Below, piece by piece: positions 1 to 38,109 of a stretch of DNA of 38,109 bases. Source of the stretch: Clostridiaceae bacterium (GTDB taxonomy: Bacteria > Bacillota > Clostridia > Lachnospirales > Lachnospiraceae); assembly GCA_021200535.1 (NCBI GenBank), contig JAJQGL010000097.1, forward strand, positions 1 to 38,109. The letters run 5' to 3'. Each line of letters starts with the position of its first letter. The stretch's first letter is position 1. The notes beneath the pieces were generated by a model. That model made no database searches, was not told the DNA's origin, and worked only from the letters and a program-made list of their open reading frames with translations. Position numbers and translations under genes: made by a program.

Positions 1-86
1 GGATGAAACCACCATCTAATTATTTGCACACGTTATTTAAGTACGATGTACTAGGATTATACGAAAGGTGTGGTGCGCACAAATGA
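1..86 (+). CDS. 3' end of an unidentified gene (partial)
   Basis: A reading frame is open from the window edge (codons in register with position 3) and ends at a TGA at 84-86. That TGA overlaps the ATG of the next gene as ATGA, the usual translational-coupling overlap in phage operons. Only about 27 codons are visible, rich in Leu, Tyr and Pro and ending in Cys-Gly-Ala-His-Lys. This is too little to assign a family. The overlap is the main reason to believe it is a real gene end and not chance. Confidence 0.4.
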   Translation, partial: MKPPSNYLHTLFKYDVLGLYERCGAHK

Positions 87-388
87 GGAAAGAGATAGTA
101 AGCCATAGTGAAAAAGATATATTAAGCGGCTGCATAGGCTTGATGTCAGAGGTTTATCAAAGAATGATTAACTACTTAGATTTTATTGGGGTGGATTTAA
201 ATGAGCTGCCAGAAGAAGAAAGACCGGATTTTTATTTTTCATATTTTGAAATCGTACAGGAGCTTTTTCTGATGAAAACAACCCACAGCGGCGGAACGTC
301 TACAATGGAAAAGTGTATGGAACTGGGCGTTGACTGCGGCGAAAATGTTGAATTTAAGCATAATGAGTACGAACCGGATTACTATTAA
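83..388 (+). CDS. Hypothetical acidic phage protein, 101 aa
   Basis: Unrecognised small soluble protein without membrane segments. It looks helical in the middle, with an acidic Glu/Asp-rich C-terminus ending in Asp-Tyr-Tyr. A GTG at 68 is in frame, but ATG 83 is preferred: it sits about 12 nt after AAGGTG and forms an ATGA overlap with the upstream gene. Its position in a run of tightly packed small genes before the late regulator suggests an early or middle accessory role. No catalytic motif is visible and no function is proposed. Confidence 0.65.
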   Translation: MRKEIVSHSEKDILSGCIGLMSEVYQRMINYLDFIGVDLNELPEEERPDFYFSYFEIVQELFLMKTTHSGGTSTMEKCMELGVDCGENVEFKHNEYEPDYY

Positions 389-412
389 AATAATAAGGAG
401 TTGAATATAACA

Positions 413-721
413 ATGAAGACAATTGATAATATGATAGGTGATCTCATGGATATGGTAGAGGTCAAGGATGATTGGAAAGTGGATTTTTCAACAGAGGCGA
501 AAAAACTGATTCATGAAATTGCCGAGCAATGTTCAGAAATTGAAATGGTGCAACAGACGAGCGAACAGGCTGAAAAATATGGCGACGGTTTATCTGCCGA
601 ACAGGTCTATGCGGATATGATAGTGAAAATAGTAAATGCGCCAACAGGGTTACATATGCGGATGGCGGCCAGAATGTTGATAGTAGTTATTGATAAGAAA
701 CTGAAAGAAAGGGGTGATTAA
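413..721 (+). CDS. Hypothetical helical phage protein, 102 aa
   Basis: Small, probably all-helical protein with alternating charged and hydrophobic residues and no membrane segment or recognisable motif. An in-frame TTG lies at 401, but it abuts the AAGGAG at 395-400. ATG 413 is 12 nt from that site and is preferred. The stop overlaps the start of the ASCH gene by 8 nt, so the two are probably translated together. Function unknown. Confidence 0.65.
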   Translation: MKTIDNMIGDLMDMVEVKDDWKVDFSTEAKKLIHEIAEQCSEIEMVQQTSEQAEKYGDGLSAEQVYADMIVKIVNAPTGLHMRMAARMLIVVIDKKLKERGD

Positions 722-1028
722 GGTGCTGGTATTGCCAATAAAGAAAAAATGGTTTGATATGATATGTTCTGGAGAGAAAAAGGAGGAGTACAGAGACATT
801 AAACCATATTATCAAGCAAGATTCCAAAACCATCTCTACCCGGAGGGTGACAAAGATATGATAGACATTTTTTTTAGAAATGGCTATGGAAAGTCTGCTC
901 CATCAATTAGGTGCCTATGCGCTTTGCGAAAAGGAACAGGGAAAGAGGAATGGGGAGCAGAGAAAGGCAAAGAGTATTATATCCTTGAGATAAAAAAGAT
1001 TGTAGAGAGGATCGGGATGAAAGGATGA
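714..1028 (+). CDS. ASCH domain protein
   Basis: A 104-residue protein starting at GTG 714 behind AAAGGGG. The N-terminal half carries the ASCH pattern: a short beta strand, then Lys-Lys-Trp-Phe, a Gly-(Glu)-Lys-Lys-Glu stretch and Glu-Tyr-Arg at about residues 22-27, with more strands near the C-terminus. ASCH is a PUA-like fold expected to bind RNA or modified nucleotides, and stand-alone copies are common in Firmicutes phages. It overlaps both neighbours (8 nt upstream, 4 nt downstream), so it belongs to the small-gene operon. Family membership is from the motif; the substrate is unknown. Confidence 0.8.
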   Translation: MIKVLVLPIKKKWFDMICSGEKKEEYRDIKPYYQARFQNHLYPEGDKDMIDIFFRNGYGKSAPSIRCLCALRKGTGKEEWGAEKGKEYYILEIKKIVERIGMKG

Positions 1029-1477
1029 ACAGAAAAGATACAACGCGGTTTCTAAGTCGGCTCTTAGTAAGAGAAAGGCTGAGTGGTCGTGGTAAGTATT
1101 GGGCGAGTGAAGTCAGTATCGATTACGGAACGAAGAATGTGAAAAGAGTAGATTTTATGCAGTTTGAACCGGCAGGAGTTATCTATCAGAGTGATATTGA
1201 AAAGGGGAAATTCACCTGTTACGAGATAAAAAGCAGCAGAGAAGATACGTTTAGTGGAAACGGGCTTAATTTCCTCGGCGAAAAGAATTACATAGTAACC
1301 ACAATGGAATGTTATAAAAGCATTCAGCCGGATATGCGAGAGGGTAAACTGTGGAATCATATTAGAGAATGCAATCCAGAGGCCTCTGCACATTTTGGTA
1401 TTATGGTACCTGTTCCGATGTTTGTTGACCCAACAGACGAATATGTGAATCCTACTAGCTTGGATGGAAGGAGATAA
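1025..1477 (+). CDS. PD-(D/E)xK-type nuclease-like protein (MmcB-like)
   Basis: 150 residues. The central region has an Asp in a beta strand (Val-Asp-Phe at about 39-41), then a second strand with Glu-Ile-Lys-Ser-Ser at about 69-73, then Asn-Phe-Leu-Gly-Glu-Lys-Asn-Tyr. This Asp...Glu-x-Lys order is the core of PD-(D/E)xK nucleases, and the following Asn/Lys motif is typical of MmcB-like phage proteins. A role in DNA repair or processing is inferred from the fold. It starts 4 nt inside the ASCH gene (ATG 1025) and its stop overlaps the next start at 1477. Confidence 0.6.
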   Translation: MNRKDTTRFLSRLLVRERLSGRGKYWASEVSIDYGTKNVKRVDFMQFEPAGVIYQSDIEKGKFTCYEIKSSREDTFSGNGLNFLGEKNYIVTTMECYKSIQPDMREGKLWNHIRECNPEASAHFGIMVPVPMFVDPTDEYVNPTSLDGRR

Positions 1478-1896
1478 TGATGAACATTAAAAAATTTGCG
1501 AAGTCTATTAGTGGAAAAGAGTATGGAACACCTCAGTTTACAAAAGAGGAAATACAGATCGCAAAGAATAATAAATGGGTTATTGTTTATGGTGCGTCTG
1601 ATGATTTAATGGAACTTGATGGATATATTCACGATGAGACTGAAGTTTATGATGGTGGTATAGTACATATTCAACTGCCATATAACCACGAAAGCGGATC
1701 CGTTATCGGTGGAGGCGTAGTTGGAAATTATGGTCTGCAAAATGTTATGTCAATTATAGCTAAGTGGTGTGAGGATAAAGATTCCGATGGTAATGTTATT
1801 TCGTGGACATATGATACGTCGGTTCCACATGAAGAATTCAATATTTTTGAGGACGGAGAAATATATTGCAGAGGAATAGTGTTTGCTGCCGACTAG
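1477..1896 (+). CDS. Hypothetical phage protein, 139 aa
   Basis: Starts at ATG 1477 or 1480 after GGAAGGAGA. It is a mixed alpha/beta protein with a Gly-rich central turn (Gly-Gly-Gly-Val-Val-Gly) and an acidic C-terminal half with several aromatic residues. There is no membrane segment, no signal peptide and no catalytic motif I can name. It overlaps the nuclease-like gene by one base and is the second-last gene before the DUF6011 protein. Function unknown. Confidence 0.65.
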   Translation: MMNIKKFAKSISGKEYGTPQFTKEEIQIAKNNKWVIVYGASDDLMELDGYIHDETEVYDGGIVHIQLPYNHESGSVIGGGVVGNYGLQNVMSIIAKWCEDKDSDGNVISWTYDTSVPHEEFNIFEDGEIYCRGIVFAAD

Positions 1897-1967
1897 GAGG
1901 AATGAAGAGAGAAATACTATTTAAGGGCTGGTGCCTGCGCAACGAAAAATGGATAGAGGTGACGGTT

Positions 1968-2171
1968 ATGACCTGTTCTGTATGTGGCAGAGAATTAAAA
2001 AGCGCAAAGAGCAAGGAATTAGGATACGGACCAATATGCTACCGAAAAGTATTTGGCTCTGTAAAAAAATTTCATTTTCCATCGAGCGAGCCGGACGTTG
2101 CAGACATTCAATATTACGAAGTCCCAGGGCAAATGAGAATCGAAGACTTCCTTCGGACTGATGCGGAATAA
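1968..2171 (+). CDS. DUF6011-type zinc-finger protein
   Basis: A 67-residue product from ATG 1968 (AGAGGTG just upstream). The N-terminus is Cys-x2-Cys followed by Leu-Lys-Ser and, about 15 residues on, Gly-Pro-Ile-Cys, a short zinc-binding knuckle typical of DUF6011 proteins that occur in many phages. An in-frame ATG at 1902 would add 22 residues resembling the opening of YopX-family phage proteins (Met-Lys-Arg-Glu-Ile-Leu-Phe-Lys-Gly). However, its AGGAGG is only 1 nt away, too close for good initiation. The role is unknown; zinc binding is inferred from the cysteines. Confidence 0.65.
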   Translation: MTCSVCGRELKSAKSKELGYGPICYRKVFGSVKKFHFPSSEPDVADIQYYEVPGQMRIEDFLRTDAE

Positions 2172-2185
2172 AGGAAAAAGGAGAG

Positions 2186-2271
2186 TGCTTTCGCAACCCT
2201 CCCAACAGACAGTTACATTATATCATAATTCGATACGAATTAGAAATAAATTTCAAGGAGGTGCGAAAGCA
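2186..2271 (+). promoter_or_regulatory. Leader structure masking SD and start codon of the late regulator
   Basis: TGCTTTCGCA at 2186-2195 is the exact reverse complement of TGCGAAAGCA at 2262-2271, which runs into the ATG at 2271. After a two-base bulge, CCTCC at 2198-2202 pairs with the Shine-Dalgarno GGAGG at 2257-2261. The 54-nt interior contains the 17-base palindrome TAATTCGATACGAATTA (2226-2242). In a transcript reading in from upstream, both ribosome site and start codon would be double-stranded. A transcript starting inside the loop would be free of this. Confidence 0.6.
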
Positions 2272-2861
2272 TGGATAGCCAAACAACAGACAACAAGACT
2301 TTGGTGGTCTTGACACACGAACAGTTAACGGAGATTTATGAGAATGCGGCTGCTATTGGAGCAAAAGAAGCTTTGAAAATGTTCGAGCAGGAAAGGAAGA
2401 AAGAACAGGGAAAGAGAGCAGATCGGCGGTTGCGGAATACTAAGTTGCTGCTTCGCAATTATCATATGCTGAAGGAGCATGCAGAAAATTCAGTATTTGG
2501 TAGGACGCAAATGGAGGAATCGGCACTGGATATTTTGGAATCAATGATGTCGTTGTATGATAATGAGGTTATTATCGAGAGTATCAAGCGAAGCGCAACA
2601 AGAACAGCGGTAATAGTATCGCATATTGAAACGATGTTTGGGCTGTACGCTGCATATTGTGACAAATCCCCAAACAGGGATGTTGAAATGAGGCGGTATG
2701 AGGTTGTATGGGATATGTACATGGCGGAAACTACATTGTCAGCGAAGGAAGTTGCCAAAAAACAGCATATGTCAAAGGAAAATGTCTATGCGGATCTGCG
2801 AGTAGCAACCGAAAGACTGACAGCTCTAATATTTGGGGTGGATGGCTTGAAAGTTCAATAA
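2271..2861 (+). CDS. Late-gene transcription regulator, sigma-70 region 4/ArpU-like
   Basis: 196 residues. The N-terminal half is long, charged helices (Arg/Lys-rich around 45-70). The C-terminal quarter (about 145-190) has a helix-turn-helix of the sigma-70 region 4 type, with Ala-Lys-Glu-Val-Ala-Lys-Lys then Ser-Lys-Glu-Asn-Val-Tyr. This arrangement and its position just before the packaging genes match ArpU/RinA-like activators of late phage operons. It is preceded by AAGGAGG and a masking leader structure, and followed by a terminator at 2948-2978. It therefore appears to be its own regulated unit. The regulatory target is inferred. Confidence 0.7.
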   Translation: MDSQTTDNKTLVVLTHEQLTEIYENAAAIGAKEALKMFEQERKKEQGKRADRRLRNTKLLLRNYHMLKEHAENSVFGRTQMEESALDILESMMSLYDNEVIIESIKRSATRTAVIVSHIETMFGLYAAYCDKSPNRDVEMRRYEVVWDMYMAETTLSAKEVAKKQHMSKENVYADLRVATERLTALIFGVDGLKVQ

Positions 2862-2947
2862 ATCCTCCGTCTACAAAAAATTTACATTGCAATTACAATA
2901 TAAAAGTGTTAGAGTTGTATTCGTAAAATTCTAAATCGAACATCGGA

Positions 2948-2978
2948 GGAAGTCTGAGACTATCGGACTTCCTTTTTT
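2948..2978 (+). terminator. Rho-independent terminator after the late regulator
   Basis: GGAAGTCTGA (2948-2957) pairs with TCGGACTTCC (2963-2972), ten base pairs with one G-T wobble around a 5-nt loop, followed by six T at 2973-2978. Confidence 0.85.
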
Positions 2979-3029
2979 GTGCAGTTTTTCCGGGAAAGGA
3001 GAGAATCAGACACAGGAAAGCATGAAGCT

Positions 3030-3053
3030 CCTCCAATATAAAGAAAATGGAGG
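3030..3053 (+). promoter_or_regulatory. SD-masking hairpin before the symporter gene
   Basis: CCTCCA at 3030-3035 and TGGAGG at 3048-3053 form a perfect 6-bp stem with a 12-nt loop. The right arm is the ribosome binding site of the symporter ATG at 3060, so the hairpin could lower translation. Confidence 0.45.
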
Positions 3054-3059
3054 AAAAGC

Positions 3060-4445
3060 ATGAATTATACTTTGGTTGTGCTGTTGACCTATGCAGTAGC
3101 AATGCTGGGGGTAACAGTATTTATGACAAAAAAAGAGAGCAATATTGAGAAATTCTGTGTTGGAAATAGGAATACTGGATGGTTGGTTTCGGCATTGAGC
3201 ATAGCTGCCACATGGATATGGGCACCGGCTTTGTTCACATCAACCGAGAATGCCTACACAAAGGGCTTTGCAGGGCTCTTTTGGTTTCTGGTACCGAATG
3301 TGTTGTGTTTGATATTGTTCATTCCTTTTGCAAGGAAGATAAGGGAAGAAATGCCGGAAGGAATTACACTGTCCGGATATATGTACGGTAAATACCATTC
3401 AAAAGCTGTTAAAAACACATACCTGTTCCAACTCGGTGCATTGTCTGCATTATCGACAGGGGTGCAACTGTTAGCGGGCAGCAAGATATTAAGTATGCTT
3501 ACCGGGATACCGTTCGCAGCCATGACAATTATTATGGCTGTTATTGCATTTTCATACTCACAGTTCTCAGGGATAAAGGCCTCAATATTAACAGATGCGG
3601 TTCAGATGGTCTTCATGTTGGCCGCCAGTATTGGTTTTGTGGTCTTTGGTGTAAAGAATGGTGGAGGAATGGAAACGTTGATTACGGGTTTAGGAGGAGC
3701 CACAGGGGATGCCGGATCATTATTCTCAAAGAGAGGATGGGAAATATTTTTAGGGTTCGGGCTTCCTACAACAATAGGGCTTATCTCGGGTCCGTTTGGA
3801 GATCAGTGTTTTTGGCAGAGGGCATTCTGCGTTAGAAAAGACAGAATAGGCAGGGCTTTCTTTGTGGGAGCGTTGCTGTTTGGAATTGTACCATTGTCAA
3901 TGGGAATACTTGGTTTTATCGGTTCCGGCATGGGATATGTCGCAGCGGATACCGGAATTATCAATTTTGAATTGATAAGCACATTATTCCCAACGTGGGC
4001 CCTTATTCCGTTCCTGTTTATGATTGTATCTGGGCTGCTGTCCACGATTGATAGTAATCTATGTGCAATATCATCCCTCACAACAGACATTTTTAAGGAA
4101 AAGACACTCGGAAAAACAAAGTTCGCTATGATTTTACTGCTGGCTGTTGGAATTGCTGTTGCAAATATACCAGGATTGACGGTGACACACCTGTTCCTGA
4201 TGTACGGTACACTAAGAGCTGCAACCTTGCTCCCGACAATATTTACACTAAGAGGAGTAAGACTGAAGCCGCAGGGAGTGGTGGCAGGAATTATTTTGGC
4301 TCTTGTAATCGGGTTACCAGTATTTGGATATGGGAACATTCAGGGCATTGCAGCCTATAAGACGGCTGGCAGCCTCCTGACAGTTATCCTTTCGGGGACG
4401 GTTGCATTGGCGGTAAGCAGAATGGGAGGCAGAAATCATGGATAA
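3060..4445 (+). CDS. Sodium:solute symporter family (SSS) transporter
   Basis: 461 residues of very hydrophobic protein with roughly 12-13 membrane segments, close to the lower end of the usual SSS length and apparently complete. A typical SSS opening (Tyr-Ala-Val-Ala...Phe-x-x-Gly-x-Arg) is followed by conserved small and aromatic residues. A membrane segment at about 318-345 has Ser-Gly-Leu-Leu-Ser-Thr-Ile-Asp-Ser, the position of the sodium-site Ser/Thr residues in this family. It should sit in the host membrane and import a solute with sodium; the substrate cannot be read from sequence. It is translated from ATG 3060 behind GGAGG, and its stop overlaps the next gene by 8 nt. A full secondary transporter inside a phage late region is unusual. 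Confidence 0.85.
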   Translation: MNYTLVVLLTYAVAMLGVTVFMTKKESNIEKFCVGNRNTGWLVSALSIAATWIWAPALFTSTENAYTKGFAGLFWFLVPNVLCLILFIPFARKIREEMPEGITLSGYMYGKYHSKAVKNTYLFQLGALSALSTGVQLLAGSKILSMLTGIPFAAMTIIMAVIAFSYSQFSGIKASILTDAVQMVFMLAASIGFVVFGVKNGGGMETLITGLGGATGDAGSLFSKRGWEIFLGFGLPTTIGLISGPFGDQCFWQRAFCVRKDRIGRAFFVGALLFGIVPLSMGILGFIGSGMGYVAADTGIINFELISTLFPTWALIPFLFMIVSGLLSTIDSNLCAISSLTTDIFKEKTLGKTKFAMILLLAVGIAVANIPGLTVTHLFLMYGTLRAATLLPTIFTLRGVRLKPQGVVAGIILALVIGLPVFGYGNIQGIAAYKTAGSLLTVILSGTVALAVSRMGGRNHG

Positions 4446-5229
4446 TGCACTTGGCAGGAAACAGAGAATTAAAAACTCTGATTGGATAGAAGCACTTGGG
4501 AAGATCGAGGAGAAAATAAGCAGAAAAGACCTTGATCAACTGGTGGATAAAACGGTAAAGGAAATCAAAAAGAAGACCAAAGGGAAGAAAGCCGCTTATG
4601 CATGGAGCGGTGGAAAGGATTCCCTTGTGCTTGGGGAAATTTGCCGAATGGCGGGAATAACCCCTTGTGTACTTGTGGTCTGTGATTTGGAGTATAAAGA
4701 ATTTATAGAATGGGTAGAGGCGCATAAACCTCCGGAATTATCTATAATAAACACAGGGCAGGATATGAGCTGGCTGGCAGCCCATCCGCACATGTTATTT
4801 CCACAGGACAGCAAATATGCGGCGCAGTGGTTCCATATTGTCCAGCATAGAGGACAAGCGAAGTATTATAAGGAGAACCAGTTGGATATGCTGCTTCTTG
4901 GAAGGCGGAGAGCCGACGGAAACTATGTTGGCAAGGGAGATAATATTTACACAAATGGGCAGGGAGTGACGAGATATAGTCCGCTTTCCGACTGGACACA
5001 CGAGCAACTGCTTGCGTTTATTCATTATCATAACTTGGAACTGCCGCCAATTTATAACTGGAAGAACGGCTATCTCTGCGGTACCCATGCGTGGCCGGCA
5101 AGACAATGGACTGGAAGCATAGAGAACGCATGGACAGAAATCTATGAGATAGACAATTCTATCGTGATTGAAGCGGCAGAATATCTTCAGAGTGCAAAAG
5201 AATTTATGGAAAAAACACAGAAAAAATAA
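4438..5229 (+). CDS. PP-loop ATPase, PAPS reductase/CysD-like
   Basis: 263 residues. The PP-loop Ser-Gly-Gly-Lys-Asp-Ser lies at 57-62 after a charged N-terminal helix. Leu-Leu-Leu-Gly-Arg-Arg-Arg (about 150) and Tyr-Ser-Pro-Leu-Ser-Asp-Trp-Thr (about 180) match the conserved Arg and W-T regions of the phosphoadenosine phosphosulfate reductase/sulfate adenylyltransferase family. These enzymes activate a substrate by adenylation or handle sulfur; DndC of DNA phosphorothioation belongs to the same superfamily. The gene overlaps the symporter by 8 nt, implying coupled expression. The reaction here is unknown. A stem-loop at 5243-5282 follows. Confidence 0.8.
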   Translation: MDNALGRKQRIKNSDWIEALGKIEEKISRKDLDQLVDKTVKEIKKKTKGKKAAYAWSGGKDSLVLGEICRMAGITPCVLVVCDLEYKEFIEWVEAHKPPELSIINTGQDMSWLAAHPHMLFPQDSKYAAQWFHIVQHRGQAKYYKENQLDMLLLGRRRADGNYVGKGDNIYTNGQGVTRYSPLSDWTHEQLLAFIHYHNLELPPIYNWKNGYLCGTHAWPARQWTGSIENAWTEIYEIDNSIVIEAAEYLQSAKEFMEKTQKK

Positions 5230-5242
5230 GTTATTTATTGTT

Positions 5243-5282
5243 GACAACATTTGCTGCCATTTGCCCGCAAGTGTTGTCTTTT
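5243..5282 (+). terminator. Stem-loop with short T run (weak terminator or regulatory hairpin)
   Basis: GACAACATTTGC (5243-5254) pairs with GCAAGTGTTGTC (5267-5278), 12 bp with one T-G wobble and a 12-nt loop, followed by only four T. It could terminate part of the transcripts of the symporter/PP-loop pair. Confidence 0.55.
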
Positions 5283-5325
5283 GCTATTTGCAGATAGCGG
5301 AGATAGAAAACATACGTCGAATTGC

Positions 5326-5349
5326 TCCTCCAAAATTTGATTAGGAGGA
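5326..5349 (+). promoter_or_regulatory. SD-masking hairpin before the ParB-fold gene
   Basis: TCCTCC (5326-5331) is complementary to GGAGGA (5344-5349), the ribosome site of the ATG at 5357. The stem extends by GC/GC past a one-base bulge. Confidence 0.4.
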
Positions 5350-5356
5350 TGCGAAC

Positions 5357-5992
5357 ATGGAAGTAATCAAAATGAAATTGGCTGATCTGGTAAAGCCAAA
5401 GAAAAACGTCAGGATACACACCGAACAGCAGTTGAAGGAGTTCCAACGCAGTGTAACAATGTTCGGGCAGATACGCCCCATAGTCATTGATGAAAACAAT
5501 GTAATATTAGCAGGGAATGGTCTGTATGACACTCTTGTTGCAATGGGGAAGGATACCGCAGATGTGTATCAATACAGTAATTTGACTGAAAATCAGAAAA
5601 AGAAGTTGATGATTGCAGATAATAAGATTTTCAGTCTAGGAATTGAGAATCTGGAAACTTTAAACAGTTTCTTGGAGGATCTGCAGGGAGATTTAGACAT
5701 CCCTGGATTTGATGAAGAAATCTTAAAGCAGATGGTATCTGAAGCAGAAGATGTTACAGATAAACTTTCCGAATATGGAACCCTTGACGACGAAGAAATC
5801 CGAAGCATCAAAGAAAATGCAGGAAGAAAGGAACAGCGGATACAGAAGATTGAATCAGAGCAGGGGAAAGGGCAGGCAGCACAGGCACCGGCAGTACCTA
5901 TACAGCAGGAACCGGCTGAGGATAATGAAGACACCGCTGAAATCAAAAAATTCGTTATCTGCCCGAACTGTGGAGAGAAGATATGGCTATAA
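5357..5992 (+). CDS. ParB/Srx-fold protein with C-terminal zinc knuckle
   Basis: 211 residues. Residues 1-100 form a ParB N-terminal-like domain, with Leu-Lys-Glu-Phe-x-x-Ser-Val-x-x-Phe-Gly-Gln, then Arg-Pro-Ile-Val-Ile-Asp, then Ile-Leu-Ala-Gly-Asn-Gly (50-55). A long acidic and Ala/Gln/Pro linker follows (about 125-195), and the protein ends in Cys-Pro-Asn-Cys-Gly-Glu-Lys, half a zinc ribbon. In other phages this domain is often fused to a DNA methyltransferase; none is present here. ParB-fold domains can be nucleases, NTPases or kinases, so the activity is open. It starts at ATG 5357 after TAGGAGG and overlaps the next gene by 10 nt. Confidence 0.75.
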   Translation: MEVIKMKLADLVKPKKNVRIHTEQQLKEFQRSVTMFGQIRPIVIDENNVILAGNGLYDTLVAMGKDTADVYQYSNLTENQKKKLMIADNKIFSLGIENLETLNSFLEDLQGDLDIPGFDEEILKQMVSEAEDVTDKLSEYGTLDDEEIRSIKENAGRKEQRIQKIESEQGKGQAAQAPAVPIQQEPAEDNEDTAEIKKFVICPNCGEKIWL

Positions 5993-7131
5993 GGAGATGT
6001 CCGGCCAGCATTGATGTTGTAGAGGCAGCGAAGATCAGAATACGAAATGTATTTCGGAATGGTCTGCCGGTATATATGTCTTTTAGCGGTGGAAAAGACA
6101 GTTTATGCCTGTCGCAGCTTGTGCTGAATCTGATACAGGCAGGAGAAATCAATCCGGCACAGTTGACTGTGCAATTTATTGACGAAGAAGCCATATTCCC
6201 TTGCATGGATGAAAAAGTAAGGGAGTGGCGAAAAAAATTTATGTTAGTTGGAGCAAAGTTTGAGTGGTTCTGCCTTGAAGTGAAACACTACAACTGCTTT
6301 AATGAACTGTCCAACGATGAAACATTTATTTGTTGGGACAGATATAAGAAGGATGTTTGGGTAAGGCAACCTCCATCATTTGCAATCAGGAGCCACCCGC
6401 TGCTAAGACCTCGAACGGATGCATATCAGGATTTCCTTCCGAGGGTTTGTTCTGATGGCGTAACGATTACAGGGATAAGAACAGCGGAATCAGTTCAGCG
6501 TTTACAGAATGTAGCAACCATGCTGAAAGCAGGGAAAACCGCAACAAATAAACACCAGGTATTCCCTATATATGACTGGACCAATAATGATGTGTGGCTG
6601 TATCTTCTTCAAGAAAAGGTGGATATACCAGAAATTTATCTGTTCCTGTGGCAATCAGGCACACGAAAGGGGCAATTGAGAGTGTCGCAATTCTTTTCTA
6701 TTGATACTGCCAAGAGCCTTGTGAAAATGAATGAGTATTATCCGGACCTCATGGAAAGAATAGTCCGCCGGGAGCCTAACGCATATCTTGCAGCACTATA
6801 TTGGGATAGCGAGATGTTTGGAAGGAATACCGCAGCAAGAAAGCAAAATGAAAAGGGAGAGGCTGAAAAAGATTACAAGGCAGCCCTGTTGGAATTGTTT
6901 TCGGATATGACCGGCAATTTCCAGACGAAGCATAAACGGTATGTTGCAGAAAGATACCGTAATTTTTTTATGAGTGTATCAGCAATCGCAGATAATAAGG
7001 ACTGCAAAGCAATTTATGAAGGACTGATTTCAGGAGATCCAAAGCTGCGTTCATACCGAGCGTTGTATCAAAGGATTTATGGAAAGTATATCGCCGAGGC
7101 AAAAAAGAAGGAGGGATTACAGGATGGATAA
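5983..7131 (+). CDS. IbrA-like DUF3440 PP-loop enzyme
   Basis: 382 residues with the PP-loop Ser-Gly-Gly-Lys-Asp-Ser at 35-40, a conserved Trp/Tyr/Pro-rich middle (Trp-Asp-Arg-Tyr...Val-Arg-Gln-Pro-Pro-Ser), Thr-Gly-Ile-Arg-Thr-Ala-Glu-Ser and Tyr-Asp-Trp-Thr-Asn-Asn-Asp-Val-Trp. This is the layout of DUF3440 phosphoadenosine phosphosulfate reductase-like proteins such as IbrA of E. coli. IbrA is known genetically, with IbrB, as an activator of immunoglobulin-binding eib genes of phage origin; its chemistry is unresolved. The gene overlaps both the upstream ParB-fold gene and the downstream IbrB-like gene, so the three are co-translated. Confidence 0.85.
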   Translation: MAIRRCPASIDVVEAAKIRIRNVFRNGLPVYMSFSGGKDSLCLSQLVLNLIQAGEINPAQLTVQFIDEEAIFPCMDEKVREWRKKFMLVGAKFEWFCLEVKHYNCFNELSNDETFICWDRYKKDVWVRQPPSFAIRSHPLLRPRTDAYQDFLPRVCSDGVTITGIRTAESVQRLQNVATMLKAGKTATNKHQVFPIYDWTNNDVWLYLLQEKVDIPEIYLFLWQSGTRKGQLRVSQFFSIDTAKSLVKMNEYYPDLMERIVRREPNAYLAALYWDSEMFGRNTAARKQNEKGEAEKDYKAALLELFSDMTGNFQTKHKRYVAERYRNFFMSVSAIADNKDCKAIYEGLISGDPKLRSYRALYQRIYGKYIAEAKKKEGLQDG

Positions 7132-7642
7132 TATTATGGCACCTTTATCTACGCTCCAATGGATAGACAGAAATAAGGTAAAACCAAATGATTACAACCC
7201 AAATAAAGTTTCAAAGCAAAATTTAGAATTGCTGAAACAGTCAATTATGACAAACGGATGGACATTACCGATTGTGGTTCGTCCTGATTATACGATTATC
7301 GACGGATTTCATCGTTGGAGTGTTGCAGGAGAGGAACCGCTGCTTTCTATGCTGGGAGGCAAGGTGCCTGTTGTCATTGTTGATCATAAGGACAGGTCAG
7401 AGGATATGTACGGAACTGTTACTCACAATAGAGCAAGAGGTACACATTTACTTGGCCCTATGAAAGCAATTATAAAAGAACTGCTCGATAATGGAAAATC
7501 CATTGAAGAAATTGGAAAACAGCTTGGTATGAGACCGGAAGAAATATTTCGCTTGTCGGACTTTTCCAAAGAAGACTTCCTGCGAATGATGATTAAACCA
7601 AATGTGAGTTTCTCAAAAGCAGAGTTTATAACGAAGATTTAA
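7124..7642 (+). CDS. IbrB-like ParB-fold protein
   Basis: 172 residues from ATG 7124, 9 nt after AAGGAGG; upstream in-frame starts lie deep inside the preceding gene. The N-terminal 110 residues hold the ParB/sulfiredoxin-type motifs: Asn-Pro-Asn-Lys, Ser-Ile-Met-Thr-Asn-Gly-Trp, Pro-Ile-Val-Val, Ile-Ile-Asp-Gly-Phe-His-Arg-Trp (58-65), and Asn-Arg-Ala-Arg-Gly-Thr-His further on. The C-terminus has a helix-turn-helix-like stretch (Ile-Gly-Lys-Gln-Leu-Gly-Met-Arg-Pro-Glu-Glu). Pairing with an IbrA-like neighbour, 8 nt overlapping, reproduces the ibrAB gene pair. Activity unknown. Confidence 0.82.
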   Translation: MDNIMAPLSTLQWIDRNKVKPNDYNPNKVSKQNLELLKQSIMTNGWTLPIVVRPDYTIIDGFHRWSVAGEEPLLSMLGGKVPVVIVDHKDRSEDMYGTVTHNRARGTHLLGPMKAIIKELLDNGKSIEEIGKQLGMRPEEIFRLSDFSKEDFLRMMIKPNVSFSKAEFITKI

Positions 7643-7744
7643 TGTTTTAACATAGCATATTCGCAAGCAATACACACGAGGGGACGTATGCCTCCTCTCT
7701 TGCGTTTGCACGAAATACAAAACGAATAGAAGGAAGGTGGTGAT

Positions 7745-8563
7745 ATGCCGAGGGCACCAAGCGAAAAAATGATTGAAGCCGAAAAACTGTTCAATGAAGG
7801 AATGGCAATGGTGGAAATCGCAAAGAAATTAGGAATATCTGCAGGAACTGTCCGTAGTTGGAAAAACAGATACGGATGGGGAGACAAGTCAAAAAAAAAC
7901 AAATGCAACGTTGCAAAAAAAACAGGCAAGAAAAATGCAACGTTGCAAAAGAAAAAACGTGGCGGGCAGCCGGGAAATAAGAATGCAAAAGGGGGCGCTG
8001 GCAATCCCAACCCCAAGCAGAGGATACCGCCCGGTGCGGCATTAAAACATGGTGGCTATGTGCCGGTATTTCTCGATGCCTTAGACGAGGATGAGCAGGA
8101 ACTTATTGCAACTGTTCCAGAAGATACGGAGCAGCAGCTCATGGAGCAGATACAGCTTTTTTCTATCCGCGAGCGAAGGATACTGAAAGCAATCAATAAA
8201 TATCGGAATCAAAACGGAGATGTTGCGGTTGCTGATGTTACAAGGTTTGAGGACAAGAGAACATTTAAGGATGAGGAGGAAGAGGAGGAATATAACAGGC
8301 GCCGGAAAGAAAAGGTTGACAACGGAGATATTCTTCCGGGTAAGTCCTATAATATGCAGACGCACACAACCAATAAGGATATGGTTATAGCGAGGCTTGA
8401 GCAGGAACTTTCTACAATCCAAAGCAAGAAGACAAAGGCTATTGAAGCATTGTCGAAATATCGTATGGAGAAAGCAAGGCTTGAAAGTGAAAGCGCTGGA
8501 AATGATGCGGTTGACGATTGGATTGCAGCCGTTCTGGGAGAGGATGTGAGCGATTATGAATAA
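7745..8563 (+). CDS. terS: Terminase small subunit (YqaS/XtmA-like)
   Basis: 272 residues. The N-terminus (about 10-45) is a helix-turn-helix (Met-Val-Glu-Ile-Ala-Lys-Lys-Leu-Gly-Ile-Ser) ending in Trp-Lys-Asn-Arg-Tyr-Gly-Trp, typical of PBSX-type small terminase subunits. A Lys-rich, Gly-Asn-Pro-rich linker follows, then a coiled-coil oligomerisation region (about 110-260) with a Glu-rich stretch. It recognises packaging sites on concatemeric DNA and hands them to the large subunit. Two identical 12-bp palindromes lie in its own linker region (7904-7915, 7936-7947). It overlaps terL by 8 nt. Confidence 0.82.
   Translation: MPRAPSEKMIEAEKLFNEGMAMVEIAKKLGISAGTVRSWKNRYGWGDKSKKNKCNVAKKTGKKNATLQKKKRGGQPGNKNAKGGAGNPNPKQRIPPGAALKHGGYVPVFLDALDEDEQELIATVPEDTEQQLMEQIQLFSIRERRILKAINKYRNQNGDVAVADVTRFEDKRTFKDEEEEEEYNRRRKEKVDNGDILPGKSYNMQTHTTNKDMVIARLEQELSTIQSKKTKAIEALSKYRMEKARLESESAGNDAVDDWIAAVLGEDVSDYE
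7904..7947. other. Paired 12-bp palindromes, candidate packaging (pac) site
   Basis: TGCAACGTTGCA occurs at 7904-7915 and again at 7936-7947, 32 bp apart (about three helical turns). Each copy is a perfect palindrome. The copies are read in different frames (Cys-Asn-Val-Ala versus Ala-Thr-Leu-Gln), so the conservation is in the DNA, not the protein. The binding role is inferred. Confidence 0.45.
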
Positions 8564-9986
8564 GAATTCGCGAGAATTAAGAAAGAAATTCTTCCGGAAG
8601 AAAATACCTGTTTATAGAAAAAATCCTGTATTGTTCGCGTGTGAAGTGTTGTTATTTGAGCCTGATGATTGGCAGAAAAAAGCATTGATGGACTTGGCAA
8701 AAAATCCAAAGGTAGCAATAAAGTCCGGACAAGGTGTTGGAAAGACGGGATTAGAGGCTGTGGCATTATTGTGGTTTTTATGCTGTTATCCGTATCCGAG
8801 AATCGTTGCAACAGCACCGACAAAACAGCAGCTGCATGATGTGTTGTGGTCCGAGGTAAGCAAATGGATGAGCAAGTCCCCTTTGCTCTCAGATATCCTT
8901 AAATGGACGAAGACTTATATTTATATGGTTGGCAATGAAAAGCGTTGGTTCGCAGTAGCAAGGACTGCTACGAAGCCGGAGAATATGCAAGGCTTCCATG
9001 AGGATAATATGCTTTTTATTGTGGACGAGGCTTCAGGCGTTGCCGATCCAATCATGGAAGCGGTACTCGGCACATTGTCTGGCGAAAATAATAAACTGTT
9101 GATGTGCGGGAACCCAACTAGAACTTCCGGCACTTTTTTTGATGCTTTTAATGCTGACAGGGCTATTTATAAGTGTCACACCGTATCTTCTGCAGATAGT
9201 TCAAGAACAAATAAAGAGAACATTCAATCTCTTATAAGGAAATACGGCAGGGAAAGCAATGTTGTGCTGGTTCGTGTATTCGGAGAGTTTCCTAAGCAGG
9301 AAGATGATGTGTTTATTATGCTTTCGCTTGTAGAACATTGCTGCATGCTTGATTTGCCGGAAGACGCTTCAATCAAGAGAATATCTTTTGGAGTGGATGT
9401 GGCGAGGTATGGCTCGGATGAAACAGTTATTGCATTGAATGTAGGCGGAAATATAACAATACCAGTTGCATTTAGGGGGCAAAGCCTTATGACAACGGCA
9501 GGAAAGATAGTGCAGTTGTACCGGAAAGTTATTATTGATTATCCAGGATATAGAGGTAAGATATTTGTCAACATCGATGATTGCGGTCTTGGCGGTGGAG
9601 TTACGGACCGGTTGGAAGAAGTGAAGCAGGAGGAAAAGCTGAATCGAATGGTAATTGTTCCTGTGAATGCTGCCGGCAAGGTTCCGGAGGAAACGGTTGG
9701 CGATGGAAAGCAGCGAGCGTGCGACATCTATGACAACATGACAACTTACCTGTGGGGTACAGTTAAGGATTTGTTGATTGCAGAGGAATTGAGCTTGCAA
9801 AATGATAATGAGATGGTGGCTCAGTTTTCATGCAGAAAATACAGATTAACGAGCAGAGGGAAGATGCTGCTTGAGAGTAAAGAGGAAATGAAGAAAAGAG
9901 GAATTGATTCTCCAGACAGGGCGGATGCGGTTTCTCTGTCTTGCTATGAAAGAAAGATATTCAACATTGGAAGTCTAGTAGATTAG
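8556..9986 (+). CDS. terL: Terminase large subunit
   Basis: 476 residues with both catalytic modules. The ATPase has Walker A Ser-Gly-Gln-Gly-Val-Gly-Lys-Thr at 57-64, Walker B Met-Leu-Phe-Ile-Val-Asp-Glu at 152-158, and a coupling motif with Cys-Gly-Asn-Pro-Thr near 184. The RNase H-fold nuclease has Asp281 (Gly-Val-Asp-Val-Ala-Arg-Tyr-Gly), Asp341/342 and Asp454/457 (Ser-Pro-Asp-Arg-Ala-Asp-Ala). It drives DNA into the prohead and cuts the concatemer. ATG 8556 overlaps terS by 8 nt. Length and motifs are normal for the family. Confidence 0.95.
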   Translation: MNKNSRELRKKFFRKKIPVYRKNPVLFACEVLLFEPDDWQKKALMDLAKNPKVAIKSGQGVGKTGLEAVALLWFLCCYPYPRIVATAPTKQQLHDVLWSEVSKWMSKSPLLSDILKWTKTYIYMVGNEKRWFAVARTATKPENMQGFHEDNMLFIVDEASGVADPIMEAVLGTLSGENNKLLMCGNPTRTSGTFFDAFNADRAIYKCHTVSSADSSRTNKENIQSLIRKYGRESNVVLVRVFGEFPKQEDDVFIMLSLVEHCCMLDLPEDASIKRISFGVDVARYGSDETVIALNVGGNITIPVAFRGQSLMTTAGKIVQLYRKVIIDYPGYRGKIFVNIDDCGLGGGVTDRLEEVKQEEKLNRMVIVPVNAAGKVPEETVGDGKQRACDIYDNMTTYLWGTVKDLLIAEELSLQNDNEMVAQFSCRKYRLTSRGKMLLESKEEMKKRGIDSPDRADAVSLSCYERKIFNIGSLVD

Positions 9987-9997
9987 GAGGTGAGGAA

Positions 9998-12226
9998 ATG
10001 CAGGATAATGTAAAAGAACAGGAAAGAGAGCAGAGGGTAGACGGATATAAGAATCTTATGAATAAGTACGGTACTTCGGACGATGTATCAGAACAGTATC
10101 GTTTTGAAAGCGACGAACCTGTGACGGATGTGGAACTCACCCTTAACTATGAGGAAAACGGTCTATTTTCAAAAATTATAGACATACCGGCAGATGATGC
10201 AGTCAGTAGCGGTTTTGATTACGGACTGAATGATGTTGATATGAAAAATTTTATCAATGATTCATTGGATGAACTGGATTTTGAAGGAAAAGCCTCCGAA
10301 GCTATCAAATGGTCGCGGCTTTATGGCGGTGCCTTAATGGTGATGATTATCGATGATGGAAACGAAATGGAGGATCCGGTTGATTGGGATTCAATTAGAG
10401 GAATTGATGAACTGCTTGTATTTGAAAGACCATTGGTAACACCGGATTACAACAGCATATATAATCATAAGCCAAAAGACAGAAAGTGGTCAAAATTTGG
10501 TATGCCGGAGTATTATGATATTTCCCCAATCTATGGCAGCCCTTTCAGGGTTCACGAAAGCAGGTGCCTTCTTTTTCAAAATGGGAAATTGCCGCAGTCA
10601 AGTTCACGAACGGAATATCGCTTTTTTGGTATGCCGGAGTATACAAGGATACATAAAGCTTTACAGGAAACAATCACATCTCATGGAAATGGAGTGAAAC
10701 TGCTCGACCGGGCTGTGCAGGCAATATACAAGATGAATGACCTCGCACAGCTCTTAGAAACGGAGGAAGGGGAGGATATTGTTCTCCGCCGTCTGCGTAT
10801 TATTGATATGGCAAAGGGAATCATAAACAGCATAGCCATAGATGCGAACGGAGAAGATTATGATTATAAGACGGTTACATTTTCCGGTGTAAAGGATATT
10901 ATTGACGCAACATGCAATATGCTTTCTGCAGTTACAAATATACCTCAGACTAAACTGTTTGGTCGCTCACCTGCCGGTGAAAATGCGACAGGCGAAGGAG
11001 ATATGGAAAATTACTACGATTTCGTAGGAAAAATACAGAAACTCAATCTCAAAAAGAACCTTGGCACTTTGATAGACATTATCCTTATTGTTGGAAAGTA
11101 CAAAGGGAAGTTTGAGGAAATTCCGGATTATGTCTTGAAGTTCAATCCATTGTGGAATCTTAGCGAAGCCGAACAGGCGGGAGTGGATCAGACAAAGGCG
11201 GCAACTGAACTTACAAAAGCGCAGACGGCGCAAGTGTATGTAGACATGCAAGCCCTAGATGCTTCCGAGGTTAGAAAGCGGCTTGCTGAAAATGGAGAAT
11301 TTACAGTTAATGATATTTTGGATGAGGAAGAAGACTGGAATGACATTCAGGAGGAAGACGAACCAAATGGAGAGGAATCTGTTGAAACATCCGGTACGGC
11401 TTTAACAGCAGAGATGCGCACTCCATCACCGCAGGAAGATATGAAAATGGATGATATAGCACCGACGGGCTGCGGTGTGTTAGTCATCAAAGATGGGGAA
11501 ATCCTTGTCGGAGAAAGAAAAGACAGCGGGCTTCTTTGCGGTCCTGGTGGTCACATTGAATTAGGGGAAACGCCAGAGGATGCGGCTATTAGAGAAACTA
11601 GGGAGGAATTCGGTATCAATATTGCAGAAACAATTCCGCTGACAATTATTTCCGGCATGCCGGAAGAGTATTGCCCGTCACAGATATTTCTCTGTACAGA
11701 ATTTTATGGGACACCAATTGCTTTTAATACCGAAATGGAAAATGCGAGGTTTGAACCGGTTACGGACATTCTGAAAAAGCAGATGTTTTTACCGTTTGAA
11801 TTATCCATAAGGGAATTGCTTAACGTGCTTCATAATATCAATCGCGATATTGTCAATGAGGATGATTGGGTTACAGTTAACGGGCAGCATATAGAAGTAA
11901 ATGAAAACGGAGAACAGATCGGAGGAAATCCAAAAGTTCTCGGAAAAGAAAGTGTTGCAAATTCAAGTGGATCTGGTAATATGGAGATACCGAAAGATAG
12001 TAACGGTAAATCCTACTCAAAGCCGGCTGCAGACAATGTATCGCCGAAAGAAGCCGCAAAAGTAGGACATGAAATAAATAATGTGTATCACACAAGATTC
12101 AAGGGTAAAAGAAGGGGCGTAATTACAACATATAACCCAGATGATGACAGGGCTTATGATTATAAATTTGAAAGTCATGGCTTTGATGAATACAACATAT
12201 TCTCCAAAATAGAAAATGAAAGGTAG
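9998..12226 (+). CDS. Portal protein (DUF1073) fused to a Nudix hydrolase domain
   Basis: 742 residues, much longer than a plain portal (about 450). Residues 1-450 are a DUF1073 portal: the opening repeats of Val-Thr-Asp-Val-Glu-Leu, Pro-Ala-Asp-Asp-Ala, Trp-Ser-Arg-Leu-Tyr-Gly-Gly-Ala, and Pro-Gln-Thr-Lys-Leu-Phe-Gly-Arg-Ser-Pro-Ala-Gly. After an acidic linker, residues 488-612 are a Nudix domain whose box from Gly518 to Ile540 fits G-x5-E-x7-R-E-x-x-E-E-x-G-(I), with Thr at the usually hydrophobic position after Arg-Glu. A Trp-Val-Thr-Val-Asn-Gly-x-His-Ile-Glu-Val motif follows at 624, then a linker and a basic/aromatic end domain (about 685-742). The portal is the DNA gate of the capsid. 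The Nudix part may hydrolyse nucleotide diphosphate derivatives. Confidence 0.9.
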   Translation: MQDNVKEQEREQRVDGYKNLMNKYGTSDDVSEQYRFESDEPVTDVELTLNYEENGLFSKIIDIPADDAVSSGFDYGLNDVDMKNFINDSLDELDFEGKASEAIKWSRLYGGALMVMIIDDGNEMEDPVDWDSIRGIDELLVFERPLVTPDYNSIYNHKPKDRKWSKFGMPEYYDISPIYGSPFRVHESRCLLFQNGKLPQSSSRTEYRFFGMPEYTRIHKALQETITSHGNGVKLLDRAVQAIYKMNDLAQLLETEEGEDIVLRRLRIIDMAKGIINSIAIDANGEDYDYKTVTFSGVKDIIDATCNMLSAVTNIPQTKLFGRSPAGENATGEGDMENYYDFVGKIQKLNLKKNLGTLIDIILIVGKYKGKFEEIPDYVLKFNPLWNLSEAEQAGVDQTKAATELTKAQTAQVYVDMQALDASEVRKRLAENGEFTVNDILDEEEDWNDIQEEDEPNGEESVETSGTALTAEMRTPSPQEDMKMDDIAPTGCGVLVIKDGEILVGERKDSGLLCGPGGHIELGETPEDAAIRETREEFGINIAETIPLTIISGMPEEYCPSQIFLCTEFYGTPIAFNTEMENARFEPVTDILKKQMFLPFELSIRELLNVLHNINRDIVNEDDWVTVNGQHIEVNENGEQIGGNPKVLGKESVANSSGSGNMEIPKDSNGKSYSKPAADNVSPKEAAKVGHEINNVYHTRFKGKRRGVITTYNPDDDRAYDYKFESHGFDEYNIFSKIENER

Positions 12227-12235
12227 TGATATGAG

Positions 12236-12427
12236 ATGGATGAGCAGATAAAAGAAGCATTGAGAAATATTTCCGATTCCTATGAGGACTTTGTAAATTG
12301 TTATTCCAAAGATTTGAAAGGGAATGAGGAAAAACAAAGAAAACTATTAGATTATCTGAAGAACAATCCCAATGCACAGACGGACGATGTTATGGAGTAT
12401 GTAGATGATGTTCTGATGGCAAATTGA
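12236..12427 (+). CDS. Small acidic protein after the portal, 63 aa
   Basis: Starts at ATG 12236, 9 nt after the portal stop, with a modest AAAGG upstream. It is a highly charged, probably helical protein ending in Val-Asp-Asp-Val-Leu-Met-Ala-Asn. No family recognised. It sits directly behind the variable C-terminal end domain of the portal fusion and is followed by two hairpin/T-run structures. This placement would fit a small partner or neutralising protein for that end domain, which is a guess. Confidence 0.6.
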   Translation: MDEQIKEALRNISDSYEDFVNCYSKDLKGNEEKQRKLLDYLKNNPNAQTDDVMEYVDDVLMAN

Positions 12428-12444
12428 ATAATTGTGGCACACGG

Positions 12445-12477
12445 GAGCTTTACAAGTAAGTAAGGCTCTTTTCTTTT
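12445..12477 (+). terminator. Terminator-like hairpin 1 between portal and minor head genes
   Basis: GAGCTTTAC (12445-12453) pairs with GTAAGGCTC (12460-12468), 9 bp with one wobble and a 6-nt loop, followed by TTTTCTTTT. Confidence 0.7.
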
Positions 12478-12518
12478 GCCCTGTAGTGCCGCTAATCGTG
12501 GCTCTGTGGGGCTTTTTT
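12478..12518 (+). terminator. Terminator-like hairpin 2 between portal and minor head genes
   Basis: Bases 12478-12492 (starting GCCCTGTAG) pair with 12498-12512 (ending GTGGGGC) over 15 positions with one mismatch and several G-T pairs, around a 5-nt loop. Six T follow at 12513-12518. Confidence 0.6.
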
Positions 12519-12522
12519 ATAT

Positions 12523-13512
12523 TTGCCAGTCAAACGAACGAGAGCAACTGTAAATCTTGATTTTGAGGCAATGAGAGAAGGTGATAGTTTGGATGAAACG
12601 TTCAGAAAGGAAATCGTTAGGGAAGAATTAAAACGAAAACACAAAGGGAAAAAGATAATTCCGGCAAGATACCGGATGAAGTTTCCTGATAGTGCCGAAC
12701 GGGAATACATTAGGCTTGCCAACGAGTATATGGCAATCGAAAAGAGCGTTTTGCTGAAATATATTCCTGAATTGAAAAAAATATTGAATGAGGGTACAGA
12801 ATACAATACCGATTCAAAAAAAGACAATGAAAGGAAAAGGAAAATAGCGAGATTTTCCACCATTGACAATACTATTGTTCGGCTTGGGATTCTTTTTGAC
12901 AGCATTCAAAAGGAACTAGATTCCGCCTTTGGCTTGTATGACTTGAAGCGCAGCATAAGCAAAATCGCAGCGCTGGATCATAAACTGACGATTGCCGAGT
13001 GGAAAAAAACGGTCAGTAAAACACTTGGAATTAACATTCTGGAAGATTATTATTCCGGGGACTTTTACAAAGAGATGATGGAAAAGTGGGTGTCGGCCAA
13101 TGTTGATTTGATAAAGACTGTTCCAAGGGAATCGCTTGGAAAACTGAAAGAAAAGGTTTATTCGGATTATATGAATGGTCGAAGCACCACGAATATTGTT
13201 AAGGAACTTCAGCGTCAGTATGGAATGGACAAAAGACATGCACAGCTGATAGCCAGAGATCAGACGGCGAAACTCAATGCAGATATAACGCAGAGCCAGC
13301 AGAAAGACGCCGGAGTATCAAAATATAAGTGGTCTACCGTTGGGGATGGCAGGGTGCGTGATAGTCACGATATCCTTGATGGTGAGATATTCAGTTGGGA
13401 CGATCCGCCGGAAACAGACGATGGAAGACGGTGTCACCCTGGAGAAGATTATCAATGCCGGTGCTGCGCAATTCCGGTATTTGATATAGACGAACTGGAT
13501 TTACCAGTATGA
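12523..13512 (+). CDS. Minor head/head morphogenesis protein (SPP1 gp7/Mu gpF-like)
   Basis: About 329 residues from TTG 12523. The C-terminal half has the family signature: Arg-Asp-Gln-Thr-Ala-Lys-Leu-Asn, then Tyr-Lys-Trp-Ser-Thr-Val-Gly-Asp-Gly-Arg-Val-Arg-Asp-Ser-His, and Cys-His-Pro-Gly-Glu-Asp-Tyr-Gln-Cys-Arg-Cys near the end. These proteins enter the prohead with the portal and may escort DNA. The start is uncertain: TTG 12523 lies just after a terminator-like T run with no clear ribosome site. ATG 12571 and TTG 12589 (AAGGTG 5 nt upstream) are alternatives that keep all conserved motifs. Confidence 0.85.
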   Translation: MPVKRTRATVNLDFEAMREGDSLDETFRKEIVREELKRKHKGKKIIPARYRMKFPDSAEREYIRLANEYMAIEKSVLLKYIPELKKILNEGTEYNTDSKKDNERKRKIARFSTIDNTIVRLGILFDSIQKELDSAFGLYDLKRSISKIAALDHKLTIAEWKKTVSKTLGINILEDYYSGDFYKEMMEKWVSANVDLIKTVPRESLGKLKEKVYSDYMNGRSTTNIVKELQRQYGMDKRHAQLIARDQTAKLNADITQSQQKDAGVSKYKWSTVGDGRVRDSHDILDGEIFSWDDPPETDDGRRCHPGEDYQCRCCAIPVFDIDELDLPV

Positions 13513-13552
13513 AAGGATGTGGTCACATTGAAAAAGTAAGGAGGTGTGCAGA

Positions 13553-14881
13553 ATGAAACTGCAGAGAATTGACAGTATTTCCATTGATAATACTTATTAC
13601 ACAGAAGAAGGCTACTTGGTAGATCACCCGATTGTGACTACCTGTGGCATATTTGAGTATAAGAATAATGATGGGAGTATAAGGAGGGAACTCCGTCTGC
13701 CTGAAGATGTCTTCGATGCTAAGTCATTGGAGAGTTATAAGGGTAAACCGATTATCATCACGCACGATGCTGGCGAGGTAGATAAAAATAATGTTCACCG
13801 CGAACAGATTGGCACAATTATGAGTAAAGGGTACCGCGATGGCGATAATGTCCGCTGCGAAATTATTATTCACGATACCAATGCCCTGGAAAGATGCGGT
13901 TTAAAAGAACTATCCCTCGGATACAGTCTTGATACTGATGATACTCCCGGTGTATACAGGGGAGAAAAATATGATTGTATACAGAAAAATATTGAAATCA
14001 ATCATCTTGCCCTCGTAGGAGAAGCGAGAGCTGGAGAAAGTGCCCGCTTGAATATTGACGGCAAAGATGAAGATGTACAAATTTTAAAAGGAGGCATGGC
14101 AATTATGTACAAACCAAATGCAAAAGGTCGCAGAGCAGACGATGGCGCAGAACTTTCACCAGAGGAGATGGAGGCTGCTATTGCATTGTTCAAGGCTCAG
14201 CAGGCGGCAAGTCAGGCAACTGGCGAGGAAACAGATGGCGAGGTTGAAGAAGCATCCGGCGAGGAGCAGTCCGAAGAAAAAAGCCCGGTGGAGCAGGTCA
14301 GAGAAAACATTGACCGCAGGGATTCTGAGGGTGAAGAAATGACACCGGAGGATATTATTGCAGAGCAGAAAGCAGATCTTGATACTCTCTTAGAGGAAAT
14401 CGATAAATTGCAGGCTACTAGCGATATGAATGGTGACGATGAAAAGGATTCCCCGGCAGATGAGAATGCGGAACCATTAGGGGATGAGAATACTGATTCT
14501 GAGGAAGAAAGTGGCGAGGCAGCAGAAGAAGATAAAGGGGTAAACATGGATTCTGTTGATAGAATTATTCAGGCTCGTTTAGATGTATGCCGCATGGCAG
14601 ATAAACTTCATCTTGACGGTGTTGAAAAACTCTCTGTAAAAGAGGGAAGAAAACAGGTTATTAAGGCTGTCAATCCGAAAATTAACCTTGACGGAAAGAG
14701 TGACAGCTATATCAATGCCGCTTATGATATTGCGAAACAATCCTATAGAGAGAGAAAAAGCACCGACGATCAGCGCAAAAAAATCGCAACTGACAAAGTT
14801 CGCAGGGATGCGAAAGAAGAAAGTAATTCTATCGTTGCCCGTAAGAACATGATTTCAAAAATGACAGGAGGTAAGAAATAA
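13553..14881 (+). CDS. DUF2213 prohead protease with C-terminal scaffold region
   Basis: 442 residues from ATG 13553, 8 nt after AGGAGG (a GTG at 13544 overlaps the ribosome site). Residues 1-180 match DUF2213 (Mu I-like) proteases: Gly-Lys-Pro-Ile-Ile-Ile-Thr-His near 60, Leu-Lys-Glu-Leu-Ser-Leu-Gly-Tyr near 120, and Ile-Asn-His-Leu-Ala-Leu-Val-Gly-Glu-Ala-Arg-Ala-Gly. Residues 185-442 are acidic, low-complexity and helical, as in scaffold proteins. The protein would mature the prohead while its tail templates capsid assembly. A strong internal start at 14105 could make the scaffold part alone. Confidence 0.85.
   Translation: MKLQRIDSISIDNTYYTEEGYLVDHPIVTTCGIFEYKNNDGSIRRELRLPEDVFDAKSLESYKGKPIIITHDAGEVDKNNVHREQIGTIMSKGYRDGDNVRCEIIIHDTNALERCGLKELSLGYSLDTDDTPGVYRGEKYDCIQKNIEINHLALVGEARAGESARLNIDGKDEDVQILKGGMAIMYKPNAKGRRADDGAELSPEEMEAAIALFKAQQAASQATGEETDGEVEEASGEEQSEEKSPVEQVRENIDRRDSEGEEMTPEDIIAEQKADLDTLLEEIDKLQATSDMNGDDEKDSPADENAEPLGDENTDSEEESGEAAEEDKGVNMDSVDRIIQARLDVCRMADKLHLDGVEKLSVKEGRKQVIKAVNPKINLDGKSDSYINAAYDIAKQSYRERKSTDDQRKKIATDKVRRDAKEESNSIVARKNMISKMTGGKK
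14105..14881 (+). CDS. Predicted nested scaffold protein (internal in-frame start)
   Basis: AAAGGAGG at 14087-14094 lies 10 nt before an in-frame ATG at 14105, exactly where the protease domain ends and the acidic helical region begins. The product would be 258 residues of scaffold only, like the C/Nu3 arrangement of lambda. A further in-frame ATG at 14546 follows AAAGGGG by 5 nt and could give a 111-residue form. The strong ribosome site inside a gene is seen directly; its use is inferred. Confidence 0.5.
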   Translation: MYKPNAKGRRADDGAELSPEEMEAAIALFKAQQAASQATGEETDGEVEEASGEEQSEEKSPVEQVRENIDRRDSEGEEMTPEDIIAEQKADLDTLLEEIDKLQATSDMNGDDEKDSPADENAEPLGDENTDSEEESGEAAEEDKGVNMDSVDRIIQARLDVCRMADKLHLDGVEKLSVKEGRKQVIKAVNPKINLDGKSDSYINAAYDIAKQSYRERKSTDDQRKKIATDKVRRDAKEESNSIVARKNMISKMTGGKK

Positions 14882-15384
14882 TGAGTATGGCAGCACAGAC
14901 AAGTTATAATTTTGGCTTTCCCAAAGGGGTAGCCGGCGGGCTGTTCGATTTATCAGCTCATGAAGTATCTACAAGGCAGGCGGAAGGAGACGATATTTCC
15001 TTTGGCATTGGTGTTGTTGTCGGCACAAATGCAGGAACCGATGTGACAATTCCAACATCAGCGTCAACCGCCAGCGATTTTGAGGGAGTTGTGGTTCATA
15101 ATTCCGTCATGGTTGAAATGGATATGAATAATCATGTATCCATTGATGATAAGCGCACCGTTGGTTGTTTACACCATGGAAAAATCTGGGTAAAGACCGG
15201 AGAAAGCGCAGCACCGGCATATAAAGAAGCGGTATATCTGATTACTGACGGAGAGGAAGCAGGCATGTTTACCACTTCCGAAGATGTTGCAACCAAGGTG
15301 GCTGTGAATGCGGTATTCCTTGGAGAAACTGATGATGGAATCGCTAACGCAGAGTTCTTTCCTGCTGGCGTAAAATCTGAATAA
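14881..15384 (+). CDS. Structural cement/head decoration protein (Gp24-like, DUF2190 type)
   Basis: 167 residues, Gly/Val/Thr-rich beta protein. It has the opening typical of cement proteins (Phe-Pro-Lys-Gly-Val-Ala-Gly-Gly-Leu-Phe-Asp-Leu) and strands with Phe-Gly-Ile-Gly-Val-Val-Val-Gly and Gly-Val-Val-Val-His-Asn. It should sit on the outside of the capsid shell and stabilise it. It starts at ATG 14881, overlapping the previous TAA by one base, after AGGAGG, and precedes the capsid gene as in related phages. Confidence 0.75.
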   Translation: MSMAAQTSYNFGFPKGVAGGLFDLSAHEVSTRQAEGDDISFGIGVVVGTNAGTDVTIPTSASTASDFEGVVVHNSVMVEMDMNNHVSIDDKRTVGCLHHGKIWVKTGESAAPAYKEAVYLITDGEEAGMFTTSEDVATKVAVNAVFLGETDDGIANAEFFPAGVKSE

Positions 15385-15398
15385 GGAGGGACACATTG

Positions 15399-16412
15399 AT
15401 GAAAGAATTTAACATGGATGATTACAACGCATTAAAAGGCTCTACTTTGGTTAAGGGACTTGCGGGGAGTGAGCAGCTCCGCTTTGACAGCGTTGAATCC
15501 GCAACAGTATTTTTTGCTCGCGAATTGGATCAGGTCAAAACAAAGACCTATGATAAGCAGTATCCGGAACTTTCGGCTTTGGCATATTTTCCGATTACCT
15601 CTGAAGTGAATGAAGGAGCCGAAACCACTACTTACTACAGCTATGATATTACGGGCATGGCTGCGATTATTAACAATTATGCAACCGATCTTCCGAGAGT
15701 TGATGTGCAGGGAGAGTCTCATACTGCTTCTATTAAATCCATTGGTGACAGCTACGGATATAACGTGCAGGAAATGAGAGCATCCCGCATGGCTGGGAAG
15801 TCCTTAGATGCAAGAAAGGGCGCAGCAGCAAGAAGGGCGTCGGATTACATGGTAAATAAGATTGCATTTGCAGGAGACGAGAAGCATAATCTTATCGGAA
15901 TTTTCTCGGAAGATAATGACATTCCCCTTTATACGCTTTCGGAGGTAGAGGTAGATGGGGTAACGTATACTGACTGGGAACATAAGACAGCAGATCAGAT
16001 TTTGGAAGATATAAATGGAATGCAGAAGTTTATTGATAAAATTACCATGTCAATCGAGAAGCCGGATACGCTGGCTCTTCCTGCATACGTTTACATGGAT
16101 TTGGCAACCAGAAGAATTCCTGATACGGAAACTACGGTTCTTAGTTTCATTAAGGAACATGCACCGTATTTGAAAAATTTTGAAAGCATGGCAGAATTGC
16201 AGGATACGGCAACAGATATCAATACATCCGGAAAGAATGTGGCGTTTATGTACACGAAGGATGCGGAAAAATTCAGTTTGGAGATTCCGCTTCCGTTCTA
16301 TCAGTATCCTTTACAGGTAGAGAAACTGGAAACAGAGATACCATGCGAAACCAGAACAGCAGGTCTCATTATTTATTATCCGCTGTCCATGCTGCTGGCA
16401 TATGGAATTTAG
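15399..16412 (+). CDS. Major capsid protein (DUF2184)
   Basis: 337 residues from ATG 15399 (9 nt after AAGGAGG; a TTG directly before it is also possible). The sequence fits DUF2184 capsid proteins of the HK97 fold: Glu-Leu-Asp-x-x-Lys-Thr-Lys-Thr-Tyr in the N-arm, Tyr-Tyr-Ser-Tyr-Asp, then Asp-Ala-Arg-Lys-Gly-Ala-Ala-Ala-Arg-Arg-Ala in the long helix, and Phe-Tyr-Gln-Tyr-Pro-Leu-Gln...Cys-Glu-Thr-Arg-Thr-Ala-Gly near the end. There is no long N-terminal delta region, consistent with a separate scaffold. Confidence 0.9.
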   Translation: MKEFNMDDYNALKGSTLVKGLAGSEQLRFDSVESATVFFARELDQVKTKTYDKQYPELSALAYFPITSEVNEGAETTTYYSYDITGMAAIINNYATDLPRVDVQGESHTASIKSIGDSYGYNVQEMRASRMAGKSLDARKGAAARRASDYMVNKIAFAGDEKHNLIGIFSEDNDIPLYTLSEVEVDGVTYTDWEHKTADQILEDINGMQKFIDKITMSIEKPDTLALPAYVYMDLATRRIPDTETTVLSFIKEHAPYLKNFESMAELQDTATDINTSGKNVAFMYTKDAEKFSLEIPLPFYQYPLQVEKLETEIPCETRTAGLIIYYPLSMLLAYGI

Positions 16413-16423
16413 GAGGTAGACAG

Positions 16424-16828
16424 ATGAAGATTATCAACAAGTCAAGAAAGATTATTGGAATTAACGGGGAAGCACTTCTTCCTGGCGCAACAGTAGAATT
16501 GTCGGATGGTGCCGGAAACCATCCGGTTATTGCTGATTATATCAAAAAGGGAATTCTTGCTGATGCAGAGAAAACCTCTGATGTGGCGGAAAGTGAAAGT
16601 ATCAGCGATTTTGAGAGAGCCAAGATTGCGGAAGAAGCGATTGCCCAGTATAAGAAAGAGCAGGAAGAACTTTTGGCGGCTCAGGCAGCCAAGGAGGATG
16701 AAATCAAGGAGGTGCAGTCTATGAAAAAGGCAGACCTCCAGACAAAGGCTGTCGGTATGGGACTTGAAGTAAACGATGATGATACCGTCGATACTTTAAG
16801 GGAGAAAATCATAGCTGCCATTGGATAA
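16424..16828 (+). CDS. Head accessory protein with C-terminal HeH/SAP-like domain
   Basis: 134 residues from ATG 16424, 7 nt after AGGAGG. Residues 1-50 look like a short beta domain, 60-95 a charged coiled coil, and 100-134 a small helix-extension-helix domain beginning Met-Lys-Lys-Ala-Asp-Leu-Gln and ending Leu-Arg-Glu-Lys-Ile-Ile. HeH domains are frequent at the ends of phage head-tail proteins and may bind nucleic acid. An internal AAGGAGG lies just before that Met codon, so the HeH part might also be made alone. Exact role unknown. Confidence 0.65.
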   Translation: MKIINKSRKIIGINGEALLPGATVELSDGAGNHPVIADYIKKGILADAEKTSDVAESESISDFERAKIAEEAIAQYKKEQEELLAAQAAKEDEIKEVQSMKKADLQTKAVGMGLEVNDDDTVDTLREKIIAAIG

Positions 16829-16843
16829 TAGGAGGTGGCTGCC

Positions 16844-17233
16844 ATGGAGGCTTTTGATATTATAAGAGCTACAATGGAAGAATTTGCCGATATTCCGGAC
16901 GATACAGTAAACATTTTTATATCTCTTGCAGAGCCGCTTATCAGTAAAAAGAGATTTGGCAAACTGTATCAAAAGGCGCTTGCTTATTTGGCTGCACATA
17001 AAATGAAACTGTCAGGCTTAGGAAATACAATTGGAACAGGAGCGATTGGGGACACTATTGGATTATCTTCCGTATCGGAAGGTGAAACATCGGTGTCCTT
17101 TTCTAATAGCCAGACAGAGAATACCGTTACAGATTCAGAATTTGGACTGACGGTATATGGAATGCAGTATCTCCAACTTAGGAAACGCTGCATTGTCACA
17201 ATTGTGTCTGCCGGTGTGGATTATGGCGGTTAA
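16844..17233 (+). CDS. Head-tail connector (DUF4054-like)
   Basis: 129 residues from ATG 16844, 8 nt after AGGAGG; a GTG at 16835 overlaps the ribosome site. The helical N-terminus (Phe-Ala-Asp-Ile-Pro-Asp-Asp-Thr-Val then Ala-Leu-Ala-Tyr-Leu-Ala-Ala-His-Lys) followed by Gly/Ser-rich loops and a Tyr-Gly-x-Gln-Tyr-Leu-Gln-Leu-Arg-Lys end is the pattern of DUF4054 connector proteins, which form the ring under the portal. Its stop overlaps the next gene. Confidence 0.75.
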   Translation: MEAFDIIRATMEEFADIPDDTVNIFISLAEPLISKKRFGKLYQKALAYLAAHKMKLSGLGNTIGTGAIGDTIGLSSVSEGETSVSFSNSQTENTVTDSEFGLTVYGMQYLQLRKRCIVTIVSAGVDYGG

Positions 17234-17687
17234 TGTCAGGGATACGGTAACTGCAGAGGGAAAAAAATTTGAAAAATTGCTAAAGGACCTTGGAAATTTG
17301 GAGGTACGGATAGGCATACAGCAAGGAGAAACCAACGATGAAGGTGTTGATTTGGTGGACATAGCCATGTTCAACGAACTTGGCACAATTCACATACCGT
17401 CAAGACCTTTTTTACGTGACAGCGTGGATGCCAATGCGGATCAGATAAACACCTTTTTGCAGTCCATGAAACAGGAACTTTTAAAGGGCGGCTCGGCAGA
17501 AAGTGTTTTAAAGAAAATAGGTACGTTTCAGAAAGGGCTTATTCAGGAGCAGATTGTAAATGGAAATTTTGAACCAAATAAAGAAGCAACAATCAAAAAG
17601 AAAGGTTCCGATACTCCGCTTGTGGATACAGGTCGCATGAGACAATCCATTAACTATGTTATACAGGAGAAAGGAGGATCTGACTAA
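17223..17687 (+). CDS. HK97 gp10-like head/neck protein
   Basis: 154 residues from ATG 17223, which overlaps the connector gene by 11 nt. Features of gp10-like proteins are present: Val-Arg-Ile-Gly-Ile-Gln near 30, Asn-Glu-Leu-Gly-Thr-Ile-His-Ile-Pro-Ser-Arg-Pro-Phe-Leu-Arg near 60-75, and the ending Leu-Val-Asp-Thr-Gly-Arg-Met-Arg-Gln-Ser-Ile. The family joins head and tail. The start has only a weak purine stretch upstream, consistent with coupling to the preceding gene. Confidence 0.75.
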   Translation: MAVNVRDTVTAEGKKFEKLLKDLGNLEVRIGIQQGETNDEGVDLVDIAMFNELGTIHIPSRPFLRDSVDANADQINTFLQSMKQELLKGGSAESVLKKIGTFQKGLIQEQIVNGNFEPNKEATIKKKGSDTPLVDTGRMRQSINYVIQEKGGSD

Positions 17688-18055
17688 TGCCATTCTTTGG
17701 AAGAAATTACACATTAAGAAGATATGGAGAGGATACCGTTGTAAATGGTTATCCGGTTGCCGAATATGAGGATATTTCGGTAGTGCTTGATGTACAGACA
17801 TTGTCTGATGATGAAGTAATCGAAACTGGAGGCAGCAGGGATAGGATGATGCTAAAGACTTTCGGTGATTTTCCTATTCGTTGTTCAAAGCAGGAGGATG
17901 GCGTTAGATCAGACCAGTTGCTGTATGAGGGAAGGTGGTTTGAATGTATGTCCTCGCGGTTAAGTGAGAACACATTGATAAAGCATTGGACCTCGACGTT
18001 TGAATTGATACCGGTAAGCCAAAATCCGGCACCGACGGAAACGGAGGAATCTTAA
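17687..18055 (+). CDS. Head closure/neck protein, 122 aa
   Basis: A predicted beta-rich protein from ATG 17687, its A shared with the end of the previous TAA. It opens with Phe-Gly-Arg-Asn-Tyr-Thr-Leu-Arg-Arg-Tyr-Gly and has Arg-Trp-Phe-Glu-Cys-Met-Ser-Ser near 85. Similar proteins lie between gp10-like and neck terminator genes in contractile phages of Firmicutes, where they seal the connector. Assigned mainly by gene order. Confidence 0.6.
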   Translation: MPFFGRNYTLRRYGEDTVVNGYPVAEYEDISVVLDVQTLSDDEVIETGGSRDRMMLKTFGDFPIRCSKQEDGVRSDQLLYEGRWFECMSSRLSENTLIKHWTSTFELIPVSQNPAPTETEES

Positions 18056-18646
18056 TTGACATTCGGAGAAGTGAAGCAGCTGCTTTATGAAATGGTTGTA
18101 ATGTATCATTCGGGGGCAATGGTAGTGTGGGAAAAAACAAAAGGCGTGACACCAAAGCCACCGTACATAACCCTCGGCTACAGTAATCTGAACCGTTCGG
18201 GATTTCCTTTGTTGGATGATGATGGAGAATGTAGATATTATAATTATTCCTTCACATTTGAAATCAATTTGTACACCGTAGGAAAAGAAATACAGGTGAC
18301 AGGCGGCGGAACGGCATATGAAAATACGGCTGTCGAAGATATGGAGGAATTTATACGTTTTCTTGATTCCGATGGAATGACAGACCGGTTAGTAGAAAAA
18401 GATGTAACTATTGTAATGAACCCGCCCATAAGAGATTTATCAGAACTGATTGGTGACACAAAATTCAATTATCGTTCTATGGCAGAATTTACAGTAACAT
18501 TTGCAGGGACTGCTAGTGGAACATATGGAGTGGCTGACAGTACAGTTCCTAATTCGAGCGGCGGTGGAATGGAAGAATTCGCAGAGGTTGAGACCTATGC
18601 GATTGATGAAGTTATTATTAAGGAGGAAACAGACGATGGCGATTAA
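18056..18646 (+). CDS. Tail/neck terminator protein (gp12-like)
   Basis: 196 residues from a TTG at 18056, directly after the previous TAA and 8 nt after GGAGG; no ATG is equally placed. The first 150 residues have the neck-terminator pattern: Pro-Pro-Tyr-Ile-Thr-Leu-Gly, Thr-Phe-Glu-Ile-Asn-Leu-Tyr, and Tyr-Arg-Ser-Met-Ala-Glu-Phe-Thr-Val-Thr-Phe. The acidic tail is probably disordered. It should cap the completed tail tube and join it to the head. The end of the gene carries the ribosome site of the sheath gene. Confidence 0.7.
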   Translation: MTFGEVKQLLYEMVVMYHSGAMVVWEKTKGVTPKPPYITLGYSNLNRSGFPLLDDDGECRYYNYSFTFEINLYTVGKEIQVTGGGTAYENTAVEDMEEFIRFLDSDGMTDRLVEKDVTIVMNPPIRDLSELIGDTKFNYRSMAEFTVTFAGTASGTYGVADSTVPNSSGGGMEEFAEVETYAIDEVIIKEETDDGD

Positions 18647-19751
18647 AAACAATCTTGATGAAATTGTAAATGTCGATATCGAAATTTCTACACCTGCTTC
18701 TACAGACGAAAGCTTTAGCAACATTTTGTTTGTTGTGGAGGCTCCGGATGGCGAGGCAACGGAAGAAATCGGCAGTTCGGTAATCGCAATTTCGCAGGCG
18801 GCTGATTTGAACGATTATGGTTTTTCGTCAAAACATCAGGCCTATATTATGGCGACGGTGGCGTATTCACAATCCCCGGAGCCGGATACAATCTATGTAG
18901 TCGTAAGACAGGAAGAGGACGGCGAAGATAGTGAAACGGCATATGAAAGCATGACAACAGTATTAAACAGGGCTCTTGAAGCCGGTGGCTGGTATGGCAT
19001 TGCTTTATCTAAGACGTTCCTTAATGCAGCAGATCTTGAGGAAGCAATCAAGTGGACCGAGGCAAATAATAAACTGTTTGGATTTTCATTTACGGACAGT
19101 GAATTGCCTGTTACAACGACCAATTACTTCCGGAGTTTTGCGGTATATGGTGGAGATGTGCCGGATGTAGAAGTAATCCCAGACGAGAATTATTACATTT
19201 CCCTTGCCATGATGGCGAAGTGTTTTGGCTATGATCCTGGCAGCGAAACATGGGCGTTAAAGACTTTAGCAGGAGTATATCCTTGCAAACTTTCATCAAC
19301 CATGAAGACCTATTGTGATAGTAATAATATTACCTACTTTACGACATATGCAAGTAAAAACATTACCAGTTCAATGGGCGGTAAAGTTCTTGGCGACGAA
19401 TGGATTGATACAATTCGTTTTAGAGATTGGCTGAAAAATGATATGCAGGAACGTGTATTTAATCTGTTGGTTCTCAATCAGAAGATTCCGTTTACAGATG
19501 ATGGAATAACCAGCGTTGAAGGAAAAATGGAGGAATCATTAAAGGCAGGTCAGGATGTTGGGGGAATTGCACCGACGGAATACGACGATGATGATAATGA
19601 AATTCCGGGATATACAATTACTGTTCCGAAGTCTGCAGATTTAACAGATACGCAGAAAGCATCCAGACAACTCACAGGTTGCAAATTTACAGCGAAACTG
19701 GCCGGAGCAATTCAGGCAGTAGATATCAGCGGCAACCTTATATATGCATAA
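18636..19751 (+). CDS. Contractile tail sheath protein (DUF3383)
   Basis: 371 residues from ATG 18636, 9 nt after AAGGAGG, overlapping the neck terminator gene by 11 nt. The sequence fits DUF3383: Val-Asn-Val-Asp-Ile-Glu-Ile at the start, Tyr-Val-Val-Val-Arg, Trp-Tyr-Gly-Ile-Ala near 125, and a conserved end with Phe-Thr-Ala-Lys-Leu-Ala-Gly-Ala-Ile. It wraps the tail tube and contracts on infection. Together with the tube gene this defines the particle as contractile-tailed. Confidence 0.9.
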   Translation: MAIKNNLDEIVNVDIEISTPASTDESFSNILFVVEAPDGEATEEIGSSVIAISQAADLNDYGFSSKHQAYIMATVAYSQSPEPDTIYVVVRQEEDGEDSETAYESMTTVLNRALEAGGWYGIALSKTFLNAADLEEAIKWTEANNKLFGFSFTDSELPVTTTNYFRSFAVYGGDVPDVEVIPDENYYISLAMMAKCFGYDPGSETWALKTLAGVYPCKLSSTMKTYCDSNNITYFTTYASKNITSSMGGKVLGDEWIDTIRFRDWLKNDMQERVFNLLVLNQKIPFTDDGITSVEGKMEESLKAGQDVGGIAPTEYDDDDNEIPGYTITVPKSADLTDTQKASRQLTGCKFTAKLAGAIQAVDISGNLIYA

Positions 19752-19766
19752 TGGAGGTGAATACAA

Positions 19767-20177
19767 ATGCGAGTAACAACTTATAATCCTAAAAAGGTTT
19801 CTCTTGCTTTAGGTAATCATATTGCAAGTGGCTTCGCCGACGATAGTTTTATTGCTATTGAGCCGGCTGGCGATGGAAACAGTTACGTGGCAGGAGCAGA
19901 CGGAGAAGTGTGTGTCAGCGTAGATCCGTCTTCTCTTTATACAATAAAGGTTTCATTGCTCCAAAATTCCAAGACAAATGCATATCTTAAGAAAATGTAT
20001 GAAAAAATGAAGTCTTCCGGGAATGGATTTTTCGGAGTTACAGTTAAGGATTTGGTCGGTAATGAAAAATTCAGTGCTTCTACTGCATGGGTAACAAAAT
20101 TGGCATCTAAGACTTATGGGAAAGCGCAGAACAACAGAGAATGGGAAATTGTTGTGGCTGATGGCGTTGAGAGTTAG
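19767..20177 (+). CDS. Tail tube protein (DUF3277)
   Basis: 136 residues from ATG 19767 after GGAGGTG. The pattern Tyr-Asn-Pro-Lys-Lys-Val-Ser-Leu, Gly-Phe-Ala-Asp-Asp-Ser-Phe-Ile, Gly-Glu-Val-Cys-Val-Ser-Val, and Trp-Glu-Ile-Val-Val-Ala-Asp-Gly at the end is typical of DUF3277 tubes, which follow DUF3383 sheaths. It stacks in rings inside the sheath. Confidence 0.88.
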   Translation: MRVTTYNPKKVSLALGNHIASGFADDSFIAIEPAGDGNSYVAGADGEVCVSVDPSSLYTIKVSLLQNSKTNAYLKKMYEKMKSSGNGFFGVTVKDLVGNEKFSASTAWVTKLASKTYGKAQNNREWEIVVADGVES

Positions 20178-20187
20178 GAGGTAACAC

Positions 20188-20724
20188 ATGGCACGATTAA
20201 GACAGACAGAGCCGAAGCAAGAAACTATCGGAGAATATAATTTCTATATCAAACCTTTTCCGGCTATGGTAGCCGCAAATTTAACAGGAGACTTAGCCTC
20301 TTTGCTCACTCCTTTGCTTGCAGCGCTTTTGCCGCTTGTGGGCAATGATACAAAGGAAGGTGAAGAAGATGGCGGGCTTTTGGATATAGATGTAGATCAG
20401 GCGGCTGCTTCTATGGCTAAAAGCATGGAGGGTTTCTCCGGAAAGCGAGTAGAAGCTATGATGAAGAAACTGCTCGTTACATACAAGAATGTGGCGGTAG
20501 AAATTCCTGAGTTAGATGAAGATGATACGCCAACAGGAGAGTATGAGCAGGAAATTCTTGATATGGATCTTGTAAATGAACTTTTTTGCGGAGAGGTACA
20601 GGATATGTTTATCCTTGCGTTTTATGTAATTCGTTTGAATTTCAATGGTTTTTTCAAGAAAATCGCCGGCCAATTTGGAAAGGCAGGCGAGGGATTAGCG
20701 AGGAAGACGAGGCAGATATTGTAA
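20188..20724 (+). CDS. Tail assembly chaperone, short form (gpG-like)
   Basis: 178 residues from ATG 20188 after AGGAGG. Helical, with an acidic middle and Phe-Tyr-Val-Ile-Arg-Leu-Asn-Phe near 150. Its place between tube and tape measure is that of the G/GT chaperone pair. A slippery heptamer T-TTT-TTC in register lies at 20649-20655, and a second reading frame (-1) continues to 20930 with good codon use. A longer product of about 247 residues is therefore predicted from a -1 frameshift. The chaperone would coat the tape measure during tail assembly. Confidence 0.8.
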   Translation: MARLRQTEPKQETIGEYNFYIKPFPAMVAANLTGDLASLLTPLLAALLPLVGNDTKEGEEDGGLLDIDVDQAAASMAKSMEGFSGKRVEAMMKKLLVTYKNVAVEIPELDEDDTPTGEYEQEILDMDLVNELFCGEVQDMFILAFYVIRLNFNGFFKKIAGQFGKAGEGLARKTRQIL

Positions 20725-20930
20725 AATACGGTACGCTGGACGCATCACAATTTTCGGAGTTGGAACTCCGGATGTACATATTGATTAAAGCAAAAATAGC
20801 TTCAAAGTTCGAGTTAGAGGAGTATTACACCTTAGACGAGGCCTTGAAGCTATATGCGTTATATCAGATGGATTTAGATATCCAACGTGGGAAAGATGAA
20901 GAATTAAGAGAGAGGAGGAAAGACAGTTGA
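20649..20930 (+). CDS. Tail assembly chaperone frameshift extension (gpGT-like)
   Basis: The -1 frame relative to 20188 is open and encodes a charged helical domain (Glu-Leu-Glu-Leu-Arg-Met-Tyr-Ile-Leu-Ile-Lys-Ala-Lys, then Asp-Glu-Ala-Leu-Lys-Leu-Tyr-Ala-Leu-Tyr). The only independent start candidate near its beginning is a TTG at 20586 without a good ribosome site. Slippage at T-TTT-TTC (20649-20655) fits canonical tandem slippage. A later site around GGA-AAG (about 20682) is possible and would give a shorter junction. The tape measure follows with a 4-base stop/start overlap. Confidence 0.7.
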   Translation, partial: FFQENRRPIWKGRRGISEEDEADIVKYGTLDASQFSELELRMYILIKAKIASKFELEEYYTLDEALKLYALYQMDLDIQRGKDEELRERRKDS

Positions 20931-23548
20931 CCATACGAGATATTGCGGTGGCTTTCGGGTTTGATATAGATCAGAAAAGCGTGAATACTGCAGAGAAAAC
21001 TATTAAGGACATAAAAAGTTTTGCTACGAAGGCTCTAGGGGCTATTGGGATAGGTTTTTCCTTCTCTGCCTTGAATTCCATTGCGGAAGAATTCAATGGC
21101 ATAAATGACGAAATTAAAGCTGCTACAAAGGAAATGGGCGAGCAGGAGGACGTACAACAGAGAATTCTCCAGGCGGCAAACGATACTAAATCATCTTACT
21201 CCGACATGGCGGGATATGTTACGCAACTTGTGAAGCAGGATGAGAGCATATTTGGAGATTTGGAAACGGCGACGGAGTTTGCTTCTCTTACAACAAAGGT
21301 ATTAAAGACAGCGGGGCGAGCAGATTCAGAGGTGAGTTCGGCTCAGACTATGTTAAATAAAGCTTTTGCCGAAGGGAACATGTCTGCAGCCACATTTACT
21401 AAAATGTTGAAGAGTTATCCGGAAATGATAAACACGATGGCAGAAGGTCTTGGTGTGACGAAAGATGAATTATCGGCCATGGCAGAGGCAGGTCAGCTTA
21501 CATCTCAAACACTTGTGAATGCCTTTTCCGGTGCCGCCGACACAATCAATTCAGATTTCGATGAATTAGATTATAGTATATCGGATGCTATGACGAATAT
21601 TAGAAACTCATGGGGGTTGTTTGTCAACGATCTATGGGTTGGTTCCGGCATTACAAATGGTGTTGGGAAAATGATGGTTCGGGCCTTCAATGGTTTTTTA
21701 GATGTTCTAAAGAAACTGCAGCCCTACATAGAAAGAGTTATACGATTCCTGCTTAGTGGAGTTCAGAAAGCAATGGATTTGATTTCCAGAGTATCCTCGT
21801 TTATTGGCAGGCTTGTAGATAGGATTGGCGGCGTTGAGAATGCATTGAAACTACTTACTGTCGTTGCGGGGGCGTTTGTGGCAGTCCTTGCCGCATCAAA
21901 AATTCTGACATTTATTCGTGATGCGGAAAAAATGGCGAAAGTATTCAACGCTGCGAAATTAAAAATTTTAGGGGTAGTTGCTGTTATAGTGGCTCTGGCA
22001 TTAATAATTGAAGATTTTATCAATTTTATGCAGGGAAATGACAGCATAATAGGAACTCTTTTTGATAAAGCTGGGATAGGGGCTGATAACGCAAGGGAAA
22101 CCATACTGAATGCATGGAATACTATAAAGAATTTCCTGCTAAATGTGTGGGACTTTATAAAACAGGCCGCGGGGATGTTTGCAGACACCGTTAAAAGATT
22201 TTTTGAAAAACATTCGGAATCAATCAGAGCCAATTTTGAAAGGGCATGGGGAATTATCAAAACATTTCTCAATGGAGTTTGGACATTTATATCCCAGCTG
22301 GCAGCTACGTTATTTGGCTCGACGGAAGATAGCATAGACGGTTCAACGGAAGACACGAAAGACGGAGTATTGGGCACATGGCAGGCGATATTGGATGCGC
22401 TGTCAGCTGTATGGGATGCTCTATACGAGGTAGGAAGTGCTATTTTTAATGCCATTGCAACTGTAATAGAAACAGTTTTTGGCTGGATTCAGTCATTTTG
22501 GAATTCATGGGGTTCAACAATCCTCTCATGGTTTAAAGGATTGTGGGATAATCTCAAACAATTTGTAAACGGTTTTTTGGATGTTATTAAAGGACTGGCT
22601 AATTTCATAAGTTCAGTATTTACAGGTGACTGGGAAGGCGCATGGGAGGCTATAAAAGAAGTGTTTTCCGGTGTGTGGGATATGATTACTGCTTTATTCC
22701 AGCAGGCATGGAATACGATTTCTACCGGAATCGAAATAGGACTTGGAGTAATTCAATCCGTATGGGAAACTGTATGGAATGCGATCAGCAGTTTCTTCTC
22801 TGGGATATGGAATGGAATCGTGTCATTCCTTCAAGGAATATGGAATACGATTACTGGCATTATTTCCGGAGCGATAAACGGTGCGTACAACGTGGTCAGT
22901 TCTGTTCTTACTGCAATTCAGAGCTTTTTTAGTAATATTTTTGGCGGCATAGCGGATTTTGTAAGCAATACATTTTCCAATATTCTAAGTGGCATAACCA
23001 GTATTGTTGGAAATATTAAGGATGCCATTGTAAATGGGCTTACAACAGCGATAGATTGGATTAAGAACCTGCCGTCGCAGGCATTGCAGTGGGGTGCCGA
23101 CATCATCAGCGGCATAGCAGACGGTATCAAAGGAGCAATCAGTAAGGTTACAGACGCTGTCAGCGGAATTGCCAGCAAGATTAAATCGTTTCTACATTTT
23201 TCCGTTCCCGATGAAGGACCATTGACGGATTTTCAGTCATGGATGCCTGACTTTATGAGTGGTTTGGCAGAGGGCGTTGGAGATAGTGAAGATACATTGC
23301 TGGATAAGGTCAAAGGCGTTGCAAGCGGTATCTCTACTCTTATGAAAGGGGCGACAGCGGATGTTTCGACGGCAACCAGTGGCGCTGTCAGCAATACAAG
23401 CAACACAACAGTGACACAGAACAATACATTTAATAATTCATATTCTGGCAGCGATACGCAGGCACAAGAGAATGTGTCAAAAGGTATGAAACAGTCAGCT
23501 CAGGATGCCACAACGTATATGGCGAAAGGACTGGCATATGCAAGGTAG
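20927..23548 (+). CDS. Tail tape measure protein
   Basis: 873 residues from TTG 20927 (overlapping TGA; GAGGAGG 8 nt upstream). The N-terminal 250 residues match the phage tape-measure core domain with repeated Ala/Met-rich helices. A hydrophobic stretch lies at about 305-370. The region from about 400 to 700 is built of heptad/11-residue helices punctuated by Trp-Asn and Trp-(x)-Ile pairs. The end has a Ser/Thr/Asn-rich linker and a short conserved tail. It sets tail length; by the usual 0.15 nm per residue the tail would be about 130 nm. It probably also enters the host membrane. Confidence 0.93.
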   Translation: MTIRDIAVAFGFDIDQKSVNTAEKTIKDIKSFATKALGAIGIGFSFSALNSIAEEFNGINDEIKAATKEMGEQEDVQQRILQAANDTKSSYSDMAGYVTQLVKQDESIFGDLETATEFASLTTKVLKTAGRADSEVSSAQTMLNKAFAEGNMSAATFTKMLKSYPEMINTMAEGLGVTKDELSAMAEAGQLTSQTLVNAFSGAADTINSDFDELDYSISDAMTNIRNSWGLFVNDLWVGSGITNGVGKMMVRAFNGFLDVLKKLQPYIERVIRFLLSGVQKAMDLISRVSSFIGRLVDRIGGVENALKLLTVVAGAFVAVLAASKILTFIRDAEKMAKVFNAAKLKILGVVAVIVALALIIEDFINFMQGNDSIIGTLFDKAGIGADNARETILNAWNTIKNFLLNVWDFIKQAAGMFADTVKRFFEKHSESIRANFERAWGIIKTFLNGVWTFISQLAATLFGSTEDSIDGSTEDTKDGVLGTWQAILDALSAVWDALYEVGSAIFNAIATVIETVFGWIQSFWNSWGSTILSWFKGLWDNLKQFVNGFLDVIKGLANFISSVFTGDWEGAWEAIKEVFSGVWDMITALFQQAWNTISTGIEIGLGVIQSVWETVWNAISSFFSGIWNGIVSFLQGIWNTITGIISGAINGAYNVVSSVLTAIQSFFSNIFGGIADFVSNTFSNILSGITSIVGNIKDAIVNGLTTAIDWIKNLPSQALQWGADIISGIADGIKGAISKVTDAVSGIASKIKSFLHFSVPDEGPLTDFQSWMPDFMSGLAEGVGDSEDTLLDKVKGVASGISTLMKGATADVSTATSGAVSNTSNTTVTQNNTFNNSYSGSDTQAQENVSKGMKQSAQDATTYMAKGLAYAR

Positions 23549-23559
23549 GTGAAAAAGGA

Positions 23560-24186
23560 ATGGCGAGAAAATTAAAACCGGTTAGCATTGCCGGCATTGA
23601 GGGGGATGCTCTTATCAGCGAAGATATCAATTATTCTGCTGACATTCCTGAGTATCCTATTGAAAAAGGCTATAATGTATCGGATACAATCATTTTGAAA
23701 CCGGTGCAGTTGAGCATTACGCTGTATATCAGCGATAGTCCCGCTACATGGCGGAATAGGTCAGGGCATAAGCCGGCGACTAACCGCACAAAGAAGATAT
23801 GCAAAAAGTTAGAAAAACTTTATTTCAAAAGGCAACTGGTTAAAGTTGTAACAACGGATAAGATTTATACCAGCATGGGCATTACATCTATGACGATTTC
23901 CCATAGTTCGGAAATTGGTTATGCAAGACAGATTCAGATGTCGTTGAAAAAGGTATATGTAACAAAGCGAAAAACCGTATATGTTCCGAGTTACATATTG
24001 CAGAGCGGAGAAACAAAATCCAACGCCGGCACTGCCACAACATCTTCGAGCAGTTCAAACTCTACTAGTTCCTCAAGCGGTTCGAGCAGCAGCGGTTCTT
24101 CATCAAGCAGTTCCTCGTCTAGTAGTTCAAGTAGTAAAAAAAGTTCTGTTTTGTATGGAGTGGCAAGTAGTTTGGGATTTTTATAG
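23560..24186 (+). CDS. Dit-like baseplate protein with poly-serine linker
   Basis: 208 residues. The first 145 form a beta-rich, basic domain similar to Dit-like/DUF6046 tail proteins (Ile-Ala-Gly-Ile-Glu-Gly-Asp-Ala-Leu-Ile at the start; Arg-Gln-Ile-Gln-Met-Ser-Leu-Lys-Lys-Val). Residues 160-197 are almost only serine with a few Thr, Gly and Asn, then a short hydrophobic tail. Ser codons in this tract are mixed (TCN and AGY), so it is kept at the protein level and not by simple slippage. It links the tail tube to the hub. Confidence 0.7.
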   Translation: MARKLKPVSIAGIEGDALISEDINYSADIPEYPIEKGYNVSDTIILKPVQLSITLYISDSPATWRNRSGHKPATNRTKKICKKLEKLYFKRQLVKVVTTDKIYTSMGITSMTISHSSEIGYARQIQMSLKKVYVTKRKTVYVPSYILQSGETKSNAGTATTSSSSSNSTSSSSGSSSSGSSSSSSSSSSSSSKKSSVLYGVASSLGFL

Positions 24187-24196
24187 GAGGTAGAAT

Positions 24197-24517
24197 ATGT
24201 TATACATATCAGTGCCGGATAAGAACGACAGCGTATCATCAATTACGATAGACGAAAAGCAGTATCTTATCCGTTTTACCTATAATGGAACAGGGGACTA
24301 TTGGAGTTTCGGCATATCAGATAATGATGATAATCCAATTGTTGCTGCAACGAAGATAGTCCCCAATTTTCCGTTGACGCATTTCTTTAATTATACGGAT
24401 CTGCCAAATGGTATATTCGGTGTACTTACAGAGGAAACGAGGCTGACAAGGGAATCGTTCAACGATGGAACTGCTGAGTTTGTGTATATACCTTGGGATG
24501 AAGTGGAGGAGGAATGA
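24197..24517 (+). CDS. Baseplate plug protein (DUF6983-like)
   Basis: 106 residues from ATG 24197 after TAGGAGG. The beta-rich sequence with Tyr-Leu-Ile-Arg-Phe-Thr-Tyr-Asn, Tyr-Trp-Ser-Phe-Gly-Ile, Pro-Asn-Phe-Pro-Leu and Asn-Gly-Ile-Phe-Gly-Val matches baseplate plug proteins found between Dit-like and hub genes. Ends with a Glu-rich tail whose codons carry the ribosome site for the hub gene. Confidence 0.75.
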   Translation: MLYISVPDKNDSVSSITIDEKQYLIRFTYNGTGDYWSFGISDNDDNPIVAATKIVPNFPLTHFFNYTDLPNGIFGVLTEETRLTRESFNDGTAEFVYIPWDEVEEE

Positions 24518-24518
24518 T

Positions 24519-25403
24519 ATGGCACAGGAGAATTTTATCAGACGTTATCTTTTAAAAGCTGGCGTTATGGGGCAGCAGGGGTTTCAGTTGGGGCAGACAT
24601 CTGAATCGAATCCCCATGCCCTGCATATCAGTTTTAGTATAGAGAAGTCCACATCGGAAACCTCCAATACAGCCAAAGTGCAAATTTGGAATTTGTCGCC
24701 AGCGAGCCTGAAAGTGCTTGATACAAAAGACTGTGTGGTGGAATTACAGGCTGGATACACGTCTCATATTGCACTTGTTCTTGTCGGGAATATTGTCACA
24801 GTCACAACGCAGATGGATGGGGCAGACCGCCTCACAGAATTAGAGGTTGTAGACGGCAGGGTAGCACTTAGGGATACATACATATCAGTATCGTATTCAG
24901 GCAAAGTTAATAGTAAGGACGTATTTGATTATATAGCCGGAGCCATGGGCGTGTCTGTTGTTTATTCCAAAAAGGCAAAATTCAAAACGCTGCCCAATGG
25001 ATTTAGTTTTGTGGGTGCTGGCAAAAATGCTCTGAAAAAATTGTGCAAGACCTGTGGACTCGCCTGGTCCATTCAGAATTCCGTCTTACAGATTAGAAAA
25101 CCAAATGAGCCTATTACAACTAGGGCGTATCTTTTAAGTGCCGATACGGGGCTTTTAGACGTGCCTAAGAGAATAACAATATCGGCTGAAAGTGATGATT
25201 CGAGCGACGGTGAAAGCAGTACAACTTCGCAGATTGGTTACGAGGTCAGATACTTTCTAAACGGGGCAATCGGCGTAAATGATTATGTGAGGTTAGAAAG
25301 CGATTCTGTTAGAGGATATTTTAGAGTATATAAACTGAATATAGATGGAGATAATCTTGAGGGCGAATGGACCTGTACCGCCCAATTACTGGAGGTGAAG
25401 TAA
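24519..25403 (+). CDS. Baseplate hub protein (gp27/gpD-like)
   Basis: 294 residues from ATG 24519, behind GGAGGAGG. Hub-type features: Ile-Ser-Phe-Ser-Ile-Glu-Lys-Ser, Asn-Thr-Ala-Lys-Val-Gln-Ile-Trp-Asn-Leu-Ser at about 45-55, Glu-Leu-Gln-Ala-Gly-Tyr, and Leu-Lys-Lys-Leu-Cys-Lys-Thr-Cys-Gly-Leu-Ala-Trp near 180. It forms the central ring of the baseplate holding the spike. The stop overlaps the next ATG by one base. Confidence 0.82.
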   Translation: MAQENFIRRYLLKAGVMGQQGFQLGQTSESNPHALHISFSIEKSTSETSNTAKVQIWNLSPASLKVLDTKDCVVELQAGYTSHIALVLVGNIVTVTTQMDGADRLTELEVVDGRVALRDTYISVSYSGKVNSKDVFDYIAGAMGVSVVYSKKAKFKTLPNGFSFVGAGKNALKKLCKTCGLAWSIQNSVLQIRKPNEPITTRAYLLSADTGLLDVPKRITISAESDDSSDGESSTTSQIGYEVRYFLNGAIGVNDYVRLESDSVRGYFRVYKLNIDGDNLEGEWTCTAQLLEVK

Positions 25404-25927
25404 TGCTGCAAGAATTTGTTGAGCAGGTAGAAAAGGTGGCACGTTCTGTTATGGAGGAAATGCATACGGCGATTCCGGGGAGTATTACATCGTTTAATCA
25501 GGGAACAGGGCTGGCTACTGTGAAACCATATGGAACATATACAACGGGAGCGGGAAAAAAGATGGCATATCCGGTTATTACCGGTGTTCCGGTAATAATT
25601 CCGCAGTGCCCATCAGCAAATGTACAGATAGCGTTTCCGATTGTGACTGGCATGGATTGCCTTGTTATTGTGTCGGAGCAGGAGTTGGATGCGTGGCTTG
25701 GTGGCGGCGAATCGGAGAATGATATGCGGTTTGATTTGACAAGCGCAATTGCAATTCCGGGGCTTTCCGGAAAAAGCAGTACAGCCTTGAAAGAAGCATG
25801 CAACACCGGAAGCGTTGTTATCAATAATGGAACGACGAAATTGTTGGTTTCAGCAAATGGTATTGAGGTTACGGGAAATCTTAATGTGAAAGGGAATATT
25901 TCGTGTACAGGCAGTTATCCGGGATAG
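25403..25927 (+). CDS. Baseplate spike protein (Gp138 N-terminal domain)
   Basis: 174 residues from ATG 25403, the A shared with the hub stop. The OB-fold domain of Gp138-type puncture proteins is visible: Ala-Ile-Pro-Gly-Ser-Ile-Thr-Ser-Phe, Ala-Thr-Val-Lys-Pro-Tyr, Val-Pro-Val-Ile-Ile-Pro-Gln, and Gly-x-Asp-Cys-Leu-Val-Ile. The end has a beta-helical repeat style (Asn-Gly-Ile-Glu-Val-Thr-Gly-Asn-Leu-Asn-Val-Lys-Gly-Asn-Ile). It pierces the cell envelope after sheath contraction. Confidence 0.85.
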   Translation: MLQEFVEQVEKVARSVMEEMHTAIPGSITSFNQGTGLATVKPYGTYTTGAGKKMAYPVITGVPVIIPQCPSANVQIAFPIVTGMDCLVIVSEQELDAWLGGGESENDMRFDLTSAIAIPGLSGKSSTALKEACNTGSVVINNGTTKLLVSANGIEVTGNLNVKGNISCTGSYPG

Positions 25928-25942
25928 AAGGGAGGTGCGGTC

Positions 25943-26290
25943 ATGGATATATTGCTTAATGAAGACGGCGATTTGTTTTTCAAAGAAGCAGATATCGTCC
26001 TCGCCAACTCTGTCCGCCAAAAAATAAAAATAAGGTTAAAATGGTTTTTCCAGGAGTGGAGATGGGACGACGAGGCAGGCGTACAATATTTTGAGTATTT
26101 GTTCATAAAAAATCCGGATTTAGATCAGGTAAAGGAATTGATTGAGGAACAGATTTTCAATGTAGACGAAATAACAGAAGTCAACGATGTGTCTGTGGTA
26201 ATTGACAGCAAAAGCAGAAAAGCAGTTATTACATATGAAGCTGCAACAGATGAAGAAACTTTTAAGGAAGAGGTGGTTATTTATGGCTGA
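25943..26290 (+). CDS. Baseplate wedge subunit (gp25/gpW-like, DUF2634)
   Basis: 115 residues from ATG 25943 after GGGAGGTG. It has the gp25-like core with Val-Arg-Gln-Lys-Ile-Lys-Ile-Arg-Leu-Lys-Trp-Phe-Phe and Glu-Trp-Arg-Trp-Asp, then Gly-Val-Gln-Tyr-Phe-Glu-Tyr. These wedge proteins initiate sheath assembly on the baseplate. The stop overlaps the J-like gene start by 8 nt. Confidence 0.85.
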   Translation: MDILLNEDGDLFFKEADIVLANSVRQKIKIRLKWFFQEWRWDDEAGVQYFEYLFIKNPDLDQVKELIEEQIFNVDEITEVNDVSVVIDSKSRKAVITYEAATDEETFKEEVVIYG

Positions 26291-27743
26291 ATATGGCGTT
26301 ACAGATAAGGGTTTTGTAATAAAACGACTGGACGTAATTTTGGAGGAACTGCATTCAGAACTTTCAGAACAGTTTGGTTTCAATACCAGATTGGATTCGC
26401 AGTCTTTTTTAAATGTGCTAATTACCACCTGCGGCGGGAAATTTGCTGAACTTTGGGAAGTGTTGCAGGACAGTTATTATGCGAAATATCCGTCTACTGC
26501 GGAGGGAGCAAATCTTGACAACGCCGTTCAATACGGAGGCATTCGGAGAAGCCCTAATAAGTACAGTTATTATAAATTGCATTGTACGGGAGACGATGGA
26601 ACTGTAGTGAGAGAAGGCGCTGTGGTAGCAACTAATACGGCACCACAGAAAAAGCTTGCTGCCGTTTCTGAATTTGAGATTACAAGGGATAATTTTAATT
26701 GCGCATCAGTGAGAGTGGCGGCTGCGGCAGAAGGAGAAATATATTCTGTATCGATTAATGGAGTGCAGTACAGTTACACCAGTTCATCAGATGATGAACT
26801 TAGCATTATTAAAGGTCTGTATTCTGTTGTCGCCCCAGATGGATACACAGTATCTGTGAACGAAAGCGATATCACTCTTGATATTTCGGATGAAACTACA
26901 GCGAGAAGCGGAATTTTGGTATTGTCGGATAATCTTACTACATCCAGCGTGACGGTGCTTGCTGATTTTGCTACTGTAGATTATGGAAAACTGATATTTC
27001 CAAACGGAACAATTACGGTTATGGTCACAAATATTAGCGGTTTCAATGAAGTGAACAATCTCATTTCTCCGACTTATGGGAGAATACAGGAAACAGATGT
27101 GGAACTCAGACATTCATATATTGCAAAGTCGGCGATCCGATCTACAAGAATGATTGATAGTATATGTTCGCAGTTGATAAATAATGTAGATAACGTTGAA
27201 TCTGCTACAGGCTATGAAAATGATACAGATGATACAGACGAAGAAGGAAGACCACCTCATAGCGTGGAAATCATTGTGGACGGAGGGGATGAAGCAGAAA
27301 TTGCCAGTATTATTCTGGAGAAAAAAGCTGCCGGTATTCAGACGTATGGAGATATTACTGTCAGCGTGGCTACGGAATATGGAGATTCTGTTCCGATAAG
27401 TTTCAATAGACCGGAATATATCTATGTATGGATGAAGGTTACATTGGATGCGGACAGCTCATATCTGCCTACCAATTTTGCCAATTTGACAATTGATTCC
27501 ATCGTGGAAGATGCCGCTCAGTTACAGGCGGGGGATAACTTGCTTTCACAGACATTTAACGAGGGGATATATACGACGGTAGGCGGTGTAACGTATGTCG
27601 ATATCAAATGCGCATCAACTACCAGTAAAGATTATATTCCTACTGATGATGAATATACAAAAGTTAATGTCACAGTAACAAGCAGACAAAAAATTGTTGT
27701 CAGTGATACAAGGATTGAGGTGGTGTATAGTGGCAATTCTTGA
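26283..27743 (+). CDS. Baseplate J-like protein
   Basis: 486 residues from ATG 26283, overlapping the wedge gene. The opening Tyr-Gly-Val-Thr-Asp-Lys-Gly-Phe-Val-x-Lys-Arg-Leu, the Ala-Asn-Leu-Asp-Asn-Ala-Val-Gln-Tyr-Gly-Gly-Ile-Arg-Arg motif near 80, Ser-Pro-Thr-Tyr-Gly-Arg-Ile-Gln-Glu-Thr-Asp, and the C-terminal Tyr-Val-Trp-Met-Lys-Val-Thr-Leu fit P2 J/Mu gp47-like baseplate proteins. It forms the wedge arms. Its stop overlaps the next gene. Confidence 0.88.
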   Translation: MAEYGVTDKGFVIKRLDVILEELHSELSEQFGFNTRLDSQSFLNVLITTCGGKFAELWEVLQDSYYAKYPSTAEGANLDNAVQYGGIRRSPNKYSYYKLHCTGDDGTVVREGAVVATNTAPQKKLAAVSEFEITRDNFNCASVRVAAAAEGEIYSVSINGVQYSYTSSSDDELSIIKGLYSVVAPDGYTVSVNESDITLDISDETTARSGILVLSDNLTTSSVTVLADFATVDYGKLIFPNGTITVMVTNISGFNEVNNLISPTYGRIQETDVELRHSYIAKSAIRSTRMIDSICSQLINNVDNVESATGYENDTDDTDEEGRPPHSVEIIVDGGDEAEIASIILEKKAAGIQTYGDITVSVATEYGDSVPISFNRPEYIYVWMKVTLDADSSYLPTNFANLTIDSIVEDAAQLQAGDNLLSQTFNEGIYTTVGGVTYVDIKCASTTSKDYIPTDDEYTKVNVTVTSRQKIVVSDTRIEVVYSGNS

Positions 27744-28887
27744 CGAATGGATTGAGGATCTTCCGCAGCAGTTTCAAGGAAAAGAACGTATAGAAGCCTT
27801 ACTTTCGGCTTTTTCCAAGCAATTAGAGGAACTATATGAGGTGGCTCGGCAGCTTGATGCTGAAACAGATATAGACAGTGCTGTGGGTGCGAATTTGGAT
27901 ATGGTAGGTGATATAGTAACACTTACAAGGAAAGAAGCTGGCATTCTTGCAGGAATCGATGTTGAGGATCCGGTTATTAGCGACGATAGGTATAGGCAAT
28001 TTTTGAAATATCAAATGTTGGTAAATACAAATGAGTGTACCTACTATGATTTGATGGACGGTATTGCTCTGTTGTGGGATGTATCGCCGGTATATTACAG
28101 AGAAGATTCCGCATTGCCGGCAGTAATCATATTGACAATGCCATTCTTAACGCCGGGAGGAAAAGTAGTAACACTTGGAGAAGTGCCTATGGTAAAAGCG
28201 GCAGGGGTAAGGATTGAATTTGAATATTATATTAAGGCTATCGTAGAGGTAGCCTTTAATTTTTGGATATCAGCCTACGATGTTCCCAGATGCAATACTT
28301 TAGTGTGCGGCACATACCCATATCGTTCTACTCTCGGAACTATTATTGGAATTCAGTGTGAGCAGGATGCGAATGCTTTGATTACGGCATTTGAAACAAG
28401 TCCTACGGGAACAATCCGTATCGGAGGAAAAGCATATAATGCCACGCTTGGAGAAGTATATGCAGATGATATAGAGATTGAGATTGACAGCAGTTTGAGT
28501 ATTGTTGATTTCCTGCAGTCCGGTCAATGCGTATCGGGCGTTAATCCTTCAACTTCCGTCCAAGGAGTTGTTATACCGAAGGATATTTTGGTAGATAGAA
28601 CTGTCTATGCTGGGGAATACGCATTGATGTTGGCCGGAACGAAAACAGCAGGAGGAGGTACGCTGGATGAAGCGTTAGCGGTAGAGATTGAGGAAGGTGT
28701 CGAAACCGAAGACATAACCCTTATAGGTACAGCGACACAAATAACAGCTTCTCCAGAACGAAAAGCAGGGGCAGTTTATCAAACGGTTTCTATTTCGACT
28801 GATGAAATGGAAACAGATGTAAATGTCTACATTGCTGCTGCAACCGTAAAAAGATGCGGGACAAGCAGCTGTGGAAATAAAGAATAG
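27730..28887 (+). CDS. Baseplate/tail protein, DUF2612-like (P2 I-type position)
   Basis: 385 residues from GTG 27730, 6-7 nt after GAGGTGG and 14 nt inside the J-like gene. The N-terminal 200 residues fit DUF2612 proteins (Asp-Ser-Ala-Val-Gly-Ala-Asn-Leu-Asp-Met-Val-Gly-Asp-Ile-Val, Asp-Asp-Arg-Tyr-Arg-Gln-Phe-Leu-Lys). The C-terminal half is a predicted beta region with a Cys-rich end (Arg-Cys-Gly-Thr-Ser-Ser-Cys-Gly). It probably links the wedge to fibre-like proteins. Confidence 0.75.
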   Translation: MAILDEWIEDLPQQFQGKERIEALLSAFSKQLEELYEVARQLDAETDIDSAVGANLDMVGDIVTLTRKEAGILAGIDVEDPVISDDRYRQFLKYQMLVNTNECTYYDLMDGIALLWDVSPVYYREDSALPAVIILTMPFLTPGGKVVTLGEVPMVKAAGVRIEFEYYIKAIVEVAFNFWISAYDVPRCNTLVCGTYPYRSTLGTIIGIQCEQDANALITAFETSPTGTIRIGGKAYNATLGEVYADDIEIEIDSSLSIVDFLQSGQCVSGVNPSTSVQGVVIPKDILVDRTVYAGEYALMLAGTKTAGGGTLDEALAVEIEEGVETEDITLIGTATQITASPERKAGAVYQTVSISTDEMETDVNVYIAAATVKRCGTSSCGNKE

Positions 28888-28898
28888 GAGGTGTCAGG

Positions 28899-29213
28899 AT
28901 GGCATTCTGGACTACGGATTTTCTTGATAATCGAAGAAAACAATGGATGGCAGCCATTTACAAATTTCAGTATCAGGTAAATGGCACATGGTATGATGCG
29001 AAGGTTAATAGCAAGAAAATCTCAGGCAACACAATTACTTTTATTGTAAGCTTGCCAACCACTCCCAATACAGCCCATACAATCACAGGCATTCGCCTAT
29101 ATGATGTGACGGGCGTGGTCTGTGCAGAGCAGGAAGTCACTGTTAAGCGCACTGCGAGCCAGGGAGTTTTGGCAAAATTTGAATTCCCAATTTATGAGAA
29201 AGGAGATGAGTAG
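28899..29213 (+). CDS. Small tail-tip protein, 104 aa
   Basis: From ATG 28899 after AGGAGGTG. A beta-rich protein with Tyr-Lys-Phe-Gln-Tyr-Gln-Val-Asn-Gly-Thr-Trp-Tyr, an immunoglobulin-like strand pattern in the middle (Thr-Ile-Thr-Gly-Ile-Arg-Leu-Tyr-Asp) and a conserved-looking Phe-Glu-Phe-Pro end. It is placed among receptor-side tail genes. No family identified with certainty. Confidence 0.65.
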   Translation: MAFWTTDFLDNRRKQWMAAIYKFQYQVNGTWYDAKVNSKKISGNTITFIVSLPTTPNTAHTITGIRLYDVTGVVCAEQEVTVKRTASQGVLAKFEFPIYEKGDE

Positions 29214-29215
29214 AA

Positions 29216-29698
29216 ATGAGCGTAACACCAGATTATCTTGAGGGTAATGGCACCGATGTATACACACCGGAGGAATGGCTTGATGAAGTCGTTGACACGT
29301 CTTCTGGAGAAACCATACAGGAAGGCACGCCGATGGATGCAGAGCATTTTAATCATATGGAACAGGGAATCCATAATAATTCAATGATGCTGGCAATCTT
29401 TTTGGAATATTTGAGGCATGCTCAGCAGAGTCTTGAATCAGTAGATGGTGAAGAAATTGAAGTTACCCTTACCAATGCCGGTGGTTTTTATTTTAACGAT
29501 TCTGTACAGACAGTGGCGCTTTCGAACATGAGAAGCACGACGGAGTATAGAGTGCTGACAGAAATTCAGGGAAATACTGTTAATGCAGGAGACATTGTAG
29601 TGTACGATAAGCAGGTCAATGGCTTTAAAATTGCACATACCGGAAGTGCTGAAAGCGTGAAAGTTCGCTGCTTTGTACAGGGTGGAGGTGCTGCATAG
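29216..29698 (+). CDS. Tail fibre/tail appendage protein, 160 aa
   Basis: From ATG 29216. The N-terminal segment with Pro-Glu-Glu-Trp, Glu-Gly-Thr-Pro-Met-Asp-Ala-Glu-His-Phe-Asn-His-Met-Glu-Gln-Gly-Ile (about 20-55) is the recurrent attachment motif at the start of many Firmicutes tail fibre and receptor-binding proteins. The rest is a small beta domain ending Phe-Val-Gln-Gly-Gly-Gly. It is shorter than a full fibre, so it may act as an adaptor for the variable protein downstream. Confidence 0.7.
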   Translation: MSVTPDYLEGNGTDVYTPEEWLDEVVDTSSGETIQEGTPMDAEHFNHMEQGIHNNSMMLAIFLEYLRHAQQSLESVDGEEIEVTLTNAGGFYFNDSVQTVALSNMRSTTEYRVLTEIQGNTVNAGDIVVYDKQVNGFKIAHTGSAESVKVRCFVQGGGAA

Positions 29699-29859
29699 TG
29701 GTGAACATTATCATTCATAGCGACGAGAGAAAAGCAGAAGCCAGTAGGACGTTGCGGGATTACGGAATTAGCCCGGAAAGAGCAACAAAGGCACAACAAG
29801 ATATGGCTGACTGCGTGGCTCAGAAAACAAACGAAGCATACAAAGAATTAAGGAGGTAG
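29698..29859 (+). CDS. Small basic helical protein, 53 aa
   Basis: A short gene in the gap between the fibre-like gene and the next one. GTG 29698 overlaps the preceding TAG by one base and is 9 nt after GGAGG; GTG 29701 is the alternative. The product starts with a short strand and continues as charged helix (Glu-Arg-Lys-Ala-Glu-Ala, Tyr-Gly-Ile-Ser-Pro-Glu-Arg-Ala). Its last codons, AGG AGG TAG, supply the ribosome site of the following ATG at 29864. Similar short proteins occur beside tail fibre genes; function unknown. Confidence 0.6.
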   Translation: MVNIIIHSDERKAEASRTLRDYGISPERATKAQQDMADCVAQKTNEAYKELRR

Positions 29860-29863
29860 GCAA

Positions 29864-30214
29864 ATGGCAATGAACGTAGTGGAAGTAAATGTTGGAACAA
29901 AGATTGGATACAGCGTTTCCAAGAACAAGATTACATTTGCGGATGAGTTGACGCTCAACTGCGAAAAATTGGAGAGGGACTATGCAGTGTGTATCGATAT
30001 TTGTATCGATAAAAACGAAATGATTACTGCGGGGCAGCTTGGAGAAATGTACGCAGCGCAGATTGAGATTCCGGCCAGACAGTATACAGAGGAAGAAGTT
30101 GAAAATCCTGATTATGATCCGGAGGATTCAAATAGTACAGAAACTATTACTGAAAGGACGCCGGTTGCTTTCAGTATGTCTAACGTAACACTTAAATTAT
30201 ATGCAATAGAATAA
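29864..30214 (+). CDS. Hypothetical tail-associated protein upstream of the DGR target, 116 aa
   Basis: From ATG 29864. It is a beta-rich acidic protein with an Asp/Glu/Pro-rich insertion (about 75-100) and a Leu-Lys-Leu-Tyr-Ala end, without membrane segments. It lies 11 nt before the DGR target gene and is presumably co-expressed with it, so it could be a structural partner. No family recognised. Confidence 0.65.
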   Translation: MAMNVVEVNVGTKIGYSVSKNKITFADELTLNCEKLERDYAVCIDICIDKNEMITAGQLGEMYAAQIEIPARQYTEEEVENPDYDPEDSNSTETITERTPVAFSMSNVTLKLYAIE

Positions 30215-30225
30215 GGAGGTCAATC

Positions 30226-31275
30226 ATGGGAAATTATGATCAGATGGCAGCTGCGGTAAGCGAACTGTCTGGAGGAAAAAATGTTGTGCTACTTGATGAT
30301 ATTGGTATTCCGTCTATTTATGTAAGAATACCGAAAGGCAAAAATTCTGAGGTGGTAAGTGGGCTTACTGACAATGTCCATCCTGCTTTTAACGTGGATG
30401 GAGTAGAAAAAACGGCTTTTTACTACTCTAAATATCAGAATATCATCGAAAATGGAAGGGCATATTCCTTGGCGCACAGAGATCCGAGGGCATCTTTGGA
30501 TTTTGATACTGCAAGGGCAGCATGTGAAGCAAAGGGAACGGGATTTCACCTTGCAACAATGGCTGAATGGGCGTATATTGCACTGTGGTGCAGGGCGAAC
30601 GAAACAATGCCGCACGGAAACAATAACTATGGGAAGGACATTACCTATGCATACGAGAAGGGCGAGGCGTCATATTATGACAGCACGAACACATACCGAA
30701 CATTCACTGGGTCTGGACCTGTTACATGGAATCATAACTGGCAGACAGATGGTATTTGCGACATGAATGGCAATGTGTGGGAATGGAATGCGGGCATGAG
30801 GTTATATGATGGTGAAATACAGATTATACCATATAATAATGCTGCGCTCGGTGCTGAGTGTGATATGTCAGCGACGTCTACGCTGTGGAAAGCAATACAG
30901 AGCGATGGTTCCCTTGTTGAACCTGGCTCTGATGATACATTAAAGTATGATTATGTATCAAGTCATATTCAGTTAACTACGGAGATTACAAGTTCTGCAG
31001 ATTCCGGCAGAGGATGTACATATCAGAGCATGACACTGGCAACTGATTTGGAGGCACCGGAACTTGCAAAAATCCTGCTGATTTATCCAGATGAGCCAGG
31101 CGGAGATTACGGCGGAGATTACCATTGGATGAACAATACTGGCGAGCGGTTGCCGATCTGCGGCGGTGGGTGGAGCCATGGGGCTTACGCCGGCGTCTTC
31201 TGCGTCAACATGAACGATCTCCGCTCGGGCTCGGACGCGAGCATCGGTTTCCGCTCCGCTTTTGTTGATCTGTAA
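30226..31275 (+). CDS. DGR variable target protein, FGE-sulfatase/C-type lectin-like fold
   Basis: 349 residues from ATG 30226 after AAGGAGG. The C-terminal two thirds resemble the formylglycine-generating-enzyme type of C-type lectin fold used by many retroelement targets: Phe-His-Leu-Ala-Thr-Met-Ala-Glu-Trp-Ala at about 105-115, Gly-Ile-Cys-Asp-Met-Asn-Gly-Asn-Val-Trp-Glu-Trp near 180, and a final Gly-Gly-Gly-Trp...Gly-Phe-Arg-Ser-Ala. The last 40 residues are the variable repeat. Residues 315, 317, 318, 321, 326, 331, 335, 337, 338 and 339 differ from the template coding. It is expected to be displayed on the tail tip and bind varying ligands. Its catalytic use as a sulfatase-modifying enzyme is not expected. 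Confidence 0.92.
   Translation: MGNYDQMAAAVSELSGGKNVVLLDDIGIPSIYVRIPKGKNSEVVSGLTDNVHPAFNVDGVEKTAFYYSKYQNIIENGRAYSLAHRDPRASLDFDTARAACEAKGTGFHLATMAEWAYIALWCRANETMPHGNNNYGKDITYAYEKGEASYYDSTNTYRTFTGSGPVTWNHNWQTDGICDMNGNVWEWNAGMRLYDGEIQIIPYNNAALGAECDMSATSTLWKAIQSDGSLVEPGSDDTLKYDYVSSHIQLTTEITSSADSGRGCTYQSMTLATDLEAPELAKILLIYPDEPGGDYGGDYHWMNNTGERLPICGGGWSHGAYAGVFCVNMNDLRSGSDASIGFRSAFVDL
31146..31260 (+). repeat. DGR variable repeat (VR), 115 bp
   Basis: Aligns without gaps to the template at 31775-31889. The 11 differences are at VR 31168, 31175, 31177, 31186, 31202, 31216, 31228, 31229, 31234, 31237 and 31241, each opposite a template adenine (nine A to G, one A to C, one A to T). All 91 non-adenine positions match. 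The last 19 bases contain no change and would hold the initiation-of-homing site. Confidence 0.96.
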
Positions 31276-31294
31276 TCTGCTGTACTGTGTTCTG

Positions 31295-31328
31295 ATAGAG
31301 GCTGCGATAGCGGCCTCTATATTTTTTT
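31295..31328 (+). terminator. Hairpin downstream of VR: terminator and probable DGR cruciform
   Basis: ATAGAGGCTGC (31295-31305) pairs with GCGGCCTCTAT (31310-31320), 11 bp with one wobble. The loop is GATA, which fits the GRNA tetraloop rule known for retrohoming hairpins beside VRs. Seven T at 31322-31328 also make it a rho-independent terminator. It begins 35 bp after the VR end. Confidence 0.8.
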
Positions 31329-31388
31329 CAGAGCAGAATAACGAAAAGCGATATTTTATAACAAGGAAATCGCAAAAAACACAGAATG

Positions 31389-31397
31389 TGGTAGAAT
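31389..31397 (+). promoter_or_regulatory. Possible extended -10 promoter of the avd-TR-RT unit
   Basis: TGGTAGAAT at 31389-31397 has the extended TG-n-TAnAAT form, about 29 bp before the avd ATG. No convincing -35 is visible. A separate promoter is expected here because a terminator lies just upstream. Confidence 0.3.
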
Positions 31398-31425
31398 AGG
31401 ATAAAATGCGATACAGAGGGAACAG

Positions 31426-31761
31426 ATGGAAGAATTAAAAATATTACAGAAGGTTTTTGATATGATGGATTACGCCTACAAAGCACTCGCCCAATACCCA
31501 AAGGGAGAAAAATTTGCACTAGTGGCGGATATCAAGCGGTGCATGGACTCGATACTTGAAAGGGTAATCGAAGCCGATAAGAAGTATTACAAAAAGACTA
31601 CTCTGCAGGAGTTGGATGTAGGAGTGGCGAAATTAAAAGCATATATCCGATTATCATACAATCTCGGCTTTCTTCCGATTAAGAAATATGATATCTGGTC
31701 CGGCATGGTGGTAGAAATTGGGAAGATGGTTGGCGGCTGGATAAAAAGTACAAACAAATAG
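31426..31761 (+). CDS. avd: DGR accessory variability determinant (Avd)
   Basis: 111 residues from ATG 31426 after AGAGGGA. It is predicted to be a four-helix bundle with a basic middle (Lys-Lys-Tyr-Tyr-Lys-Lys) and the typical Leu-Gln-Glu-Leu-Asp-Val-x-x-x-Lys-Leu-Lys and Tyr-Asp-Ile-Trp-Ser-x-Met-Val-x-Glu-Ile-Gly-Lys motifs of bacterial Avd proteins (related to the S23 intervening-sequence protein). Avd forms a pentameric barrel that binds the RT and template RNA and is needed for retrohoming. It lies directly before the template repeat, the classical order. Confidence 0.9.
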   Translation: MEELKILQKVFDMMDYAYKALAQYPKGEKFALVADIKRCMDSILERVIEADKKYYKKTTLQELDVGVAKLKAYIRLSYNLGFLPIKKYDIWSGMVVEIGKMVGGWIKSTNK

Positions 31762-31774
31762 GGAATAGGATACT

Positions 31775-31889
31775 GCGGTTGCCGATCTGCGGCGGTAGGT
31801 GGAACAATGGGGCTAACGCCGGCGTCTTCTACGTCAACATGAACAATCTCCGCTCGAACTCGAACACGAACATCGGTTTCCGCTCCGCT
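31775..31889 (+). repeat. DGR template repeat (TR), 115 bp
   Basis: Non-coding copy of the VR between avd and the reverse transcriptase. It contains 24 adenines, mostly as AAC or AAT codons when read in VR register. This places Asn at the diversified positions, the usual template design because changes of both A's reach many amino acids without stops. It begins 14 nt after the avd stop. An open frame through it is incidental. Confidence 0.96.
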
Positions 31890-31908
31890 CTACCTTTTAA
31901 GTCAGATG

Positions 31909-31972
31909 CTGTATACCTAATGGGTATACAGTCAGTACCAAGGTGTAAAGGATCCTATTTCCATGCTGGTAC
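31909..31972 (+). ncRNA. Structured spacer RNA downstream of TR
   Basis: Starting 20 nt after TR, CTGTATACC (31909-31917) and GGTATACAG (31923-31931) form a perfect 9-bp stem with a 5-nt loop. GTACC (31935-31939) and GGTAC (31968-31972) could close a second stem. In the Bordetella phage retroelement, RNA just downstream of TR folds and primes cDNA synthesis with Avd and RT. These stems are the likely counterpart. Boundaries are approximate. Confidence 0.55.
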
Positions 31973-32081
31973 AGCAAAAAACAAGGGACTTGTTATGCGA
32001 GCCCCTTTGGGCACAGAATGCCGAGAGTAAGAGTTTCTGAAATCCGCAATGCCCCAAAATAAGAAAAATGGAGGGGATAAG

Positions 32082-33188
32082 GTGTCCATAAAAAATGTTT
32101 TTGCGGAAATGTCTTCGTTTGAAAATATCCTTATTGCTGAGAAAGACGTCCGGGCGGGCAGCCGATACGATAATGAGGAAATCGCTTTTTGGGGTAAATA
32201 CGAGGACAATCTCCATGAAATAACCAGAGCTGTACAAAATCTCGATTTTCCACCAGATCTGTATCGTTCATTTTATGTATATGAACCTAAACTGAGGAAA
32301 ATAGTATGTGCGGATTACACAACAAAAGTTATACAGAGGGCGGCTTATAATGCGCTTAACCCAAAAGTATGTAAGGGGTTCATAACGGATACTTTTTCTT
32401 GCGTAAAGGGAAGAGGGCAACTCAACGCCATGCTGCGTCTTTCGGAATGGGTGAATTATGTTTCGCATAAAGGAAAAAATTGGTACTATCTGAAAGCAGA
32501 TGTAGAAAAATTTTTTTACAGAATCGACCATAAAGTTCTAATGAAGATTATCCGCAAGAAAGTAGCAGACAAAAAAGCAGTCCGTCTTATGGAGCATTAT
32601 ATCTGTGAAGCGTCGCAGCCGTTTGGTCTTCCACTCGGGGTAAAAAATCCTATGGATATTCCAGATGAAGAAATGCTTTGGGATGTTGGTATTACGATTG
32701 GCGGAGGACTGTCTCATATGTATGGGAATATGTATCTTGATCCGTTAGATCAGATGGCAAAAAGAGACTATGGAATAAAGTATTACATTCGATATATGGA
32801 TGATGTAATAATTTTGTCGGATGATAAGGGGGAACTTAATCGTTATAAGAAAGAGTTTTCGAATTTTTTAAATGACGAATTGAGACTGAGACTTAACAAT
32901 AAAACAGCCATAAGACCTGTTTCACAAGGAATTGAGTTTGTCGGGTATCGAATATGGCCTGGTTATGTTAGATTGAGAAAAAGCACCAGCCTTCATATGA
33001 AGCGCCATTTGAAAGAAATACAGGAAAAGTATCGAGATTATGAAATGACTTTTGAGAGAGCCAACCAAACCGTACAGAGTTATAATGCCCTTATGGACAA
33101 GTGCGACTGCAAAGCATTAAAGGAAAAAATTTTTAAGGATTTGGTATTTACCCATAATCCGAAGGAGGCAATGGAAATCGATGGATGA
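32082..33188 (+). CDS. DGR reverse transcriptase
   Basis: 368 residues from GTG 32082, 6-7 nt after GGAGGGG; an ATG at 32049 is in frame but lacks a ribosome site. Domains in order: Arg-Lys-Ile-Val-x-x-Asp-Tyr with Phe-Ser-Cys-Val-Lys-Gly-Arg-Gly (fingers), Leu-Lys-Ala-Asp-Val-Glu-Lys-Phe-Phe-x-x-Ile-Asp-His (motif A), Ile-Gly-Gly-Gly-Leu-Ser-His (motif B region), Tyr-Met-Asp-Asp at 238-241 (catalytic), and Gly-Ile-Glu-Phe-Val-Gly-Tyr-Arg (motif D/E). It copies TR RNA with errors at adenines. The motif B stretch ends in Ser-His where many DGR enzymes have Ser-Gln. It overlaps the next gene by 8 nt. Confidence 0.94.
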   Translation: MSIKNVFAEMSSFENILIAEKDVRAGSRYDNEEIAFWGKYEDNLHEITRAVQNLDFPPDLYRSFYVYEPKLRKIVCADYTTKVIQRAAYNALNPKVCKGFITDTFSCVKGRGQLNAMLRLSEWVNYVSHKGKNWYYLKADVEKFFYRIDHKVLMKIIRKKVADKKAVRLMEHYICEASQPFGLPLGVKNPMDIPDEEMLWDVGITIGGGLSHMYGNMYLDPLDQMAKRDYGIKYYIRYMDDVIILSDDKGELNRYKKEFSNFLNDELRLRLNNKTAIRPVSQGIEFVGYRIWPGYVRLRKSTSLHMKRHLKEIQEKYRDYEMTFERANQTVQSYNALMDKCDCKALKEKIFKDLVFTHNPKEAMEIDG

Positions 33189-33408
33189 AGATAATATTTT
33201 AGAATTGCTGGACCTGTATATGGATATGGTGGAGAAACAGGATGAAATCATATATAGGTTGGGAAAGATTGTTGCAAGGCAGGCAACTGACCTGCAGCTT
33301 CTGAAAAACGACAGAGAGTATTCAGATACAAAATTGACTGAAGAAATGGCGATTGCCGATGAAGTCATAGGGCAGTACAAAAGTATCAAAAGCGAATTAG
33401 AGCCGTAA
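33181..33408 (+). CDS. Small coiled-coil protein after the RT, 75 aa
   Basis: From ATG 33181, overlapping the RT stop by 8 nt, so co-translated with it. The protein is acidic and helical with leucine-spaced heptads (Glu-Leu-Leu-Asp-Leu-Tyr-Met-Asp-Met, Leu-Gln-Leu-Leu-Lys-Asn). Its stop codon lies in the loop of a terminator. It could be an unrecognised retroelement partner or simply the last gene of the tail operon; no family known to me. Confidence 0.65.
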   Translation: MDEDNILELLDLYMDMVEKQDEIIYRLGKIVARQATDLQLLKNDREYSDTKLTEEMAIADEVIGQYKSIKSELEP

Positions 33409-33420
33409 GGCTCTTTTTTT
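33399..33420 (+). terminator. Rho-independent terminator after the retroelement
   Basis: AGAGCC (33399-33404) and GGCTCT (33409-33414) form a perfect 6-bp stem around a GTAA loop that contains the stop codon, followed by a T run to 33420. Confidence 0.85.
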
Positions 33421-33449
33421 ATTCTATCTGAAAGGAGGTTAATACAGAC

Positions 33450-33758
33450 ATGGAAGATCCAATCACAAGAGCAGAACACGAAGAATTTAAGCAACGCCTT
33501 GAAGAACAGAACAAGAGGCAGGATAAGCGTATCGAGCTTTTGGAAGAAAATTTGAAAGAAGTTTCCCGGCAGACTACCGCTATTGAGAAATTGGCGAATA
33601 GCATGGATGGCATGAAAAAGGAGCAGGAGAAGCAAGGAGAACGATTGGAAACGCTCGAAGGACGAGACGGCGATATGTGGAGAACAGTTGTGAAATACGC
33701 TATTACAGTCTTGGTCGGAGCCGCTATTGGTTTCTTGCTCACGCAGATAGGAGTGTGA
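33450..33758 (+). CDS. XhlA-like lysis accessory protein
   Basis: 102 residues. The first 70 are a charged coiled coil (Glu-His-Glu-Glu-Phe-Lys-Gln-Arg-Leu-Glu, repeated Gln/Glu/Lys heptads). The end is Asp-Met-Trp-Arg-Thr-Val-Val-Lys-Tyr followed by one membrane segment (Ala-Ile-Thr-Val-Leu-Val-Gly-Ala-Ala-Ile-Gly-Phe-Leu-Leu). This is the layout of XhlA-type haemolysin/holin accessory proteins. It begins the lysis module after a terminator, with AAAGGAGG upstream. Confidence 0.75.
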   Translation: MEDPITRAEHEEFKQRLEEQNKRQDKRIELLEENLKEVSRQTTAIEKLANSMDGMKKEQEKQGERLETLEGRDGDMWRTVVKYAITVLVGAAIGFLLTQIGV

Positions 33759-33765
33759 TAGCAAA

Positions 33766-34167
33766 ATGAAGACAAACAAGGAATACCAAAGACGCCTACA
33801 AGAACTTGACCGAATGGAAAGGAAAATAGAACTGAAAAAACAGGTGGAGGATCGGGAGAGGGAACTCGGCTTGCGTCGGACATTCAAAAAGCCTGCATGG
33901 GCAAAAGTAATGATGATTGTCATGGTGTTAATCTGCTTGGAAATTATAGTTTACTCGGAAGTTGCAATGTGGGAACGTTACGATCTTTCTGCACTATATG
34001 CCTTAGTTGGAGTGGCGGCCAGCCTTGCGGCGGCAATTTGGGCGTATTGTGAAAAAAGCAAGGCTGAGAATACAAAAGGTGGGATCGTATACGAGAAAGC
34101 CATGCAGGAGGAACCTGCGCAAGAACTTGAAACAGAGAATGCAGACAGTGAAGAAACTGTCGGTTAG
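33766..34167 (+). CDS. Two-TM membrane protein of the lysis module
   Basis: 133 residues from ATG 33766. A strongly basic/acidic N-terminal helix (about 1-42) is followed by two membrane segments (about 45-65 and 77-95) and an acidic C-terminal tail. Unrecognised, but conserved in placement between XhlA-like and holin genes in related phages as far as I recall. It may assist holin function. The ribosome site is weak. Confidence 0.65.
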   Translation: MKTNKEYQRRLQELDRMERKIELKKQVEDRERELGLRRTFKKPAWAKVMMIVMVLICLEIIVYSEVAMWERYDLSALYALVGVAASLAAAIWAYCEKSKAENTKGGIVYEKAMQEEPAQELETENADSEETVG

Positions 34168-34176
34168 GAGGAAAAT

Positions 34177-34506
34177 ATGGATTATACGGTATTGGTAGGT
34201 CACTTATTCGTGATTATTGCTGTTTTGGTGGCATTGGTCAATATCATCACGGAAGTTAGCAAAGCAGCATTTGCGAAAATTTCCGGCTCAAAAGCAATCA
34301 ATATCTTTGTTCTGATTATATCAGAGATTTTGACTGTAGCGGTATTTTTTGCATATTGGCAGATTAAGCAGATGCAGATTACATGGTACATCATCGGAGC
34401 ATTTATTGTAATTGGGTTTATGGTTGCATATGCTGCCATGTTTGGCTTTGACAAACTACTAAAATATTTTGAGGAATGGATGAAAGCAAAGGAGGATGAA
34501 GCATGA
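34177..34506 (+). CDS. Phage holin, three membrane segments
   Basis: 109 residues from ATG 34177 after TAGGAGG. Three hydrophobic segments (about 5-25, 44-62, 69-90) and a charged C-terminal tail (Glu-Glu-Trp-Met-Lys-Ala-Lys-Glu-Asp-Glu) fit a class I holin. It permeabilises the membrane to release the endolysin. The last codons overlap the endolysin start as ATGA. Confidence 0.75.
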   Translation: MDYTVLVGHLFVIIAVLVALVNIITEVSKAAFAKISGSKAINIFVLIISEILTVAVFFAYWQIKQMQITWYIIGAFIVIGFMVAYAAMFGFDKLLKYFEEWMKAKEDEA

Positions 34507-35354
34507 GTATTTTAATTGGACATGCCAGTATTAGCGAGTCTGGCGGAATCAATGGAGCAAAGGGCGATAGCACAGGAAAAGAAGTTTGTACTCGTACATG
34601 GTACAGCAAACCTTGGGATTATATGGCAATTCATCCGAATGCAACTGTTCGGGAGAAGCATGCAGCAGCGGTAGAGGCTGCTTGTGCAAACGATAATATT
34701 GGCTACGGTCAAAATGATAGAAATACTCTGAACACGCAGGCAAAGGCAGTTGCCTATAATCTTTCTAAAGTGGGAAAGTGCAATTGTGATTGTTCATCAC
34801 TGCAGAATGTTGCAGCAGTTGCATCCGGGGCATCGGGGGTAACTTATGGAAGCAACGGTTGGACAACTTCTACTATGAAAGCAGCATTGAAGGCAGCCGG
34901 ATACAAAATTGTTGAGGATAGTACATATTTGACAAGCCAAAATTATTGTGTGAGAGGCGCAATTTATGTAAAGGCAGGCTCTCATACAGTTTGCGGTCTG
35001 ACAAATGGTTCTAAGGCGAGCCAGACACTTTCTAAAGCCGGTATTACATCTAGCGGAACTGCAACCACATCTACAACTACATCCGTTTCCGCATCCAAAA
35101 AGACGGCTACAGATAGTGCAAAAAGCAAGGACAGTAGTCTGGCTGGAACCTATAAGACAACAGCAAATCTCAACATGAGAAACGGAGCAGGAACCAGTAA
35201 GAGCGTTATGGTAACTTTGCCAAAGGGGACAAGCGTAAAAAATTATGGATATTATACAAAGACCAATGGTGTAAAGTGGCTTTATGTACAAGTTACATAC
35301 AATAGTGTGACGTACACCGGCTTTTGCTCAAAGCAGTATTTGAACAAGCAGTAG
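34503..35354 (+). CDS. Endolysin with C-terminal SH3 domain
   Basis: 283 residues from ATG 34503. The N-terminal catalytic region (about 1-165) has Gly-His-Ala-Ser-Ile-Ser-Glu, Cys-Asn-Cys-Asp-Cys-Ser-Ser (about 97-103) and Gly-Ala-Ile-Tyr-Val-Lys-x-x-Ser-His, consistent with an NlpC/P60- or CHAP-type cysteine peptidase/amidase; the Cys-Asp-Cys-Ser stretch is the likely active-site region. A Ser/Thr/Lys linker leads to a bacterial SH3 domain (about 215-283) with Leu-Asn-Met-Arg-Asn-Gly-Ala-Gly-Thr-Ser. It cleaves host peptidoglycan at lysis. There is no signal peptide, as expected with a holin. Confidence 0.85.
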   Translation: MSILIGHASISESGGINGAKGDSTGKEVCTRTWYSKPWDYMAIHPNATVREKHAAAVEAACANDNIGYGQNDRNTLNTQAKAVAYNLSKVGKCNCDCSSLQNVAAVASGASGVTYGSNGWTTSTMKAALKAAGYKIVEDSTYLTSQNYCVRGAIYVKAGSHTVCGLTNGSKASQTLSKAGITSSGTATTSTTTSVSASKKTATDSAKSKDSSLAGTYKTTANLNMRNGAGTSKSVMVTLPKGTSVKNYGYYTKTNGVKWLYVQVTYNSVTYTGFCSKQYLNKQ

Positions 35355-35396
35355 ACGAGAATGAGCAACAGAAATATCGACGCTCGTGTAGATATG

Positions 35397-35415
35397 CCTA
35401 TCGTGTTTCGATAGG
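35397..35415 (+). other. Perfect 7-bp hairpin after the endolysin
   Basis: CCTATCG (35397-35403) and CGATAGG (35409-35415) around a 5-nt loop. No T run follows, so it is not a standard terminator. It sits 12 bp before the larger inverted repeat. Confidence 0.5.
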
Positions 35416-35427
35416 ATATATCTTAAT

Positions 35428-35484
35428 CCGCTATAAAATAACAAATGACACAAAAGCGTGTCGAAAAGTGTTATTTTATAGCGG
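35428..35484. promoter_or_regulatory. Perfect 16-bp inverted repeat with nested stem before the XRE gene
   Basis: CCGCTATAAAATAACA (35428-35443) is exactly repeated in reverse complement at 35469-35484. Inside, GACAC (35447-35451) and GTGTC (35458-35462) form a second stem. The right arm abuts AAGGAG, the ribosome site of the ATG at 35500. It can be read as paired operators for the regulator or as a long RNA hairpin in its leader. Confidence 0.65.
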
Positions 35485-35499
35485 AAGGAGCGACGATGT

Positions 35500-35757
35500 A
35501 TGATAAGAATTTTACTATCGACAAAGCTCGGCGAACTCAAATGGAGCCAAGCAGATCTGGCAAGGGTAACAGGTATCCGGCCAAACACAATAAGCGAATT
35601 GTACCACGAGTACACAGACAGGGTGAACTTGGAACATTTAGATCTCATATGTGAAGCCCTGCATTGCGAACTCAATGAACTAATTGTGAGGGTACCGAAT
35701 GATTCTACAAAGATTACCCACACCAGAACAGGCTCCTTGATTTCGTCAGACAGATAG
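35500..35757 (+). CDS. Small XRE/Cro-family transcriptional regulator
   Basis: 85 residues from ATG 35500, 9 nt after AAGGAG (an out-of-frame ATG at 35496 is ignored). A complete helix-turn-helix fills residues 5-65: Leu-Lys-Trp-Ser-Gln-Ala-Asp-Leu-Ala-Arg-Val-Thr-Gly-Ile-Arg-Pro-Asn-Thr-Ile-Ser, then Leu-Ile-Cys-Glu-Ala-Leu-His-Cys-Glu. It resembles the YozG/HTH_26 group. It lies alone between the lysis module and a converging operon; the perfect inverted repeat in its leader suggests autoregulation. Confidence 0.85.
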   Translation: MIRILLSTKLGELKWSQADLARVTGIRPNTISELYHEYTDRVNLEHLDLICEALHCELNELIVRVPNDSTKITHTRTGSLISSDR

Positions 35758-35780
35758 TGCTGCAACACTAACTGTCACAG

Positions 35781-35813
35781 AAAAAGGCGTTCAAGGATCG
35801 AACGTCTTTTTTT
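35781..35813. terminator. Bidirectional rho-independent terminator
   Basis: AAAAAGGCGTTC (35781-35792) and GAACGTCTTTTTTT (35800-35813) form a 7-9 bp stem with one wobble around AAGGATC. A runs on the left and T runs on the right serve both strands: the XRE gene on plus and the gamma-glutamylcyclotransferase operon on minus. Confidence 0.85.
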
Positions 35814-35825
35814 ATACCATATATC

Positions 35826-36269
35826 TTAAACACATTCAATGGAATTTCTTTCCAAAGATTTCGCAAGGACATCAAGTTTTAAGCCATTATCGATATATCC
35901 CTGCCGGATAGTTTCTACATAATTTGCGGATGGTCTTCCAGGGCGTCGACTTGAATCCATGATGTAGACCATGCCTTTCTTTTTTCCATTATCAGTATAG
36001 ACCATGATATTTTTCTTATAATAGTATGAGGGATACCCCTCATAAATGTCTAAATAGTATTCATCTTTTGGGGAGATTTCCCATACGAGAACTGGCACAG
36101 TACAGCCTTGTTTTTTTATAATTGTGGCGTGCGAGTTTGTCTTATTTCCTCTGTAAACAAGTTCCCAGTTATTTAATACTCCAGTCGCATAAATTTTGGC
36201 AGAGGGGCATCTAGCAGCCATTTGCCTAAGATTTAAATTGCTTCCGTAAGCAATGTATAATTTTTTCAT
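35826..36269 (-). CDS. Gamma-glutamylcyclotransferase-like (AIG2/GGCT) protein
   Basis: 147 residues, minus strand, GGAGG 6 nt before the ATG. The fold signature Tyr-Gly-Ser-Asn-Leu is at 8-12. The catalytic Glu is in Tyr-Glu-Gly-Tyr-Pro at about 76-80, followed by the usual Tyr-rich strand and Gly-Met-Val-Tyr-Ile. GGCT enzymes release 5-oxoproline from gamma-glutamyl amines or peptides. It is the last gene of a minus operon after an amidoligase, 48 nt apart, so it probably trims or resolves gamma-glutamyl products of that ligase. Confidence 0.88.
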   Translation of the reverse strand: MKKLYIAYGSNLNLRQMAARCPSAKIYATGVLNNWELVYRGNKTNSHATIIKKQGCTVPVLVWEISPKDEYYLDIYEGYPSYYYKKNIMVYTDNGKKKGMVYIMDSSRRPGRPSANYVETIRQGYIDNGLKLDVLAKSLERNSIECV

Positions 36270-36317
36270 GAATTTCCTCCATTCTCCCCGTTTTGCCGAT
36301 AGGTCAGCATATTTTAT

Positions 36318-37241
36318 TTAAGCAACTCTGCAGGTCATTCCTGCGGCTTTTTTGAGTGGCGTCATAAGATGCAATCTACATGTTTTGAATTCATCTCCAT
36401 AAAGCCCTAATCTATGGGTAAGGATATTTCTCATAATGGTAACTTTCTGCTCTTTGGTGTAGCCTGCCATTGAACGGAATACAATTTTTTCTTGTGAGGT
36501 GATAGCCCATGCAGATATTGCCAAGCAGAATTGAATATATGCTTTGATTTTGCCTGCGTGGAGGGTACTATTGAAAAGCCGGAACTCAACGGTGCCTTTT
36601 GTAAAATAACTGTGAAGATTTACGCCATGATAGCGAGTGCAGTTATAATGTTCATGGCTGATACCGCCTGTATATCCGTCGTTTGCCCTGCTGTACCAAA
36701 TCTCCTCTGCTTTTTCTTTTGTGAGATTTTTATCTTTTTTCATGGCTTTAAGCAGATCGGAATTAAGTTTCTGACACCAAGCAGATTCCCTACTTTCAAT
36801 TTCAAGGGCTTCATAGATTAAATCCTGCCTAGAAGTCATGAAATTTACTAATCTGCGGAGAGAGTTTGGATTGTGGTTTACTCCGTCTACATGGATGTGA
36901 ATACCGCAACTGCTGTGAGCCTTTGCACCGTTTTCGCGAAGTTTTCTGATAATATTCTGCAATAGTTCTATGTCTGTATAGTTGAGAGGCGGGGTAACAA
37001 ATTCTACTTTGTATTGGTCCATTGGAGCATGACTGCTGTCATTGCGGATAGGACAGATTGAGCTATCTCTCATGACTTTCCACTTGCGAGCCGCCTGATC
37101 AACAATAGTGCGTGTCTCGTAGCATGAAACGTTTGGATTGGATGGGGTGGTGTCGAGAACTTCTGCGACGATGGCTGCCGCTTTCTCCCTTGTGATACCT
37201 GTCATTTCTACTTCTACTCCAAATAATTGATTTTTCAACAT
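36318..37241 (-). CDS. Amidoligase (glutamine synthetase-like fold)
   Basis: 307 residues, minus strand, AAGGAGG 8 nt before the ATG. Amidoligase_2 motifs: Phe-Gly-Val-Glu-Val-Glu-Met (7-13, metal-binding Glu residues), Trp-Lys-Val-Met-Arg-Asp-Ser-Ser-Ile, Lys-Val-Glu-Phe-Val-Thr-Pro-Pro-Leu, Cys-Gly-Ile-His-Ile-His-Val-Asp, and Gly-Thr-Val-Glu-Phe-Arg-Leu-Phe-Asn. Such enzymes are predicted to use ATP to form amide bonds between carboxylates and amines. The substrate is unknown. It is in one operon with a small helical protein upstream (13 nt) and the GGCT-like protein downstream. Confidence 0.88.
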   Translation of the reverse strand: MLKNQLFGVEVEMTGITREKAAAIVAEVLDTTPSNPNVSCYETRTIVDQAARKWKVMRDSSICPIRNDSSHAPMDQYKVEFVTPPLNYTDIELLQNIIRKLRENGAKAHSSCGIHIHVDGVNHNPNSLRRLVNFMTSRQDLIYEALEIESRESAWCQKLNSDLLKAMKKDKNLTKEKAEEIWYSRANDGYTGGISHEHYNCTRYHGVNLHSYFTKGTVEFRLFNSTLHAGKIKAYIQFCLAISAWAITSQEKIVFRSMAGYTKEQKVTIMRNILTHRLGLYGDEFKTCRLHLMTPLKKAAGMTCRVA

Positions 37242-37254
37242 AACGCCGTCCTCC

Positions 37255-37488
37255 TTAATTTTCTTTTTGCAGAAATTGCAGCATTTTCAATTGTTCACTA
37301 TATTGCGCTCTTCGGTTTTGCGCTTCATTGATTCTGGCAATCATACCAGGCACAAAGGTGACAAGTCGATATTCATCATACGAATCAATATCCTCCTTGA
37401 TTTGAACCATGTATTTGTCGATATTTTCCTGCTCCCATTTAATACGATTTTCCATATCGGTAATCATAAGGTTTAATTTGTCATTCAT
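37255..37488 (-). CDS. Small helical protein leading the amidoligase operon, 77 aa
   Basis: Minus strand. An ATG at 37503 overlaps the GGAGG site; ATG 37488, in frame and 7 nt after it, is preferred. Heptad-like charged helices (Met-Glu-Asn-Arg-Ile-Lys-Trp-Glu-Gln-Glu-Asn, Arg-Ala-Gln-Tyr-Ser-Glu-Gln-Leu-Lys) flank a short hydrophobic middle (Leu-Val-Thr-Phe-Val-Pro-Gly-Met-Ile). No family recognised. It may be a substrate or partner of the amidoligase, which is speculative. Confidence 0.65.
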   Translation of the reverse strand: MNDKLNLMITDMENRIKWEQENIDKYMVQIKEDIDSYDEYRLVTFVPGMIARINEAQNRRAQYSEQLKMLQFLQKEN

Positions 37489-37520
37489 TTTGCTTTCCTC
37501 CATTTATTTCTGTGATTATG

Positions 37521-37624
37521 AACTTTTATTCTGTTTCTATGAATATATTACCATATGCACAGCGAGTGTCAATACTTTTATGCAAAAAAGTGAAAAAATT
37601 TTCTGCAAATACAGAATAAAAGTT
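37521..37624. promoter_or_regulatory. Divergent control region with 14-bp inverted repeats
   Basis: AACTTTTATTCTGT at 37521-37534 recurs as its exact reverse complement ACAGAATAAAAGTT at 37611-37624. A partial copy, ACTTTTAT, is at 37574-37581. The left copy covers the expected start of minus-strand transcription; the right copy overlaps the -35 of the plus-strand promoter. These are candidate operators for the adjacent XRE regulator. Confidence 0.6.
37545..37572 (-). promoter_or_regulatory. Promoter of the amidoligase operon
   Basis: On the minus strand TTGACA (37572-37567) is followed after 16 bp by TAATAT (37550-37545), preceded by TG one base away (extended -10). Confidence 0.6.
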
Positions 37625-37651
37625 GACAGATACAAAAATAAGTTTTATAAT
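37623..37651 (+). promoter_or_regulatory. Perfect-consensus sigma-A promoter of the XRE gene
   Basis: TTGACA at 37623-37628, a 17-bp spacer, and TATAAT at 37646-37651, with the ATG at 37676 after GGAGGTGG. Confidence 0.88.
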
Positions 37652-37675
37652 AAGGGAAATTGGAGGTGGACAAAT

Positions 37676-37873
37676 ATGATTTGTTATGATAGACTATGGA
37701 AAACACTCATAGATAAACACATGAAAAAGATGGATCTTAAAGAGCAGACTGGGATTAGTAATGCAACTTTGGCAAAGTTGGGAAAGAACCAGCCGGTTAA
37801 TATGGAAGTGATAGAACGAATTTGCATTAAACTTGAGTGCAATATAGAAGATGTCATAGAAATTAAACCGTGA
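37676..37873 (+). CDS. Small XRE/Cro-family regulator (YozG-like)
   Basis: 65 residues from ATG 37676, behind GGAGGTGG; the longer upstream frame crosses the promoter and is not used. It is one helix-turn-helix: Trp-Lys-Thr-Leu-Ile-Asp-Lys-His, Met-Asp-Leu-Lys-Glu-Gln-Thr-Gly-Ile-Ser-Asn-Ala-Thr-Leu, then Glu-Arg-Ile-Cys-Ile-Lys-Leu-Glu-Cys-Asn-Ile-Glu-Asp-Val-Ile. This is the HTH_26 pattern. Transcribed divergently from the amidoligase operon across paired inverted repeats, it likely represses both promoters. Confidence 0.85.
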   Translation: MICYDRLWKTLIDKHMKKMDLKEQTGISNATLAKLGKNQPVNMEVIERICIKLECNIEDVIEIKP

Positions 37874-37947
37874 TGTTTTTGTGATGTTAAGAGCGGCAAC
37901 AAAGAAAAGTATTTAAAGTAGAAAATGTTAAAATGAGTGATATTTTA

Positions 37948-37962
37948 ATTGTTTCAAACAAT
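37948..37962. other. 15-bp palindrome, possible operator
   Basis: ATTGTTT-C-AAACAAT is a perfect 7-bp inverted repeat around one base, in an AT-rich non-coding stretch (37874-38013) that holds no gene. Binding by a repressor is a guess. Confidence 0.35.
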
Positions 37963-38013
37963 GTAAGTACATGAAAATGCTAATAAGTAATCGAGTTCGA
38001 ATAGCGGACATTT

Positions 38014-38058
38014 GAGCCAACGATCCTTTGTTTATGGGATTTGCTGGCTCTTTCTCTT
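38014..38058 (+). terminator. Terminator-like hairpin near the window end
   Basis: GAGCCA (38014-38019) pairs with TGGCTC (38045-38050), with an inner ATCC/GGAT stem, followed by TTTCTCTTT. It probably ends the XRE transcript. Confidence 0.6.
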
Positions 38059-38109
38059 TGCTCGTGAGATTGATTTGAGATTGATTTTCAAACACTTTCC
38101 ATATATTCC

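What the first reader, a model, noticed from the sequence alone, without database searches (positions are those of the whole stretch)
31146..31889. Complete DGR with 11 of 11 TR/VR differences at template adenines
The 115-bp VR in the target gene and the 115-bp TR between avd and the reverse transcriptase align without gaps. By hand count they differ at 11 sites; all are adenines in TR (24 adenines in total), and 91 non-adenine sites are identical. Ten residues of the target C-terminus are changed, and one site per residue group has moved to a new amino acid class (Asn to Gly, Tyr, His, Asp, Ser). This shows past activity. The host is a contractile-tailed gut-type phage, so the target is probably the tail-tip binding protein.
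Basis: partly seen in the sequence, partly recalled or inferred. Interest (0 to 1): 0.8.

Follow-up and report, generated by a model that had tools for sequence, protein, structure and literature searches.

The report
Phage gene mutator with patterned target
This phage carries a standard machine that rewrites the tip of one of its own tail proteins, and next to the rewritten stretch there is a regularly spaced sequence pattern, shared by many related machines, that probably marks where the rewriting should happen.

Summary
VR 31146-31260 and TR 31775-31889 align ungapped; all 11 differences are at TR adenines (p 3.5e-9). With avd, a DGR reverse transcriptase and a C-type-lectin-type gene after the baseplate genes of a contractile-tailed (pro)phage, this is an ordinary complete DGR. 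Relatives show recent homing: VRs differ almost only at TR adenines while flanks hardly differ. (1) Between VR and the known GRNA-loop hairpin lies a phased array of YTG triplets 7-8 nt apart (31262, 31270, 31277, 31285, 31292). Such chains follow the VR in 59 of 75 non-redundant loci (dinucleotide shuffles 2.6) and the TR in 0 of 76; of five new loci examined later, 4 have it. BPP-1's 21-bp IMH fits the spacing with a looser unit, and its TR mismatches break the middle unit. I propose that it is the target tag. I found no description of it, but key papers were not held. (2) The RNA after TR is Rfam RT-14, so RT-14 is probably the DGR spacer RNA. (3) The RT belongs to a branch with SH instead of the hallmark SQ, still adenine-specific.

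The parts
30226..31275 (+). Target gene, 349 aa, FGE-sulfatase-type (C-type-lectin-like) domain; C-terminus holds the VR
   Evidence: PF03781 E 5.9e-7; phrog_2889 E 2.4e-139, phrog_5302 tail protein E 1.2e-17
31146..31260 (+). Variable repeat (VR)
   Evidence: 115 nt, 11 of 11 differences at TR adenines
31262..31294 (+). Phased array: TTG 31262, CTG 31270, 31277, 31285, 31292 (gaps 8,7,8,7); proposed target tag (extended IMH)
   Evidence: Positions, and the only YTG chain of 5 or more on either strand of the window; survey
31295..31320 (+). GC-rich hairpin/cruciform, 11-pair stem with one G-T, GATA (GRNA) loop, followed by a T run
   Evidence: like the hairpin described in PMC3240598
31426..31761 (+). 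avd, 111 aa
   Evidence: PF22296 bAvd E 1e-28; phrog_3206
31775..31889 (+). Template repeat (TR), 24 adenines
31888..32007 (+). Rfam RT-14 RNA starting at the TR end; probable spacer (Sp) RNA that recruits RT-Avd and primes cDNA
   Evidence: RF02921, 61 bits, threshold 48.1 (alignment)
32049..33188 (+). DGR reverse transcriptase, 379 aa, with YMDD
   Evidence: PF00078 E 6.5e-19; phrog_1423 E 2.5e-113; RYMDD
32697..32717 (+). RT motif 4 reads IGGGLSH instead of (I/V/L)GxxxSQ
   Evidence: sequence

Best explanation
This is a complete diversity-generating retroelement (DGR), of a recently working kind, in a contractile-tailed (pro)phage of a Lachnospiraceae-type host. TR RNA and the RT-14 spacer RNA recruit RT and Avd. 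The RT copies TR with errors opposite adenines. The cDNA replaces the VR and re-diversifies the C-type-lectin-like end of a protein encoded after the baseplate genes. The homing site is marked, on the VR side only, by two elements that are not copied from TR: a phased array of short YTG units at 7-8 nt pitch, and then a GC-rich GRNA-loop hairpin. I propose that the RT-Avd-RNA complex reads the array on the sense strand, probably while it is single-stranded, and that the lack of the array after TR makes transfer one-way. Shown: the sequence anatomy, adenine-only change, recent change in relatives, and the conservation and VR-specificity of the array. Inferred: that the array is the tag, which molecule reads it, and the single-stranded state.
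For: DGR. Array: YTG pairs 7 and 8 nt apart occur 137 and 65 times in the 45 nt after VR of 76 non-redundant loci, shuffle means 4.6 and 4.7; chains of 3 or more in 59 of 76 after VR and 0 of 76 after TR; 59 of 75 against a dinucleotide-shuffle mean of 2.6, maximum 9 of 300 shuffles. Loci fetched afterwards: 10 of 11 DGR pairs, 0 of 11 after TR; six of the 11 resemble arrays already seen, and of the five new ones 4 have the chain. Compared without gaps, unit bases differ at 14.7%, spacer bases at 43.7% (230 non-independent pairs). The second VR of one DGR (L045) carries its own array and hairpin. BPP-1's last 21 VR bases differ from TR at exactly 5 sites, two of which break the middle CTG of an NTG array spaced 8,7; the paper says that this 21-bp element sets directionality (passage). 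BPP-1 clade: NTG chains after 27 of 28 VRs, 1 of 28 TRs. Array labels cluster by RT clade. In E. coli the BPP-1 DGR works best when the strand that pairs with the cDNA is the lagging-strand template (PMC12875486, section read).
Against: No array unit has been tested by experiment. 16 of 75 loci lack a strict YTG chain; a relaxed pattern fits 10 of these, against a shuffle mean of 2.3 and a maximum of 7. The BPP-1 clade needs the looser NTG pattern, chosen after seeing it; strict YTG gives 0 of 28. The phPA-G clade has no YTG chain in 49 loci and instead ATT units, picked after a look at all 64 triplets, in 18 of 49. FP_Brigit, MT835569 and vir525 show none by eye. Pseudomonas phage Bise, with a related target, lacks it. 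The truly new test set is small (5) and one of it, L341, misses. In BPP-1 three of the five mismatches (-15, -11, -7) lie outside the NTG triplets. The 2026 authors ascribe the strand effect to cDNA access and do not mention an array in what I saw.
Confidence: 0.72

Rival explanations
1. [quoted passage not shown]
For: 243 of 337 YTG starts lie past the stop codon. In the window the hairpin is followed by a T run and scores as terminator-like, though such matches are no commoner in that region than in shuffles (3 found, mean 3.0).
Against: A run of five T at +30 to +80 is found in only 16 of 75 loci. The array also follows the distant second VR of L045. In BPP-1 it sits inside the known DNA target element.
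Confidence: 0.14
2. The array is read by a host factor, for instance primase start sites or a single-strand binding protein, which exposes or holds the target strand.
For: CTG is a start triplet of E. coli primase (recalled, no call). Replication direction affects homing (PMC12875486).
Against: Unit type goes with the RT clade: YTG occurs in Firmicute and in Vibrio/Pseudoalteromonas/Aeromonas phages, while phages with phPA-G-type RTs have another unit. Altered DnaG activity had no effect in E. coli (the authors call this inconclusive). Primase sites need no 7-8 nt phase (inference).
Confidence: 0.13
3. The array is a decaying heptamer tandem repeat with no function.
For: Some loci look like near-tandem heptamers, e.g. 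L060.
Against: Units stay while spacers change (14.7% against 43.7%); gaps mix 7 and 8; 0 of 76 after TR.
Confidence: 0.04
4. The repeat pair is a chance or ordinary duplication and not a DGR.
For: None found.
Against: Adenine-only differences, p 3.5e-9; RT, Avd and RT-14.
Confidence: 0.005

Closest known systems
Bordetella phage BPP-1 DGR (mtd/avd/brt)
   Same: Order target-VR-hairpin-avd-TR-spacer-RT; adenine-only change; GRNA-loop hairpin; IMH and IMH* differ
   Different: BPP-1 has a G/C-only 14-mer and a 21-bp IMH inside the repeat, with 3 NTG units; here the array has 5 YTG units and lies beyond the TR/VR repeat; this RT has SH in motif 4
DGRs of Faecalibacterium phage FP_Lagaffe, Bacillus phage BalMu-1, Dulem virus 37, Vibrio phage VHML
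   Same: Same target family and gene order (an Avd is annotated in FP_Lagaffe and Dulem virus 37 only); YTG-type units after VR
   Different: RT 36-39% identical in the first three; SQ motif in the two printed, VHML and BalMu-1; unit letters and number differ
Rfam RF02921 RT-14 RNA
   Same: Window match of 61 bits over the full model
   Different: The Rfam output gives no function; here it is placed at the TR end as the probable DGR spacer RNA

Membership tests
Diversity-generating retroelement | Near-identical VR/TR with differences at TR adenines | tested here: met
   11 of 11
Diversity-generating retroelement | DGR-type reverse transcriptase with catalytic YxDD | tested here: met
   PF00078, phrog_1423, RYMDD
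Diversity-generating retroelement | RT motif 4 (I/V/L)GxxxSQ | tested here: not met
   IGGGLSH. PMC3521204 finds SQ in 90% and lists SH among the exceptions that still show adenine exchange (passage), so it is a hallmark and not an absolute criterion
Diversity-generating retroelement | Accessory protein Avd | tested here: met
   PF22296 E 1e-28
Diversity-generating retroelement | C-type-lectin-type variable protein | tested here: met
   By family only: PF03781 E 5.9e-7; the fold was not modelled
Diversity-generating retroelement | GC-rich hairpin with GRNA loop after VR | tested here: met
   31295-31320, GATA; stem 11 pairs, the paper gives 7-10
Diversity-generating retroelement | Mutagenic homing in living cells | not testable with these tools
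   Relatives differ almost only at TR adenines of VR
BPP-1-type IMH | G/C-only 14-mer shared by VR and TR at the 3' end | tested here: not met
   Shared end is GGTTTCCGCTCCGCT
BPP-1-type IMH | Element present after VR and broken or missing at TR | tested here: met
   Array at 31262-31294; no chain after TR in any of 76 loci, window included
Rfam RT-14 RNA | Score above the curated threshold | tested here: met
   61 against 48.1 bits

The most novel reading that the evidence does not exclude
Avd-type phage DGRs carry a homing code: a run of 3-5 short units at a 7-8 nt pitch on the sense strand, read as single-stranded DNA by the RT-Avd-RNA complex, perhaps one unit per Avd protomer (Avd pentamer recalled, no call). 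The pitch is shared, but the unit letters are clade-specific (YTG here and in VHML relatives, NTG/TGA in BPP-1 relatives, ATT(C) in phPA-G relatives), so each DGR recognises only its own targets. BPP-1's IMH would be the three-unit case.
Probability: 0.3. Interest if true: 0.85.

Novelty: new member of a known kind. Interest (0 to 1): 0.6.

Why it matters
The DGR itself is ordinary. The array would matter because the way the cDNA homes into VR is called incompletely understood in 2026 (PMC12875486, passage), and the passages I saw describe IMH as a 21-bp element without a general rule. A phased array is a rule that can be tested, could help to find targets in genomes, and would account for the varying distance between VR and hairpin. 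The SH branch speaks to a published hypothesis that the SQ motif defines the adenine-specific infidelity (PMC3521204): here SH is inherited by a branch that still changes adenines. RT-14 gains a probable function.

Tried and rejected
Scans of viral contigs and genome contigs with the RT protein alone gave no relatives; the target protein worked. Avd-less DGRs as a test of who reads the array: crAss-like cr55_1 and cr115_1 (the latter cut by its record end) and Perkons gave no TR/VR pair, so the test failed for lack of data. Strict YTG as a universal unit was rejected for the phPA-G clade (0 of 49) and for the BPP-1 clade (0 of 28). A maximum of five units, which would suit an Avd pentamer, was not upheld: two loci reach six in a wider stretch. 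A DNA search of 28 genomes of the genus gave only partial matches beyond the window itself. Literature: ten searches (listings) and passages or sections of held DGR papers showed no phased array; no paper was read whole. Wu 2018 and Weinberg 2017, both named from recall, were not held, so priority is open.

One search also shows that the sister phages L331-L333 have SQ-type RTs, so one search was added to look within the SH branch.

Rows dropped: L001-L003 (copies of the window); L073 (repeat that I judged not to be a DGR); BPP-1 (L080), hence n 75 there and 76; pairs with fewer than 5 differences or under 70% at A; redundant post-VR stretches. The tree holds a sample: 33 of 75 window/VHML-type, 16 of 49 phPA-G-type, 14 of 28 BPP-1-type and 5 other RTs. 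L023 was given to but lacked the key and was not compared.

Full report
VR 31146-31260 and TR 31775-31889 are ungapped 115-mers, 629 nt apart, with 11 differences, all at TR adenines; 24 TR adenines, 91 identical other sites, ten codons changed (repeat search without adenine bias). The chance of all 11 falling on adenines is 3.5e-9. The changes are 9 A>G, 1 A>C and 1 A>T.

The element is a complete DGR: target 30226-31275 (PF03781 E 5.9e-7; phrog_2889 E 2.4e-139), avd 31426-31761 (PF22296 E 1e-28), RT 32049-33188 (PF00078 E 6.5e-19; phrog_1423). The window holds terminase, portal, major head, sheath, tape measure and baseplate genes, so a contractile-tailed phage or prophage is right. A search of the assembly with the VR found only VR and TR.

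Activity. In 37 unique TR/VR pairs (40 loci, window included) there are 515 differences, 491 at TR adenines (271 to G, 118 to T, 102 to C). The pair finder favours adenine mismatches, so this total is not an unbiased test. Better evidence comes from close relatives. Four phages with targets 67-68% identical to the window's (L024, L331, L332, L333) have identical TRs and 0 to 3 differences in the 900 nt upstream of VR, yet their VRs differ pairwise at 14-16 sites, 13-16 of them at TR adenines; L331-L333 have SQ-type RTs. Within the window's own SH branch, L090 and L091 differ at 7 of the 56 VR sites that both hold, all 7 at TR adenines, with no difference in that part of TR, none in the 60 nt after VR, and 17 in 1500 nt after TR; three other pairs checked were identical throughout. 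The A>G excess resembles the C misincorporation that PMC12875486 reports for the BPP-1 enzyme in E. coli (59.3% of errors; section read), although natural VRs are also selected.

The region after VR. A hairpin with 11 pairs and a GATA loop lies at 31295-31320, 34 nt past VR. It is close to the 7-10 bp GC-rich stem, GRNA loop and 4-34 bp distance described for phage DGRs (PMC3240598, section read). Between VR and the hairpin stand TTG at 31262 and CTG at 31270, 31277, 31285 and 31292, with gaps of 8, 7, 8, 7. No other YTG chain of five or more at 7-8 nt exists on either strand of the window.

Survey. Of 165 sequences given (window and L004-L167; count checked), 118 had a pair with at least 5 differences, 70% or more at A; 77 were non-redundant after VR, 76 after dropping L073. 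In the 45 nt after VR, YTG pairs at distances 7, 8, 14, 15 and 22 number 137, 65, 62, 76 and 49, with shuffle means of 4.6, 4.7, 3.8, 3.7 and 2.8. Chains of three or more at 7-8 nt are found in 59 of 76 after VR and in 0 of 76 after TR. With other gap settings the count is 39 (6-7), 9 (8-9) and 0 to 2 for settings without 7 or 8. CTG is by far the best of the 64 triplets (46 loci; next ACT with 12). Without BPP-1 and with dinucleotide shuffles the count is 59 of 75 against a mean of 2.6 and a maximum of 9. Several of the 16 misses have CCG, CAG or TAG in phase by eye; the relaxed pattern is met by 10 of 16, against a shuffle mean of 2.3 and a maximum of 7.

Later test. After the pattern was fixed, 28 further loci were examined (27 from named genomes plus L325). 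15 gave a repeat pair, 11 of them DGR-like; 10 of these 11 have the chain after VR and none after TR. Six of the 11 (L331-L333, L335, L337, L340) overlap arrays of the first set above the redundancy limit, three of these and L337 being exact copies. Of the five new ones 4 have the chain and L341 has not. In 230 ungapped, non-independent comparisons, unit bases differ at 455 of 3096 sites and spacer bases at 1531 of 3505.

Named phages. VHML, ACA1, ARM81mr, phiWae15, ZX4290, BalMu-1, Dulem virus 37 and FP_Lagaffe show CTG or TTG units in phase by eye, and 1F273_PE002 three of four; Bise, with a window-type target, does not. Bise's RT lies on a long branch.

Other clades. BPP-1's annotated 134-nt VR and TR differ in the last 21 bases at exactly five sites (-15, -11, -9, -8, -7), the number published (passage); NTG units lie at -18, -10 and -3 (gaps 8, 7), and -9 and -8 break the middle one in TR. 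The published four-base spacer swap that kept activity touches no NTG unit by my placing. In 28 non-redundant loci of the BPP-1 clade (67 fetched, 53 with a pair), NTG chains occur after 27 VRs and 1 TR, shuffle means 1.1 and 1.8; this pattern was chosen after seeing BPP-1, and strict YTG gives 0 of 28. In 49 loci of the phPA-G clade (80 fetched, 71 with a pair) YTG gives 0, but ATT recurs at 8 and 16 nt (53 and 38 pairs against about 1), with chains in 18 of 49 after VR and 0 of 49 after TR; 31 of 49 show no chain. FP_Brigit, MT835569 and vir525 show no array by eye. On a tree of 68 sampled RTs the YTG label needs 7 changes, against 21.4 for shuffled labels; 24 rows bear no array label, and clustering of near-copies is expected. 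So the pitch seems shared and the letters clade-specific. This is post hoc for the second and third clade.

Reading. The array is not copied from TR, follows both VRs of the two-target DGR L045, is missing after TR, and in BPP-1 overlaps the element that sets direction. A target tag is the simplest account. The strand that pairs with the cDNA is the sense strand, which works best as lagging-strand template, so I favour reading as single-stranded DNA by the RT-Avd-RNA complex.

Spacer RNA. RT-14 begins at 31888, next to the last base of TR. It is found in 8 of 15 further sources and 7 of 18; near-copies such as L028/L029 and L090/L091 are among the hits, and the named gammaproteobacterial phages, FP_Lagaffe and Dulem virus 37 are among the misses. 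In each of the 16 hits, window included, it starts within 4 nt of the TR end (15; L030). The BPP-1 spacer folds, recruits RT-Avd and primes cDNA (PMC12875486 introduction, passage), so RT-14 is probably the same part in this clade.

RT motif. The window RT has IGGGLSH. Of 117 loci with a pair (BPP-1 and Bise included), 15 have SH, 99 SQ, and in 3 no RT was found. The 12 unique SH pairs have 156 changes at TR adenines and 2 elsewhere. The four SH rows in the tree (window, L090, L092, L109) form one starred branch. PMC3521204 noted SH among rare exceptions, said that SQ may not be absolutely necessary, and left open whether the exceptions were errors or inactivations (passage); an inherited SH branch with adenine-only change argues that SQ is not needed. 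The A>G share is 64% against 50% (chi-square p 0.005, rows not independent).

Verdict. The finding is right and the DGR is a new member of a known kind. The interest lies in the phased array, which makes target choice testable; I found no prior description in the open papers searched, but two key papers were not held.

Noticed in passing
window 32697-32717: RT motif 4 is IGGGLSH instead of the DGR hallmark SQ; so in 15 of 117 loci, whose 12 unique TR/VR pairs differ at TR adenines in 156 of 158 sites.
   Followed up: yes
window 31888-32007: Rfam RT-14 RNA starts at the TR end; probable DGR spacer RNA.
   Followed up: partly
L045 1364-1480: Second VR of the same DGR, about 4.6 kb upstream of the first, with its own CTG array and hairpin.
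   Followed up: yes
L175-L254: phPA-G-type DGRs show ATT units at 8-nt pitch after VR instead of YTG.
   Followed up: partly
L024, L331, L332, L333: Nearly identical phages from different hosts or samples that differ mainly in VR.
   Followed up: yes
L019: RT of a close relative reads RYADD at the catalytic motif instead of RYMDD.
   Followed up: no
L006 and L015: Repeat pairs with differences outside adenines (4 of 10 and 3 of 8, mostly C>T), perhaps decayed or of another type.
   Followed up: no
window 36318-37241 (-): Amidoligase_2 gene (E 4.3e-63) on the minus strand beyond the lysis genes.
   Followed up: no
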